A stretch of 64,000 nucleotides of DNA from Nannochloropsis oceanica (Eukaryota > Sar > Eustigmatophyceae > Eustigmatales > Monodopsidaceae): NCBI GenBank assembly GCA_004519485.1, contig CP038116.1:62001-126000 (forward strand). Direction: 5' to 3'. Within the stretch, counting starts at the first letter, position 1; every line of letters starts with the position of its first letter. Shown piece after piece: positions 1 through 64,000 of this stretch. Under the pieces are notes generated by a model. The model worked only from the letters and a program-made list of their open reading frames with translations, made no database searches and was not told where the DNA came from. The translations under genes were made by a program, and so were the position numbers.

Positions 1-186
1 TTTGCTCAACCACCCTCCTGGTCATATTTGTGAATGCCTACATGATAATTTAGCCAAGGGAAGGGACTTGTAGAGGGAGGAGGACATGTGGGAGGGAGGA
101 ATCGGACTTATGGCGTCATTATATATGGCATCATGCACTCACTACTGCCAACCCCCAACCCCCATAAATAAACTCCACGCCCACAG

Positions 187-1855
187 GTGGACGGTGTGTG
201 GCGCCACGGAAGGGTATCAATGCGGTACGATAGGAGGTGGTTCAATGCCATTGTCTATATTGTAGACACGTTGGCAAGACGGCTACTGATCTCTTACTTA
301 GGTACGTGTGATGGCAGGGAGGGAGGGGAGGTCCTACAGAGGGAGTTACGTCGAGTTGGGATTGCAGAAATGCAGAGAGAGAAAGGGGGGCTGAGGGCCA
401 TGGCGGAAAGGGATATGGAAGACAGAGGCTTCTGGTAGGGGTACATGGGGAGGGGTGGGAGTAAGACGTACACACTCGCGCTGTCCAGACGCATGCACGC
501 TCATCGAAGAACCCATCAAGAAAGCTAGTTACCGTCACCGAGAGACAGTTCGGAAAACATTCAGGCACACTCAGCCCCCCCCCCCCCCCCCCCCCCCCTA
601 CTCTCTCTCCCCTCCCTCTTTCTCTTTCCCTCTCACCCTTCCTTCCGCCCTTGCAGGCTGGCCCAAAGCCCCCCCCAACCAACGCTATGGTAACTTAGCC
701 GAAGAATGGATTTCCTTTGATAGCCTCCGTCTCCGCCGCCTTCCCCCACATTCCTCCTCATCCTCCTGCTCCTCCTCCTCTTCATCCTCCTCCGCTTCCT
801 GCTCCTCCACCTCCTTCCTAACGACCTGGACTGTCGGGGAACGAGTCCAAGTGCTCATAGATCAGCGCGAGCATGAGTATAGGTGGGGCTATTGGCGATT
901 TCATGGGGGTTACGCTCGAGGGGTAAAGGGAGAGGAAGATATCTCCCCCTCGTCTGACGCGGCAACGTTACTTATCGAAGTTTTGCCCTGGCCCTCGGAG
1001 GAGGAGGGCGGGGAGGGCGGGGAAGAAGGGAGGAAAGAAGGGAGGAAGGAAGGGGTGGTGGCGGCATTGTTGAAAGGAAGCGCAGGGGAGTGGTCCTCCA
1101 CAGCAGCAACAGCGGGCACCGAGGGCAGTAGCAGCAGTACTAGCAGCAGTTGCAGTGGCATCAGCCCAGGGAAGGGTGCTTTTGCCCCTCTTCCTCCAAA
1201 ATCATCACCCTCACAATCGGCATTCCAAAACGCCTCCTCCTCCTCCTCCTCCTCCTCCTCCTCCTCCACCACCACCACCTGTCCCTCCTTCCTCCATGCC
1301 GCAACACTCCTGTCCCGCTCCTCCCCTCTTCGACCCATTCCACTCACAAGCAACATCATCATCGACGGCAGCGCCAGCCCTACCAAGCTATCGCCATCCT
1401 CCTCCCCCTCTTCCTCCTCCTCCTCCTCCTCCTCCTCCTCCTCCTCCTCCTCCTCCTCCTCCTCCTCCTCGTCATCCTCCTCCTCCCTCTCTCCAGCCCT
1501 CTCTCCCGCCCTCTCTCCATCCTCTTCCTATTCCTCAAGCGCACCTACTTTTATTTGCATTCATCTTTGGAGTAGATCTCTCGCCGCGGGAGGGACACAC
1601 ATGCTCCCTTATCCTGCTCCCTCTCTCCCTCCCTTCCCTCCTACATTTTATTACAGCAACTCCTCCCTCACCAGCGCACCTACCTCTTCCTCCTCCACAT
1701 CGTCCCTCCCCCTCCCTCCATTGCTGTCTCCTATGTCCAGCAGTGAATCAACTCACTTCTCCTCCTCCGGCGCCGGTGGTCCGTCCTCCCCTCCCTCCCT
1801 CCCGTCCTCCCCTCCTCCACCACACGCCCACGTGCCCTTGATGACTGTGGGCTGA
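187..1855 (+). CDS. Tudor/chromo-barrel-like protein with Ser-rich tail (5' end outside window)
   Basis: Two exons are visible: 187-301 and 657-1855. The first follows a CCACAG acceptor and ends at GTACGT; the second follows a pyrimidine-rich intron ending TTGCAG. The junction closes in phase 1 and produces the stretch L-G-W-P across the splice. Around it lies a fold signature: aromatic-rich strands, then G-W, then R-Y-x(5)-EEWISFDSLRLRRL. This resembles the DEWI-x-WDS-x-RLRPL ending of PHF20-type Tudor/MBT-like domains and Tudor-knots that read methylated histones. A second possible barrel begins at V-G-E-R-V-Q-V, near base 832. The rest is low complexity: Glu/Gly-rich, then about 250 residues dominated by Ser and Pro with TCC-encoded runs at 1232-1269 and 1411-1482. 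No in-frame start exists in exon 187-301, so the N-terminus lies in an exon left of the window. Chromatin reading is inferred from the domain only. The exact end of translation inside the Ser-rich region is less certain. Confidence 0.62.
302..656 (+). other. Intron with poly-C tract
   Basis: This intron of the Tudor-like gene starts GTACGTGTGATGGCAGGGAG and ends in a long pyrimidine region. It holds an uninterrupted run of 24 C at 575-598, followed by TCTCTC/CCCTCC repeats up to the TTGCAG acceptor. The purine-rich start and pyrimidine-rich end match the other introns of this window. Confidence 0.6.
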
Positions 1856-2360
1856 ACCCAATAGCGCGCTGGTCGTGCGTCGAAAGAGGGAGGGACGAAG
1901 GGAGGGAGGGAGGGACTCTACGCCACTTAATCCCTGTGGTTTCGCAAAGGATTTGGGAAGTGTTTGGAAGAGAAGGAGCGAGGTAGCGAAAAGGGAAGAC
2001 GCGACCCTCTAACAATTCATCCAACGTAGGAGACGGGAGGATTAAGCACCCACTCGTCCGCCCCTTTGCCTGCCTCCCTCCCTCCTTCGAAACTTTTAGT
2101 GTACATATAGACGCACAGAGCATGCCATATCATTATTATTATACGTCCTACAATGAATCAAACGTTAGGAAGAAACACACAAAAAAGACTTCCCTTCTGC
2201 AGGAAGGAGGGAGGGAAAGGTTTGAACGTGCGAATGAGTACAAAAGAAGGCACGATGTTAGACTGGAAGAAATTCAACCAGTCCACGATAAAAGCGACAA
2301 GGAGAGGAAGAAGGGAGGTGTCCAAGGAAACGCTGGAGAGCTCGGTATCGTGCGTGTCTA

Positions 2361-2440
2361 CATGTGTGCGTGCGTGAGTGCGTGTGTGTGTGTGTGTGTG
2401 TGTGTGCGTGTATATGTGTGTATATGTGTGTATGTGTGTC
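2361..2440. repeat. (TG)n microsatellite
   Basis: Alternating TG/CG/TA dinucleotides with a pure (TG) core at about 2382-2406. It is flanked by TATATG units and by an AT-rich stretch ending near 2505. It is non-coding; open frames across it are by-products of the repeat. Confidence 0.85.
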
Positions 2441-3325
2441 AGAGCGAGAGAGTGTATAATCAATTCATATATATATGTTATATTATAAATATACATAATA
2501 ATTCATAATAGTCCAGATCCATCCACACGAAATTTAGCCAGCTATTCCCCTCCCCTCCCGCCTCCCACTTCCTTTCCCTTTTCCTAATGCAACGGCGATC
2601 AGTGCTGCGTGAAGACTTAGGAGGAGGATACCTTAGGTCAAGGACGGCCCAAACCAGCTGGAGAAATTGGCCAGGAGAAACAGAGAATACGAATGTGCAC
2701 ACCTCCCTACATTAAAGAATTATACGCATGGCTTTCTTAAGACCACCACTTGACACGGGGGAACATACTCATCTGGCAGCAACAATGCTTCTCTTGGTGG
2801 CCTTTCCTTTCTTACTTTTTTCTTTGTGTCTATCTTCTTCTTTCCCCCTCCTCCTTCACTGGCTCGACTTTTCGTCTTTATTCCGTCGGATTCACGTTCA
2901 AATGGATATATGCTTTTTAAATGGTGCACAGTATAACAAAAATTTTCATTGAAATGTGAAAAATAATTAGTTATTGATGAATTTTGTAATTGTTTTCATT
3001 TCCCTTTGACCTACGATACTGTACGATACTAAGGGCTCGAACTAAGTGTACCCACGCGCGAATCACAACAGGATAGTGTAAAATGATAATTAAATAAAAA
3101 TGATTTAAAAAAAAAATCTGATCGTGCCTCTCTCTCCGCCCTACTACATAAAAAGGGCTCGAGTTGATAAAAAGTGGTATCCGCCTTTATAACGGGGCTA
3201 CTTAAAGCCTTACGATCTGCTGAGGGGACATTGGCTGAGGTCTGAATCGGTGGCAAGCTGCGCCTTTGTTTCCAAAAGGCTTTGCAGTACCTAAAGAACA
3301 ACGTCTGCAACTCATTCGCCCGCGT

Positions 3326-3425
3326 GCCTCGTTAACTCAGCGAAGTTGGTAGAGTACGTCCTTAGTAAGGATGAAGTCGTGAGTAGATGGAGGACCTTCC
3401 TGGGTTCAATCCTAGGTTATGACCA
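3326..3425 (+). repeat. tRNA-like element (tRNA pseudogene or tRNA-derived SINE head)
   Basis: An A-box-like stretch at 3333-3350 (TAACTCAGCGAAGTTGGT) and a B-box-like stretch at 3403-3412 (GGTTCAATCC) lie at tRNA-like spacing. Between them CGTCC and GGATG can pair around the seven-base loop TTAGTAA, which would place AGT (Thr) as anticodon. The variable region is long. The T stem pairs imperfectly. The 3' end near 3419-3425 does not pair with the expected acceptor strand. It is therefore not a normal tRNA gene. A pol III-derived SINE head or a decayed tRNA fits best. Confidence 0.4.
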
Positions 3426-3589
3426 CATCGCAAAGTCGATCCTCACACGAGGCTTTATGAAGGGGTATTAACACCCCCGTAAGCACGCGATTCTTTTTAC
3501 TTTTTTTTTCCTCTGGGACCTTCTTTTGGAAGAGAATCATTCTCTTTGTACGTTTACCTTCTTCTCCAGATCCTCCTTCTTAATTGCTA

Positions 3590-3890
3590 GTATAGCGCTA
3601 ATTTCTATAATCAGCATTTGGCCCATAGAATTCAATTATGACGAGGCGACTTGGCTGGACAAGGTAGAGTGCACGACTAAGGCCGATTGTACAGGCTCAT
3701 CCACCAGAATAATACCAATTTCTAGTCAAATTAAATGTTTCAAAATCGACCACTGGCAATGCGAAATGGTCGTGTTCATGAGGCAGATGGTATTACTAGT
3801 ACATACAATTGCTTCGGTATCTTCAAATGAGATAAATGAAGCTAGCGTCACTTTTTTTGTCTCCCATGCTCTTTCGGTAAAAAGAGTATG
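3590..3890 (-). mobile_element. Possible fossil fragment of a Ty1/copia-type element (RNase H region)
   Basis: On the minus strand the translation has a weak by-eye resemblance to the end of copia-type RNase H domains. The spacing recalls the region of the terminal conserved His/Leu-rich block. No LTRs, integrase or reverse transcriptase were seen around it. If real, it is an old, broken remnant with more than one break. The resemblance is weak and could be chance. Confidence 0.15.
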
Positions 3891-4552
3891 CTAAGCAACG
3901 CGCATACACGGTGATATACAGCCAATTGTGCTGTAAACATATCCTTACCCTGTAGACATGACACATGGGCCGCTTCCCGTTCTATACCGCTCTTCTCGCC
4001 GCGCTTGGCAAACAAATCGGGCTTAGTCCGAACACGACTTGTCCTGCCAAGTCCAAGTGCAATTGCCACACACAACCTCACATGATGTGTTTAAAAATTT
4101 CGACGTAAGCAGCATCATGCTTTCCATTTTGTATTGGACCTCGGCGGATCATACACACTACTGCCATATGAGCAAATCCGCCCCGCCCTGGGAGCGAGCT
4201 CGAGTTTTACCCCACAAAATGCCCGCCTCACCGCTCTCGTTTGGAGGGGAATATTCGTACTAAAGCGCTCTTGCCGGAACGCGTCTCTTACCCTAACCAC
4301 CGTGGATGTCTCAAGCATATGCTGGCCTTGTTGGTATGTTTTGATATGGATATGTTGAGGCGTGTTTGGGCCTTACTGAAGCCCAAGGAGAAGTATCTTG
4401 AATTGTCCCCGCCGCCGCCGTGCTTTCGCTTCGTCCGCCTGCCTGCCTTTATTCACTTTCTCATCATACCCTACCCCAAACCACTAAACCGTGACCACAT
4501 GCGCTGCTGTCGGCAGAGGTAGTGCTTCCTTTTTCTTCTTCGTTTCAGCACC

Positions 4553-7500
4553 ATGGTTGTTGTCGACGAGTCCACGAAGCGCATGGCCCGCATGCTTGGC
4601 GCCGACGAGGCCGAGATCCACCAAGACACAGAGGAAGAAGTGCTCAGCGGCTCCTTTTACGATGAGACTGGCCGACCAACCCTCTTCGTTGGCCTGCAAT
4701 CAGACGAAGACCGCGAGAACCAGACCAAGAGGTGAGTGCAGGGCCGGAGGGAAGGGTTGGAGGGGAAGGGACAAGGCATGGTCTAAATTCCCCGCCGCTG
4801 ACGCGGGAGATGAACCAAGGGTCACAAGCCCCATGATTGATCCTTCATGGAAAACAATAAACACTCTCGTACATATGCCACAATGCTTGGTGGCTCTTGT
4901 CCCCGCCCGTTCACCACTTTTCCCGCTCATCCATCACTTTACCATCAATATCTACCCCCAGCGCCTGATTGATTGATTGATATTGGGTTGACCTTGAGAG
5001 CCCCCCACCCATATTTCTCATACATGTTTGACCGAACCCCTCGCCACTCTCTCCGCAGTCGATTCCTATCCTCGCTTCCCTCTTCTCTCTTTCCCTCCTT
5101 CCCTCCTTCCCTCCTTCCCTCCTTCCTTCCCTATCTATTACACCGTCATCAGCCGCCCCCCATGGGCTAACGATACGCATGCCAACTTTCAATTCTCTCC
5201 AACACGTCTCGCATAATCTCCATCTACCGTCTCCCTTTCAAATTCTCCCTTCTCTACAGGACCATGACTATGGTGAAGCAAGCCACCATCAAGATGCAGC
5301 TGGATAAGCAAAAGACAAAGATCAAGCAAAGATCCGGTGTCTACGGCTCGATGGGGGAGAGCTCGATGCTCCTCCCAAAAAAGGGCGAGGTAGTAGAGGA
5401 GGGGAAGATGCCGTTGATGGGCGAGCGTGACGACATACCTCCGAAGCTGACGTTACAGAAGACCAAGACCGTTAGCAAGCTGCACTCGGAGGGCTTGACC
5501 TCGGAATTCGCCGCCGAGCTTCTGAAGAAGTTTGGAAAGAACGAATTGCCCGAGAAAAAGAAGGCCAAGTGGGTCATCTACGTAGAGCAGCTGATTGCAC
5601 CCATGCCGTGCATGATCTGGGCGGCCATCGTTATCGAGATAGCCATCAAGTCCTGGCCGGACATGGCCATCCTCCTCGCCATCCAGTTCATGAACGCCTC
5701 CCTCTCCTACTACGAGACGACCAAAGCCGGGGATGCCGTCGCGGCACTCAAGGCTAGCTTGAAACCCGTTGCGCATGTAAAAAGGGATGGGAAATTCGTG
5801 ACTCTGGACGCATCGTATCTGGTGCCGGGTGACTTGGTGTTGCTCGGGGCAGGAGGGGCAGTCCCTGCCGACTGCATTGTCAACCATGGCAACATTGACG
5901 TGGACCAGGTACGGTTTTAGTATTCTTCCATCCCTCTCCCCCTTTCTTTCCCCTTTCCTCCCTCTCTCCCACTTTTTCTTTTTCCTTCCCTCCACTGTCT
6001 TTTGGGGCCCAGCTACATTTCAATTTCTCTTCCTGACGTGCTCTCCGCCCTCCCCTCCCCTCCCTTCCCTCCTTCAGGCCGCACTAACGGGCGAGTCGCT
6101 CCCAGTGACTTTCTACAAGGGCGACAGCGTCAAAATGGGCTCCACGGTAGTGAGGGGAGAGGTGGAAGGGACGGTGGAGTGCACAGGGGCCAACACTTTC
6201 TTCGGACGCACCGCGGCATTGTTGCAGGGAGGGGATGAGAGCTCAAACTTGGATAAGTTGCTTATGAGGATCATGATTGTGTTGGTTTTCTTGTCCATGT
6301 CCCTGTGTGGGATTGCCTTCGGTTACCTCCTGTCGTCTGGGGAGGACGTGCGGAACGCCTTGTCCTTCACCGTCGTCCTCCTTGTAGCCTCGATTCCAAT
6401 TGCCATTGAGATTGTCTGCACCACCACCTTGGCCTTGGGGTCCCGTGAGCTCGCAAAGGATGGTGCCATCGTTTCCCGATTAGCCGCGATTGAGGATATG
6501 GCGGGCATGTCTATTTTGTGCTCGGATAAGACAGGTACCTTGACGATGAACAAGATGATGATCCAGCAGGAGACTCCCATATACTTAAAAGGAGAGACGC
6601 AGTACACTGTGTTAAGGTACGCCGCCATGGCCAGCAAGTGGAACGAGCCTCCCCGAGATGCCTTGGATACGCTGGTGCACGGATGCGCGGATTTGGCGAG
6701 TTTGAGAGATGTGAAGCAGACGGATTACATGCCGTTTGACCCGACAATAAAGCGGACGGAGGCCACGGTGGTCTTGCCGAGGGGAGAGATGTTTAAGGTG
6801 ACCAAAGGAGCGCCGCACATTATCCTGCAGTTGCTAGATCAGAAGGATTTTGGGAAGGTGGTAGCCCAGTGCGAGAAGGACGTAGAGGCCTTGGGCGAGC
6901 GGGGGATTCGGTCCCTGGCAGTGGCCAAGACGAACAGTGCGGGGAAATGGGAAATGGCGGGGCTGTTGACTTTCCTTGATCCTCCTCGCCCCGATACCAA
7001 GGCGACCATTGACCAGGCGAGGGATTTTGGGGTAGAGGTGAAAATGATCACGGGGGACCATCTTTTGATTGCCAAGGAGACGGCTCGGCAGTTGGGCATG
7101 GGGCAGGACATTCGCGATGCGACCATGCTGCCCAAATTGGATCCGGAGACGAAGAAGCCGCCGGCTGATTTAATGGATCATTTTGAGTATGTGGAGGCCA
7201 CCTCCGGGTTCGCTCAAGTTTTCCCTGAGCACAAGTTTTTGATCGTGGAGGTACTGCGGCGCGGTGGGTATAAGGTACGTTCTTTTCCCCTCTGCTCCCC
7301 CTCCCTTGCCCCCCCCCCTCTCTCCTTTGGTGTGCCTGATTCTAGCCTGGGTGCTCTTTCCTTCCCTTCCTCTTTGCCTCCCTCCCTCCCGCACACACAC
7401 CACAGACTCACCCTCCCCTCCTTCCCTTTCCTTCTTTCCCCCCCTTTATGCGCAGACGGGGATGACCGGCGACGGTGTCAATGATGCTCCCGCTCTCAAA

Positions 7501-8391
7501 CGTGCTGACGTCGGGGTAGCCGTCCAAGGTTCCACTGATGCCGCCCGCGCGGCCGCTGATATCGTGTTGACCAAGCCAGGGCTTTCCACCATCGTCACCG
7601 CCATTGTGGTGGCCCGCATTGTCTTTGGGCGTATGACCTCGTTTATCACTTACCGTATCGCCGCCACCCTGCAGCTGCTTGTCTTCTTCTTTATCGCTGT
7701 TCTCACCCTCCATCCCATCGAGTTCCAGCCCGAGGGGACCGACGAGAACTGGCCCGCTTTCTTTCACATGCCTGTCTTGATGCTCATGCTTATCACCCTC
7801 CTCAACGACGGCACCCTCATCTCTATCGGATACGACAACGTCTCCCCCAACACCACTCCCGACAAGTGGAACTTAAAGGTGCTCTTCACCGTGTCCGCGG
7901 CCTTGGGGGGGGTCGCCTGCCTCTCATCCCTTTTCCTCCTCTGGGTGGCATTAGATTCCTGGAACCCATCCGGACTGTGGGGGAGCTGTGGATTGGCGGG
8001 CTTGACGTACGGACAGGTGACGAGCATGGTGTACCTGAAGGTCTCGATTTCGGACTTTTTGACCCTATTTTCTGCCCGCTCGGGGGACGATTTCTTCTGG
8101 ACCAATAAGCCGAGTAAAATCCTGTTGGTTGCTGCAACCATTGCCTGTTCCTTATCGACCTTAATGGCGAATATCTGGCCGGAGAGCCTCCCGGATGGGA
8201 TTCCCACGATTGGTTTGGCGCGTTTGCCGCCGCATTTGTTGAGTTTGTATGTGTGGTTATACTGCTTTTTGTGTTGGTTTATCCAGGATGCCGCCAAGGT
8301 GGCGACGTACAAGGTGTTGAGGACTTACAATGTGTTCCACGTGAATGATATTGTGAGCTTGAAGAAATCTGATATCTCGATTATGGTCTGA
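4553..8391 (+). CDS. PMA: Plasma-membrane-type P-type H+-ATPase (type IIIA)
   Basis: Four exons, 4553-4731, 5260-5908, 6078-7274 and 7456-8391, splice without phase conflict to 986 residues. The start ATG sits in CACCATGG. The enzyme couples ATP hydrolysis to proton export and energises the membrane. Family marks in order: the cation-ATPase N-terminal domain; the actuator motif DQAALTGES formed across the exon 2/3 junction; the phosphorylation motif CSDKTGTLT near base 6515; KGAPH in the nucleotide domain; and the hinge TGMTGDGVNDAPALK at the start of exon 4. The usual ten-helix core is complete. The N-terminal cytosolic part is long, about 110 residues before the first helix. The C-terminal tail after the last helix is only about 25-30 residues and lacks the long autoinhibitory domain and terminal YTV of plant pumps. 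Intron 1 begins GTGAGT and is G-rich at its 5' side. Confidence 0.95.
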
Positions 8392-9945
8392 AATAAGTAA
8401 TTTAATGAATTTATTTGTTGGTTTTGATTGAATGGAAGTATACATACTCGTGATGGGATTTGATGAGGGGGAAGGAAGATTAATGAATAGGCATGTCGTG
8501 TGCTGAGGGAAGGAAAACACACCCAAACCTTTGTGAGTGTCTGTCGCGAGAATTGGTTAAGTTTTGGGGGAATCTAATTCCAATTGATTATTTAAATCGT
8601 TATTGATTAATAGATTGCTTATTTTAAAACGATTAGGAGAGAAAGGAAAGAGGAGGAGAATAAGTGAGAAGTGAGAAAGACGAGCAAAATGTTGCGAGAA
8701 TGCAGTTGTCCCGAATCACGATGGGGAAGAAGAGCGAGAATGTTGTCTTAATCATTCTGGGTGTGAATGAGAAAGAAGGGAGAAGAGCACCAGAGACATG
8801 AAAGGAAAGGCGAGAGAGGCAAGAGTTCTGGACAGAGACAAAAATGCAACCAAGGAAGGCGATTTGGAGAAAAAGTGTAGAGCGAGGGAGAGAAGCGCAG
8901 ATACCTTAGACGAAAAATGAAACTGAAGGGGGCATTGTGTGAGTGGGGTGAGTGCTCGGATATGTGCCCGGGGATGATGGGCAAGTGTGCGTGGCATGAG
9001 TTTAATCTACTTACTTTTAAATTGATACTATTTGTCCCTGCGGGGTCACGAAGACAAATACCTGTCTCTTTCCTGAGAGGGATAGTCCTGGTAAATACGA
9101 AACAAACCACCAAATCATTGGAGCACCACCGCACTGAACCACGCAAAAGAAAACAAAGCCAACCTACCCTTCCATCCTCCGACTCGAAGCTCTCACGCAC
9201 CAAGAGGCTCACAATCGGTTTTCGTCTTTTTCGACAAGCATCAGGCAACAATTGTACTAGTGTACAGTGCGGAGTACCTCTGAATTGTAACCCAAATTGG
9301 CATAATGAATCCCAAAAATCTGTGTCCACTCCTTCTCTTCTGCATTGCTTTCGTCTCCTCCAGTTGGCGTTTGGCCCTGTACCGCACTACCTAGGTCTGC
9401 GTGGGAGTTGCGTCGGAAAGGGGCATATGATACTTTGGCTCGCGCCATAAATCAAGGGTAACGAGAGGGAAGCTCTGCCTGCCGTCCTCTCCCTGCCTTG
9501 CAAACTCCTGCCGTATTATGTCGCAACGCGGCGGTAGGATTCACCGGTAGTGCTGTTCGTGGGAGAGGGGGAAGTTATGCTCTGTTTTGTTGAGGTGCAT
9601 ATTTGTGCCAGGCGTGCATTTTCTGCATGGGCATGTCAAGCACAACATCCCTCTTGCCTCTCCACCCGCCCCACTCATCGACGCGGCGTACGTATTAGAT
9701 CCCTCCGACGCATCTCATGCCTCTTTCACATCGCAAACACAACAAAGCGCGAGCGTAGCTAGGTGGACAAGTGGCTGTGCCTGGTGTTTTCCTTTTTAGG
9801 TGCAAGTTGCAGCACCAGCCAGTAGCCTCACGCGGCAGCCCATTTCCTTCATCACCCTCCCACGTCAACGTCGTGCCCCGTCTGGCCTGGTCTTTGGTGC
9901 CTGCTTTTTCCAGCCAGAACCTGAAGCGCGTTCAGTTGCGGGGCG
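8392..9945. other. Intergenic, H+-ATPase to MFS gene
   Basis: About 1.5 kb without a recognised gene. The first part (8392-8650) is AT-rich and is the likely 3' UTR and terminator region of the ATPase. The last few hundred bases should hold the promoter of the MFS gene. Overlapping open frames on both strands (8917-9450 and 8748-9329) have no recognisable domain and are not called. Confidence 0.5.
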
Positions 9946-11826
9946 ATGAGAAGACCAGTAAGCAACCGAGGGAGAGGTATCAGGCCCCAGCACCTCGCCC
10001 TTGTCCTTATTGCCCTCCTCCTGGGCATTGCCGTGGGGGTAGTGACCGACAGCAGCATCACAAGCAGCAGCAGCAGCAGCAGCGGTGCATCGATACACTT
10101 GGGGAGCGGCAGCCGCAGCACATTGGGAAAGGGAGGAGGGAAGAGAAGGCGGAATGGTTTGGAGGAGACCAGGCGGGAAGAGGACAATAAGGAGGAGCAG
10201 CAGCTGCATGAGGGTGCGGACTGGGGAAGAAGAGGCAGAATACAAATGCCGAGGTATTCGCCCACTTCTACCTCGTCAACAAGAAGAGTCTGTTCTAAAG
10301 CTGTTGATATAAGGTGCAGGAACAGTGAGGGAGCGACTTCCAGAAGATCACCATCTGCCGCCGCCGCTGCCGCGTCCCCCGACTCCTTCTTTCACCTGTC
10401 TTACCACAAGAAACAACTGCAGCAAGGGTTGCAGGATTCTACAGCAGCAGTCGTACGTGACGCAGCCATCCACCTCTGTCGCTTCGTCAAGGGTGGAGGC
10501 CGCAACTCCGCCGCTGCTGCCGCCCTGGTCGCCAGCGCCGCCGCCGAGCAAGAGAAGAAGGACAAGGCGTCTACGTTGGTCACAGTCAAATTATTATTTC
10601 TGTTGTTTTACGGCTCCTTGGGTGCGGTGATGCCTTACTTGCCCGTGTACTACCACTCGCTTGGCTTGCCCGACAAGCAGATTGGGCAGCTGGGAGCGAT
10701 TACGCCCGCGGTGACGTTTGTGGTGGCGCCTCTGTGGGGGGCATTAGCGGATCAGACGGGCCGGCATAAGGACGTGTTGCTGTTAACCTTCGTGTTTAGC
10801 GTGGTGTCGAGGTTGTTGTTTATATGGAGAACCACGTTTGGATGGTTGAGTATTTTAGTATTTTGCACCGCGGTGCTTAATGCCCCGGTACGGCCCTTGC
10901 TGGACAGCAGCGTCTTAAACTTGTTGGAGGACAAACGTGAGTACGGGAAGCAGCGGTTATGGGGTCAGTTCGGGTTTGGCCTGGCCGGGTGCATCGTGGG
11001 ACCCTTGCTAATGAGCCATAAATTTGGAGGATATAAGGCCGCGTTCTACGTGCATGCTTTGATCTCCCTCCCGACCTTGATGATTATGAGGCGATTCAAC
11101 CCTACCCCTGCCTCCCTCCCTTCCTCACCGGCGCCTGCCTTGAAGAAGGACGGGAAGAAGCGGATAATGATTGCAGCAGGAGCCAAAGGATCGGTGGGGG
11201 GAGCAGTGGAGAGGAAGCCTCACTTTAAGGAGGGGCTGGGTATTGTAATTCGGAATCCGGACGCGCTGATCTTTTTCTTTTTGGTTTTTGTCATTGGGGT
11301 CTCGAGTGGCATAATCGAAAATTTCGCCTACAAGCGGTTGAGGGAGGTAGGGGGGGAAGGGACGGTAATGGGCGTGTCTCGTTTTTTTTCCTCAGTGACA
11401 GGCGTGCCTATGTTTTGGTTCTCGGGCCACGTGACCAAGCGTCTGTCGGTCATGGGGGTGTTGATCCTGTCTCTGTGCTCGTACATGCTGCGGTTCTTCA
11501 TCTATGCCTCTATCTCGAACCCGTGGCAAGGCCTGCCTGCTGAGGCCTTGAGGGGCTTTACGTTTGCAGCCATGTGGGCGAGTTCAACGTACTACACACA
11601 CAAAATCTCTCCGCCGGGACTGAGCGCCACGATGTTGGGCTTCTTGAATGGCATGTATGGAGGTCTAGGGCAGTCGACTGGGGCATTGATAGGTGGCCAT
11701 TTGAGCCAGCGGTATGGCACGCCACGGACGTTTGTATTGTCGGGCTTGGCGGATTTGGTTGTGGTGGGTCTGTTTGGGACGTATTGGTGGTTGCACCCGA
11801 ATGCCACGCGGTTGAAGGAGGAGTAA
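9946..11826 (+). CDS. Major facilitator superfamily transporter (MFS_1-like / MFSD6-like)
   Basis: Single exon, 626 residues. The N-terminus carries basic residues and a hydrophobic segment (about residues 18-36), which could be a signal peptide or anchor. A roughly 160-residue low-complexity region rich in Ser, Arg and Ala follows. The transporter core starts near residue 208 with KLLFLLFYGSLGAVMPYLPVYY. It continues G-L-x(4)-IGQLGAITP and the MFS loop-2 signature LWGALADQTGRHK, then RPLLDSSVLNLL and a second half of about six helices ending near residue 615. This arrangement (short G-A/D-x-x-G-R loop, RPLLD in helix 4) is typical of the MFS_1-like family that includes MFSD6 and bacterial LacY-like relatives. 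The substrate is unknown. An organelle location is possible because of the hydrophobic leader but is not shown. Confidence 0.85.
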   Translation: MRRPVSNRGRGIRPQHLALVLIALLLGIAVGVVTDSSITSSSSSSSGASIHLGSGSRSTLGKGGGKRRRNGLEETRREEDNKEEQQLHEGADWGRRGRIQMPRYSPTSTSSTRRVCSKAVDIRCRNSEGATSRRSPSAAAAAASPDSFFHLSYHKKQLQQGLQDSTAAVVRDAAIHLCRFVKGGGRNSAAAAALVASAAAEQEKKDKASTLVTVKLLFLLFYGSLGAVMPYLPVYYHSLGLPDKQIGQLGAITPAVTFVVAPLWGALADQTGRHKDVLLLTFVFSVVSRLLFIWRTTFGWLSILVFCTAVLNAPVRPLLDSSVLNLLEDKREYGKQRLWGQFGFGLAGCIVGPLLMSHKFGGYKAAFYVHALISLPTLMIMRRFNPTPASLPSSPAPALKKDGKKRIMIAAGAKGSVGGAVERKPHFKEGLGIVIRNPDALIFFFLVFVIGVSSGIIENFAYKRLREVGGEGTVMGVSRFFSSVTGVPMFWFSGHVTKRLSVMGVLILSLCSYMLRFFIYASISNPWQGLPAEALRGFTFAAMWASSTYYTHKISPPGLSATMLGFLNGMYGGLGQSTGALIGGHLSQRYGTPRTFVLSGLADLVVVGLFGTYWWLHPNATRLKEE

Positions 11827-12700
11827 ATCGCTAGCGAGTCGCCTTGGTAATGGTCTCTCTTTATTCACTTAGGAATCAGTGACGCTTGCGAAACGCAGGC
11901 CGATGGGAGATTGGAGTGAGAGAGTACGAAGGGGAGGGAGGGAGGGAGGGAGGCAAGGCGAGTTAGACGGATGTATGATAGTGTGGTCGCAGCTCCATGA
12001 GGATGATGAGTAAAATTAAGAGCGCGCGCAAGGATAAGAAGAGAAGTGAGGATTGCAAGTGGAGAGAAGAAAAGTACCGACAGTCGAGAGCATGAACGAC
12101 GATTTTTGTGCGAAGCAAAATAAACAGTAAATGCAATTTCCAACCACCACAACAGAGCGACAGAAGAGGAACATCTTTCCAAACCTAAATAAAGTCAACA
12201 CGAAAAAGAAGAATCAAACCAGAGAACACATGAAAGACACACAGCAGAGTGAGGGTGTAGGGGAGGGTCTGGACTCACCCTGCCTCTCTCTTCTGGTTTT
12301 GACGCATGCTATGAATACTAAGCAGTCAATGATAAGTAGAGACGATTTTACAAACTGGTTGATACCGGGTGCGCAACTTGTACTTGTCCACCAAAAGGCC
12401 CTGGCCGCTGTTCGACTTTACGCTCCGGAAGGGCTGTTCAAAAGGGACTAATATCGCAAAAGGGAAAAGGAGGGGAGCAAACAGGAGTAAGCGAAGCATC
12501 AGCTGCTTGTCTAGAAGATGCTCTTTTGCTGGATAGAGGGGAAATTGTCTGCATTTTGGCCATGAAAATGGTCGCGGCCAAATCAGGTGTAAGAGCGGAG
12601 GGCGGATAACGGCCTTCAATCGGAGCATCCTCGCCTGTTACTCACGCAATCAACGACTACACTATATCGCTTATAGGTTGCTTGAGAGGCCGACAGGCCA
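11827..12700. other. Intergenic, MFS gene to TRM5
   Basis: About 870 bases between two plus-strand genes. A GGGA run lies at 11930-11954 and AATAAA at 12188-12193 (within CTAAATAAAG), a possible polyadenylation signal for the MFS transcript. The part after about 12450 is the probable TRM5 promoter. No gene recognised. Confidence 0.45.
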
Positions 12701-14638
12701 ATGATGAAGGTGTCGGCCATTCTGCCTCGGGCCTTGACGCTGTGCGCGTTATGGGGTCGTGGGGCGGCATCGGTCCTCTTGCCAAGACGCCGACGCAGCT
12801 GCCATCCCAGCAGCAGCCTCCACTTTGTCCTCCGACATATACCACCAACATCTACACGACCGCTGTCCATGGTGCACTTCAAGTCATCATGCATCTCCTG
12901 CAGTAGAATCACGGCGGCTTCGTGCTCAACGACGCGGCAGTTCTCCTCCCCACCGCCCGACCTCTCCACCCCTCCTCCCCCTCAGCTTCTAGACAGGAGC
13001 CTCTTCGATGAAATTCGTTACTTGCAAGCCCTTCGTCTTCCCGCATCGGATTGCCACAAAGCCATTCAGTGCCTAGCGCCTTATCTTTTTCGCACGACCG
13101 GGCAACGGAGTGTCGTGTTGCCTGGAGAGTGCAAGCTCAATCTCTCGCCTCCCTTAGGGCCCGACGAGCGTCTCCTCCTCTTCTCTTTTCCTTCCACAGA
13201 GCAGCACGACAACGACGAGGACAGTCGCTGCACCACTGCGATGACTAAAGAACAGCTCAAAGAGGGGCAGCATAGACTCACCGACCTCCTTCAGTCCCTC
13301 CCCTCCGCCTACCTCCTCCCCTCCCCGGGCTATCCCGTCCAACTCACCTACGCCGACCTCTCTCTCCACCAAGCCCTCCGCCGACTCCTCCCTCCCTCCC
13401 TGGCCGTTCCTTCCTCCTTTGAAACCGTTGGACATCTTGCTCACTTAAATTTGCGTCCTGAAGCCCTACCCTATAAGCACCAAATCGCTCAAGTCATTCT
13501 CGACAAGAATCCCAAGAGAATCAAGACGGTCGTCAACAAGATCGGAGAGATCGAAAACACTTTTCGCGTCCTGCCCTTGGAGGTGATTGGTGGCGAGGCA
13601 GAGGGGGAAGGAGGGAGGGAGGGAGGGACGTTAGTTAAGGTCAAGGAGAGTGGGGCGTGGTTTGCCTTTGACTTTCGGGAAGTGTATTGGAACAGCCGCC
13701 TGCAGGGGGAGCACGCGCGGATGATTGATGTGGTATGTGAAGGAAGGGGGACGGGAGGACAACGAGGAGGTACCAAGAGTGCTATGGCTGTGGACACCGG
13801 GAAGAAAGAGACAAAGAAGAAGGAGACGAAGAAAGAGCAGCAGCAGCAGCTGGAGGAGGAGGAGCAACCGAGGGAAACAGTGGTGGTTTGGGACGTCTTT
13901 GCAGGTGTTGGGCCTTTCTCCATCCCTCTGGCCATGCGTGGATGTTACGTGTATGCGAATGATCTGAATGATCGGAGCTATCACTACCTCTGTCAGAATG
14001 CCCGACAGAACAAGGTGGTCCTCCCTCCTTTTCCCCCTCCTGCCTCCTCCTCCTCCTCTTCCTCCTCCTTCTCCTTCTCCTCCGCAGCAACGACCACCAC
14101 TCCTGCTGTTCCTGCCACTGCCGCTGCAGTTACTGCAGGTTACCTCCACCCCAGTAACCAGGACGGACGGGCTTTCCTTCGTTACCTCGCCTCGAAGAAA
14201 AGGCAAGTCAGCCACATAATAATGAACCTTCCTGCCACAGCCTATGAGTTTCTGGATGTTTTTGCTGAGGAGAAGGAGGGGGAGATGGAGGATGGGAGGG
14301 AGGGAGGCTTAGACGGTGGGACGGAGCTTTCTACCACTTCTGCGGAGGGGGAGGAGGAAGGGAGGGAAGGAGGGGGGAAGAAGGAGCTGTTGTTCGGCTA
14401 TTTGAAGGGGAAGGGTGTGATGGTCCATGTGTATATGTTTAGCAAGGCGGAGGATGCTGAGAGTGATGTAATTAAACGGGCGGCGGCTGTGATGGGGGTT
14501 AAGGTGGAGACGTTAGAGGAAGGGAGGGAGGGAGGGAGGGAGGGAGGGAGGGTGGGTGTGTATCACGTCAGGGATGTGGCGCCTAAGAAGAGGATGATCT
14601 GTTTGTCGTTTCCGTTGGATTTAGTGCTGGGAGAGTGA
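12701..14638 (+). CDS. TRM5: tRNA (guanine-37-N1)-methyltransferase Trm5
   Basis: Single exon, 645 residues. Trm5 makes m1G37 in tRNAs reading CNN codons, which prevents frameshifting. The order is as in the family: the linker motif NKIGEIENTFRVLPLEVI (about residues 278-295), then FDFREVYWNSRLQGEH. The SAM-binding motif WDVFAGVGPFSIPLA lies at about 397-411, then YANDLN-x(8)-YLCQNA. The catalytic NLPATAYEFLDVF is near 508, and the C-terminal VRDVAPKKRMICLSFPL closes the domain. Three low-complexity inserts lie at family loop positions: Lys/Gln/Glu before motif I, Ser-rich after NKVV, and Glu/Gly-rich after EFLDVF. The first about 75 residues contain Arg and hydroxylated residues but no acid, compatible with a mitochondrial leader. 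A downstream Met (VHFKSS, near 12870) could give a cytosolic form. Dual localisation of Trm5 is known in other eukaryotes; here it is inference. Confidence 0.93.
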   Translation: MMKVSAILPRALTLCALWGRGAASVLLPRRRRSCHPSSSLHFVLRHIPPTSTRPLSMVHFKSSCISCSRITAASCSTTRQFSSPPPDLSTPPPPQLLDRSLFDEIRYLQALRLPASDCHKAIQCLAPYLFRTTGQRSVVLPGECKLNLSPPLGPDERLLLFSFPSTEQHDNDEDSRCTTAMTKEQLKEGQHRLTDLLQSLPSAYLLPSPGYPVQLTYADLSLHQALRRLLPPSLAVPSSFETVGHLAHLNLRPEALPYKHQIAQVILDKNPKRIKTVVNKIGEIENTFRVLPLEVIGGEAEGEGGREGGTLVKVKESGAWFAFDFREVYWNSRLQGEHARMIDVVCEGRGTGGQRGGTKSAMAVDTGKKETKKKETKKEQQQQLEEEEQPRETVVVWDVFAGVGPFSIPLAMRGCYVYANDLNDRSYHYLCQNARQNKVVLPPFPPPASSSSSSSSFSFSSAATTTTPAVPATAAAVTAGYLHPSNQDGRAFLRYLASKKRQVSHIIMNLPATAYEFLDVFAEEKEGEMEDGREGGLDGGTELSTTSAEGEEEGREGGGKKELLFGYLKGKGVMVHVYMFSKAEDAESDVIKRAAAVMGVKVETLEEGREGGREGGRVGVYHVRDVAPKKRMICLSFPLDLVLGE

Positions 14639-14899
14639 TGGAAGAATCGATAAGGAGAAAGAGGGGAGGGAGAGAAGAAGCAGGAGGAGGAGGAAGAGGA
14701 GGAGGACAACTGTTAGGCGTCACAAAATTAAACCAAAGCACTTCAAGGAGCAAGGAAAGAGGTCCAGCCAATTGCACGCTTTCCCTTCTACCTTCTGGTC
14801 GTGTCGTAGATACCTAATTCTTTCTTCTTTCAATTTTTGGCACACGTACGATCCCCCGCACAAATATGTTCCACCCCGTCACATGCACCCGAGCTCCTC

Positions 14900-15891
14900 T
14901 CACTCCACCTTTTGCAGTACAAATATCGTGCCCTTGTTCCCCCGCGACAACCTCAGCCGCGGCGAGAGATACGTCACCTCCAACCATCCTTTCACTTCAT
15001 CCCCTAGCAGACGGAAGGGCACTGGATAGGGCACACGGAAGGGGAGGAAGCCTAGGTCAAAACCAGCGTTGTCAAACTTGAAGTCGATGCCTGAGGAAAG
15101 GTTGGTGCGGAAAAGAGAGGAATATGTGAATTAATGGGTGCAAAGATATATCGAACAGCATACAGAACCCTCCTTCCCTCTTTCCCTCCTTCCCTCCTTC
15201 CCTCCTTCCCTTCCTTAAACTCACGGTCTGCTGGGTCTCCGTCGCGGGGCACTTCCGTCTTGCTCACCCCCAGCACGTTGATGCCGAAGAATTTCCCGTC
15301 CCCTTTCCTTGGCTCAAAGCCAGGGATGGGTCGAAAGAGTGTGCTGGCCAATGCTTGTACGTTAAGAGCACCAATAGAGTCACCGAAGTCCACGATGTTG
15401 GTGACTGTGGCGGGGGAGGAAGGGGAGGAGGAAGAGGACAAGGGGGGGGCGATGTCGATTTCCTGGTAGATGGCGAAGGCCTTGCTGCCCACAAAGGTGT
15501 TTTGAATGGGGGAGGCGGTGCCATCGCTGGAGGTGTAGAGCAAGCGCCATTTGCCATTGATTTCCTTGGTGGCCGTTGCTTTCTTTATTCCCTTTGAAGC
15601 TTCCAGGTCGTCGATAAGGCTCTTGACGCGTGCGCGTGCCTCTGCGCTATTCTGGATCTCTCGTCGGTCAAGACCCTGAATAGCTTCCAGAAGAGTATCC
15701 TCCTTCTGCACAAGGGCGCGGGGAGTTTTGATGCCGGTAGCGGTGGAAAGGGAGGACCACGGGGCCAGGAAGGCAGGAAGCGGAGCAGGTATTCTAATGC
15801 CGCAAGGAGGTGAAGCAGGAGACGGGAGGAGAAAGGAAGACGAAATAGAGGAGGTGGAAACGGCCAACATAAGAATAAGAGTGTATAGCAT
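14900..15891 (-). CDS. Plastid lipid-associated protein (PAP/fibrillin family)
   Basis: Two exons on the minus strand, 15891-15225 and 15090-14900, join in phase 1 to 285 residues. The second exon, too short to notice alone, completes the fibrillin barrel with VPFRLLGDEVKGWLEVTYLS and a GTIFVLQK ending. Exon 1 carries LLEAIQGLDRREIQNS, NGKWRLLYTSSDGTASPIQN and VTNIVDFGDSIG, all typical of the PAP domain, a lipocalin-like fold that binds lipids at plastoglobules and thylakoids. The N-terminus has a strong hydrophobic signal peptide (about residues 2-20) followed by a Pro/Ser/Ala-rich, acid-free stretch, the two-part leader expected for import into a secondary plastid. The intron starts GTGAGTTTAAGGAAGGGAAG and is G-rich at its 5' half. 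The gene lies 396 bases downstream of the aminopeptidase stop, same strand. Confidence 0.92.
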
Positions 15892-16287
15892 GATGAAGAT
15901 GGTCTGCCTGTGTAATTGTGCGTGTCTTAAAAGGATTGGACGTGGTCAGCAAAGTGGCAGCGTACGATGACGCCCACGTCACACTTTTTCTCGCTCCCTC
16001 CCGGAGCTCTCAGTCGATTACACAAAAAGGCAGAGAACAAAACAAGCCTCGAAAATGACCGTGTCCCAGCAGCACCACCATGACAAAAAGCTTGTCCACG
16101 ACAGGCTGCATGCGGCCCGCATACTTTCAGGCGAAGGAATACAGTCTCAAACTTTTGTCAAGGAAAAATAACCTCCTGGCATGGCAAAAGAAACAAGGCC
16201 ATCACAACTTCTTTTAATCTTTTTCAAGGAAATCCTTTAGTCACCTAATCATCCTACTTCCTCGCCATTTTTTCTTTCACTACCCTA
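15892..16287. other. Intergenic, aminopeptidase 3' side to fibrillin promoter
   Basis: 396 bases between two minus-strand genes. It must hold the 3' UTR of the aminopeptidase and the promoter of the fibrillin gene. No gene or clear motif seen. Confidence 0.4.
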
Positions 16288-19200
16288 TTACGCCGACAGC
16301 AAGCTCTGGCTCACGATCTCGTAGGTGTCTCGCGACAGCCCATCCCCAACCGTCATCAACCTGTCTAACTGTTCCTTCATCATGTTCCGTCGGCTGCTCT
16401 CAAACTTGCGCCACAGCGAAAAGGCACCCGCCAAGCGTGCAGCTACCTGCGGATTAAGTTTATCTACAGCCAAAACCATGTCCGCTACCAATACATAACC
16501 CCGTCCGTCCTCCGCGTGGAACTGCGCCAAGTTCGAGTTGGCAAACGCACCGATAAGCGCTCGGAAACGGTTGGGGTTCTTCATGCTGAAGTCCGGGTGC
16601 TTAATCAAGACTTGGATTCGGTCGATCGTGTCGGGAAGGTCGGCAAGCGCTTGGATGGAAAACCACTTGTTCAGTACCAGCGGATCGCCCTTGGCGTTGG
16701 AATAGAACATCTGGAGCGCCTCGTCCTTCTCGGAGCCTGGCAAGGAGGCCAGACACGCGAGTGCGGCGATGCTGTCGGTCATGCAGGTCGCACGTTTGAA
16801 TGCCGAGGAGGCCAGAGCTACAGCATCTTTGTCCTTGCTGGTGCACAGGTACGACATGCACACATTCTTAAGCCGGCGGCGCCCAATCTCCTCAGGGTTC
16901 ACCGCATACGGCACATCTTGGTCCAGCGCCTTATAGACCTTCAAGAATTCGGCCTTCAGCGCCACAGCTAACGTCTTTTTCACGTGATCTCGCCCCTTAT
17001 GTAAGTCCACGGGGCGCATCACGTCCATCTCCCCCAGCAACGTCAGCTCCTCCGGCAACGACAATGCGTACGCTAACAGCGACTTGTCCACACTTTCCGA
17101 GTCAAGGCCCGCCTTAAGCACAGCGCGGAAGGCTTCAATCATCGTGGGCGCCAAAGGCTCGGGCGTCTTCTCCTCCGTCAGCGCCTCGGTCGTGGCCAAG
17201 ATAGCTTGACTCGCCAACTTCTGCGAAGCTTCCCAACGGTTAAATGAGTCAGTGTCGTGTGCCATCAAGAACGCCAAATCCTCCTCAGTCTGTTGGGTCT
17301 TCAGACGGACAGGTGCACTGAACCCACGGAGCAGCGACGGGACAGGTTCCCCACCTTCGATGCCCTCAAAATAAAACGTCTGCGACGCCTCCTTGAGCTC
17401 AAGTACCTGCGAGGAAACAACCTCCTTTCCATCCCTCCCCAACAGCCCTACGCGCACCGGAATGTGGAAAGGGAGCTTGCTCGGCTGCCCAACGGTGCCG
17501 GCCGTGTGCTGGGACAAGGTCAAACTGTACGTCTTCTTTGCCGCATCGTACACGCCTTTGGCCTCCACTACCGGTGTCCCCGCCTGCAGGTACCATCGCT
17601 CAAATTGGCCGAAGTCTTTTCCGCCATTAGCATCCGACATGGCGGCGCGGAAATCGTCGCAGGTCACCGCCGAACCATCGTGCCGTTCGAAGTACAAGTC
17701 CATCCCCTTCCTAAAGCCCTCCGTGCCTAACAAGGTGTGATACATACGAATCACCTCCGCACCCTTCTCATACACAGTTGACGTGTAAAAGTTGTCCATC
17801 TTCATGTAAGACTCCGGGCGGATCGCATGCGCCCGCGGCCCCGAATCCTCCGCAAATTGCCGCGCGCGCAGCACTCGCACGTCCTCAATCCTCTTCACCG
17901 CCGCCGATCCCATGTCTGCACTAAATTGCTGGTCGCGGAAAACCGTCAAACCCTCCTTCAACGTAAGCTGGAACCAATCTTGGCATGTGACACGGTTCCC
18001 CGACCAGTTGTGGAAGTACTCGTGGGCAATCACCCCCTCAATCCGCTCGTAATCCGTGTCCGTGGCTGTTTCAGGCTTCGCCAACACAAACGCCGTGTTG
18101 AACACGTTCAAACCTTTGTTCTCCATGGCCCCCATGTTGAAGTCATTTACCGCGACGATATTATAGATGTCCAAGTCGTATTCAAGCCCGTACACGTCCT
18201 CGTCCCACTTCATGCTCTTCTTCAAACTCATCATTGCATGTTCCAATTTGTCCACATTATCGTGCTCGCTAAAGATCTCCAGGCGCACATCCCGACCGGA
18301 CGTGGTCTTGTATGTGTCAACAATGCTGCCCAAATCTCCTGCGACCACCGCGAACAAATAACTAGGCTTCGGGAACGGATCCTCCCACTCTGCAAAATGC
18401 CTCCCTCCCGGCAGCTCCCCCGTTCCTACCTTGTTGCCATTCGACAGCAACAATGGGAGCTTGGCCTTGTCCGCTTCTATGCGAACCTTGAACCGCGCCA
18501 TCACATCGGGTCTGTCCAGGTAATAAGTGATGCGTCGGAACCCCTCCGCCTCACACTGCGTGCAATACGCGCTCCCGGACTTGTAAAACCCCGACAACTC
18601 AAAGTTGGCTTCTGGCTTGATCAGTACTTTCGTCTGCAGCGTGAAATCGCCCTTACCCCCCGATGCGATATCGATGGTCTTACCCAGTACCAGCAGGTCG
18701 GACTCGGCGGTGAGCACAAAGGCAGTCCCGTCCCACGGCAGGGGCTGGCTGTTTACCTATGAGGAAAAGGAAGAATGGGAGAGTCTGTAATTGAGCAACC
18801 ACAAAGCTGTACATTATTCATTAAGAAGCAAGTTCAGTCTCTTATTTTTCACGTTTTCTCCTTGACCTCCCTCCCCCTCCTTCCACTCCTCTCCCTGTTC
18901 TACCTTGATCTCCATCAACGTCAGCTCCTCCCCATCCAGCTCCAAATTTGGAATGCCCGGGGTTGGGCCCCCCTCCACATTCCTCTCCACTGTTAATGTC
19001 GAAGTCACATATGTCACTGTCGCCCCGGCCGCGGCTGCCGGGTCGGGGTCAGCAACGATCTCAAAGAGTAACTCTGTGTGCTTGATCCAGTAATCTGGCT
19101 GCCGATACGATGACCTGTACTTGGGCTGCAACTTCTTCTTTTCGGTAGGGGACGACACGGCCTTCAAGGACTCGGCTGTCGGTGTGGGTGCCACCGAGAC

Positions 19201-19596
19201 GCCATCGCCGCTGCCTGCTGGGTGAGCTGCCAGGCAGGTTTGAGTGGGGGCAAAGGGAGGGAGAGGGTGGGTGTTGGCAGCGCTGCTACAAAACCCTGAG
19301 GTGGGATTCGTAGCACCGACCCCGCAGCGCGAAGAGCCCACCAGAAACGCGGCAGAGAGTAAGCCCAAGGACGGGCGGCGGCCGACGGAAGAGGAAGTCA
19401 ACGATGTGAAAGCCCCGCCAGGGGTCAAGCGACGCATCCAGTTTGTGGCACTCGACGGCGCGACAAAGGCGCTGGCACCACGCTGACAGCCCTTGCGGAA
19501 CATGGCAGTGGTGCTCTGGAACAAGGCAAGGACAAGGATGACGAAAAACGACGCTGTACTGCCTACAGAGGAGGAGAGGCGACGGGTGTGATGCAT
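16288..19596 (-). CDS. M1-family aminopeptidase N, plastid-targeted
   Basis: Two exons on the minus strand, 19596-18904 and 18756-16288, join in phase 0 (…MEIK|VNSQPLPWDG…) to 1053 residues. The zinc peptidase removes N-terminal residues from peptides. The substrate-recognition GAMEN lies near residue 439. The zinc site is HEYFHNWSGNR near 474, with the distal Glu in LTLKEGLTVFRDQQF. The C-terminal helical domain is complete. The HEYFHNWSGNR variant places it with bacterial-type PepN. The leader is striking: a hydrophobic segment (FFVILVLALF), then G-A-SAFVAP, an ASAFAP-type cleavage motif of heterokont plastid import, then a Ser/Arg/Thr-rich transit region of about 100 residues. I chose the ATG at 19596 because it places the hydrophobic segment about 15 residues in. 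An in-frame ATG at 19767 would bury it. Plastid peptide turnover is the inferred role. Confidence 0.93.
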
Positions 19597-19886
19597 GGAA
19601 TGCGGCCGACTCAGATGGGGTAACGAAGAAGGAAAGTTAAGAAGATGCTGCTTGCTGCTGGCTACTTGCGGCGGCGGCTGCGGCAACACGTCTTCCTTCT
19701 TTTTCGTCTTGTCTGTTTGAGGTTGTTTGGAAGTGTGTGCAGTGGTGTGAGTGTTTGCGATGGTCACGCAGCGTCACTTGTGTCTCCATCGTCATTTTTG
19801 GACCGCCTGCGGATATTATGCGCGTCGATCATCAGCTTTCCTCTTGTTCGCCCCGGGTTGTACGTCTGCAACCCGAACACGACGCG
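19597..19886. promoter_or_regulatory. Short bidirectional promoter, aminopeptidase / StyC-like gene
   Basis: 290 bases separate the two divergent start codons, so both promoters must lie here or overlap. No TATA box or other element was recognised. Confidence 0.4.
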
Positions 19887-20423
19887 ATGCTCACCAAACA
19901 TACAATCTTGTCACCTCTAAAGCCGGTGTACGCCACAATCTATCAAGACAAGATGTGGATCATCTTCACATTGTCCTCGTCCTTGAGTAAATTCTGGAAC
20001 GCCAGCCCGACGGACTTCCTCATGCTTTCAGCTGTCATGCAAGTCCTTCTTACGATCCTCCTAGGGTGGCTCATGCTCATCCCGCACCAAGCTTGGGGCC
20101 ATGACTTGGCGTTTGCGACGCGCCTGCGTTCCCGTCACGTGGCCATGGCGCATGTGGACTGGGTTATGCTGGCACTGGTTCAATTCGCGGCAGCGTATGC
20201 CATGAGTCTCAAGTCTCCTTCTCAGGCCTTCATAGTTTCTAGATGCTTGGTATTTAATGGATGGATCGCCCCGACTGTATATTTGGCCAAGGCGTGGGGT
20301 ATAAATGGCTTCCGGTTGGATGGCAAGCGCGGCATGGACACGCTCATTGGTTTGGCAGGGTTGATGGGCATTGTCACCTTCACCTACGGCTGGGCTATGA
20401 TTGTGGGGGCGTGGTGGCTCTAA
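19887..20423 (+). CDS. Four-helix membrane protein resembling styrene-oxide isomerase / hydroxylaminobenzene mutase family
   Basis: A 178-residue protein if translation starts at 19887; a second ATG at 19953 (MWIIFTLSS) gives 156. Four hydrophobic segments are visible: a first around L-L-G-W-L-M-L, a second after M-A-H-V-D-W, a third around V-F-N-G-W, and a fourth near the end (GWAMIVGAWWL). The spacing of an A-H at the head of helix 2 and of G-W-x(5)-Y in helix 3 matches, from memory, the bacterial styrene-oxide isomerase StyC, where the His binds haem and the Tyr acts in the reaction. The Asp before G-W in StyC is Asn here. The same fold is found in hydroxylaminobenzene mutase. Family membership is inferred from this pattern only. 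The reaction is unknown. It shares a 290-base divergent promoter with the aminopeptidase. Confidence 0.6.
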   Translation: MLTKHTILSPLKPVYATIYQDKMWIIFTLSSSLSKFWNASPTDFLMLSAVMQVLLTILLGWLMLIPHQAWGHDLAFATRLRSRHVAMAHVDWVMLALVQFAAAYAMSLKSPSQAFIVSRCLVFNGWIAPTVYLAKAWGINGFRLDGKRGMDTLIGLAGLMGIVTFTYGWAMIVGAWWL

Positions 20424-20876
20424 ATCACGTAAACTAATGCTCTCAACCAAAAATACTGTAAATAAGGAGAAATTAAATGTGCCGTGGCAGTAGATTTCAG
20501 AAAATTTGCACAAAGTTTTGACATTTTATCCCGTTCTTGATCTTCTTTGGTGATAGTTTATATAAAATGCGGTTTTGGTTTGATCCTCACCGAGGTTTCC
20601 CTTTCTACTACTCTTATCTTGTCTGCTCTTCGGTGCTTGTTGCAAAAAAGAAGTTCTTCGTTTTGCTTCCACATACACACTGTCATCTGCCACGTCGTGT
20701 GCCGCGCCTTCTAGTTGCCCTCCTTTTCCTTTTTCTTTTTTCTTCTTCATAATCATTTTCTTTATCTTGTCTCGTGGTTGCTTTTGTTGCTGGCTTTACA
20801 ATCAAGCCGCCTCCTCCAGTCAAACACCGAACCAACCAAAATGCCTTTGTCCGTCTCTGCTTTCCTCCTTCGCTCC
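20424..20876. other. Convergent 3' region, StyC-like gene / giant kinesin
   Basis: 453 bases between converging stop codons, moderately AT-rich and T-rich toward the kinesin end. Nothing else recognised. Confidence 0.4.
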
Positions 20877-23800
20877 CTACTTTTTGTGCGTCACTACAGC
20901 ATTCACCTTCTGCGCAAACCGCAACGACAACACACTCTCCGACAAGGATGCGGCCGCGGGCGACAGATTACATACCATCAGCGCCTTACAATCTCCACCC
21001 AACGAGTGCTTCAACAAACTCGTCAATGCCGACTCCCGGAACGGCACATGCCTCTCCTTCTTTCCCAAAGCCGTTATAACGTTCCCTAACACACTCAAAC
21101 TCTTGTTGATGCTCTGCGTCTCCTTCAACAAGTCTGAGTGGGCGTTAACCCCGCTCTTCTTCATCCTCTCCGAACCCGCCAGGTCGATCAAATGCAGACA
21201 ACCATGCCTCACAATGCCCCTAGAGCTCTCCGCTTCAATCTTCAGGGTAAACACCACATGCGACCGGGACGAATCCGCGTTGCTCCTCGTCCGTTTCACG
21301 CACCGACGGGCCAAGGCCTCACCGACCAAGGCCGTCACCTCCGACGCCGAGTGAACAGGCAATGAAGTTAACCCAGGCACCGCCTCTCCCTCCCTCCCTC
21401 CCTCCCCAAAGCAATGCCGGACCTCCAAACCCCGCCTGCTACTCCTTTTCTTTCCCCCTCCCCTCCCCATCCCGTAGCTACCACTGCTGCCACTACTTGC
21501 CGCAAACACCCCCTTCCCATTCCCGCCCTCAGACAGCTCAAAATCATAATCTCCTCCTCCCTCTTCCACATCCGGTGATAACAGATCCCTCAATTTTTCA
21601 TTGTAGATCTCCACCATCTCCACCGACAATCCGAACCTCCACCCATGCTTCCTCAAGGCCGCCACCGCCCCGAACACATGCTCGACGCTTCGATAAACAA
21701 TACCTCGTTCCTCCTGCGGCATCGCCTTACTGCGAATGCTGCTGGTACGCCCGCCATTGGGGCCCAGCATGGTGTAGGTCTTGCCGGAATTCGTCTGCCC
21801 ATACGCAAAAATACAGACCTTGTACCCGTCCAACGCGCTCTGCACCAATGGCAGGACCTCCGCAAAGACAGCCTCCTGGCTTGCCCTTGGCGTGAATACT
21901 TGGTCATAGGCGAAGCGCCTCCCTTCCTCCCTCACTTCTACCCCATCCTCTGCTGTCGGCGCCAGCTCCAAGGCGCGACAGAATCTCTCCCCTGCGGAAC
22001 CAACCCCTACTCCGGAGTCAATGAACTTAAAGGGGAGAGTCTTGAGTTTCCCTTCCCCTGCCTCAGACAAGGGAGGGCGGACGCGGACAAACACCTGAAT
22101 ATTGCCTTTGAGCTCGACAAGTTGGTTGTGCAGGGTCTTGCGCACCATATCCGCCCGTTCGCAGTCCTCTTCCATACGGCCAAGGGATTTGGACATCTCC
22201 CTCTTTTCTTTCTCCAGCTCGGAGGCTTTGCGTTTGTATTCCTCCATTTCTTTCGTCAATCGCACTTTATCCGCTTCCAGGGCCTGGGCCGCGTCCCGGG
22301 CATCAAGCATATGAAGCTCCATGGCCTCTCGTAACTCCCTCTCGCGCGACAGCTCTGCGGCATGTTCCTCCAACGTATGCCGTTGCTCGTGCAGTAAAGC
22401 AGACATGCGGCGGCGCTGCTCTTCCACCTGGGCTTCGACCCCTCCTCGACTACTGCCAATACCTGCAGATGTAGCAGTACTTGTACTGGTGGCAGTAGCA
22501 GCAGCAAGAGCAGCGGCGGTGGAGCTACGGGTCTGCGGACGGTGGGAGTGGTATTTGTCTTCGAGCACCAGGTCACGGGACAAGACCACCGACTTGACCC
22601 GCAGCTCTTCCTCCAGCGAGGCCGCAAGATCCTTGGTGGACATCACCTTGAGCGTCAATGCTTCCACCTCTTGCTCCTTCTCCTGCAATTGAGTCGTCAA
22701 CGTTTCGTTCGCCGTTTCCAGCCGTTGCTTCTCCCGGCTGTCCCGCTCCACCTCCTCGTGCAAAGCCTCGCATTTTGCTTCCAGCTGCACGACATGCTGC
22801 TGCGCTGATGCCGCCTCAGCCGCAACCGCTGCCTTCTCCACCTCTGCTTGCCGCACTGCGGCTGCTGCTGCTTGTTGCTCCAGCTCAAAATCTCGGAGCC
22901 TCCCATCGGCCTGCTCTTTGGCCTGCAACAGCGTCTGCACATTCTCGTTGCGTTCCTTCTCTTCCTCCTTCAGCTTCATCGCCACTGCTTCCGCCTTGGC
23001 CTTTTCTTCTGTCGCTCTCTCCAGCTTTCCCTGCATCTCCTCTCTGTATTCTTGCGCGGCCATCAAGCGATCCATGAGTCCGTTCAGCTCGTGCTCTTTT
23101 TCTTGCACAGTCAACTGTAGTCCCTCCAGCTGGCCTGCCACCTCCTCCTTCGCCACCGCCCCTGCCTCCTCCGCCGTAAGCAGCCTTTCTTTCAATGAAA
23201 GAATTTCCGCGTTCTTCTTTTCCAGCGTGGCCGACAGCGCCTTGACTTGCACCTGAGCATCCTGTAATGACTCGAGCGCCGCACGATCTTCCGCTTGGGC
23301 CGCCAAGCGACCACGAAGGCCATCACACTCCTTCTCCTTGCTCCCCAGCGAGTCCCCCAACTCCTCCACCTGCCTCTGCACTTCTTCCCGTGCTCGACGC
23401 ATATTCCGAGCCTCTCTCTCCGCATCCTCCCACTTCTGCCTCATTGCTTCCAATTCCCCCTCCCCCTCCTCCATTTTGGCAACAAGCGCCTGTCGTGCTC
23501 CTTCCTTCTCTTGGAGTGCCCGCTGAAGCCCAACGATTTCCTTTTCCTTCTCCTGCACCAGCCCGTCCAGCTGGCAGACCTCCTTCTCCTCCTTTTCCAG
23601 GCGAGAGATCAACACCTGCATCTCCTCGTTCTCAGCGGCCTTCCCTTTCTCCCTCTTCACTTGAACCTGTTCCTTCCAGCCTCGCACCTCCACCTCCTTC
23701 TTCTCAAGTGCCGTTGTCAGCGAGACGACCGCCTCCTGCTCTGCGACGAGCTGCTGCTGTAGCACCACAACCTCCCCTTCCCTCTTCCTCAACTTGGCCT

Positions 23801-25923
23801 GCAAACCCGCCATCTCCCTATCCTTACTCATCAAAGTGTGCTTCCCCTCTTCTTTTGCCTCCCTCGCCTCCTCCTGTGCCATCCTTCTCTCCTCCACCAG
23901 CACCCGCAAGGCTTCCGCCCGTGCTTCCATCGCGTCCTCCCTCCCTGCATTCGTCGTAGCCAGCTCCCGGGTGGCCAGGCCTCTCATTCCCCCAGCCAAG
24001 AAAAACATGTTCAGCGCCTCCTCCAATGCCCGCCGCTCGATCCGTTGGGCCTCCGCTTCCGCCTCCAACCGAGCCCTGTCGGTGTCTGCCTTCGCCTGCC
24101 GATCAACCAGTAGCTTCTCCAGTTCCGACACCCGTGCTTGCGCCCCACTCAAAAACGTCATCTGACTTTCACTCAATAAACTACCTAGATCCACCGGCGC
24201 TACAGCAGCAGCAGACGTTGTGGCAGCAGTAGCAGCAGCAACAGTAGCAGCCGAAGCAGCGGCTTCCTTGATAGCTTCGCGTGCTTGCGACTGTGCTTCG
24301 CGGACCTGCCCTTCCAGCCTGGTTTGCGCGGCGAGCAATGAGGCATTTTCATCCTCTAGAGCCGCTACCTTTGCCATGTACTCATCCACCTGCTCCTGAA
24401 GGGTATCCATCAGCGTACCCGCATGCGCACACCTCGCCTCACTCGCCACCAAGGCCTCTTGCGCCTTCTCCACCTCCTGCGGCATCTTCTCCAGTCGTGC
24501 CAGCATGGTCTGAGCATGCGCCAGACGCTCTTCCAGGCTTTCAATTTCCTCCTCCTTCTCCGCACAGCTCGCCTCGGCTGCTGCCAAAGCCCGCAAGGTT
24601 TCAGGTGAAGGCACCTCGACTTGCACCTCCACCACCTCCTTCTCCTTCGACGGGGATGTCTGCTGCTGCTGCTGCTGCTTGCGTTCCTCCAACACAGAAG
24701 CCAAATGCGCTTCCAACTTCGTCAACTGCTGCTGCATTTCTACCAATGCCTTCTCCTTCTCTTCGCTTTTTGCAAACACCACCCTCAATTCCTCCCTTGC
24801 TTGCTGCAACAATTTCGGTACTCCCTCCAGCTCCGCCACTCTCGCCTCCCCCGCCGTCAATCGCCTCCTCAACTCCTCTACTTGTCTATCCTTCTCCCCA
24901 CACATTGCCTGGGCAGTCGCCAGCGCCTTATGACTTTTTTCCAACTCCACGGGTACGTTTTTCTCGAGCACCACCAACCGCACCCGCTGCTCCTGTACCT
25001 GCTCTCGGAGGTGGCCGACCATCCCCTCCTTCTCCTGGCACAAGGCCTGCGACGCCGCGAGCGCTTGCTGGGCTTCAGTCACACACTGCGGCAAGGTCTC
25101 GAGAGAAGAAAGTTTCACCTTGGCCTCCTGTAGCTGCCCCTGGAGGGAGGCAACCACCCGTTCGCGTTCTGCACACACTGCCTGTGCTGCTGCCAGCGCC
25201 GCAGCAGACTCTTGGACGTTCTTCGGCAAGTCCTCGAGCGCAGAGAGCTGTTTGTGCGCCTCTTCCAAACGGGCTTGTAGCCGCGCCACCACCATTTCCT
25301 TCTCCGCGCACTGCTGCTGCTGCTGCTGTAGGGCCTGCTTGGTCTCAGCCACCGTACGTGGAAGTTCCTCCAACGTGGCAAGCTTCGCCTTCGTTTCCTC
25401 CACCCTCACCCGTAATTCAGCCACCATCGCTTCTTTTTCATGGCACACGGCTTGGGCAGCTGCTACTGCGGCACGCGCTGCTCGGACTTCCCCCTGTTCC
25501 TTTTCCAGGGCCGAGGCGAGGAGGGTGGCTTTCTGGTCTGTTTCCAAGAGCTTCTCGGCCAGTGCCCTCTTCTCGTGCTCGACTGTGATGAGGTCGTCGA
25601 GAGTAGCCATGAGCTGAGCGCGGGTGGGGGAGATGGGGGAGGGAGGGCCTGGCTGTTTGCCATTGCTGCTGGTGCCGGTAACGGCACTGGTGGTAGATTT
25701 GCCACCAGAGGTGGAGGAAGGGCCACGGGAGGAGGGGCGAGGGGCCGGAATGGGGGGAAGGGGGGCGAAGATGGGTGTGTGGTGGATGGAAGAGTTAAGG
25801 AAAGAGGATGAAAAGGAGGAGGAAGAGGAGGAGCCGGTGGAGGAAGGGGAGGCGCTGGAGGCCTTGAAGGTGGAGGGGGTGATGGGCAAGGGGGGGATTT
25901 CCATAGGCTGTCGTTCCCCCTTC

Positions 25924-25959
<36 letters not shown>

Positions 25960-26219
25960 GCCTTGCTGCTGCTGCCCATTGAGAAGGTGGGGACTGGGGG
26001 TGCAGTGCGAGAGGTGCCGGGAGTACGTATCGCCGCAGGGGAGGGAAATGGAAGCTCGACGTTATCAAGGTTGCTGTTGCTGCTCGGGGTGTTGGTGGTA
26101 GCTGCCAGTGTAGGAGAAGCCACAGCACCAGCAATGCCGGATGAGGGAGAGATACTGGCCCCGCTCAGGGCTGCTGTGATGTCTGCCATAGAGCCTTCTG
26201 CCTTTGCTTCTTCTTCCTC

Positions 26220-26275
<56 letters not shown>

Positions 26276-28212
26276 GAGGGGAGGACTCTACTGCTGCTGC
26301 TGCTGCTTCCTCTTTGTCCTGCAGCACCGCAATCTCCACTACGACCGAGTCCTCGACAGCAGGCGGGAGCGCCCCATCTTCTTGCTCCGTCTTCTCCTTC
26401 TGCTGCTGCTGCGGCTGGGATTGCGGCGGCGACGACGGTGACGACTCATGCTTTTGCTGTGGCGGCTGCTGGTGCTCGGCCTCGTCAAAGCTTCTCCCAC
26501 GACCTTCCTCCAAATCGGCAATTTCCTGCACAGACGAAAGCACTGCTCCCTCCTCCTCCTCCTCCTCCCCGCCCTTAACCCTTACCTCCTCCACCTCACC
26601 CTGGTTTCCATCGACCTCGCCATCAAACAACCCTCCCTCATCCCCTCCCTCCTCGCTCTCACTCCCCTCCTCATCCTCGTCCTCCATTTCCAAGCTCGGC
26701 CTTTTCTTCCTCCTTCCCTCCGCGTCTCCCCCATTCGCTTTCTCCTCCCCTCCCTTGTTCCGTCCCGTCCACCCCGGCCTCCCGGGCGGCGAAAACTCCA
26801 AATTAAACATGGAGCTCCTCCTCCCGCCCTGCCTGCCTCCCATGAACGTCCGCTGACTCGACTCCTCCTGGAAATTGTACTGACGGGAATCTTCCACCCT
26901 TCGGGGCGGCGGAGAGAAATTTAGGGTGAACAATGCATTGTTCACCACAGGGGGTTTCTTGGCCTTGAGCTGATTAGGCGCTTTCCCCAGATAGCCACTG
27001 CTGGGGACGGACGCCCAGTTCTCCTTCATGCTGGTACTTGCACTGCCCGTGCTGGTCCGACGGTTCATGCTCACGCCCTTGCCTTCCGGTGCGAGAGGGG
27101 GGGATGCCGCACCACCGACCGAGGCGCGACGGTTGGAGGAGAGAGGACGGAGGGGGCGACGGGCTGAATTGCACATACGCTTCTTGTCCTGCTGCTGGTT
27201 GCTGCGACGACGCTCCATTCTGTCCTTCTTCCGTTGCTCCTCCAACTGCAGGGAACGACGGCGAGCAGCCGCCTTGGAAAACAAGGTCGTGTTATGCGTG
27301 CTACCGGAGATACTCACATTCAAGCTGCTCATGCTGCTATTGAGTGCATCGCCTGTTGAGGCTCGCCTACCTCTCCCTCCCTCCTTCATTGACTGGAACT
27401 CCCTCAATTGCTCCTTCCTCTCCTGCTGCCCCTTCGACAAGCGTCGATGCAAAGCTGACTGCTCGAACCGCTCCTGGCTAGGGTGCTTCGGCCTGCTTTT
27501 TCTTCCACTTCCGGGGGTGGTCGATTGGGAACGTCCTCGTCCTCTTTCTCCACCTGCTGCTGCTGCCTCATCCGCCGCGGCAAAGACGAAGGGAGGAGAA
27601 GAAGGAGAGGTGCTTCCCACGCGATGTCCCGCAGGGGCAGGAGGGGCTGAGGGGGTGCCCGCAGGGGAGAGGAGGCTTTCCGTGCGCTGTTTTTCGGGCG
27701 TTTGCTCCTCCAGGTAGGCTGCGAGCGATTTGCGGGAAGGGATGGGAGTGGGCAAAGAGTCGAGGTTGATGCTCTTGACGGAAGTCGCGGGGCTGGAAAG
27801 GAAATCGGCCTTGAACGTGCTTGTGCTACCCCCGGTGACGCTCTTCTTAGTGCTGCTGAGGAGGAAGGAGAAGGAGTTGGAGGGCGGGGGCGTCAAGGTG
27901 CCTTGGGCGAAAAAGTTTAGGACGTTGCCCGTTCCTGGCTGGTAGAATGACGAGTTGTGCTGCGAGTCCTATGGAGGAGTGGAGGAAATAAATGAAATGT
28001 GTGTGTGCGTGAGAGAGAGGGCTTGTGGGTGCAAGCCGTCATGGCTTTCTGCAGGCACGCACAAGTCTCCTGACTGTCTCCCGCTCTCCCGCCCTTTCCC
28101 AAGCCCATACAACGCTTACCTCGTCACCCGCAGCCGGAGAACTGGTCGAAGCGGCGGCAGGCGTGGGCAAGGTCCCGGCGGCAAGGCCGCTTCCACTCGC
28201 CAAGTCTGCCAT
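20877..28212 (-). CDS. Giant kinesin-14 with C-terminal motor
   Basis: Exon 1 (28212-28120, 31 codons) joins exon 2 (27968-20877) in phase 0 to give 2394 residues, two to three times the usual length of kinesin-14. Residues 1-820 are low complexity (Ser, Pro, Arg, Glu), with a poly-Gln run encoded by (CTG)n at 26221-26273. Residues about 824-1980 are an almost unbroken coiled coil whose first part is a 45-residue tandem repeat. The neck ELKGNIQVFVRVRP near 1980 is the kinesin-14 neck-motor junction and implies minus-end-directed movement. The motor follows: P-loop AYGQTNSGKTYTM (about 2085), switch I NADSSRSH (about 2262), switch II DLAGSE (about 2292), and VPFRESALTSLLKHSLGG. The P-loop has Asn where most kinesins have Gly or Ala/Ser, still within GxxxxGKT. 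Probable roles are in spindle or interphase microtubules. Its promoter is shared with the next kinesin. Confidence 0.93.
24430..25580 (-). repeat. 135-bp (45-residue) tandem coding repeat in kinesin stalk
   Basis: Within the stalk, starting at Cys873 (codon 25445-25443), units of 45 residues (one of 46) follow one another. Each begins C-x-E-K/R-E, continues with an L-x(3)-L/V coiled-coil segment, then L-E-x-L/V/M-P at about unit positions 25-29, then an Ala-rich A-L-x-A-x-Q-A end. I count five clear units in a row, a sixth in which Ser replaces Cys and which carries a Gln-rich insert, a seventh perfect-length unit beginning CAEKEEEIES, and diverged units at both edges. The DNA copies are diverged, so this is an old protein repeat, not a recent microsatellite expansion. 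Confidence 0.8.
26221..26273 (-). repeat. (CTG)n / poly-Gln tract
   Basis: About 17 uninterrupted CTG triplets on the plus strand encode Gln in the giant kinesin on the minus strand. A shorter GCT/CTG run encoding Ser lies at about 25928-25955. Confidence 0.85.
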
Positions 28213-28953
28213 GGTCGTTCTTTGTAGCTGCTGGTGCTGGTGCTGCTAAGGTAGCCTTGCTCCTGGTGCTGTCGTTCTGCTGCTGCTAGTCTCCGTAAGG
28301 CTAGGCCAAGAAGGCGTCTACCGGTGAAGCTGCTGGTGGCGAATGGACCAAGTCGCCATGTATACAAACCTGTACTGAGGTTGGGTTGTGTGGATTGATT
28401 GAGAATACAGTGAGGGATGCCGTGCAGGTTTTGCAGAAAATGGCGGCAAAGGCAGGGCGTCGGAAGGAGGGAAAGAGTTCACTTGCTGTAGAGGAAACTC
28501 GCCAGGCAGATTTAGCGAGCCCACGCAGTTCGTAATTTGGGCTGCCGTGACCATCCAAGCATGCAAGGACAGCGTGCGGCGAAGGCAAAAGGTGTGGCGA
28601 ACGCCACGGGGTTGTGGAGTATGGTTAAGGTTTCTCAGCAGCTCGATCGAGGTGGTGAGATGATGCAAGATGGGGACGAGAAGAGGTTCGAGAGAGAGAA
28701 TGCATCGGCATGGACATTCCAAAGCAGCAAAGTCAACACCACCTAAACTAAAATATGCCAACTAATCGGCCGCACCTACGCAAACACAATAATAAGCATC
28801 AGGACTCTTTAGTGGCCTCTGGGACGGAGCTCTCGAGGAAGGCACCTGTCTCTCCCTGCCGGGGGCCTCGCCCCGGGGCCGCACCAGCATCGTCCGGCTA
28901 CCGCGTCTGACCAGAGCTCGTCACCACCACACGACCGCTATTACCGCCCTGCA
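28213..28953. promoter_or_regulatory. Shared promoter region of two divergent kinesin genes
   Basis: 741 bases lie between the start codons of the two kinesins, which are transcribed away from each other. The interval is expected to hold both promoters and 5' UTRs. A GC-rich patch (CCGGGGGCCTCGCCCCGGGG) lies near 28859-28880. No other gene was seen, and no transcription factor site can be named. Confidence 0.5.
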
Positions 28954-29805
28954 ATGTCCTCTCTTCTCAACGCAATGCGTCCCGAGAGCGCAACCCCTTC
29001 GCTAACCAACATCGAGGATGCCGACATGATCGAAATGCTCCGACAAGAAGTGTTGCGGAAGGACGAGGAGCTTGCTTCCATGCAAAGGGCCTTTGAGGAG
29101 CTCCAAAACTCGTCCCAAGAAATTGAGCAGGAATTGGAAGTCGAGCTGGGCCGAGCTGAAGCGACAATCACACACTTAACGAACGGCCAAACGAAACAGC
29201 AGACTTTGATCGTGTCACTGCAGAGGAGTAGCAAGGAAAGCACAACAGAGATGGAGCGCATGGCGATCGAGCGTGCAGAATGGCAGCGTCGTTGTGAGGA
29301 TCTGACGACACAAAAATTGAATTTAGAGACCGAATTTGATATGCTGGAAAGCAAGGTGAGAGTGTTGGAGGCCACAGAAGAGTCATTGAGGCATGAGGCG
29401 GAAAAATTGGGGGAGGAGAAGGTGTATTTGTTGCATGAGGTAGATGATTTGAAGGCGAAAGGAGTAGAGGCAGAAGCGAGGCTACAGCAGCAGTTGACGG
29501 ACATGAGCCACGATTTACTCGTCTTGCGATTGGAGAAGGAGAGGAGGGAGAAAATAGAGGAAGGACACGAGGAGGGGAGGATTACGCGGTATTCGATAGA
29601 AGATGGGGACCTGTCGCTTACTGCTGCTGCTGCTGCAGCGGAGATGGAAAAGGAGAGGGTGGAGGAGGCGTGGATGTGCGAAAAGGAAGTGTTATCTGCT
29701 CAAATCAGACAGTTGGAGGCGGCGTTGTCGAGGAGTCGAAGGCGCTCGGTGGAAATGAACAGGTCCCTCATGTCGGCCTCTTCCCCGCAACAGCAACGGC
29801 AGCAA

Positions 29806-29839
<34 letters not shown>

Positions 29840-32800
29840 GACAGCAGCATCAGCCGCGTAAGGCATCAGCAACCTTGCCACCATTGTCATCGTCAGGAGA
29901 AGGAGGAGGAGGAGGAGGGGACGGAGGAGGAGGGGACGGAGGAGGAGGGGCTGTAGCAGTGACACCAGAGGATAATCCTGAAACATCTGAGACAAAGCCG
30001 AGCGTGAACCAGGCTTCTGTTTCGGCGCCTTTGTCCTCGTCCTCATCCGCAGTGCAAGAGACAGAGAGGTTGAATAAACAATTGCGTCAGATGTCGTTGA
30101 AGGTAAGTGAAGAAGGGGGGAAGAAAAAGATTGCATTTGCAGTTGGACTGTGCCTTAGAGACAGAGGGGAGTCCGATCCATCCCGTACCTAACGTTTCCA
30201 CCCTCCCGCCCTCCATCCCTCCATCCTTTCCAAACAGTACTACAAGCAACGCTCCTTCAACTCCCGTCTCCTCTCTCGGATGCAAACCCTCCAAAACAAA
30301 ATTCAAGTCTGCTGCCGCGTTCGCCCCTCCCTCCTTTCCCCCTCCTCCCCCGCACCTACTTTGGCGGTGGAAGCTCTGAGTGATGTCGAGGTCGGTTTCT
30401 TGGATCAACGTCAGGTCCACGGAGGATCTGAGCAGCAGGAGTGGAAAGCTTTCAATTTTGACAGGGTCTGGGGACCGGAAAGTACCCAGGAGGACGTTTT
30501 TTTGGATGTGGAGGCGTTGGCGTTGTCGGTGATGGAGGGAGAAAACGCATGCATTATGGCCTACGGTCAGACAGGGAGTGGGAAGACATACACGATGGGG
30601 GCGGGATGGGAGGCAGGGAGGGTAGGCTGGGAGGAGGATGAGGAGGAGGAGGAGAAGAGGGGGATAAGTCACCGGTTGTTGGAGAAGATGATGGAGTTGG
30701 CGAAGGGGGAGGAGGAGGAGGAGGGAGGAATAGGGGAATGTGAGGGAGTGTCATCGATGGTGGGGTATGTGGTGGCCATGTCCATGGTCGAGGTCTACAA
30801 TGACGACGTCCGGGATCTTTTACCTCGAGGCCATCTCTCTCTCCCCTTCCCCCCCCCCCTTTCCTCCTCCTCTTCAGCCTCCTCCTCCTCGACCACGCGG
30901 GGACCCGTCATCCTCGAAATCCGTCGAGATGCCGAGAACAATGTCCGGCTTCCGGGTATGGTCGAACGAGAAATCCGCACCTTCGCCGATGCTTCTCTCC
31001 TCATATCACAGGGAAACAAGGCGAGGGCCACTGCAGCCACCAACGTCCACGAGCATTCCTCCCGTTCTCATTCAATAATCATTTTGAACGTCACGAGCCG
31101 AGCATCAGGGAAAAAAGGGAGGTTGTACCTGGTTGACTTGGCGGGATCGGAGCGAGTGAAAAAGAGTGCAGTGACAGGGGCCGCGCTGAAGGAAGCGCAG
31201 CACATTAACAAGTCCTTGTCGGCCTTGGGAGATGTGATGGAGGCACTAGACAAGAAGAGTGCTCATGTCCCTTACAGGAATAGCAGCTTGACTCACCTAC
31301 TTTCGGAGTGTTTGGGAGGCCCGGGGGCGAAGGAGGGAGGGAGAACCATGATGATCGTAACGGTCTGTCCGTTCAGTGATGTTACAGACGAGACGCGTTG
31401 TACGTTGCAATTTGCGACGAGGGCAAGAAATATTGAATTTGGAGAGCCAGGAGGACGGGGGGGGGCGGGGAGGGAGGGAGGGAGTGTGAATGTCCGGATG
31501 AAGAATTTGGAGAGGGAGTTGAAGGTGGTGAAGGATGAGTTGAAGGCGAAGGAAAGGGAAAAGGTCGAGGTGGAGGAGCAGCTGGTGGGGATGAAGAAAG
31601 ATTACGTTGCTGTCCAGAAGAAATTAAACCTCCTAATAGAAACAAAGGGCAGGAACAGTGAAGAAATGAGAAGAGGATGGGAGGAGCAATTGAGTGCGCT
31701 GAGAACGGCGAACCAGACCTTGACAACCCGATGGCATGTCGAAAAGTGCGCGAAAGAAAAGGTGGGAAATGAGCTGGAGGAAGCCCAAAAGATGATTCGG
31801 CGGCTACAGCAGCACACCGAGTCGAGGGGGGAGCATTTGAAGGCGGCAAAAATGCAGCTGCGGGAGAAGGATGAGGAGGTGTCCGAGCTGAAGAAATCTC
31901 TGAGGAGAACCGAGAGGGAACTGTCCAGAGCGACGGCTCTTTTCTCTGCATCTTCCTGTCCGTCTTCCACCACGATCATTGCTACTGCTCCTGTAGTGTC
32001 CTATTCCTCGTCCTTGTTGCGGGCTTCCGCCACTGCCGCCCGAGGAGGATTTGGGGCCGAGCGGTCTATCTCTCCTCCCGCAAGCCCTACTGCAGTCAAT
32101 CCCGTTCCAACCTCCGTCATTCACGCCTTTTCCAGGAATGGCAGCAGCAGCACCACCACCAGGAGCAGCAGTAGCGATAGCAAGACAGGCGACACTCTAG
32201 TAAGGCACCAACCGAAGGTCTTCTCCTCTTCCTCCTCCGCTTCTGCCTTCCCTGCTCCTCCCTCTGTCTTGGCAGTTGTGACAGAGAAAGCGTCTGCTTT
32301 CCCGTCATTGAGAGAGAGAGAAGGGCCATTACCACCAGCAGCAGCAGCACGGGGAAGAGGAGCAACAGCAGGAGCTGCAACAGCAGATCTCAACAGTTCT
32401 GGTCTGCCACAACAACAAGAGCAACAGCAGCAGTACGCAGGTGCGGTCGTCCTACCGCTCTGCAGGAGGGGAAAGGAGGGGGAGGAGGGGGACCGAGACG
32501 AGTTTCCCTGCAATAGACGGACAATGGGTGATGTTGTTTCCAAGTATTCAAACAAGGCGAATACGGCCGTAAGCGCCACTGCCACCCCTATTTCAATTCC
32601 TTCCTTCTCCCCTTCGATCATCGACATGATCATTCCTGAGGAAGGGCCGCCGTCATTCCCCTCCTCTTCGACCCCTTCCTCCCTCTCTTCCTCGTCGTCC
32701 CCCTCAATGAAGCAATCAGGAATGATGGCAGCAGAACGGATCCCTGCCCGGCCGCGACTAACGGGAGAGGAGGAAGGAGGGAGCGAGGGAAGGAGAGAGG

Positions 32801-33708
32801 ATGGTTTTGGCGGAGGGGTGTATGACAGCGTTGTGGCTTCGCCCCCTCTTCCATCTCCGCTGCCATCTTTTCTGTCCCGTCGGTTACAATGCCAGCAGTC
32901 GTCTGTGATCCCTCATTCGACTATTTCTGAGACTTGTCCCCCCTGTGAAACCTCTTCCTCCATCCCTCCCTCCGTCCCTCTCTCCTCCTCCACCACCACC
33001 ACCACCCTTCCCCTCCCGCGAATGGCCAGTATCACCACGGACAACATCGATAGCAGCGCCAGCAGCAGCACCACGAGCATCAATGCGCGTGATGATCCTG
33101 AAGTAGCCACAACACGTTCGTCATCCCTATCCTCCCGAGTCCATGGCTCTCTGCCCGTGTATGCCACTCATGACCACTTGCAACGCGCCGCCTCTGCGAC
33201 TGGTTTTGGTGGCAACAGCAGCAGCAGCAGTAGCTCTATTGGTAGAACGACCAGAACCAGCACGAGCCCTCTTCGTCCTCGCTTGGGGTCCCTGCGGCCC
33301 ATGTCGAGGAGTAAGCCGATGGGAGGGGGAGGAAGAGAAAGGGGAGGGCGAGATAGAGGAGGGGGAGTCTTGCGTGTCTCTCGCTTGGCGCCACCGCATC
33401 GAATTGAGAAGGGTATAGCGGCGAGTGCAAGGAGTGCGGGAGGGGGAGGAGGAGGAGGAGGAGGAGGAGGAGGAGGAGGAGGAGGAGGAGGAGGAGGAGG
33501 AGGAGGAGAAAGGGTGATGTCTACCATTCATGGAGAGGGACAGAAAGGACGGGGCCCTGCACATGTTGGTGCGCGTTTTCCTCCGATGAGTGTGAGTGCG
33601 ATAACCACGAAAGGAGCGAATGCTTCAGTCAGGCAACAGCAGCAGCATCATCAGTCACAGCAGCCTGCGAAGGGGGTGAGCAAACCGTCGGTGGCGCGAT
33701 GGCGGTAG
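28954..33708 (+). CDS. Kinesin-14-like protein with internal motor
   Basis: Two exons, 28954-30102 and 30238-33708, join in phase 0 to 1539 residues. Residues about 25-210 are coiled coil, followed by poly-Gln and Gly-rich stretches. The neck R-x(4)-L-Q-N-KIQVCCRVRP begins at about 398. The neck's placement after an N-terminal coiled coil and its Y-Y-K-Q-R approach resemble kinesin-14 (KCBP-like) necks. Motor marks: AYGQTGSGKTYTMG (about 491), NVHEHSSRSH (about 652), DLAGSERVKKS (about 682), VPYRNSSLTHLL, ending R-A-R-N-I-E-F near 780. An acidic loop insert follows the P-loop and a Ser-rich insert follows VRDLLPRG. A second coiled coil spans about 800-955. The tail to 1539 is Ser-rich, with a pure GGA-encoded poly-Gly run at 33440-33508. 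The motor is thus internal, unlike the C-terminal motor of its divergent neighbour. The direction of movement is not certain. Confidence 0.92.
33440..33508 (+). repeat. (GGA)n poly-Gly tract
   Basis: About 23 near-perfect GGA triplets encode a Gly run in the tail of the internal-motor kinesin. The sequence is G-rich enough to form quadruplexes in the mRNA. Confidence 0.85.
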
Positions 33709-34469
33709 ACGTAAAGGCACTAGTAGCGATCGTGACAAAAAGAGGAATTAAGACAAGGTAGAGCAGTTATGAGGGATAGGTAGGTGAAAGCAAATAGGAC
33801 GACACATGATATCAACACACAGATACCGACACAGACCCGCAACGATCATGTGTGCGTGCCTGAACGATGCATCTGGAGTGGAGGGATTGAACATAAGAAA
33901 AAGGAACAATGGCAAAGTAAAAGTCGCAAGTAACATACATACAGAAGCCAACAGCTCTTTCACATAAATCGTACTTCATTCATCCAAATGTTTGACTGCT
34001 TTCGCCCTTGTCTCTTCTCATGCATAACCCAATCTACCCACGTGTACTTTCCCTCGCGGGCGTGGTTTAATGATTCTATTCTCTAAATGAACGCGGAAGT
34101 CACAAATGCGCTATATATTATCCCGTACTCTTGCTCTGTCCCATGCATGTGCAATTTTCAGTAATGTGATGATCAATATTTACCTTTATTCGTTATTTTT
34201 CTTCCCTTTCCTTTTCCACCTCTCCTGCTTCTCCATGACCCACGCCACCTCTTGAGCTGCTCCTGCTGCCACTACAACTACTACAACTTCTACTTTTTCT
34301 CATTTTTTTCAGTGTTTTTTTTCTGACACACGGGACGTGATCTTCAGGTAGAACATGCATCTATGGTGGCACATGACATTCCATGTCTTAAACCAACCCT
34401 ATCTTGTTCTCTCTTCCCCTTCATCACAACAATTTACCCTACCCCTACGTCAGACATCGACTCCCTCCC
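33709..34469. other. Convergent 3' region, kinesin / choline-transporter-like gene
   Basis: 761 bases between converging stop codons, comparatively AT-rich. No gene recognised. It should contain both polyadenylation sites. Confidence 0.4.
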
Positions 34470-36591
34470 TTAAATCCTCGTAACATTCCTCCTAATCGGG
34501 TCATAACCAATCTTCGCCCAGGCCTGCACCAACTCCCCATATAAGGTAGGATGGGCCTGTGCAAAGGCCTCGGGATCCTCGGCAAACACAACGAAAACCG
34601 TCGCCACCCCCGCATCCAACACAGACATTATGACCAAACTCAGGAGCAACCCGCCAACGAAACCCACCACTCCCAGGATGATCGACCACGTGCTCCCCAG
34701 CCGGAAAATCAAGCCATACAAATAGCCCACCACACCCGTCAAGAGCGCAATCACCAAGGAAACCATAGTAAGCGCCGTCTCGGCCAGGTCATCGTTGATA
34801 ATAGCAGTGAAACCACGCCGCTTGAACAAGTCGAACGTCTTCCTGCCGGATGTCCGGAAGCTGGTGCCGTAGACAGAGCAGTAAACAAGGGCGTAGCTGT
34901 TGGGAAAGAGAGGGAGGGAGGGAGGGAGGGAGGGAGAGTGAGTGTCTGTGCATGACCCTCCTGCCGTTTCAATTCTTTCGTTCAAAATATATTTCTCCCT
35001 CCCTCTTTCCTCCCTTCCCTCCCTCCCTCCTCACCGATTAAAGATCTGCATCAACCGCTCGATAATTGCCATCAAGCACTGCACAATGCACGTGCAAGCA
35101 TTTTGCTGCTGCCCCTGTCGCCGGCCCTGATTCAGCATCTGCCGCATCGCCCGCAACACGGCCAGGATCAGGGACCCGAAGCAAATGGAGCCAAACGAGG
35201 TAGTCATGGACCTCGAGAACGATTTCCCCACTACACCTGTGTTCTCTCCGTTGTACCACCAATCCGCCACCATGCCCGACGCCGAGCAGAACACCACGTT
35301 TTTCACCACCAGACTGCCCCAAAACAGGGAAATGAAGAGGAGGAACAGGATGATCGGAGAGATTGTGGTCGTGAAAACACTCAAGTCTGTGCATACGCCC
35401 GCTGTCGTCAATTCCAAGAGTCCCTGAGTCGTCGAGCGGGCACAGACACAGCTGGCCGTCGCGCCTGCTGCTGCTGTCGCTGGGACATCGCGGCATTCAG
35501 ACAGGAAGAAGGAGGTTCCTTCGATGACCACTACCTCGGCCCCCTTGCTAATAGCGACGCCAAATGCAGCCAGTTGCCACATGAGGGACCATCCAACCTG
35601 GACAAAAGTCAGCAGGCCGGCGAGGAAGAGGATGGAGGGGTATTTCAACACAGCCGTGGCCGAGCACTTGAGGTTCATGGAGGCTGAAAAGGGAGAAAAA
35701 GGGAACGGAGGGAGGGAAGGAGGGAAGGAAGGAGGGGAGAGAGGCAGGAAGGAGAGATAAGTCATGAGCCTGTCTTCGGTAACAGGCGTTGAGTGCTGGT
35801 TCTTCTACTCTTCCCTCCCTTTTTCATTCACTCCCTCCCTCCGTACGTACCGAAGGGGATTCGATCCCGCACACAATAATACCACATGCCCTGAATGGCC
35901 GCCATAACCAAACACACAATCGCCAAGGTAGCATTGCCGTACATGAACGCCAGCACCGCTCCCACCAACGAAGTCGCAACAGCCCCTATGAGCGCGACTG
36001 TGATAATTCTCGACGCATTCCTCAACAAAATCCCGATCCACAACACAGACCAGGCAACCGCCGCTGCCAACACCACCGCCAGACCGATGTAAACCGTCGT
36101 CAAATCTTTCTCCATCCCCGCCTCCTCCCCTCCCTCGGCCGGTTCTACATTCGGGCTTTCTGTCGTCAGATCATTGTCCCTTAACGCCCTCAAACCGGGC
36201 CCGAAGGCAAGGTAAGCAATGAAACCCACATGAGCCAAAAACAAGATCGCCGCCCACACATCTTGGTACTGCTTGCCCCCTCCTTCCTCTCCATCTGCTC
36301 CCATGTCATCCGCCGTGCCGCCGTCACCTCCTTCCCCTGCCCCGCCATTGACAGGTTGAGACTGTAGATAAGGCTTGCCTTTTCCCTGCTGCTGATGCTG
36401 CTGATCACGCTGGTACTGTTGCATTTCCACGGCACTCATTTTGTGGTGTTGCTGGGGATGGTGGGAGGGAGGGTACATTGCCTGGGCTTGCTGCGGGGGG
36501 TAATAGTAGCCTTGGGGATGCGCTGGCTGGTGCACGTACACAGGCTGCCCTTGCACGACTACGCCTTGATGGTTGTACGAGGGAGCGTGCA

Positions 36592-36625
<34 letters not shown>

Positions 36626-36889
36626 ATAGTGGTGTTGCTCAGGTGGGTGGTTCATGTAGTATCCCTGTGATCAATAGTTAGTTGGGTGAGCGTGGATGGG
36701 AATGCATGGGGTCATGCCACAAGCGTTACGTGGAGGATGAGAATCTATAAATGGAGAACTTGCTCAGCAGGAACAAGAGTGCGTGGAATCACCACGTACC
36801 TCGAGGGGAACTTGCTGGGGATAGATGGACGGCGCGTTCGGGGCGCGACGTCCATCCTCGCCAAATTCATCTTTGTTGGGGTATACCAT
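34470..36889 (-). CDS. Choline-transporter-like membrane protein (CTL/SLC44/PNS1 family)
   Basis: Four exons on the minus strand, 36889-36800, 36664-35851, 35683-35035 and 34896-34470, close in phases 0, 1 and 2 to 659 residues. The cytosolic N-terminus (about 135 residues) is rich in Pro, Gln, His and Tyr, with a CTG-encoded poly-Gln run. The first helix starts at Y-Q-D-V-W-A-A-I-L-F-L-A-H-V-G-F, a match to the D-x-W-x-x-I-L-F family start. A large extramembrane loop and about nine further helices follow. The CTL signatures A-S-M-N-L-K-C-S-A, V-A-D-W-W-Y and the C-terminal S-Y-A-L-V-Y-C-S-V-Y-G-T-S-F, then D-L-F-K-R-R-G, are clear. Members move choline or act in membrane lipid supply; the substrate is not decided by sequence. 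Exon 1 is 30 codons and has an ATG in GCCATGG. Three introns show G-rich 5' and C-rich 3' ends. Confidence 0.92.
36592..36626 (-). repeat. (CTG)n / poly-Gln tract in CTL gene
   Basis: About 11 CTG triplets on the plus strand encode Gln near residue 44 of the choline-transporter-like protein. Confidence 0.8.
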
Positions 36890-37427
36890 GGCCTGGTCGA
36901 GGGGTGCTTCGCCTAGGTGGGGGAGGGGGCAAATATTGGGGAGTTACTTCGATGACGACGGTGCTGGAGTTGCTCATGTGGATTAGCTCGGACAGGGAAG
37001 GAAATTCGACAAGATTGCACCACGCTTCCCTTCAGTCCAATGCACGACAAGATTAGAATGTACTAGTTGTGGACAATGCGGACACTGTCAACATGCAGCA
37101 AGGTCACAGGGTCGCAATCGGGCATATGAGGAGGGAGCAACCGACAACTGGCCGTTGAAAATATTGCGCGTAACCCCAAACCTTACACTTCTAAGGAAAC
37201 AATAGAAATGGGAAAAAATGGGAATGGGGTTGCTTGCTTTCGTTTCATTTTGGGTGTTGGAGAGGGCGGAGCACTAGGCAAGAGCAAAGAAAATGCCAGG
37301 CGTACACTCTCTATACCGAAAGCAAAGTTGAAATCGGCTCGCTTCTCCACCCCCTAAACACCTCACCCTTTCCCTCCAACAAGTACGCGGCAGACGAAGC
37401 GCCGATACTCAAGCTGCCAAAGCCACC
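36890..37427. promoter_or_regulatory. Divergent intergenic region, CTL gene / coiled-coil gene
   Basis: 538 bases between divergent start codons, expected to hold both promoters. An upstream ATG for the CTL side at about 36977 (MSNSSTVV) opens a short frame that ends before the CTL start's exon finishes. It might be a short upstream open frame rather than the true start. Confidence 0.4.
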
Positions 37428-40400
37428 ATGTTTGGCAAGGCAAACTTGACGCGGTTGAGCGATCTTCTAGATGGTACGTCTTGTCTTGAATTACAGTGCT
37501 CCTGCTCCGTTTCCCTCTTGCTTGTCGCCCTCCCTCTTACTTGCCGCCCTTCTCTTGCCGCCCTCCCCTTCCGTTCCATTCCCCCTGCTTGTCTGTACTG
37601 GGTATTCCCCTTGCTCTAACACTCTCTCTACCGTTGGCTTTTCCTCTCCTTTTCCCGGCCTCATTTCATTTTAGTTATGCCTTCCCCCCCCTCCCCCTTG
37701 CCATTCCCGCTCGTTCCTCCTTCCCTGTGCTACTCCTCCTTCAATCGCCGCTTTCTATCTTTCTCTCCTTTCCCTTATCCTTTCCCCCTTTCCCATACAT
37801 ACAAATCTCTCCTCCTCTGACTATTTTTTACTTTCGATCACCATCCCTCCTTCAACTTTGACTCCTATCCCTTCACAGACCCCGAGATCCCTGGCCCGGG
37901 CACATACGTGCACAACGCTAGTGGCAACCTCTCCGCGAGCCTACACTCCTCCTCCCAACGCTTCAAATCCGACCATCATGATTACGATCACCACCAGCAC
38001 CATCAGCAGCATGACCACTCGTCTTCCTCCTGCCTCAGTATGTCGTCAATTTCCGACGCAGACACAGCTTCCCGCCTCCTTGCCTCGCGGAGTGCCCCGG
38101 CTCTTCACCTGACCCGGCACCGGCAGCCACACCACAACCCGCTCCTTTCTACGAGACAAGGAGGAGGGGGATCAGGAGGAGGAGGGAGGGACGGAGGGCG
38201 GGAAGGTGGGCATTGTGGCAGTATGCGATTCTCGCTGTCGGATGCCAGCTTGAGGGATGCGGTGGTGAGGAGGAAGCAGAAGGATTTTGAAGCGAAGGAG
38301 AAGGTGATGGGGAGGGAGGGAGGGAGGGAGAAAGGGAAAGAGGAACGGAGCGACACGATTTTGGGATCATTGGAAGGCGAGGTGAAGGCCTTGCGAGAGG
38401 AGAAAGAGGCGGTGTTCCAAGAGCTCGAGCGAATGAGGGTAAGGAGGAGGGATGGAGAGAGGGAGGCTGATGTACGTCGTCCCTTACGTTAACCTTTTGT
38501 GGTGTTTTTCGTTCCTTTCACGCGTTACGCCCTCCCTCTCCCTCTTCCTTCCCTTCTCCCTCCTCAGTCGTTTGAGAGCGAATGCGAGCAGCTGTCGCGA
38601 GAGATGGAGCGAATGAAGGCACGCCTGGTGGAGGTGGAAGGAGGGCGGTCACGTGCTCTAGCGGACTTAAATCGGTACCTGGACGAGGTGGAGGCCGTGG
38701 CGGGGGACTTGATGGAGAGCGAAAGGACGATCCAGGAGGTGAGGGAGGGAGGGAGGGAGGGAGGGAGGGAGGGAGGGAGAGACTGTATGAAAGGGCGCTC
38801 GGGCTTGGTCAAGGGTAAAGCAGTCGCCGGATGGATGGCACCCTTCCCTCCACCGGCCTCACCTTTCCTCCCCACTGCCCCCCCTCCCTCCCTCCTTCAA
38901 GCTGACGTCCCTTCTGGGGGTCTCCAGGCACGAGAACGAGGAGCTTCGCGAGGAAAAGACTTTGTGGCACGTCGAGATAAACAGGCTCCAGCGTGCGCTG
39001 GGGCAGACGCAGGAGGAAGGGCACATTTGCCGGCGTCAGGTAGGGAGGGAGGGAGGGAGGGAGGGAGGGAGGGAGGGGGGGAGGGAGGGATACGTATGTC
39101 ATGCAAATGATGGGAAAGTGGGTGACCGGCAAGCTTTCTCATGCCTCTTCTCCTCTCCCTCCCTCCCTCCCTCCCTCCCTCGTATTTCTGCAGGTGGAGG
39201 AGCTCCTTACCCGTGCCGAGGAGGAGGAGGAGGAACGGAGGGAAGTCATGGCGGAGATGACGCGGACCCGACAGCAGCTACAGCAGCAGGAGGAGGCATG
39301 CAAGGGGCTAGAGGAGGAGAGGGAGGGGTTGAGGGGCAAGGTGGCGCGCTTGGAGTTGGAGGTCTTTGAGACCCAGGTGAGGGAAGGAGGGAGGGAGGGA
39401 GGGAGGGAGAAGGAGGAAGAAAGGAGTCCTTGGGTCACGATAGCATTGATGAAAAAGAGACGCTTACTCCTCTACTTTCATTCTCTCCCTCCCTTCTTCC
39501 CCCCCTCGCCCCCTCCTACTTCCCTAGAACGATGCCGAAGACCAATTCAGCAAATGTGAGCTGTGGCAGCGAAAATGCACCCACCTCCAAGACTCTCTGA
39601 AGCAAGAAACAGCAGCCAAGGAGGAAATGAGTGATGTTTTGACGCGAGAGAAGGAAGAAAGGGAGTTAGAACAGGAAAGACGGAGGGCGTTGGAGAAGGA
39701 GGTGATCTTACTGCAGAGAAATAATGAAGGGTTGTGGTCTCGTGTAAAGATGGCGAGGGAGGAAGGGAGGGAGGAAGGGAGGGAGGAAGGGCAGAGGGAG
39801 GTAAATGCGATGAGGGCAATGGTGGAGGAGACAAGGAAGGAGGTGGAGGAGGAAAGGAGGAGAAGAGAGGAGAGTGAGGAGGCGAGACGGCTCGAAGGGG
39901 AGGGACAAGGATGGGAGGAAGAGAGGAATGAGCTGGCGGCCCATGTGGTGCTGTTGGAGAAACAGGTGAGGGAGCAGAAAGGGCGAAAGGATGCGGAGCA
40001 GGAGGTTATGGTGGGACTGCGTGCGACGAATGGTCGGTTGAAGGAGCAAACGCAAGCCATGGTAAAAGAGCGCGAAGGGATGAAGGAGGCGCTGGCATCG
40101 CTACAAGCGGCGGTGGTTGGAATGAAGGAGGAGGGGGAAAGGGAGAAGTGGAAGCTGACCGAGTGCTTGAAAGATATCAAGACAGAATTGAAGCGGAGAG
40201 AGAAAGTGGCAGTGGCTCACATCAAGGTATGTCTTAGAGAGTGGGATTGTCGCATGTCATGTTTGATTTTTATCTCTCCCAACTCCCCCTCCCTCCCTCT
40301 GGCTCTGTTTTCAGATGCCACGGTCATTCTTCCGCCCCCCTTATAATCCTTCCTTCTCTCTCTTAAAATGATGGCACTCTTGTAAGACCACTGGTTCGCC

Positions 40401-41597
40401 ATTACTTAAGCTCTCTCTTTCCCTCTGTCCCTCCTTCCGTCCCACCCTCCCTCCCTTCCCTCCTTTAAGGAGCGGGCCCTACTGGAAGATCAACGCCTGG
40501 CCTCCTCCCAGGCCTACCACCGCGCCACGAGCCGGTGCGAGGAACTGGCCGAGGAAGTGAGGGAGAGCGAGGAGGAGATCGCTGCCCTTCGACGGGTGCT
40601 CGAGGAAAAGCTGGCATTGCAGAGGAGGGTATTTATGTTGGAGGAGGAGTTGAAGGAGGGAGGGAGGGAGAGGGCGGGGTGGGAGGTGCGGGCCATCAAA
40701 GCAGAGAAGGAGCTTGAGAGCCTCAGGAAGACGATGCAGGAGGTGGGAGGGATGGAGGGAGGGTTATTGGTGGCGACGCTGGAAAGGCAGGTGCAGCAGC
40801 TGGAGGAGGAGGGGTGGGAGAGGGAGGTTGCAGCGATGACGAAGGAAGTACGGGCCTTGGCTGGCGTGACGGAGCATCAAAACGGAAAGCAGCGGGTGCA
40901 ACAAGAGGAGAAGATGAAGGGGACAATAAAAAGGTCGCCTTTCAAAGAGCTTTTATGGGCCGCTGCTGCTGTTGCCCCTGCAGCTGCTAACTCTCTTTCT
41001 GACACTGAGAGTGCGTGGCAGCAGCAGCAGTCGCAGCAGCAGTCACAGCAGCAGAGGTCTGTCTTGTCATCATCACGGAAGGGGGAGGGCTTGTTTTCTC
41101 CACCCATGAGTGACGACAGAGCCGGTTATAGGGGAAAGCAGCAGCAGCAGCAACAACAACCAGGGCGGCAGCGGCGTCTCGAGACTCCTTGCCCGGCATT
41201 TGCGATCGCGTGCGACGAAAAGGAAGAGGAGGAGGAGGAGGAGAAGGAGGACCAGGAGGACCAGGAGGACCAGGAGGAGGATGAGGGGGACTTTGAAGGA
41301 GGAAGCGACAAGGAGAATCCAAAAGTGGATGACGCGCTAGTCCAGCAATTGCTTGGCTCTGCACGAAAACACCAACTGCAACAGGATGAGGAGAGGGCGC
41401 GAGAAAAGCAGCAGCAGCAGCAGCAGGTGGATGAGGATGTGAAGCTCAAGTCTTTGAGTGGCCTAGGTTGGAAAGGAGTGGAGGCCGACAAGGAGAATCT
41501 CGTCAATTGGATCCTCACGTCCCCGGGGCTCGAGCCCTTCAAGCAGCAGCAGCAGCATCAATACCGGCAAGGGGGTGCGCGAGAACGGAGGCTATAA
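37428..41597 (+). CDS. Coiled-coil cytoskeletal-type protein with PGPGTY motif and two KEN boxes
   Basis: Seven exons: 37428-37473, 37879-38471, 38568-38738, 38902-39039, 39194-39376, 39528-40226 and 40470-41597. All junctions close in phase, giving 985 residues. Exon 2 could instead end at 38438 (GTAAGG), also in phase. The N-terminus reads MFGKANLTRLSDLLDDPEIP and then GPGTY; PGPGTY is the core of SHIPPO/STPG repeats of axonemal and microtubule proteins. From about residue 125 to 770 the chain is predicted coiled coil, broken at exon edges only by phase-0 introns. The tail is Gln/Glu-rich and has D-KEN-P at 41310-41318 and D-KEN-L at 41490-41498, exactly 60 residues apart. KEN boxes direct APC/C-dependent destruction in mitosis. 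No family name can be given. A centrosome, spindle or septum structural role is inference. AATAAA at 41707-41712 may serve as polyadenylation signal. Confidence 0.85.
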
Positions 41598-42075
41598 TTT
41601 TGTGGGCTTCATTTTGGTTCGAGGGTGGGGAAGATCAGAGAGGGACTTGCAGATATGTACCTTCTCTAGAAGTGCCTCATGTCATTCAAAACGAAGCACG
41701 AATGTAAATAAAATGACGAATCGAGAGCAAATCGACTTTTAACTTTCAAATGTGTCTCAAACGCCCGTTTTTGGGGACTAGTTACGCTTACCCTCATTTT
41801 CTTATTTCCATTCATTTATTTACTATTTTCAATCTCTATCGCTTCCTCCCTCCCTCCCTTCCTCCTTCTCGACAAAATCCAGGTGGTCATAGAACCTCGA
41901 CATGCACCAAGAAATAAAGGCCGACCCGCCTTCATCGCGCTCGCGGAGTCATCCTCCTGCTGCTGCTGCAGCTGCTGCTGCTGCTGCTGCTGCTGCTGCC
42001 GCTGCTGCTGCTGCTGCCGCTGCTGCTGCTGCTGCCGCTGCTGCTGGGAAGATAGGAGGGAAAAGGGAAGGGCAC
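41598..42075. other. Convergent 3' region, coiled-coil gene / CPSF1
   Basis: 478 bases between converging stop codons. It holds AATAAA at 41707, TTTATTTACT at 41816-41825 (AGTAAATAAA on the minus strand) and the interrupted CTG array at 41957-42046. No gene. Confidence 0.5.
41957..42046. repeat. Interrupted (CTG)n array with 15-bp higher-order unit
   Basis: About 29 triplets, mostly CTG on the plus strand. From about 41998 to 42046 every fifth triplet is CCG, so that CCG(CTG)4 recurs three times. One CTGCAG interruption occurs near 41968. It lies only about 30 bases beyond the CPSF1 stop, in its likely 3' UTR (as CAG). Confidence 0.8.
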
Positions 42076-45000
42076 CTACAAGGTCCACGTCATCATGTCT
42101 ACCTCCAGCAGGGTGTCAAGAATCATCTCCCGACTGGTCCCTATTGCGCTGGCTAAATCCTCTTGCTGCCCCCTCGGGAGGCTTGGAAAGCGCCACAACA
42201 ACTCCCCATCCAACATCCCTTTCTTCCTTCCCGCCCTCCACCCTCTCGCCTCCACTAATCGGAAACCTCTGGGATTAAATGCACATACGTGCATCAACGC
42301 ATTCACCATCACCCCCTGCAGCGCATACAACCGCCTAAATGCCTTCTCCTCCAACGGCACCATCGCTCCCACCCCCCCCTCCACGGTTCCAAACATCAAC
42401 AATCTCAGTCCCTGGCTCATTGCCCCTGCCCTTGCCACCGCGCCCGGCCTAGCATGCTGGACAAAACTCATTTTATGGCTTAAATGGAAATCAACCTTTC
42501 GGACCAAGCGATTCCCTCCCCTCGACTCCACATCCGCCTGGGCGTATTGCAGCATCTGGACGTTACCCCTGTTGTCCCCCACCACCACGCCTAAGGACGG
42601 GGGGTCCACAACAAAATGGGACCCTCCCGGCTGCGCTGAAACGATGGGCGAATAATCCTTCCCCAGCAGCTCTAGGGTGTGCGCCGGGTTCTCCTCGTGC
42701 CACTTCAATAAATGGACAGAATGGTAAGCATCGGTTACGGCAATCAAATTTTTCACAACTTTCAACGACACCACGTAGAAGTCGGCATCATAGAACGCAA
42801 TCGGCTTCAGCTTCTCCCTCCCTCCCCCGACCACTCCCTCTCCTCCACCACCGCCTGCAGCGGAAAAGGAAAACACCCACAAGGTAGGCCCAGCGGCAAT
42901 AATAATGTGTTGTCCCAATTGGGCTATCGCGGTGGGCGGACCTGAACGTTGAGTAAATTCATCCACCAAGGTCAAAGTCGGGGGAGAGGAAGGGCCACCG
43001 CCTTTACTGAGGCTACTGTAAGGATCTAGCATAATGCGGTAGATAAGTAGTCGCCCCTTGGAGGGAACGTCTTCTCCCTTTGCCCGCACCGTGCATGTTC
43101 CCAGGACTAGGTAGCTCCCGGTGGAACCTTCGGGAAGGGGGGGAAGAAAGGCTGCAGGAGACGGCATTGTTTTCCCGAAACGGTCACTACGGTGGTGGTG
43201 GTGGTGTTGATGGTGAGGAGGGGTAGCGTCAGGCTTGGAGTGGTACATCATCATGGCAAGCCCCCGCTCAAACGGTTGTAACGGCAGAACAGACGTTATT
43301 CCAAACGGCGCCCCTCCTACGATGAAGACCTGATGACCCCCCGCCAACACACCAGGCAACGGTGGACCCCCCAAAAACTCCTCTTTTGCTGAGGTAAAAT
43401 CAGTCAATCTCTCCCCTGTCTTAATCAGCCGCGGGTCTATCACACCCACCGCCGCTTTCTTCGACATACCCATTTTCTGTCTCTCCTCGTCTTCCTCATC
43501 CTCCTCCTCCTCCACGACCACTCCGGGCACCCCACCCACTCCGCCCTCTCCCTCCTCCTCCGCCTCATCCTCCGCCCGACCTCCTTCCCCCCTTCCCACC
43601 ACAACTGCATAGTATGGAACGAGGGTGGGGAGACCTTCAAGCGCGACAATTTTCTTGGCTTCATGTCCCAAGGGACCGAGACGACGGAAGGTGACGCTGG
43701 CGCCCGTAACGGCGCCAGAAGGAGAGGTGTAGCCCAAGGTGCCCCCTATTGCGGTTGTGATACGGGGATGGAGGGATGAGAAATAGCTAATTAATAACTG
43801 GTACGACTTATATGGCTAACATGACTGATATATCATGTATATATGGACATGTATCTGGTCCCTTCCTCCTTCCCTTCCTCCCTCCCTTAACCTCTTTCAA
43901 AATCCGCGCCTCCGCAAAGCTTTCTTACCTAGATCAGCCATAGCCAGGGATAGGCACGCGTGCCCTTGACTCCCATTATGCGCAATCAAATACCCGGAAG
44001 GGGCGTCCGGAAACGGGTGAAACGCCGAGACATGCGGGTGTGGAGGAAGGGAGGGAGGAAGAGGGGGAGGAGCAACGGCTTTCCCTTTCCCCTTGCTCAA
44101 AGAGGGAGGGAAATGGATGGGTGCGGCATAGGGATCGCGCAGGCCAGCAAAGAGGATTTTGACGGTGCCCCTCTCGCAGAGTAGCCAGGCAGGAGTAAGG
44201 CCCCCGATGAAAACTCCTCGTTGGTTGCCCACGGCGGCGGTAAAGGAAGAAACAGGGGAGGACGGGGTGGAGGAAGGAAAGGGAAACAGACGCTTGTGGA
44301 GGGGGGGGCGGTTAGGGGCAGGGGCTGCGTGACGCGGTTGGCGGGTGATAACATCGTGAGGGAGGCGAAGAAGGGAAAAGGGCAATGGCCTCACCCCATT
44401 CCCTCCCTCTCCTCCTGCTCCTGCTCCTGCTCCTCCTCCTCCTGGTGCTGCTGCTGTAGCACCCGTAAGGGGCCGAGCCACGTACACCAATAAGTCATCT
44501 TCCGATGTCCACAGCACGACACACAATCGCTCCAGAATCCTTGCTGCTGCCTTTGACATCCCTCCCTCCAGCCCCCCTTCCTTCCCTTCCCCCTCCTCCG
44601 ACGCAGGGCCCACCACGGCGATGGACATCTCCTTGATGGTGGGATAGGAGTAAGCACCAACTCCTCCCTCCGTCCCTCCTACAGCCATTCCTCCTGCTTC
44701 TGCTGCTCTTGCTGTCGCTCCTCCCCGTCGACCGGGGCGGAATCTCATGTCTGTGAACAGGAGGGCATTACGAAGCACCCGCGGCCCGTCAGCACACCGG
44801 GACGAGGAAAAGAGGAGATGGGGGTCAGAGGAGGGGAGGGAGGGGGGGAGGAGGGGGTATTTTTGGTCGGGAAGGAGGAGAATTTCCAGAGTCCCGTCTG
44901 CGCGGCATACACTGAGGAGGATCACGCCGTCATCCTCGTCCTCCGCCTCGTCCTCGTCCTCGTCTTCTCCTTTCTCCCTCCAGCCCTCCTCCCCCCCCCC

Positions 45001-48000
45001 CTCTTCCACCACTAGCTGCTGCTGCTGCTGCTCCTGCCGCCTTCTTCCCCCCTCTCCCTCCATCGCAAGAGCCTCTCCATTCACCTGCCCCTGCTGCCCC
45101 CCCCCCTCACTTTCTCCCCCCCTTCCCCCTCCATATAAAACCATTTCCTCCTCATCCTCCCCCAACATTCTCCCCTCTCCTCCATCCTTCCCCCCCTCTT
45201 CCGCTTCCTCCAGAAAACTCACTGCGTCCGCCGCAGCCTTTGAATCCTCCTCCTCCTCCTCCTCCTCGCCTTTCCTTCCACCCTTCCTCCTCCTCCGACC
45301 CAAACCCATTCCCTCCCGCCATCTAAACAAGGTAGCCGCTGTAATTGGACTCACTGCTGCCCTTCCTCCCTCCCTACCTTCCTTCCCCCCTCCTTCGTAC
45401 CGTTCCCCCAACTCACACACCGCGAACTCCTCCCCTCCCTCCTCCCCCTCGTCCGCGTCCCGCAACCGCAACACTCGCACGCTCCCATTCGTCAGCACGA
45501 GCAACAAAAACGGATTTTCCACACATACTGCTGCAACTGCTGCTGCTGCTGGCAATCCTGCCCCCCCGACCTCCCTCTCATCGTGAAGCACCATCTCTTG
45601 GGTTGCCCTCCCCTTCCACACAACTCTCAATGACGCCCCTACCCATCCTCCAGGCAGGGAGGGAGGGAGGAAGGGGAGGGAGGGAGGGGGCGGATTGCTG
45701 CTGCTGCCGCCGTAGATTTGGACAAGGCCTTGATGCTCTTTCCCAATCGGAGCCAAGGCGAGGGTGGGCGCTTGTAAGTAAAAGGGGGACAGGAGGGTGG
45801 AAGAGGAGGGAGCAGCGGAGAGGAGGGCGTCACGGGTGTAGTGATAAACGACTGTTTCAGTAGGGAGGGAAAGAAGAATGTACCCTCCCCGTCCCCCCCC
45901 TTCTTCTTCCCTCCCTCGTGCCGAGCCGGCAGCGGAGGAGGAGGAGGGAGGGAAGGAGGAGGGGGGCATGCACCAGAGGTCGAAGCAGGGGCCAGGGAGC
46001 ACGGCCCGACCGAGGGTGTCGGATATGAGTCCACGGCGCATGACAATTAACGAGCCTTTCCTACCCTGACCGGCACAGCACATGAGCTCCATTCCTGGTC
46101 CTCCGCCGCCGCCGGTGGAGGTAGTGCGGGGAGGTTTCAGGAAGGCGGGCTTCGTCTCCTCCTCTTCTTCCTCATTCCCCTCGATTCCGTCCTCTCCCTC
46201 CTTCTTGACCCGGGCATTTGACTTGTGTTCTATTTCTTCTCCTTCTTCTTCCTCCTCCTCCTTATCCTTCTTGCCGATGTCGTCGGTGGCGGGGTTGGCG
46301 AGGGAGGGGGGGAGGAAGAGGGAGGACGTGCCTGTGTCATTTTCGGCGATCAAGCGCTCCGGGCCCAACAGCTGGCTTTGCGTGTATACACTTCCGGGTA
46401 CGCGCGGCGCCAGCGTCGACCCCACCAATGGGCCTAGTGAAGGCCAGGCATCCAGGATGACTAGCGATACACGGGACCCCAGGTCCACTTGAATCTCTTC
46501 CTCTCCTCCTCCTGCTGCCCCCCCTCCTCCTCCTCCTCCTCCCTTTCTCCTGCAAGCGGCAAGGGATGAGTCGCCCTCCAGGACGTGACCGTACAAGACG
46601 AGCTCCTCCGACTCTTCCTCTGTCACTTCTTCTTCCTCCTCCTCCTCCTCCTCCTCTCCAGTGGGAAAAGGATGGTGTCCATTCATCCCTTTCTCCCTCC
46701 CTCCCTCCTCCTCAACCTCCACCTCCATCGCCTCCCCATCCACCCCCGGCTCACTCTTTATCATCTTCCTCCTCCTTCCTCCCTCCTTCCCACCACCCTC
46801 CATCTCCTTCTCTCCCCCTCCCTCCTTCCCCTCCTCGATCTCACTCAACCCAAATCCCATCAACAGCGAGTCCACCGTCCGACTCGCCAAAAACACCCTC
46901 CCCTCCCTCCCTCCCTCCCTCCCCCTCCACACAGCTATCGCACTCGGGAACACCCCTGTACCTGCACCTCCACCCATTTTCTGTAGCCTTACAGCAGTGA
47001 CTTTCCCCCCCCTTGTCTCCAGCCTTAACCCGACCAGTTCCCCCGTCCCCACGGCCAGCAGCGCCACCTTGGAATTAAGAAACCCTACCCTTGCCCCGTC
47101 GAGCGCTATCGGGCAATTTAAACCAGTTTGCTCCGCTTTTTGCAACGGCTGTCGGGCCGTTGCTACCGTTGTAGACGCGTACCCGTTGGTGGCCGCAACG
47201 GTTCGCACCCGGCCATCTTGGATGAAGTGGATCGCATTCGTGCTCAGAACCAAGAGGGAAGACTCCAATGGCCCCGAGGGGGGTGTGATGATTTTAAATA
47301 CATCGTGCGGGAGAAGATTAATGTGGAAGAGGGCAGTCGCTTTCCCACCGGCCGCGCAAGATACCACAGAGATATGGCCGCTGTGGGCACGAGCTGCCAC
47401 GGTCCCACCCCACCCGGGAGGGAGGGCGTGAAGGATAGCAAGGGTCGGTTGCATAAACCCACCAAGAAAGCAGATGTCCTTGACAAGGCCACGGACTCCC
47501 AGGCCTTCGCGGAGCTTGAGAATGTAGGGCTTGGAGGAGAGAGCGGAGGGGAAGGAAGAAGCGGAGGAAGAAGAGGTGGTGGGATCGAAATCAAAGTCAG
47601 CCGTGGCGTTCGGGTCCTCGTCGTCCTCCTCTTCGTCGTCGTCGTCCACCTCCTCCTCCTCATCCTCCTCTTCGCTCTCTTCAACCTTGTCTTCCGCAAA
47701 CGCGTCGCCATTTCCTTTCCCCTCCTTCCCTCCCTCCTCCCCTCCTCCTTCTCCTCCTTGCGCCAGATCCAAATGCCCCTCCCCCTCTCCCGCAACCGCC
47801 TGCCCCTGCCCCGGCCCCGGCCTCCCTCCTTTCTTCCCTGCTTCCTCATCTCCCTGCCCTCTTCGCTTCCGCTTGCCTCCTCCTTGTCGCCCTTTCCTGT
47901 GGACCGCGGCAGACATGAGTGTCGTGGCCAACGTCTCCCTTGGAGGGATGCGGACAGGAAAAAGGTGTCTCCTCCTTGAGCTTTGATCGGGGCGAGCCCC

Positions 48001-48546
48001 CAAGAGAAGCCGCAACACTTTCTTGGCGAGCACGTCACGTTGGAAAGGCATGATGGCCACTTGGGTGCCATAGACCAACATCCCGGCACATCGCTCCGAA
48101 GGGTCCATGACAGTGGGAGCCGAGTCATTGATCCCCTCGAGACGATCAACTGCGGGGGGTTCGGCACGCACGGCCGAGCCCAAGCCGAGGGCATCGTGTT
48201 CGAAGCTGTAGACGTCCAGGACGACGAGTTCGCCGGCTTCCCGTTCGTAAGCGACCAGGACAGCCTTGGCGGGGCGGCTGGTGATGAGGAGGGCGTCGGG
48301 GAGGTCGGGTCTGAGGGGGAGGGGAAGAACGTTCAAGGCCTCGATGCGGGCGGCGAGCGTGAAGGAAGCAGTAAGCTCTGAGACGACTTCTCCGTTGGGC
48401 AGGGTGTGCAGGGTGTAGATTTCGAGAAGGTTGGCGTGCGCGGTGATGAGGTTTTGGTCTTGCGGGCCGGTGAAGCGGGCGAAGCAGCAGTGCTCTACCC
48501 CGGTGGGTGGGTGGAGAGGTTTGTAGCAGAGGAACACACGACCCAT
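42076..48546 (-). CDS. CPSF1: Cleavage and polyadenylation specificity factor subunit 1 (CPSF160)
   Basis: Two exons on the minus strand, 48546-43929 and 43745-42076, join in phase 1 to 2095 residues; typical CPSF160 is near 1440. The protein scaffolds the 3'-end processing complex. The N-terminal MMS1-type propeller starts MGRVFLCYKPLHPPTG and continues with L-LEIYTL. The C-terminal CPSF_A domain is clear (GNVQMLQYAQ, then GTVEGGVGAMVPLEEKAFRR, DGELLWRFPSLP and IGTSREMILDTLLEVD). The extra length comes from inserts rich in Glu, Gly, Ser and Pro placed between conserved blocks, probably in propeller loops, for example a Lys/Arg/Glu block near 47.7-47.9 kb and Glu runs near 46.2-46.7 kb. The donor is GTAAGA within CTAG|GTAAGA. 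An in-frame upstream ATG at 48717 exists, but the 48546 start agrees with the family N-terminus. Confidence 0.94.
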
Positions 48547-50291
48547 TTTGGAACAGGTCCTTTTGCGGCTGCTACAATGCCTGTGGAGGGAGGTGAAGAT
48601 CGTGGGGAGAGGTGATAGAGAATTGCGTAAGTGTGGTGCGGAGTGTATGATTATTGTGTATGGAATGGAAGGACTGCAATTGCCGGGTATGAGCCCGCTG
48701 GAAAGCAGTTGTGACATGGGCTGGGACTCTCACGACAGGAAACGTTCAACACATGCGTGAGTATGTTCCTGGAGCCATATCAGTTAAGTCTTCATCATAG
48801 CCACAAGAACAATTAAAGCAACTATAAAAACTTGATTTGACAAAGATAATCTTGTTTCTTAAAAATGCACCACCCTCCGAGAGGAAGCCGGCCGACACGT
48901 TGCCTTGCTAAGCATCACACCCAAATGGGCAGGGCACTTTAATTTCATGCTTTGGATCTATCTTTATTAAACTATCCTCTTATCAGCCCCTCTCCTTGCA
49001 TGCATGCTCCAAAATTGGCAAAGCCTCGCCCTTGAGGCCTCCACCCTGACCAAGCCCGCTCACCATGTCGTTACCCCTATGGTGGCCTTGTGAAAAGCTT
49101 GTCAGCGCGCCGTAAAGAGGGACACCAAGAAGATAAAAGCTGCAGCTCACATGTTCGTGATCGTGGCCAAGGCTGCACATGCACAAGCTGTTCTGACCAT
49201 CCATTGCCAACGTCCAAGCGCGAGGCCAAAGACGCCAAGATTGCTGCCCTTCATGCGGAGCTCTAGTCCACACGTCTGGAGTTCACCCACATTCTGAGTA
49301 CGCCCCTTTATTTGGACACGACTTTCTCTTAGATATAACACGACGGATGGGGGCTGAGAGATCATGGACAACTACTTAACTCGTGGCGAGCTAGGAGTAT
49401 CTGCGAAGCACGAAGAGCGTATGCAACAGTGCATTCGAGCAGCTCCAGGCCATGGTGCCTCCAATCCACTATGAGCGCTAACTTAGGAGCATTTGCTTGA
49501 TGCTACCGGGACATTCATGGATGTAGACGAGACCTCACTCACCATGTTTCAGCTAGTGGGGCTTCTATAATTACTCTTGTGCTCCTTCGTCCTGAAGCAC
49601 CCTTCTGCTGGGCGAAATGCCCGCCTGTTTTCACAGCCGTCCAGGGTGATATAAGCTACAGCAAGGGAGCGCGGCAGCTTTTTTTCTCTCGTCATTGGTG
49701 TCGCATAGGACCTTGTTGTCATACATATTTACCTGCGTGTGAAGTATAGGAGAAGGAAGTATGGGGGTCGGGGAGGCAACCGGAGAAAGCCAGGCGCCAG
49801 CTTGCCGCAGTATTACCAGCACTAGAAGTGTGAAAGTGACCGTATGAACGCGTAATCACGGGCCTTGCTTCTTCATATGCGGTTTTTGCATTATTTCCTG
49901 TCCCCTCGTTCCTCCTTGCTTTCCTGTGTGTGCCATGTGCGCGAATGTCACAGGTGTGTCATGCGTTGTGGGTTGCTTTGGTCTGCGGAAGGAAGTAGCG
50001 ATGGCGTGTGCAGCTGAGCTGAATGGTTTGAAGCGTGAGGTTTCGCATCTGTCTAGCGTGCTTGCCCATATTAAAAATGCGGAAAATTAACGAACGAAAT
50101 CAAGCGTGGGTTCACGCATGATCGGATCATCACAACACTATAATGGGCCTTCCGTTGCACTGCAAAAGAAGACGACGACGTACGCACACACTTCTCATGC
50201 CTGATTTATAAACTAAAGCCACAGAAAACCCACGAAGCGGCAGGCAATGGCCACCAGCAGCATCCCCTAGACGACAAGCCCGGCAAACGAA
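48547..50291. other. Divergent intergenic region, CPSF1 / GT31 gene
   Basis: About 1.7 kb holding two promoters at its ends. A patch at about 48980-49650 has coding-like composition in pieces but no frame longer than a few dozen codons, so a decayed gene or element is possible. No domain was recognised. Confidence 0.4.
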
Positions 50292-51626
50292 ATGAACCCA
50301 GCATCCTCTTCCTCTTCCTCCTCCTCCTCCTCCTCCTCCTCCTCCTCCTCCTCCTCCTCCTCCTCCTCCTCCTCCTCCTCCTCCTCCTCCTCCTCCTCCA
50401 CCACCACCTCCTCCTCCTCCTCCTCCACGGTGTCACGGCGGGCCTCGGTCGTTGTCGCGGCGGACGTCGCGGACGTCTCGGACGTCGAACATGGCCAGCA
50501 ACAGCAACCCCAGCAGCATCACCAAAACAAACAGCACCGCCCGCGACACTCCTACCACCACCACCAGTACTACCAGCACGAGCAGAAGAAGTACGACGTT
50601 TGTCACAATAAGGTGCGTCCTTTCTCAACACGCCAGCAGCAGCAACGACTGGCAGTCGCACTCCTCCTAATCCTCCTTCTCCTCGGCATGGTCAAATGGT
50701 TCCGGCTCTTTCCGCCTATCTCCAGCATTGCCTCGTCCTCTATCGCCTCCTCCATCTCATTGCCCTACACCTTGGCCAGCAACGGCCCCCATGCCACGGG
50801 TCTCGCCATCGGGGTGATAAGTGGTCCTCAACTCGCCCAAAAACGTCGTGTTCGCCTCCTGCAAGACACCTGGTTCACCTCGCTTGACTCTCAAAGAGAC
50901 GGTGTCCTCGTATTTAGCGATGGGGCGGACGCAACAGTTCCAGCAGTAGGCATTCCAGGGACGGGTTCCACATGGCAGGGGGCGCAGGATCGGTGGTTGC
51001 CAGCTGTGACATATCTATCAATGGCTTTTCCCAAGGCAGAGTGGTATGTCTTGGTGGACGACGACACGTTTTTGATTCCCAGCAACTTAAAGGCAATGCT
51101 TTCAGAACAGAAAATAAAAAATAAAAAGAAGGGGGAAGAGGAAATATACATAGGACGGACGATGTTTGTCACGCCGCAGGAGGGGAGATTGCAAGGTCAG
51201 ATGCTCCCCTTTGCCCATGGGGGATCGGGGGTGGTGTTGTCCGCGGCGTTGGTCAGGGAGATGGTACCTTTAATTATGGAGGTATTGGTGGGAGAGAGAG
51301 AGAGGTGTCAGGGGACGGGGTACGGCGATGGGGATTTGGGATTGTGTATCAAGGTGTTGCGAGGCGTGAGTGTACGGCATGACGCGTGCTTGCATGCATT
51401 GGGTCCGAAGGGCTCGTATGAAGGCCAGGGAGGAGGGGAGGAGGTGGGATGGTTTGGGGATGGGGGAAGGCCGTGCTCGTTTCATTATGCCTTCGGGGAG
51501 GACAGGGAGAGGGGGAATGGAGAGAAGGAGCGAGGGAGGGAGGAGGGTAGGGTAGAAGGGGGGAAAGATGGGGCGGGTGATGAGCAGATTCGGGCGTGGC
51601 ATCAGAGGTACAATGTCGAGGAGTGA
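50292..51626 (+). CDS. Fringe-like glycosyltransferase (GT31-type), type II membrane protein
   Basis: Single exon, 444 residues. It starts M-N-P-A and runs straight into about 32 Ser encoded by (TCC)n. A Gln/His/Arg-rich cytosolic region follows, then a signal anchor at about residues 120-137 (LAVALLLILLLLGMVKWF). The lumenal domain has R-V-R-L-L-Q-D-T-W-F, L-V-F-S-D near 205, then P-K-A-E-W-Y-V-L-V-DDD-T-F-L with the metal-binding DDD near residue 255. Next come I-Y-I-G-R, F-A-H-G-G-S-G-V-V-L-S, a C-x(5)-G-D-G-D-L-G-L-C-I motif and a terminal H-Y. This order is that of Fringe and core-1 galactosyltransferases, which transfer sugars in the Golgi. The donor sugar and acceptor cannot be told. 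AATAAA at 51698-51703 is a likely polyadenylation signal. Confidence 0.9.
   Translation: MNPASSSSSSSSSSSSSSSSSSSSSSSSSSSSSSSSTTTSSSSSSTVSRRASVVVAADVADVSDVEHGQQQQPQQHHQNKQHRPRHSYHHHQYYQHEQKKYDVCHNKVRPFSTRQQQQRLAVALLLILLLLGMVKWFRLFPPISSIASSSIASSISLPYTLASNGPHATGLAIGVISGPQLAQKRRVRLLQDTWFTSLDSQRDGVLVFSDGADATVPAVGIPGTGSTWQGAQDRWLPAVTYLSMAFPKAEWYVLVDDDTFLIPSNLKAMLSEQKIKNKKKGEEEIYIGRTMFVTPQEGRLQGQMLPFAHGGSGVVLSAALVREMVPLIMEVLVGERERCQGTGYGDGDLGLCIKVLRGVSVRHDACLHALGPKGSYEGQGGGEEVGWFGDGGRPCSFHYAFGEDRERGNGEKERGREEGRVEGGKDGAGDEQIRAWHQRYNVEE
50304..50426 (+). repeat. (TCC)n poly-Ser tract at the N-terminus
   Basis: About 32 consecutive Ser codons, nearly all TCC, begin at the fifth codon of the GT31 gene. 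A short ACC run and six more TCC triplets follow. Confidence 0.9.
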
Positions 51627-52305
<679 letters not shown>

Positions 52306-53781
52306 CTATGCGGCATCGGCCACCTGCTGCTCCTCGTCCCCTCCCTCCTTCTCTCCCTCCTCCCCTCCCTTCATATACTCCTCCAACCCCAGCCCAAAAC
52401 CTACTCCCTGTGACCCTACTGCTGCTGTGGCCGCTGACGGCACCACCGGCCCTCCCTCCCTACTTGCTGCCTTCCCTCCTCCCCCTCCATTCTTCCGCAC
52501 CGCTGTTCCAAAGCCCTTCTTCTTCGGCTTCCCTCCCTTATCCTTCTTCTTATCCCCATCCTCCGCGTTCAGTGCCGCAATCGCGCCGATCGCCGGATTT
52601 TCCCCCCCTTCCTCCGCCGGCACCTCATTGATGTCCGTCGCTGTCCCTTTGGCCTTCATGGTCTCCCAAAGGTTCTTCATTTTATTCCGTTTTTCTTCCC
52701 ACATTTTCGCCTTGGGCGGCCTCAGGTCGAGTTCTTCGATGATTCGATGTGTGACCCGTTTGAGGCATTTGATGCCATCGTCTTCTGCGCGTAAGACAAC
52801 CCGGACATCGGCAAGGGCGTAGTTGGCCTTTCGGGCATCATAAAGTTCGCGGAGGACGGCGACTGGGTCTGGCGCTTGTTTAAGCAGGGGACGTTTGGCA
52901 ATCTCCCCTGAGGCCTGCAAGCGAGCAATGATCGCGTCTGGGGGTAGGTCAAGCCAGACGATGAGTCCGCTATGGAGAAACGGGAAGTTTTCCTTGCGTT
53001 GCATGATGCCTCCACCGGTGCTCACGACTGTTTGGACATAAGTCTGTAAGGCGCCCATGCCCAGCGTCTCTTGCTTTCGCCACGTTTCCTCCCCGTCTTC
53101 CTCAAAGACTTTCGTGGCCGATTTCCCCAGTTTTTGCTCGATGAATTGATCCAGATCCATCCATCTATAATTAAGCCCCTCAGCTAGCATGCGGCCGAGG
53201 GTCGTCTTACCGGAGCCAGGCATGCCGACAAGGTAGACATTAACGCCTTGGATCCGCATTTGTATCTCGCGGAGCTCGGGGAGGAAGTCAACACCGTTCT
53301 CGCTCTTCCAGCTGGCGGCTTTTGGATCCATGAACTGTGGGCGGATGTTGCGATGTGGATCTTTGTCGGAGCCAAATTTACCAAAGTTGCTGTTACCTAG
53401 GTCGGTCAGACCCCAGATTGCTGCGTTTTCATCGGGAGTGTTGGGTCTCGTGCCTTCATCGCCATTTTCATCTTCGTTGGCGTTCGAGGAGGAGGAGGAG
53501 AGACGGAGGCGTGATTGGGAAGGAGGAGGATGGCGGTGCAGGAAGAGGACAAAGGAAGAGGAGGAGGAGGAGGAGGAGGGAGGGCTGCGGGTGGTGGGAC
53601 GGAGGGAGACTATTTGCGGGAGAAGGAAGGAGGCGGAGGGCGATGTAGAGAGGGAGAAGAAGGCGTGCGTGCATGACGCAAGGAGAAGAACGAGGAAGAG
53701 GGACAGGGCATGTATTATCCGGGGTTGGTGGTGTTGTGCAGGCGCATGGCCCATCGTCGTGGGCGTGCCCCCTCGCGGCAT
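52306..53781 (-). CDS. Shikimate kinase, plastid-targeted
   Basis: Single exon on the minus strand, 491 residues from the ATG at 53781; ATGs at 53754, 53865 and 53919 are alternatives. The enzyme phosphorylates shikimate at the 3-hydroxyl in the plastid aromatic amino acid pathway. The P-loop VGMPGSGKTTLGRMLAE is followed by MDLDQFIEQKLGKS (shikimate-binding Asp), then E-x-W-R-K-Q-E and STGGGIM. The lid lies near AKRPLLK, then R-x-x-Y. The leader has a hydrophobic signal peptide (ALSLFLVLLLA) ending SCTHAFF, whose Ala-Phe fits the heterokont plastid cleavage site, then a Ser/Pro/Arg-rich transit region. The kinase domain is followed by a Lys/Gly-rich tail of about 110 residues not found in bacterial enzymes. 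It shares a 529-base divergent promoter with RPSA. Confidence 0.93.
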   Translation of the reverse strand: MPRGGTPTTMGHAPAQHHQPRIIHALSLFLVLLLASCTHAFFSLSTSPSASFLLPQIVSLRPTTRSPPSSSSSSSSFVLFLHRHPPPSQSRLRLSSSSSNANEDENGDEGTRPNTPDENAAIWGLTDLGNSNFGKFGSDKDPHRNIRPQFMDPKAASWKSENGVDFLPELREIQMRIQGVNVYLVGMPGSGKTTLGRMLAEGLNYRWMDLDQFIEQKLGKSATKVFEEDGEETWRKQETLGMGALQTYVQTVVSTGGGIMQRKENFPFLHSGLIVWLDLPPDAIIARLQASGEIAKRPLLKQAPDPVAVLRELYDARKANYALADVRVVLRAEDDGIKCLKRVTHRIIEELDLRPPKAKMWEEKRNKMKNLWETMKAKGTATDINEVPAEEGGENPAIGAIAALNAEDGDKKKDKGGKPKKKGFGTAVRKNGGGGGKAASREGGPVVPSAATAAVGSQGVGFGLGLEEYMKGGEEGEKEGGDEEQQVADAA

Positions 53782-54310
53782 GGAGGAAGTGGAGAGATAG
53801 GGGAGCAGGGAGGCAGGAGGTTGACTGGTTCTCTCTTGGTCCCTGTGATTGGTAGACGTGGACATACGGACTGTATGAGAATCAAGGGTGGTTGGAATAC
53901 GGAAGAGGTATGGGTACAATCAAAATCCTTGGTAATGTACTACAAGGGAGAGGGCAACGATGGGCAAGAAGGTCAACGTGAGGCACAACATATCATCCTT
54001 CCCACTTCCAAACGCTCCACCACCACATATCTCAAGGTCCCGGCGAATGGAAGAATGCCCCTTGCTAGTGCAGCATGTCGTCTTGTCACAACCTCCACAA
54101 TTACGATCACCACGTCTAGTGTGAGGCACATGAAAGGTGCTTCTGACTTGAAGTGTTGTTGGATTGAATGGATGGTGGAGAAAGAGACTGCCCTCATCCA
54201 TTCCGCTCATCATCAAGGGTTCGCCCGCCTCCACCCTCACACACACTTCCTCACACATTGTACCCCTAACGCACCGTACAAACACAGCTGCAATCCCCAC
54301 AACTGCAACC
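53782..54310. promoter_or_regulatory. Divergent promoter region, shikimate kinase / RPSA
   Basis: 529 bases between divergent starts. The side next to the ribosomal protein gene is CA-rich (CTCACACACACTTCCTCACACATT, about 54236-54259). No defined element can be named. Confidence 0.4.
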
Positions 54311-55376
54311 ATGACGCAGATCGATGTGCCCAAGGCCCTTCAGCCTACGTAAGTAACCCTTTCTGTTTATTCTGGCGGTCTGTCGCCATCCCTCCCCTTC
54401 TTTCATCCCTCCTTCACACCATATTTATGACCATCTTGCACATCTCTTTCCCTCCTCTCCGCTCCTGTCAACTGTCTCCTACCACCCTCCAACATGCATA
54501 TGTCGAACCCCTTCCCGACTCCCTCCCTCCATTCCCTCTCCTGCAAAACATCACAGGGACCAGGACATGCACAAGCTGGTGTATGCCTCTGTGCACATCG
54601 GCACCAAGAATTCTGACAAGCTGATGGAGCCGTACATCTGGCGTCGACGTGTGGACAACACCTACGTCCTCAACCTTGGCAAGACCTGGGAGAAACTTGT
54701 ACTGGCCGCCCGCGTCATCGTAGCTATCGAGAACCCGAAAGACGTCATTGCCATCTCTGCTCGACCTTACGGCCAGCGCGCTGTGCTCAAATTTGCGCAG
54801 TACACAGGTGCTCAGTCCATTGCTGGGCGATTCACGCCCGGGACCTTCACAAACCAGATCACGAAGCAATTTCGCGAGCCGCGTCTGTTGGTGGTGACTG
54901 ACCCCCGAACCGACTCCCAGTCGGTGCATGAGGCCTCGTATGTGAACGTGCCCGTTATTGCCTTTGCCGACTCGGACTCCCCGTTGCAATACGTGGATAT
55001 CGCCATTCCGGGGAACAACAAGGGTCGTCTCTCGATTGGCCTGTTGTACTGGCTTTTGGCGCGGGAGGTGCTGCGTCTGCGAGGCACCATCAGCAGGACG
55101 GAAGAGTGGGATGTGCCCGTGGATCTGTTTTTCTACCGCGAGCCCGATGAGATCGAGAAAGAAGAGGACAAGCCCGCAGCCTTCGCCACCGAGCCGGAGA
55201 TGCCTGACGCGGCACCCGTCGCCCCTGGTGTGGATGACTTTGGCGTGGTGGGCGCGGGTGTCGTGCCTTCCTACGGTGAGCCTGTATCGGCCTCGTGGGA
55301 TGGGGCAGCGGCGCCTGTGGATCAGGCCGGGGCATCTTCTTGGGAGCAACCGACAGAGAGCGGATGGACAAATTGA
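54311..55376 (+). CDS. RPSA: 40S ribosomal protein SA (uS2)
   Basis: Exon 1 (54311-54348, 13 codons) joins exon 2 (54557-55376) in phase 2 to give 285 residues, the usual length for eukaryotic uS2. The fold marks are H-I-G-T-K-N at the start, [35 protein letters not shown] and F[16 protein letters not shown]. The eukaryote-specific C-terminus is acidic and ends with W-containing repeats (…[13 protein letters not shown]). A very short first exon followed by a pyrimidine-rich intron is common for ribosomal protein genes. The protein is needed for 40S maturation. Confidence 0.97.
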
Positions 55377-57084
55377 GGGGGGAGGGAGGAAAGGGTGGCG
55401 ATTGAGCCGACATGGCTGGTGGTGCCGCTGCGGTGATGGCTGGTCGAGGTCGAGGGGGGAAGGAGTGTGGGGAGGAGGGTATGACCTTTGAAAAGGGGAC
55501 GGAGAATAGGATAGAGAAGGGGAAGAGGTGGTGCGTCAAGCGACAGAGAAAAGGCGGTGAAGTCTGACCCTTGAAATTTCGATCGCATGGTCAAGAAATG
55601 GAGAGGAGGATAATGAAGGGGAAAAAGGAAAAGACAAGAACCCTTTTCGAAAACCCGCCGTTTTTTGTTCTCCTGAACGTAATTTATTTTATTTTTTTGT
55701 GCTCTATGTCGATGAAGGCGTTGTGCGGCTGGGTGTCCAGATATGCTCTCTAAACGTCGAGACTACCGGAAAGACTGAAGCTGGACGTGAAAGAGAGAGA
55801 TGAAAAAACTCAAAGCAAAAGATGGGATCTTTTTGGTTTTGTGATGTGTGCGTCCTTGTGTATGCAGGCTAGCTGACTTAAGGAATTCGGTCTTCGACTT
55901 TTAGTTGTTGGTGGTGGTGTTGTCCTCTTACTGTGCATTGCTCTCACTCTCTTTCTTTCCCCCTCATTCTCGGTGTGACTCTCTCTCCCTCGCTGCGTCA
56001 CTCTCTCTCCTTTTCTGTTGAATTATCTGTCTTCCTCTTCTCCGTCTCTCTTTTGAGACACCGTCATTCTCTGATGCTCGTATCCTCCCTCTCCCTCCTT
56101 CCCTTTCTTCCTGCCTTCCTCGGTGTCTGTCATCTATTCACTAGCGAACGCGACTAGATTCTGAAGCTATTTTTTCCCAATGCACCTCCTCTGGATGGGC
56201 TCTTCTCTTACTCTCTATATCTGTGAGTCTGTGTGTCTGCGTGCGCGTCGATCAAAGAAAGATGCTTCACACATGCCTTCATTCCTTCCCCAGCGGCCTC
56301 GTCCTCGTCCTCGTCCTCGTCCTCTCGGGCTATGTTATTCTTGGTTGCTGCTTCCCGTCAAGCCCTACTACCATCTCTCCCTCCCTAGCTTCTTGCCTGC
56401 CTTCATGTGCGCACCTAAATCTGTATTCGTATCTACTGAATGAACCATGAAGACTCACATATAATGAATTACTGGCTTGGTGAAAAGATAGTTGACGCCA
56501 CATGCCGCTATCCCTGCCGTCATTAATTCCAGAAACGCCCGAAGAGAAGGGGGCCATGAAGGAGGCAGTGATGAGTCAGCACGAACCATGCGCAACATTT
56601 TGGCGATTGAATCAAAGAGGTGCACACTCGCAAACAGACACCGCCACATCTCTTCATTCTCCTCCTCGCCCGCTCAGAGGCAAATGCTGCATCCTCCCCA
56701 TCCTCATCCTACCCCTCCCTCATCCTACCCCTCCCTCAGTCTCTTTCCCTAACTTCTCCATTCTACTCCGCTTGCTTATATGTTGTGACATGCATGCTTC
56801 CCTCATATCCATCTCCTCCTCTTCTGTTTCATGTCTCCTGTTCTCTATACAAGTGAGGAGCAGCAAGAACCTCCTGCTCTCCTCCCCGCTCATCTTTCCC
56901 TCCTTATCCTTATCAATCTTTCACCCTCACGCAACCTGTGTCTCTTAAGTTGCATTAAATCTTTTCATCCCCTCAACCCATCGCATTCCACCCACAAACC
57001 CCGTGCACGAGCGTGTGCTCTGACTTTCACAAAACCATACCCCTCTCCCCTCCCTCCTTCCCTTCCTCTTCTCTTCGCCGAGGA
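55377..57084. other. Convergent 3' region, RPSA / SmG
   Basis: About 1.7 kb between converging stop codons. The right two thirds are pyrimidine-rich on the plus strand (TCTC and CCCTCC runs). Open frames there are short and without recognisable domains. I see no gene or RNA. Confidence 0.45.
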
Positions 57085-57519
57085 CTATAGCTTCTCCAGG
57101 CACTCGAACTGAACCACCGAATTTCCTCTTATCACCACCAAACCAATGTCGTTCTTGTCAGGCGATCCGTCATCCACCGTCTCGTCCAACACAATGTTCA
57201 TGAACTGATCAAAGCCGCGTAGTACACCAGTTACCTGTGAGTGAGGAAGGAGTTAGGGGGCAGTGAATGAGAATGCTCATATCAGCAGATAGGTGCACCG
57301 CGTCTCTGCTGCATTTGCTTAAGCATCACTTCCCTACCCGTCATATACACCGCCCCCCGGCCATCGTCTGTCTGGAGTCCGTCCTCCCCACTCCGACGAA
57401 ACCCCCCAAGGTAGACGACCTCTCCCTCCCTCCCTGCCTACCTTGCGATTGCCATTCAGCTTGAATGCTAGCTTCTTGTCCAAGTACTTTTTGAGATCTG
57501 GTCCGCCTGTCTTGCTCAT
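57085..57519 (-). CDS. SNRPG: Small nuclear ribonucleoprotein SmG
   Basis: Two exons on the minus strand, 57519-57442 and 57234-57085, join in phase 0 to 75 residues, the normal SmG length. SmG is one of seven core proteins in the ring on U1, U2, U4 and U5 snRNAs. The Sm1 motif reads LDKKLAFKLNGNRKVTGVLRG across the junction and continues F-D-Q-F-M-N-I-V-L-D-E; the Sm2 motif is I-R-G-N-S-V-V near the end. The start MSKTGGPDLKKYLDKKL is close to animal and plant SmG, which separates it from LSm7. The gene is small and was reconstructed from splice sites GTAGGC and CACAG. Confidence 0.95.
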
Positions 57520-59537
57520 TGTCTACTGCGTATTCCTGAAAGTGAATCGAGTAGATGCCGATGTGACTGACTGCTGGATGTGGTTGCTGTGACCGCTGCT
57601 GCTCCCTTCTTTCTCTCTTGTCGAAGTGTTCGCCGGCCTGTGTAATGGAGGGAGAGAGGGAAGGAGTTGGGCAGGAGTAAGTGGGTGGCACATTGGTTGG
57701 CTCCGCCCTCAGAAAATGCAAGGAATCTACCGCCCTTCGCCTCGCTCTCGCGCCGCCGAGTCCCGACAACCACCCGTTGACTTTTCGATGGAGGATCGCG
57801 ACCCACGACAGCTGGAGCGAGTAGTGAGACTCCTGTAAATAGTGGACATTGACTATTGAGGTACACTGAGGGACACAAAGCAGGAAGGTCATCCCTTGTC
57901 CTGTTTTGCTTTGCTGCGCTTTCGCTTCCGATAGTCATCGCAGGCCGCCCGTTCGTCTCAGGCCGGATTGCTATGAAGCAGCGCACGGCCATCACAACAC
58001 GAGGGACAAGCAGACAAGTGGGTCGTGTCAATTTGCTGAGCACCATCAGCCTGCATGCAAACAAACAGCATAAGTAGACACGACAACCACTCAGAACGAT
58101 TGAAAAGTCATTTACCTTGTATACTATTGACACACAAAGGCAGACTGACTCCTCGCATCCTTCCACTTCGTTTCTTCATCGTATTCTCCGCACCCGCCGC
58201 AGGAGAACTTTCACACGCGGTTGTGAACGTTCCTGCAGCAAATCTTGACGGATGTTTCGAGGCAGAGGATCCCTGAGAAAAGTGTCCATCAAAACTCGTG
58301 GTTTGGCCCGCCATTCTCACGCTTTTGTAATGGCTTCAGAGGCGTGTGTGTGGGTGGTTGGTGTGTTTTGGTAATGGAAGGGTGCTGCCGGCTTGAACAT
58401 CCTTGGTCTTGGCTAAAAACTGCCACTAGGAGAAGTAAAAACTGAGATTGTGGGATCACCAAATGCCCATAAAATGAAATTGGGAATATTTTTGCTCGAA
58501 ATTGTTGTTGTTGTGCCATCTTGTGCTTGATTTGTCGTCCAAAATCGAGTTGTAGAACTTCTGAAGGCGGCGATGCACAACAAACATCCAAGGTAGGAAA
58601 AATGAGTTACTTTCGAGAGAAGAAGAGCAACGCAGTCTTGCCCGAAGCCTCTACTGCACCACTTGTATCCTCACCAGACCGACCATGCGTCCTGTCCGCA
58701 ACACCTCCGTTCCTTTTGTGCATATCCACTCAAGACTGTCGTGGCCTTGTGCATGAATTGTATGGTGTGGGACGGGTCTCTTGGTCGCCCCGCAAACCCT
58801 AAGCAGCATTCAAACCCAGGAGAGTGAAGAAGGGTGCCTTTTTTAGCTGCTTAAACACCTCGACTCACCAATTCATGCCCTGGTTCCGCCCAGAGAATGC
58901 TGTTATGCTTCTTCTATCAACCATCTTTCATAGGGCGTCTAAGTCAGCCAAAGCGTGGTTCGGCTCTAAGGGCGCAGCGAAAGCTGTCGTCGTTGCTTGC
59001 GCACGAGCTTCATCATGCCCTTTGGCTTTGTTAGTTATCGCGTTGCCCTTGTCAAATATGTTCATGGAACCTTTCCTTGCAACCTCGCATTATTTCCCGA
59101 GATCTTGGGCAAAGGATGCGTGTGGATAGGAGAGGCATGGGTCTTGTAAATGGCCTTGTTTTGGCCACTTGTGTGGATGGGTTCGTGTTGGTCTCCATCT
59201 CCGGGTATCCGACGGGCAGGTTTTAGACGCTTTCGCGTGCGGGAACTCAAGTTCACGACCCAATATTATGTTTTCCTTTATCAATACAATATACAGATCG
59301 AAAATTGCGTCCCAATCCATACAGCAACGACGCTGACATTCTCCGTGGCGCCCTCGCGGCCCTTGGGCCTCCCCCCACCACGGTTAGCAGCAGCAGGGCT
59401 TCTATTCGTCGCCGTCGCACAGCTTAAGCAGGATTAGCGGCAGCAGCGACAACAATACGTCTTCGCTCTAAGCAGAAAGACAAAGCCGCCTGTGAGTTAC
59501 CAAGGCAGTCACCAGCGACAGCATCGCCAAGACAACC
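57520..59537. other. Divergent intergenic region, SmG / Enhancer-of-polycomb-like
   Basis: About 2 kb between divergent starts, the longest gene-free divergent interval here. Open frames (for example minus-strand 57516-58166) show no domain. Non-coding RNA cannot be excluded but none is recognised. Confidence 0.4.
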
Positions 59538-61445
59538 ATGAAGCGTGAAGTCAAAGTCCGCACAGTCGACATCTGGAAGGCTCTTCCCGTCGTCCGCTCT
59601 TTGGAAGATGCGGAGCAACGCGGCAATAACGGCGACGATGATGACGACCTTATGCAGCAGCAAGCCCCAGCACCCCGAATTCGTGGACTCGAGCGCTCGT
59701 CCAGCACTAGCAATAATGGAACCCCTGCTCCTGCCAGTCTCGAAAGTGCCAAAAGCATTACGGCAACAGGCCTGGCTCAGCCGAAAGCCAAAGAGATCCC
59801 CGTCCCGCAAATAGATACTTCGGCGGAATATGATAGTGTCATGGTGGAGGCTTCATTTAAGCTGCCGGAGTCGTATATCCGCACGAAGAAACTCCCACTC
59901 CTCCCCCCCGGGGTCGAGATTGAGGGATTAGAGTACAATTTAGAGTTTGAGGACGAAGAGTGGTTGAGTGGGCATAAGGTCATTGGCCCGAGCGGTGAGA
60001 TGGCCGGGGCGCTTGATGCGGATAGGATGGAGAAGATGATGGATGAGCTTGAGAAGGTTACAGGGGCAGGCGAGACCACATCTCTTGCAGACGCGGAGTC
60101 CGTGCTGGAAGCACGGTTGGGCATGCAACCAATCGGGTCAAACAAGACGGTGATTGCGGAGGTGTGGGGGTACTGGGCGGCGAAACGCGCGAGATTAAAA
60201 AAGCCATTACTGCGACGGTTTTGGCCTATTACGTCCATTAATGACTCAAACCCCCATTTGGTCTTTAGGCCCCGTGAGAAGGAAAAGTATAAGCTGCGGA
60301 AGCATCGAAAGAACGATGGGGAGGCTTATCGACGCTTGCAGTTGTTAAGGAGGGATTTCGGGCAGGTGCAACATCTGCTTAATATGGTCAGAAAACGGGA
60401 GCAAGTCAAGCTGGCCAGGCTCAAGCTGCAGGAGGAGCAGTACCTGCAGACTATTGCTGAGATGTGCGGGCAGGCACGCAAACCGAAGATACCGAAGGAA
60501 TCGATGTATACAGGGAGGGAGGGTGGAGGGGGAGGGGACTTCAAGCTCAAGATTCGCTTGCCCTCCATGGGATTGGTCATAGGGGAGGACGGACGACCGA
60601 GGAAGAAGCGAGTGAGAGACGAGATGGAGGGGATGGAAGCTGGAGGAGGAGGAGGGCGACGAGGACAGGTCGCTGTGGAACTGAACCCTGAGCAGGAGCG
60701 GTTGCGGAAGTCGGTCGCGTGTGGGTTCAGGGAGAGGGAGGCTGCGATGGCCACGCCTGATTACTTGCCTTCGTTTATGGAAGAGTTCAAATTTCGGCAT
60801 CAGGGGCTTGAAACGCTTCCGCCGGCGCATCGGACGAACAAATCATTCTTGCCGTTTGCAGATGAGGCGTCCACGACGTATACCTGGCGGGCATCGAGGC
60901 GGGGGCAGGGAGGAAAGATTGGGCACGTACGCAGTGGGTTGGTGGCGGCGCCGCGCTGTCCTCCGATTGATTATGACGGGGAGGAAGACACGAGTGTACG
61001 GTATCGGTGTCGGGCGCGCTTGGCAAGAGGGGGTAGGATTGTGTTTGACCGAGTTCCGATTGCCCCGGGCTTGCCCGCGCCCTTGACATTGGCGGTTGGA
61101 GAAGGAGTAGAGGGAGGAGCCGCAGCAGCGGCGAGCGAGGAGGAGAATCCAGCGGCGGTCGATTCGACAAGGATGTCATTAGGCTCTTCGGTATTGTTGA
61201 GTGCAGGGACCAAAATCCCGCATCTGGATAAATATCCGACAGTGGACTTGGTGGCTGGCTCGCTATTCCAATACCCCAAACGTTATCGAGAAATCAGCCA
61301 GCTGCTTGATGACAACGAGGAGGAGGTGTTGGAGATAAATCCCGCAGCGCCTTCGGATCCGGACTCGTTTTTGGCCCTGCCGCCGCGACCAAAGCCTCCT
61401 GAGACGGATGCGGTGGTAACTTTGAGATTTGCTTTACCGGTCTAA
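59538..61445 (+). CDS. EPL1: Enhancer of polycomb-like protein (NuA4/TIP60 complex subunit)
   Basis: Single exon, 635 residues. The EPcA domain covers about residues 85-310. It contains LPLLPPGVEIEGLEYNL with D-E-E-W-L near 138, V-I-A-E-V-W-G-Y-W-A-A-K-R-x-R-L-K-K-P-L-L-R-R-F-W-P, and the block D-x-NPHLVFRPREKEKYKLRKH ending R-K-N-D-G-E-A-Y-R-R-L-Q-L-L-R-R-D-F-G-Q-V. This block is the hallmark of EPL1/EPC proteins and is shared with BRPF proteins. EPL1 holds the acetyltransferase Esa1/Tip60 and Ing/Eaf6 subunits on the nucleosome. No PHD fingers or bromodomain are present, which favours EPL1 over BRPF. The C-terminal 300 residues are less conserved. The ATG at 59538 begins M-K-R-E-V-K-V-R, close to the family's N-terminal start. 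Confidence 0.9.
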   Translation: MKREVKVRTVDIWKALPVVRSLEDAEQRGNNGDDDDDLMQQQAPAPRIRGLERSSSTSNNGTPAPASLESAKSITATGLAQPKAKEIPVPQIDTSAEYDSVMVEASFKLPESYIRTKKLPLLPPGVEIEGLEYNLEFEDEEWLSGHKVIGPSGEMAGALDADRMEKMMDELEKVTGAGETTSLADAESVLEARLGMQPIGSNKTVIAEVWGYWAAKRARLKKPLLRRFWPITSINDSNPHLVFRPREKEKYKLRKHRKNDGEAYRRLQLLRRDFGQVQHLLNMVRKREQVKLARLKLQEEQYLQTIAEMCGQARKPKIPKESMYTGREGGGGGDFKLKIRLPSMGLVIGEDGRPRKKRVRDEMEGMEAGGGGGRRGQVAVELNPEQERLRKSVACGFREREAAMATPDYLPSFMEEFKFRHQGLETLPPAHRTNKSFLPFADEASTTYTWRASRRGQGGKIGHVRSGLVAAPRCPPIDYDGEEDTSVRYRCRARLARGGRIVFDRVPIAPGLPAPLTLAVGEGVEGGAAAAASEEENPAAVDSTRMSLGSSVLLSAGTKIPHLDKYPTVDLVAGSLFQYPKRYREISQLLDDNEEEVLEINPAAPSDPDSFLALPPRPKPPETDAVVTLRFALPV

Positions 61446-61885
61446 GCAAAGGGACTGAAGTAAGAGGTGATGGAGGAGGAGATAGTATCAGAGGGAACGG
61501 TGCATTTGAAACTATCTCGTAAGAAAAAGCAACACATGACTCCTAGAAAGTATTGGGATGTTTATTTTTATTTTTTGTATTCATTTTTTATGTCTGCACC
61601 CATTGGATGGAAAGTTTGTCGTTTGTCGTGTAATCACAGCCTATCCTGCGGGCGCATCCGTGTGGCAGAGTAGCGGCAGCTGCAACTGCTTCTGCTGCTC
61701 CTGTAGCATGCGCAATCATAAGCGTGAAAAGGAGTGCAGCATGTGTTTTTGGTGGATTCGCTATGTACGTATACACATGGTTGCTTTAATCGATTTGCTT
61801 CTACTTTCTTCCCTTCCTCTCCCTCCCCCCCTTCCCTTCCTCTCCCTCCCCCCCTTCCCTTCCACGCTCCCCTCCCTTCTTCTAG
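61446..61885. other. Convergent 3' region, EPL1 / UBE2J
   Basis: 440 bases between converging stop codons, AT-rich near 61555-61590 and with duplicated CCCTCC/CTTCCC blocks at 61810-61865. No gene. Confidence 0.4.
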
Positions 61886-62998
61886 TTATCCTGACAACCG
61901 CAATATTATCGCCAGCACCCCCAACGTGATACTCACACAAATTAGAAGCAACGACAAACTTGGCTCTACTTCCTCCCTCCCCACCTTTTGTCTTGCCCGC
62001 CCTCCACCTGCCTCCCCTCCACCCACCCTTTCAAATAGCCCCCCCAAAAGCCCTACTCCCCCACCCTCCGCACCTCCCTCTCCATTCTCTTCCCTCTTCT
62101 TCCTCCGCTCCTCTTCTTCCTCTACGAATTCCGGAAACAACTGCACAAATACCGAATTTGTCAGATTAAACGCCATAGTCCCTTGCGCCAATTTTCGTTT
62201 TTGGGCGGCGCTGGTTTCGATGCTCCCGAGGGTCGGCGCGGAGTCAAGCATGAAGGCCTGCAGACCCATGAGAATGGTACTGACAGACCACATAGGGTTC
62301 CATGTCTCGGGATGGAAGTCGGACCTAGGAAGGTAGAGAAAGAGGGAGGGAGGGAGGGAGGAAGCGCAGGAGCAGGAGGGTGGACTTAAATACGCGGTAG
62401 GCACAATTATGACATCGGGAAAACGGTAAAGCCAGAAAAATGTGGGGAAAAAAGAGTTTGTCAAATCGCATACATTGAGAGGCAGAGGCGTGTGTTAGGC
62501 TTGAAGCGACCGGACGGGGTGAGCATCAGAATGGAGGGAGGCTTGAGGGGGTATTCAGGCGGAAACTTGAGCTTGCCGTGGTAGTAGCCGCCTTCATACG
62601 GGCTGCCCCTGGCCCCCTTTAGAACGTAGTGCCAAATAAGGATGTTGCTGTTGAGAGCAGGAGGAGGAAAGGACCACAGGGAAGGCATAAGCATTGTTAT
62701 TGTATTAGAGAGACAGGCTCTTGTTCAACGGTGCCGTATAGCGATGCTGCTACTTTGTCTGCGCGCTGCTACGAGGGTTTGAGCGCCACACTTAACGTAT
62801 ATATATATCCACCAAAATACGCATGCCCGCTCGCCCATACAAGTCGTCCATACATGCGTGGAGTCAGCAAAACACAGAGATTAAAACACACCAAGCGACT
62901 AACCTTTCTAAGGGCCGGGCTGTTATGTTCTCTACCGGGTCCCGCTGTAGCGCCACGAGCTCCTTCCGGAGGCGTTTGGCAGACAAAGATGTGGCCAT
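61886..62998 (-). CDS. UBE2J2: Tail-anchored ubiquitin-conjugating enzyme E2 J-type (UBC6-like)
   Basis: Three exons on the minus strand, 62998-62904, 62647-62474 and 62324-61886, join in phase 2 twice to give 235 residues. The enzyme loads ubiquitin for degradation of ER proteins. The start [16 protein letters not shown] is that of the family. Then [26 protein letters not shown] and [12 protein letters not shown], with the catalytic Cys at 87. [11 protein letters not shown] and PTLGSIETS follow. The usual HPN of E2s is absent, and TPSGRF in its place is normal for the J class. A Glu/Gly/Arg-rich linker of about 55 residues leads to one C-terminal membrane helix ([21 protein letters not shown]) that anchors it in the ER. 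The J2 versus J1 assignment is by resemblance only. Confidence 0.94.
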
Positions 62999-63742
62999 GG
63001 GGACTAACACTGTGTAATGTGGGTAATGGTTGGCGTGAGAAGCGTGAGATCGATGATGTTGTGTGTCTTTTTGGGTGTAGCAGTAGCAGCATCATTTTTG
63101 TTGGCGAACGTGGTATGCAGGACTCGGAAGACCAAGCAAAGCAAGGTAGCAGCAGCAGAAGCAGCAGCAGCGGCGGCGAAGGCAGTTGCGGAGGCAGGAG
63201 CAGCAGCACCATTAGGCACGTTCTTGAGGCTGTGATTGTACGCGTGTTTGCGGAGGGAGTGCCGCTTTGTGGGCAGGCAGTAGAGGCATCCGAGACTTCC
63301 GGGTCAGCTTGGGTGCTCATCTCTGCTTTAAGTTTCACGGTTCACAGAGAACCTCGGCAAAAGCAAAACGCCAACGCTCCTGCAGGAACATAATGAGGCA
63401 CCCTTATGTGTTTACAAGCTAGTTTATCTTTTTCCATACTCTGTCTTGTTTTTTGCTGACCACGCATCATTCTTTCTTTACAACTGTTCCGCGCGTTGCC
63501 TCTCGGTCTCTGACTCCTTCACTTATCTAATTCTTCTTGATAGCCCCGTTCCGAAAGTCCGAAAGTATGGTGTTGATAAATAGGCAGTAGGAACGCGGCC
63601 TCCTTCGAGTTGCTCTTCCTGCATGGCCCCTGCTCAGCTTCGGACATACACTCTCTCCACACACGTACAATGGTCGACACGGCTTTATTTACCATTCTAC
63701 TCACCCTCCTTCCCCTTCTTCATACCTCTTCCTCTCCTCTAT
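62999..63742. other. Interval left of the acidic protein, with UBE2J promoter
   Basis: 744 bases from the UBE2J start to the stop of the right-edge gene. It contains the UBE2J promoter and a small open frame on the plus strand listed separately. The right half is AT/pyrimidine-rich and without features. Confidence 0.4.
63053..63235 (+). CDS. Possible small membrane protein, Ala-rich tail
   Basis: From the ATG at 63053 the frame gives 60 residues; an in-frame ATG at 63026 and a GTG at 63017 lie further up. It begins MMLCVFLGVAVAASFLLANV, a convincing signal peptide or single helix, followed by R-T-R-K-T-K and an Ala/Lys stretch ending P-L-G-T-F-L-R-L. The stop is at 63233-63235. It is transcribed away from the E2 gene, starting about 55 bases from that gene's ATG. 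No family is recognised. The Ala run is encoded by GCA/GCG triplets, so the frame may be only a product of a repeat. Confidence 0.3.
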   Translation: MMLCVFLGVAVAASFLLANVVCRTRKTKQSKVAAAEAAAAAAKAVAEAGAAAPLGTFLRL

Positions 63743-64000
63743 CTAAATACCAATAGGCACAACCCCGATCGCTTGCAATGACAAGGCGGCCGCCTCCTCG
63801 TCCTGCGGCTCCACCGGCGCCGAAGCCGCCAACTGGCCCTCCTCCACCTCCTCGTCCTCGTCCTCTCCCTCCTCTTCCCCCTCAATATCCTCCTCTACCT
63901 GCTCATCCTCCTCGTCATGCTGCTGTTGCTGACCCTTCCCCCGACCTTTCCCTCGTACGCGCCGTCCTACGCTTCCTCCCCTTCCTACCCCCCTTCCCCT
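63743..64000 (-). CDS. C-terminus of acidic low-complexity protein (continues past window)
   Basis: Reading from the right edge, the minus strand is open for 86 codons to a TAG at 63743-63745. The visible part is Arg/Gly/Lys-rich (R-V-R-G-K-G-R-G-K-G), then Q-Q-Q-Q-H, then strongly acidic (E/D runs), then A-A-A-L-S-L-Q-A-I-G-V-V-P-I-G-I at the end. A basic patch followed by an acidic tail is common in nuclear and chromatin proteins, but no domain is visible and the function is unknown. Confidence 0.45.
   Translation of the reverse strand, partial: RGRGVGRGGSVGRRVRGKGRGKGQQQQHDEEDEQVEEDIEGEEEGEDEDEEVEEGQLAASAPVEPQDEEAAALSLQAIGVVPIGI

Follow-up and report, generated by a model that had tools for sequence, protein, structure and literature searches.

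The window, meaning the whole 64,000-nucleotide stretch that was analysed, carries on its minus strand a kinesin gene, most of which is one large open frame at 20877..27968 (2363 codons plus stop); all features of this gene given below lie on the same strand. The frame makes up exon 2 of the gene model, with no further intron seen, and it is preceded by a putative intron of 151 bases (27969..28119, gtaagc...ccatag) and by a short exon 1 (28120..28212; 31 codons, ATG to GAG, then a gt donor), which was predicted from the sequence and from the ortholog P0004. The P0004 protein opens with MADP and has GDEDSQ at the point that corresponds to the exon 1/exon 2 join. By this model the full protein would have 2394 residues; the residue numbers used here are positions in the large open frame (20877..27968) and not in the 2394-residue model. 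Residues 780–2363 are 100% covered by alignments of P0001–P0004, of which P0001 is the window's own protein.

The C-terminal end of the protein is a kinesin motor domain (20898..21935; residues 2012–2357 of 2363), which matches PF00225 with 298 bits against a cut-off of 29.3 (E 9.9e-89) and thereby belongs to the kinesin superfamily. A motor at the C-terminus is the feature of kinesin-14, described in the accessible text of PMC1434745 as a family in which the motor is typically C-terminal. The solved relatives that score best for the motor, among the best 60 of 87, are KIFC1, Kar3, KIFC3, Ncd, and KCBP. In a midpoint-rooted FastTree tree of motors, made from the window and 31 selected proteins (named as in their sources), the window and its orthologs fall into a clade with KIN14H, KIN14C, KIN14N, and KIFC1- and KIFC2/3-named proteins (support 0.965), two KIFC1-named proteins being closest to the window's motor (support 0.946). 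The position of the PF00225 motor, the solved relatives, and the tree all support the initial identification of the gene as a giant kinesin-14. The neck-to-motor junction reads KGNIQVFVRVRP (22074..22109), which we take to resemble kinesin-14 neck sequence.

Within the ortholog group, the P-loop at 21777..21800 has a change inside the nucleotide-binding loop: it is GQTNSGKT in the window, P0002, and P0101, and GQTGSGKT in P0003 and P0004. At the other end of the protein, the three N-terminal tails compared (window, P0003, and P0004) all keep a KEN tripeptide (27015..27026) as well as two mutually similar motifs, LFTLNFSPPP and MFxLEFSPPG (26781..26933). KEN is a degradation signal in cell-cycle proteins, and its presence in the tail would hint at a mitotic kinesin. 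The plus strand, opposite to that of the kinesin-14 gene, encodes a second kinesin (30280..33708, a 1142-codon open frame with a motor match at window positions 30418–31434); some 2 kb separate it from the start of the kinesin-14 gene, and a 412-codon frame (28954..30192) lies between the two.

The stalk of the kinesin-14 contains, at residues 797–1224, an array of nine units (0–8) that start at residues 797, 842, 887, 932, 977, 1023, 1068, 1135, and 1180; counted from unit 1, the start-to-start spacings are 45, 45, 45, 46, 45, 67, and 45. Cysteine is the first residue of seven units (1–5, 7, and 8), and six units (1–5 and 7) have a phased proline, at offset 29 within the unit, or 30 in the 46-residue unit 4. 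Unit 0 (797–841; 25446..25580) is degenerate and has neither residue. The regular run comprises five units, residues 842–1067: unit 1 (842–886; 25311..25445) with Cys842 and Pro870; unit 2 (887–931; 25176..25310) with Cys887, which is valine in P0004, and Pro915, which is alanine in P0003; unit 3 (932–976; 25041..25175) with Cys932, Pro960, and an additional out-of-phase Cys962; unit 4 (977–1022; 24903..25040) with Cys977 and Pro1006, which has 46 residues in all four aligned rows (the window, P0002, P0003, and P0004); and unit 5 (1023–1067; 24768..24902) with Cys1023 and Pro1051. Unit 6 (1068–1134; 24567..24767) is split by a 22-residue insert to a length of 67 residues, has serine or glycine at the cysteine place, and has no phased proline; the prolines at 1106, 1120, and 1122 are the insert's own. 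The insert differs in length between species, but Pro1106 and Pro1122 are kept in all four rows. Unit 7 (1135–1179; 24432..24566) has Cys1135, again valine in P0004, and Pro1163, while unit 8 (1180–1224; 24297..24431) has Cys1180, no proline, and a degenerate second half.

The first-pass annotation had described seven or more consecutive units of 45 residues, once 46, between 24430 and 25580. The 45-residue repeat and its single 46-residue unit stand, but the regular run is of five units, the sixth having 67 residues with its insert, and the array reaches slightly further, to 24297. A cysteine every 45 residues holds for seven of the nine units but not for units 0 and 6, and Cys962 is off phase; likewise, the proline said to occur once per unit is missing from the phased place in units 0, 6, and 8. 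The three landmarks that had been named are best regarded as features of the consensus, since in strict form C-x-E-K-E is found in four of the nine window units (six for C-x-E-[KR]-[ED]), L-E-x-L-P in three, and A-L-x-A-x-Q-A in two.

The period itself is well supported. Self-similarity at a shift of 45 (BLOSUM62 mean) is 0.83 over residues 797–1224 and 1.36 over units 1–5, and none of 2000 class-preserving shuffles, in which the hydrophobic pattern is kept, reaches either value at any shift, the best shuffle giving 0.28 for residues 797–1224. The rest of the stalk (residues 1225–1937; 22158..24296) has no such 45 peak where tested, at residues 1271–1900. A profile built from units 1–3 of three species, with P0004 left out, was run against 159 proteins and matches the held-out units 4, 5, and 7 in all five array sequences (the window, its database copy P0001, P0002, P0003, and P0004), the independent E-values being 1.5e-4 to 6.2e-12. 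On raw coordinates, where the 46- and 67-residue units weaken the test, the observed clustering modulo 45 is reached by 8 of 20,000 random placements for cysteine and by 553 of 20,000 for proline. The proposed 45-residue period is thus significant by both the shuffles and the held-out matches. Chance likeness or an alignment artefact in a low-complexity coiled coil, to which a composition skewed to A, E, L, and Q and weak matches of the cut-out array fragment to several Pfam coiled-coil families might point, is rejected on the same two results, with the unit order conserved in four rows also against it, and deserves practically no weight. Med9 (PF07544) matches three stretches of the cut-out fragment with 36.8 bits, above its cut-off of 26.9, but the whole open frame scores 18.4 bits, under that cut-off, and homology was not accepted for this reason; the match presumably reflects a likeness of helix-LP-helix pattern.

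The carriers of the array are P0001 (100% identical, being the window's own) and P0002, P0003, and P0004, which are 82, 62, and 58% identical in the repeat region; P0101 is a piece of an ortholog, 1103 residues long, that begins after the array. No other array match was found at E 0.001 among 7992 candidates scored out of a set of 5.8 billion proteins, in a search that reaches only similar-length relatives sharing exact 5-residue words and in which the number of candidates was capped. The genome of the window (29.26 Mb, 32 contigs) is probably that of a Nannochloropsis-type alga other than N. salina, since its counterpart of an N. salina kinesin (P0150) is 59–61% identical. In this genome, residues 842–1223 as query returned only the array itself at E 0.01 among 18 candidates scored, i.e., no second copy, and among solved sequences no relative of the repeat fragment was found at E 0.1. 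Prokaryote genome contigs contain 44 stretches that match a pattern made from 307 residues of the motor, none of them confirmed as a relative.

All units follow one another in the same succession in the four rows; only unit 6 varies in length, and residues 842–1067 align without a gap. Units at the same position are on average 65.5% identical across species, against 31% between positions (calculated without one residue of the 46-residue unit and without the unit 6 insert), and in P0004 each of the nine units has its own position as best match. The DNA of the copies has diverged: identity among six units is 42–56%, Tandem Repeats Finder, at score 50, picks out no repeat within the array, and the same codon is shared at 91 of 256 sites with the same residue, where the codon usage of the gene would give 100.2 (six units). 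As this is no more than codon usage expects, the synonymous history between the unit copies within the window has been erased by saturation. Together with the conserved order of the units, the saturation shows an old array held at the protein level, in agreement with the first reading that the DNA copies have diverged while selection kept the pattern. The array is older than the split of the species that carry P0002, P0003, P0004, and the window's gene, and its copies have stayed distinct from one another, without homogenisation, since then.

The cysteine is invariant in the four rows at five of seven sites and the proline at five of six, compared with 181 of 415 other positions. Pooled, the two residues give a Fisher p of 0.018, in a test devised after the data had been seen; taken singly, neither is significantly above its surroundings (p 0.14 for cysteine and 0.06 for proline), and both are kept no better than leucine, which is invariant at 44 of 53 places in residues 797–1224. 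On this pattern of conservation, cysteine and proline behave as structural residues and not as a specially protected chemical site. The expectation that orthologs share unit length, cysteine, and proline holds for the lengths outside unit 6 and for the invariant sites, the exceptions being the two valines of P0004 and the alanine of P0003.

The hydrophobic stripe over units 1–5 has a period of 3.48 (on a scale of our own), almost the 3.485 of the rest of the stalk and near the 3.5 of a canonical dimeric coiled coil. The Fourier phase track is noisy, and the argument for a stammer rests instead on a register search, in which the best core set on the Kyte–Doolittle scale (3.63) comprises positions 1, 4, 8, 11, 15, 18, 22, 25, 28, 32, 35, 39, and 42; with the 90 core sets all searched each time, 5000 permutations of the columns gave at most 3.46 and never this value. 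The 45 residues thus make 13 core layers with 3.46 residues per layer, equivalent to six heptads and one three-residue stammer, and the heptads are not uninterrupted as in a canonical dimeric coiled coil, each unit of 45 or 46 residues having one three-residue step. In the best register the stammer lies between Leu25 and position 28, with the proline directly after it. A second scale, of the Fauchere–Pliska type, rates proline as hydrophobic and slightly prefers a break near the cysteine (1.16, against a highest null value of 1.15) to one in L-E-x-L (1.11), but with proline set as polar the L-E-x-L break wins (1.14 against 1.07). The two scales differ on the break site until proline is made polar, and L-E-x-L is thus the likely rather than the certain place of the stammer.

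In the favoured register the cysteine occupies a core “a” position, and the polar Lys4 a “d” position. P0004 has valine for the cysteine in units 2 and 7, and in unit 6 every one of the four rows has serine or glycine there. Such replacements suit a residue of the core but not one that forms a bridge, so the recurring cysteines look like small core-packing residues at “a” rather than chemical bridges. A disulfide- or metal-bridged rod, as had been suggested, would have the cysteine pairs of two chains linked at each unit; the “a” positions of parallel dimers do bring two cysteines close, and five of the seven sites are invariant, but the cytosol is reducing, cysteines in register also occur in 7 of 47 arrays of other kinesins, and a bridging residue is not kept in all members of this family. 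On the last of these grounds, bridging is rejected as the main reading and appears very improbable.

The AlphaFold2 model of residues 797–1224, calculated from four sequences as a single chain, is nearly all helix (mean pLDDT 72.7, pTM 0.27). The helix is broken at residues 868, 913, 957, and 1048–1049, which are unit offsets 26–27, just before the proline in four of the six proline units; no break is modelled in the single chain at Pro1006 or Pro1163, so that as a check on hinges the prediction agrees with the proposal at four prolines and not at the other two. The model has one further low-confidence break, off the phased place, at residues 919–920. A stretch of the same length and from the same stalk without proline (residues 1311–1738), also modelled as a single chain, gave pLDDT 78.9 and pTM 0.40, with helices of 14, 107, 113, and 164 residues, i.e., three breaks without any proline. 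What fold searches retrieved were coiled-coil hairpins and bundles of a generic kind, among them SMC arms, chemoreceptors, and the dynein stalk, with no Foldseek match at E ≤ 0.001; that a given family is missing from such results is no evidence against it.

The unit 6 insert also breaks the modelled helix, with a non-helical, low-confidence part at residues 1103–1121 (24606..24662), which contains Pro1106 and is directly followed by Pro1122. One comparison is with kinesin-1, an N-terminal-motor kinesin whose stalk folds back. In the accessible text of PMC9481135, the kinesin-1 elbow is a heptad break in the stalk, with a proline at a d position in KIF5A; the likeness is in having such a break within a kinesin stalk, but the elbow is single and not repeated. 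Were the array a fold-back device with the unit 6 insert as its elbow, the parts on either side of the insert would pack together in an autoinhibited state as in kinesin-1, an account that we consider improbable.

How ordinary the array is can be judged from a scan of 159 proteins, namely the 158 search matches to this protein and the window's own, which were picked by likeness and judged with thresholds of our own. Arrays were seen in 52 of them, and 47 of these, among the 153 non-orthologous kinesins of the matches, belong neither to this gene nor to its orthologs. The period is not divisible by 7 in 35 of the 47 and divisible in 12 (about 7 by chance). Cysteine is in register in seven, as noted above, whereas proline is absent from the detected segment in 42 and in register in one, P0067. 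P0003 itself fails the proline test of the scan, having lost one proline and having only two in the scanned segment. Repeat arrays and odd periods are therefore ordinary among these kinesins and a periodic cysteine is not unique to this one; the phased proline is the distinctive part. This corrects an easy mistake: that 45 is not a multiple of 7 had been taken to speak against a plain coiled coil, but 13 core layers fit the unit and non-multiples are common in long kinesin stalks.

With arrays this common and their periods so often not divisible by 7, the window's protein could simply have a plain coiled-coil stalk that was lengthened by tandem duplications in the distant past. The proline, present in the founding unit and tolerated at the first turn of each segment, would then have no mechanical role, and the period would be incidental. 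The ordinary stripe period and the conservation of cysteine and proline, no better than that of leucine, suit this account. Proline, however, is rare in such arrays but frequent here, with nine in the 428 residues of the array (three of them in the unit 6 insert) against one in the 590 residues at 1311–1900, and five of the six phased prolines are invariant in four rows although the copies average 31% identity. On this balance, a plain stalk is a reasonable but less likely alternative.

We lean instead, at somewhat better than even confidence, towards a coiled-coil rod that soft joints divide into segments at intervals, an old module held at the protein level. The jointed rod of the first-pass annotation is plausible in this form because the proline keeps its register from unit to unit and, in the AlphaFold2 model, the helix is interrupted just before it in four of six cases. 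Ancient duplication would have multiplied a 45-residue coiled-coil module within the stalk of a single kinesin-14 gene, selection on the protein then holding the copies. Each module would have its six heptads and one stammer, most likely within L-E-x-L and with the proline at once after, which together would give one weak point per module, the weak points lying about 6.7 nm apart (45 rises of 1.5 Å). The rod, most probably a dimeric coiled coil with parallel chains, would then consist of short stiff pieces connected by flexible joints, and unit 6 would add a larger break, disordered in structure. Long as it is, such a stalk could flex or fold up with the motor at its C-terminal end and the tail at its N-terminal end each keeping hold of a target. 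The dimer, the bending, and the role of the array in the cell are what we infer from this arrangement. Bending could possibly serve fold-back autoinhibition, by analogy with the kinesin-1 elbow as it appears in the accessible text of PMC9481135, or free reach between two microtubules. A stronger form of the segmented rod, which we put forward only tentatively and think rather unlikely, is an evolved spring in which the stammer and proline every ~6.7 nm set the bending stiffness and the 46-residue unit and the unit 6 insert direct the site of folding.

The common picture of a motor stalk is a simple rod that has a hinge or two. If the weak points are regularly spaced, this stalk would be a test case, provided by nature, for the effect of joint spacing on how stiff a motor is and how it folds, and the array a ready module for comparing zero to six joints in one rod.

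Among known systems, the KIFC1/Kar3/Ncd kind shares the C-terminal motor but differs from the window's protein, which has 2394 residues by the gene model and the nine-unit array, a unit found in P0001–P0004 only. The stammer proposed here resembles that of L1ORF1p, where a three-residue insertion after d adds a core layer and is described as destabilising (PMC5940361); the L1ORF1p stammer is single, in a trimer, and the accessible text does not mention proline, in contrast to one stammer per unit here. Tandem repeats in a kinesin are known from the Leishmania kinesin-related antigen K39, described in the accessible text of PMC6921591 with 39-residue repeats whose number varies between cloned fragments. 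By that description, K39 is set apart from the window's kinesin, with its period of 45 and fixed array. The claim that no kinesin had been described with such a unit consequently needs narrowing: tandem-repeat kinesins were known already (K39, in the same text), whereas this unit was not found described, and the phased proline within it is the distinctive addition. Searches of the open-licence literature, which covered kinesins of Nannochloropsis, eustigmatophytes, and stramenopiles, brought up no paper on this unit and no periodic stammer/proline joint system in a stalk. The only Leishmania-named kinesin among the matches, P0134, has its motor at residues 143–548 of 2312.

In other lineages, P0073 (Diplonema) and the KIFC1-named P0006 have 42-residue tandem arrays with cysteine in register, and P0150 a 48-residue tandem array, but all three differ in having no proline in the detected segments and no match to the 45-residue profile at E 1. 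P0150, for which the source name is Nannochloropsis salina CCMP1776, has its motor at the N-terminal end, and its counterpart in the genome of the window (G000) lies on contig C11:626877-634148 (L010 and L011), with 59–61% identity.
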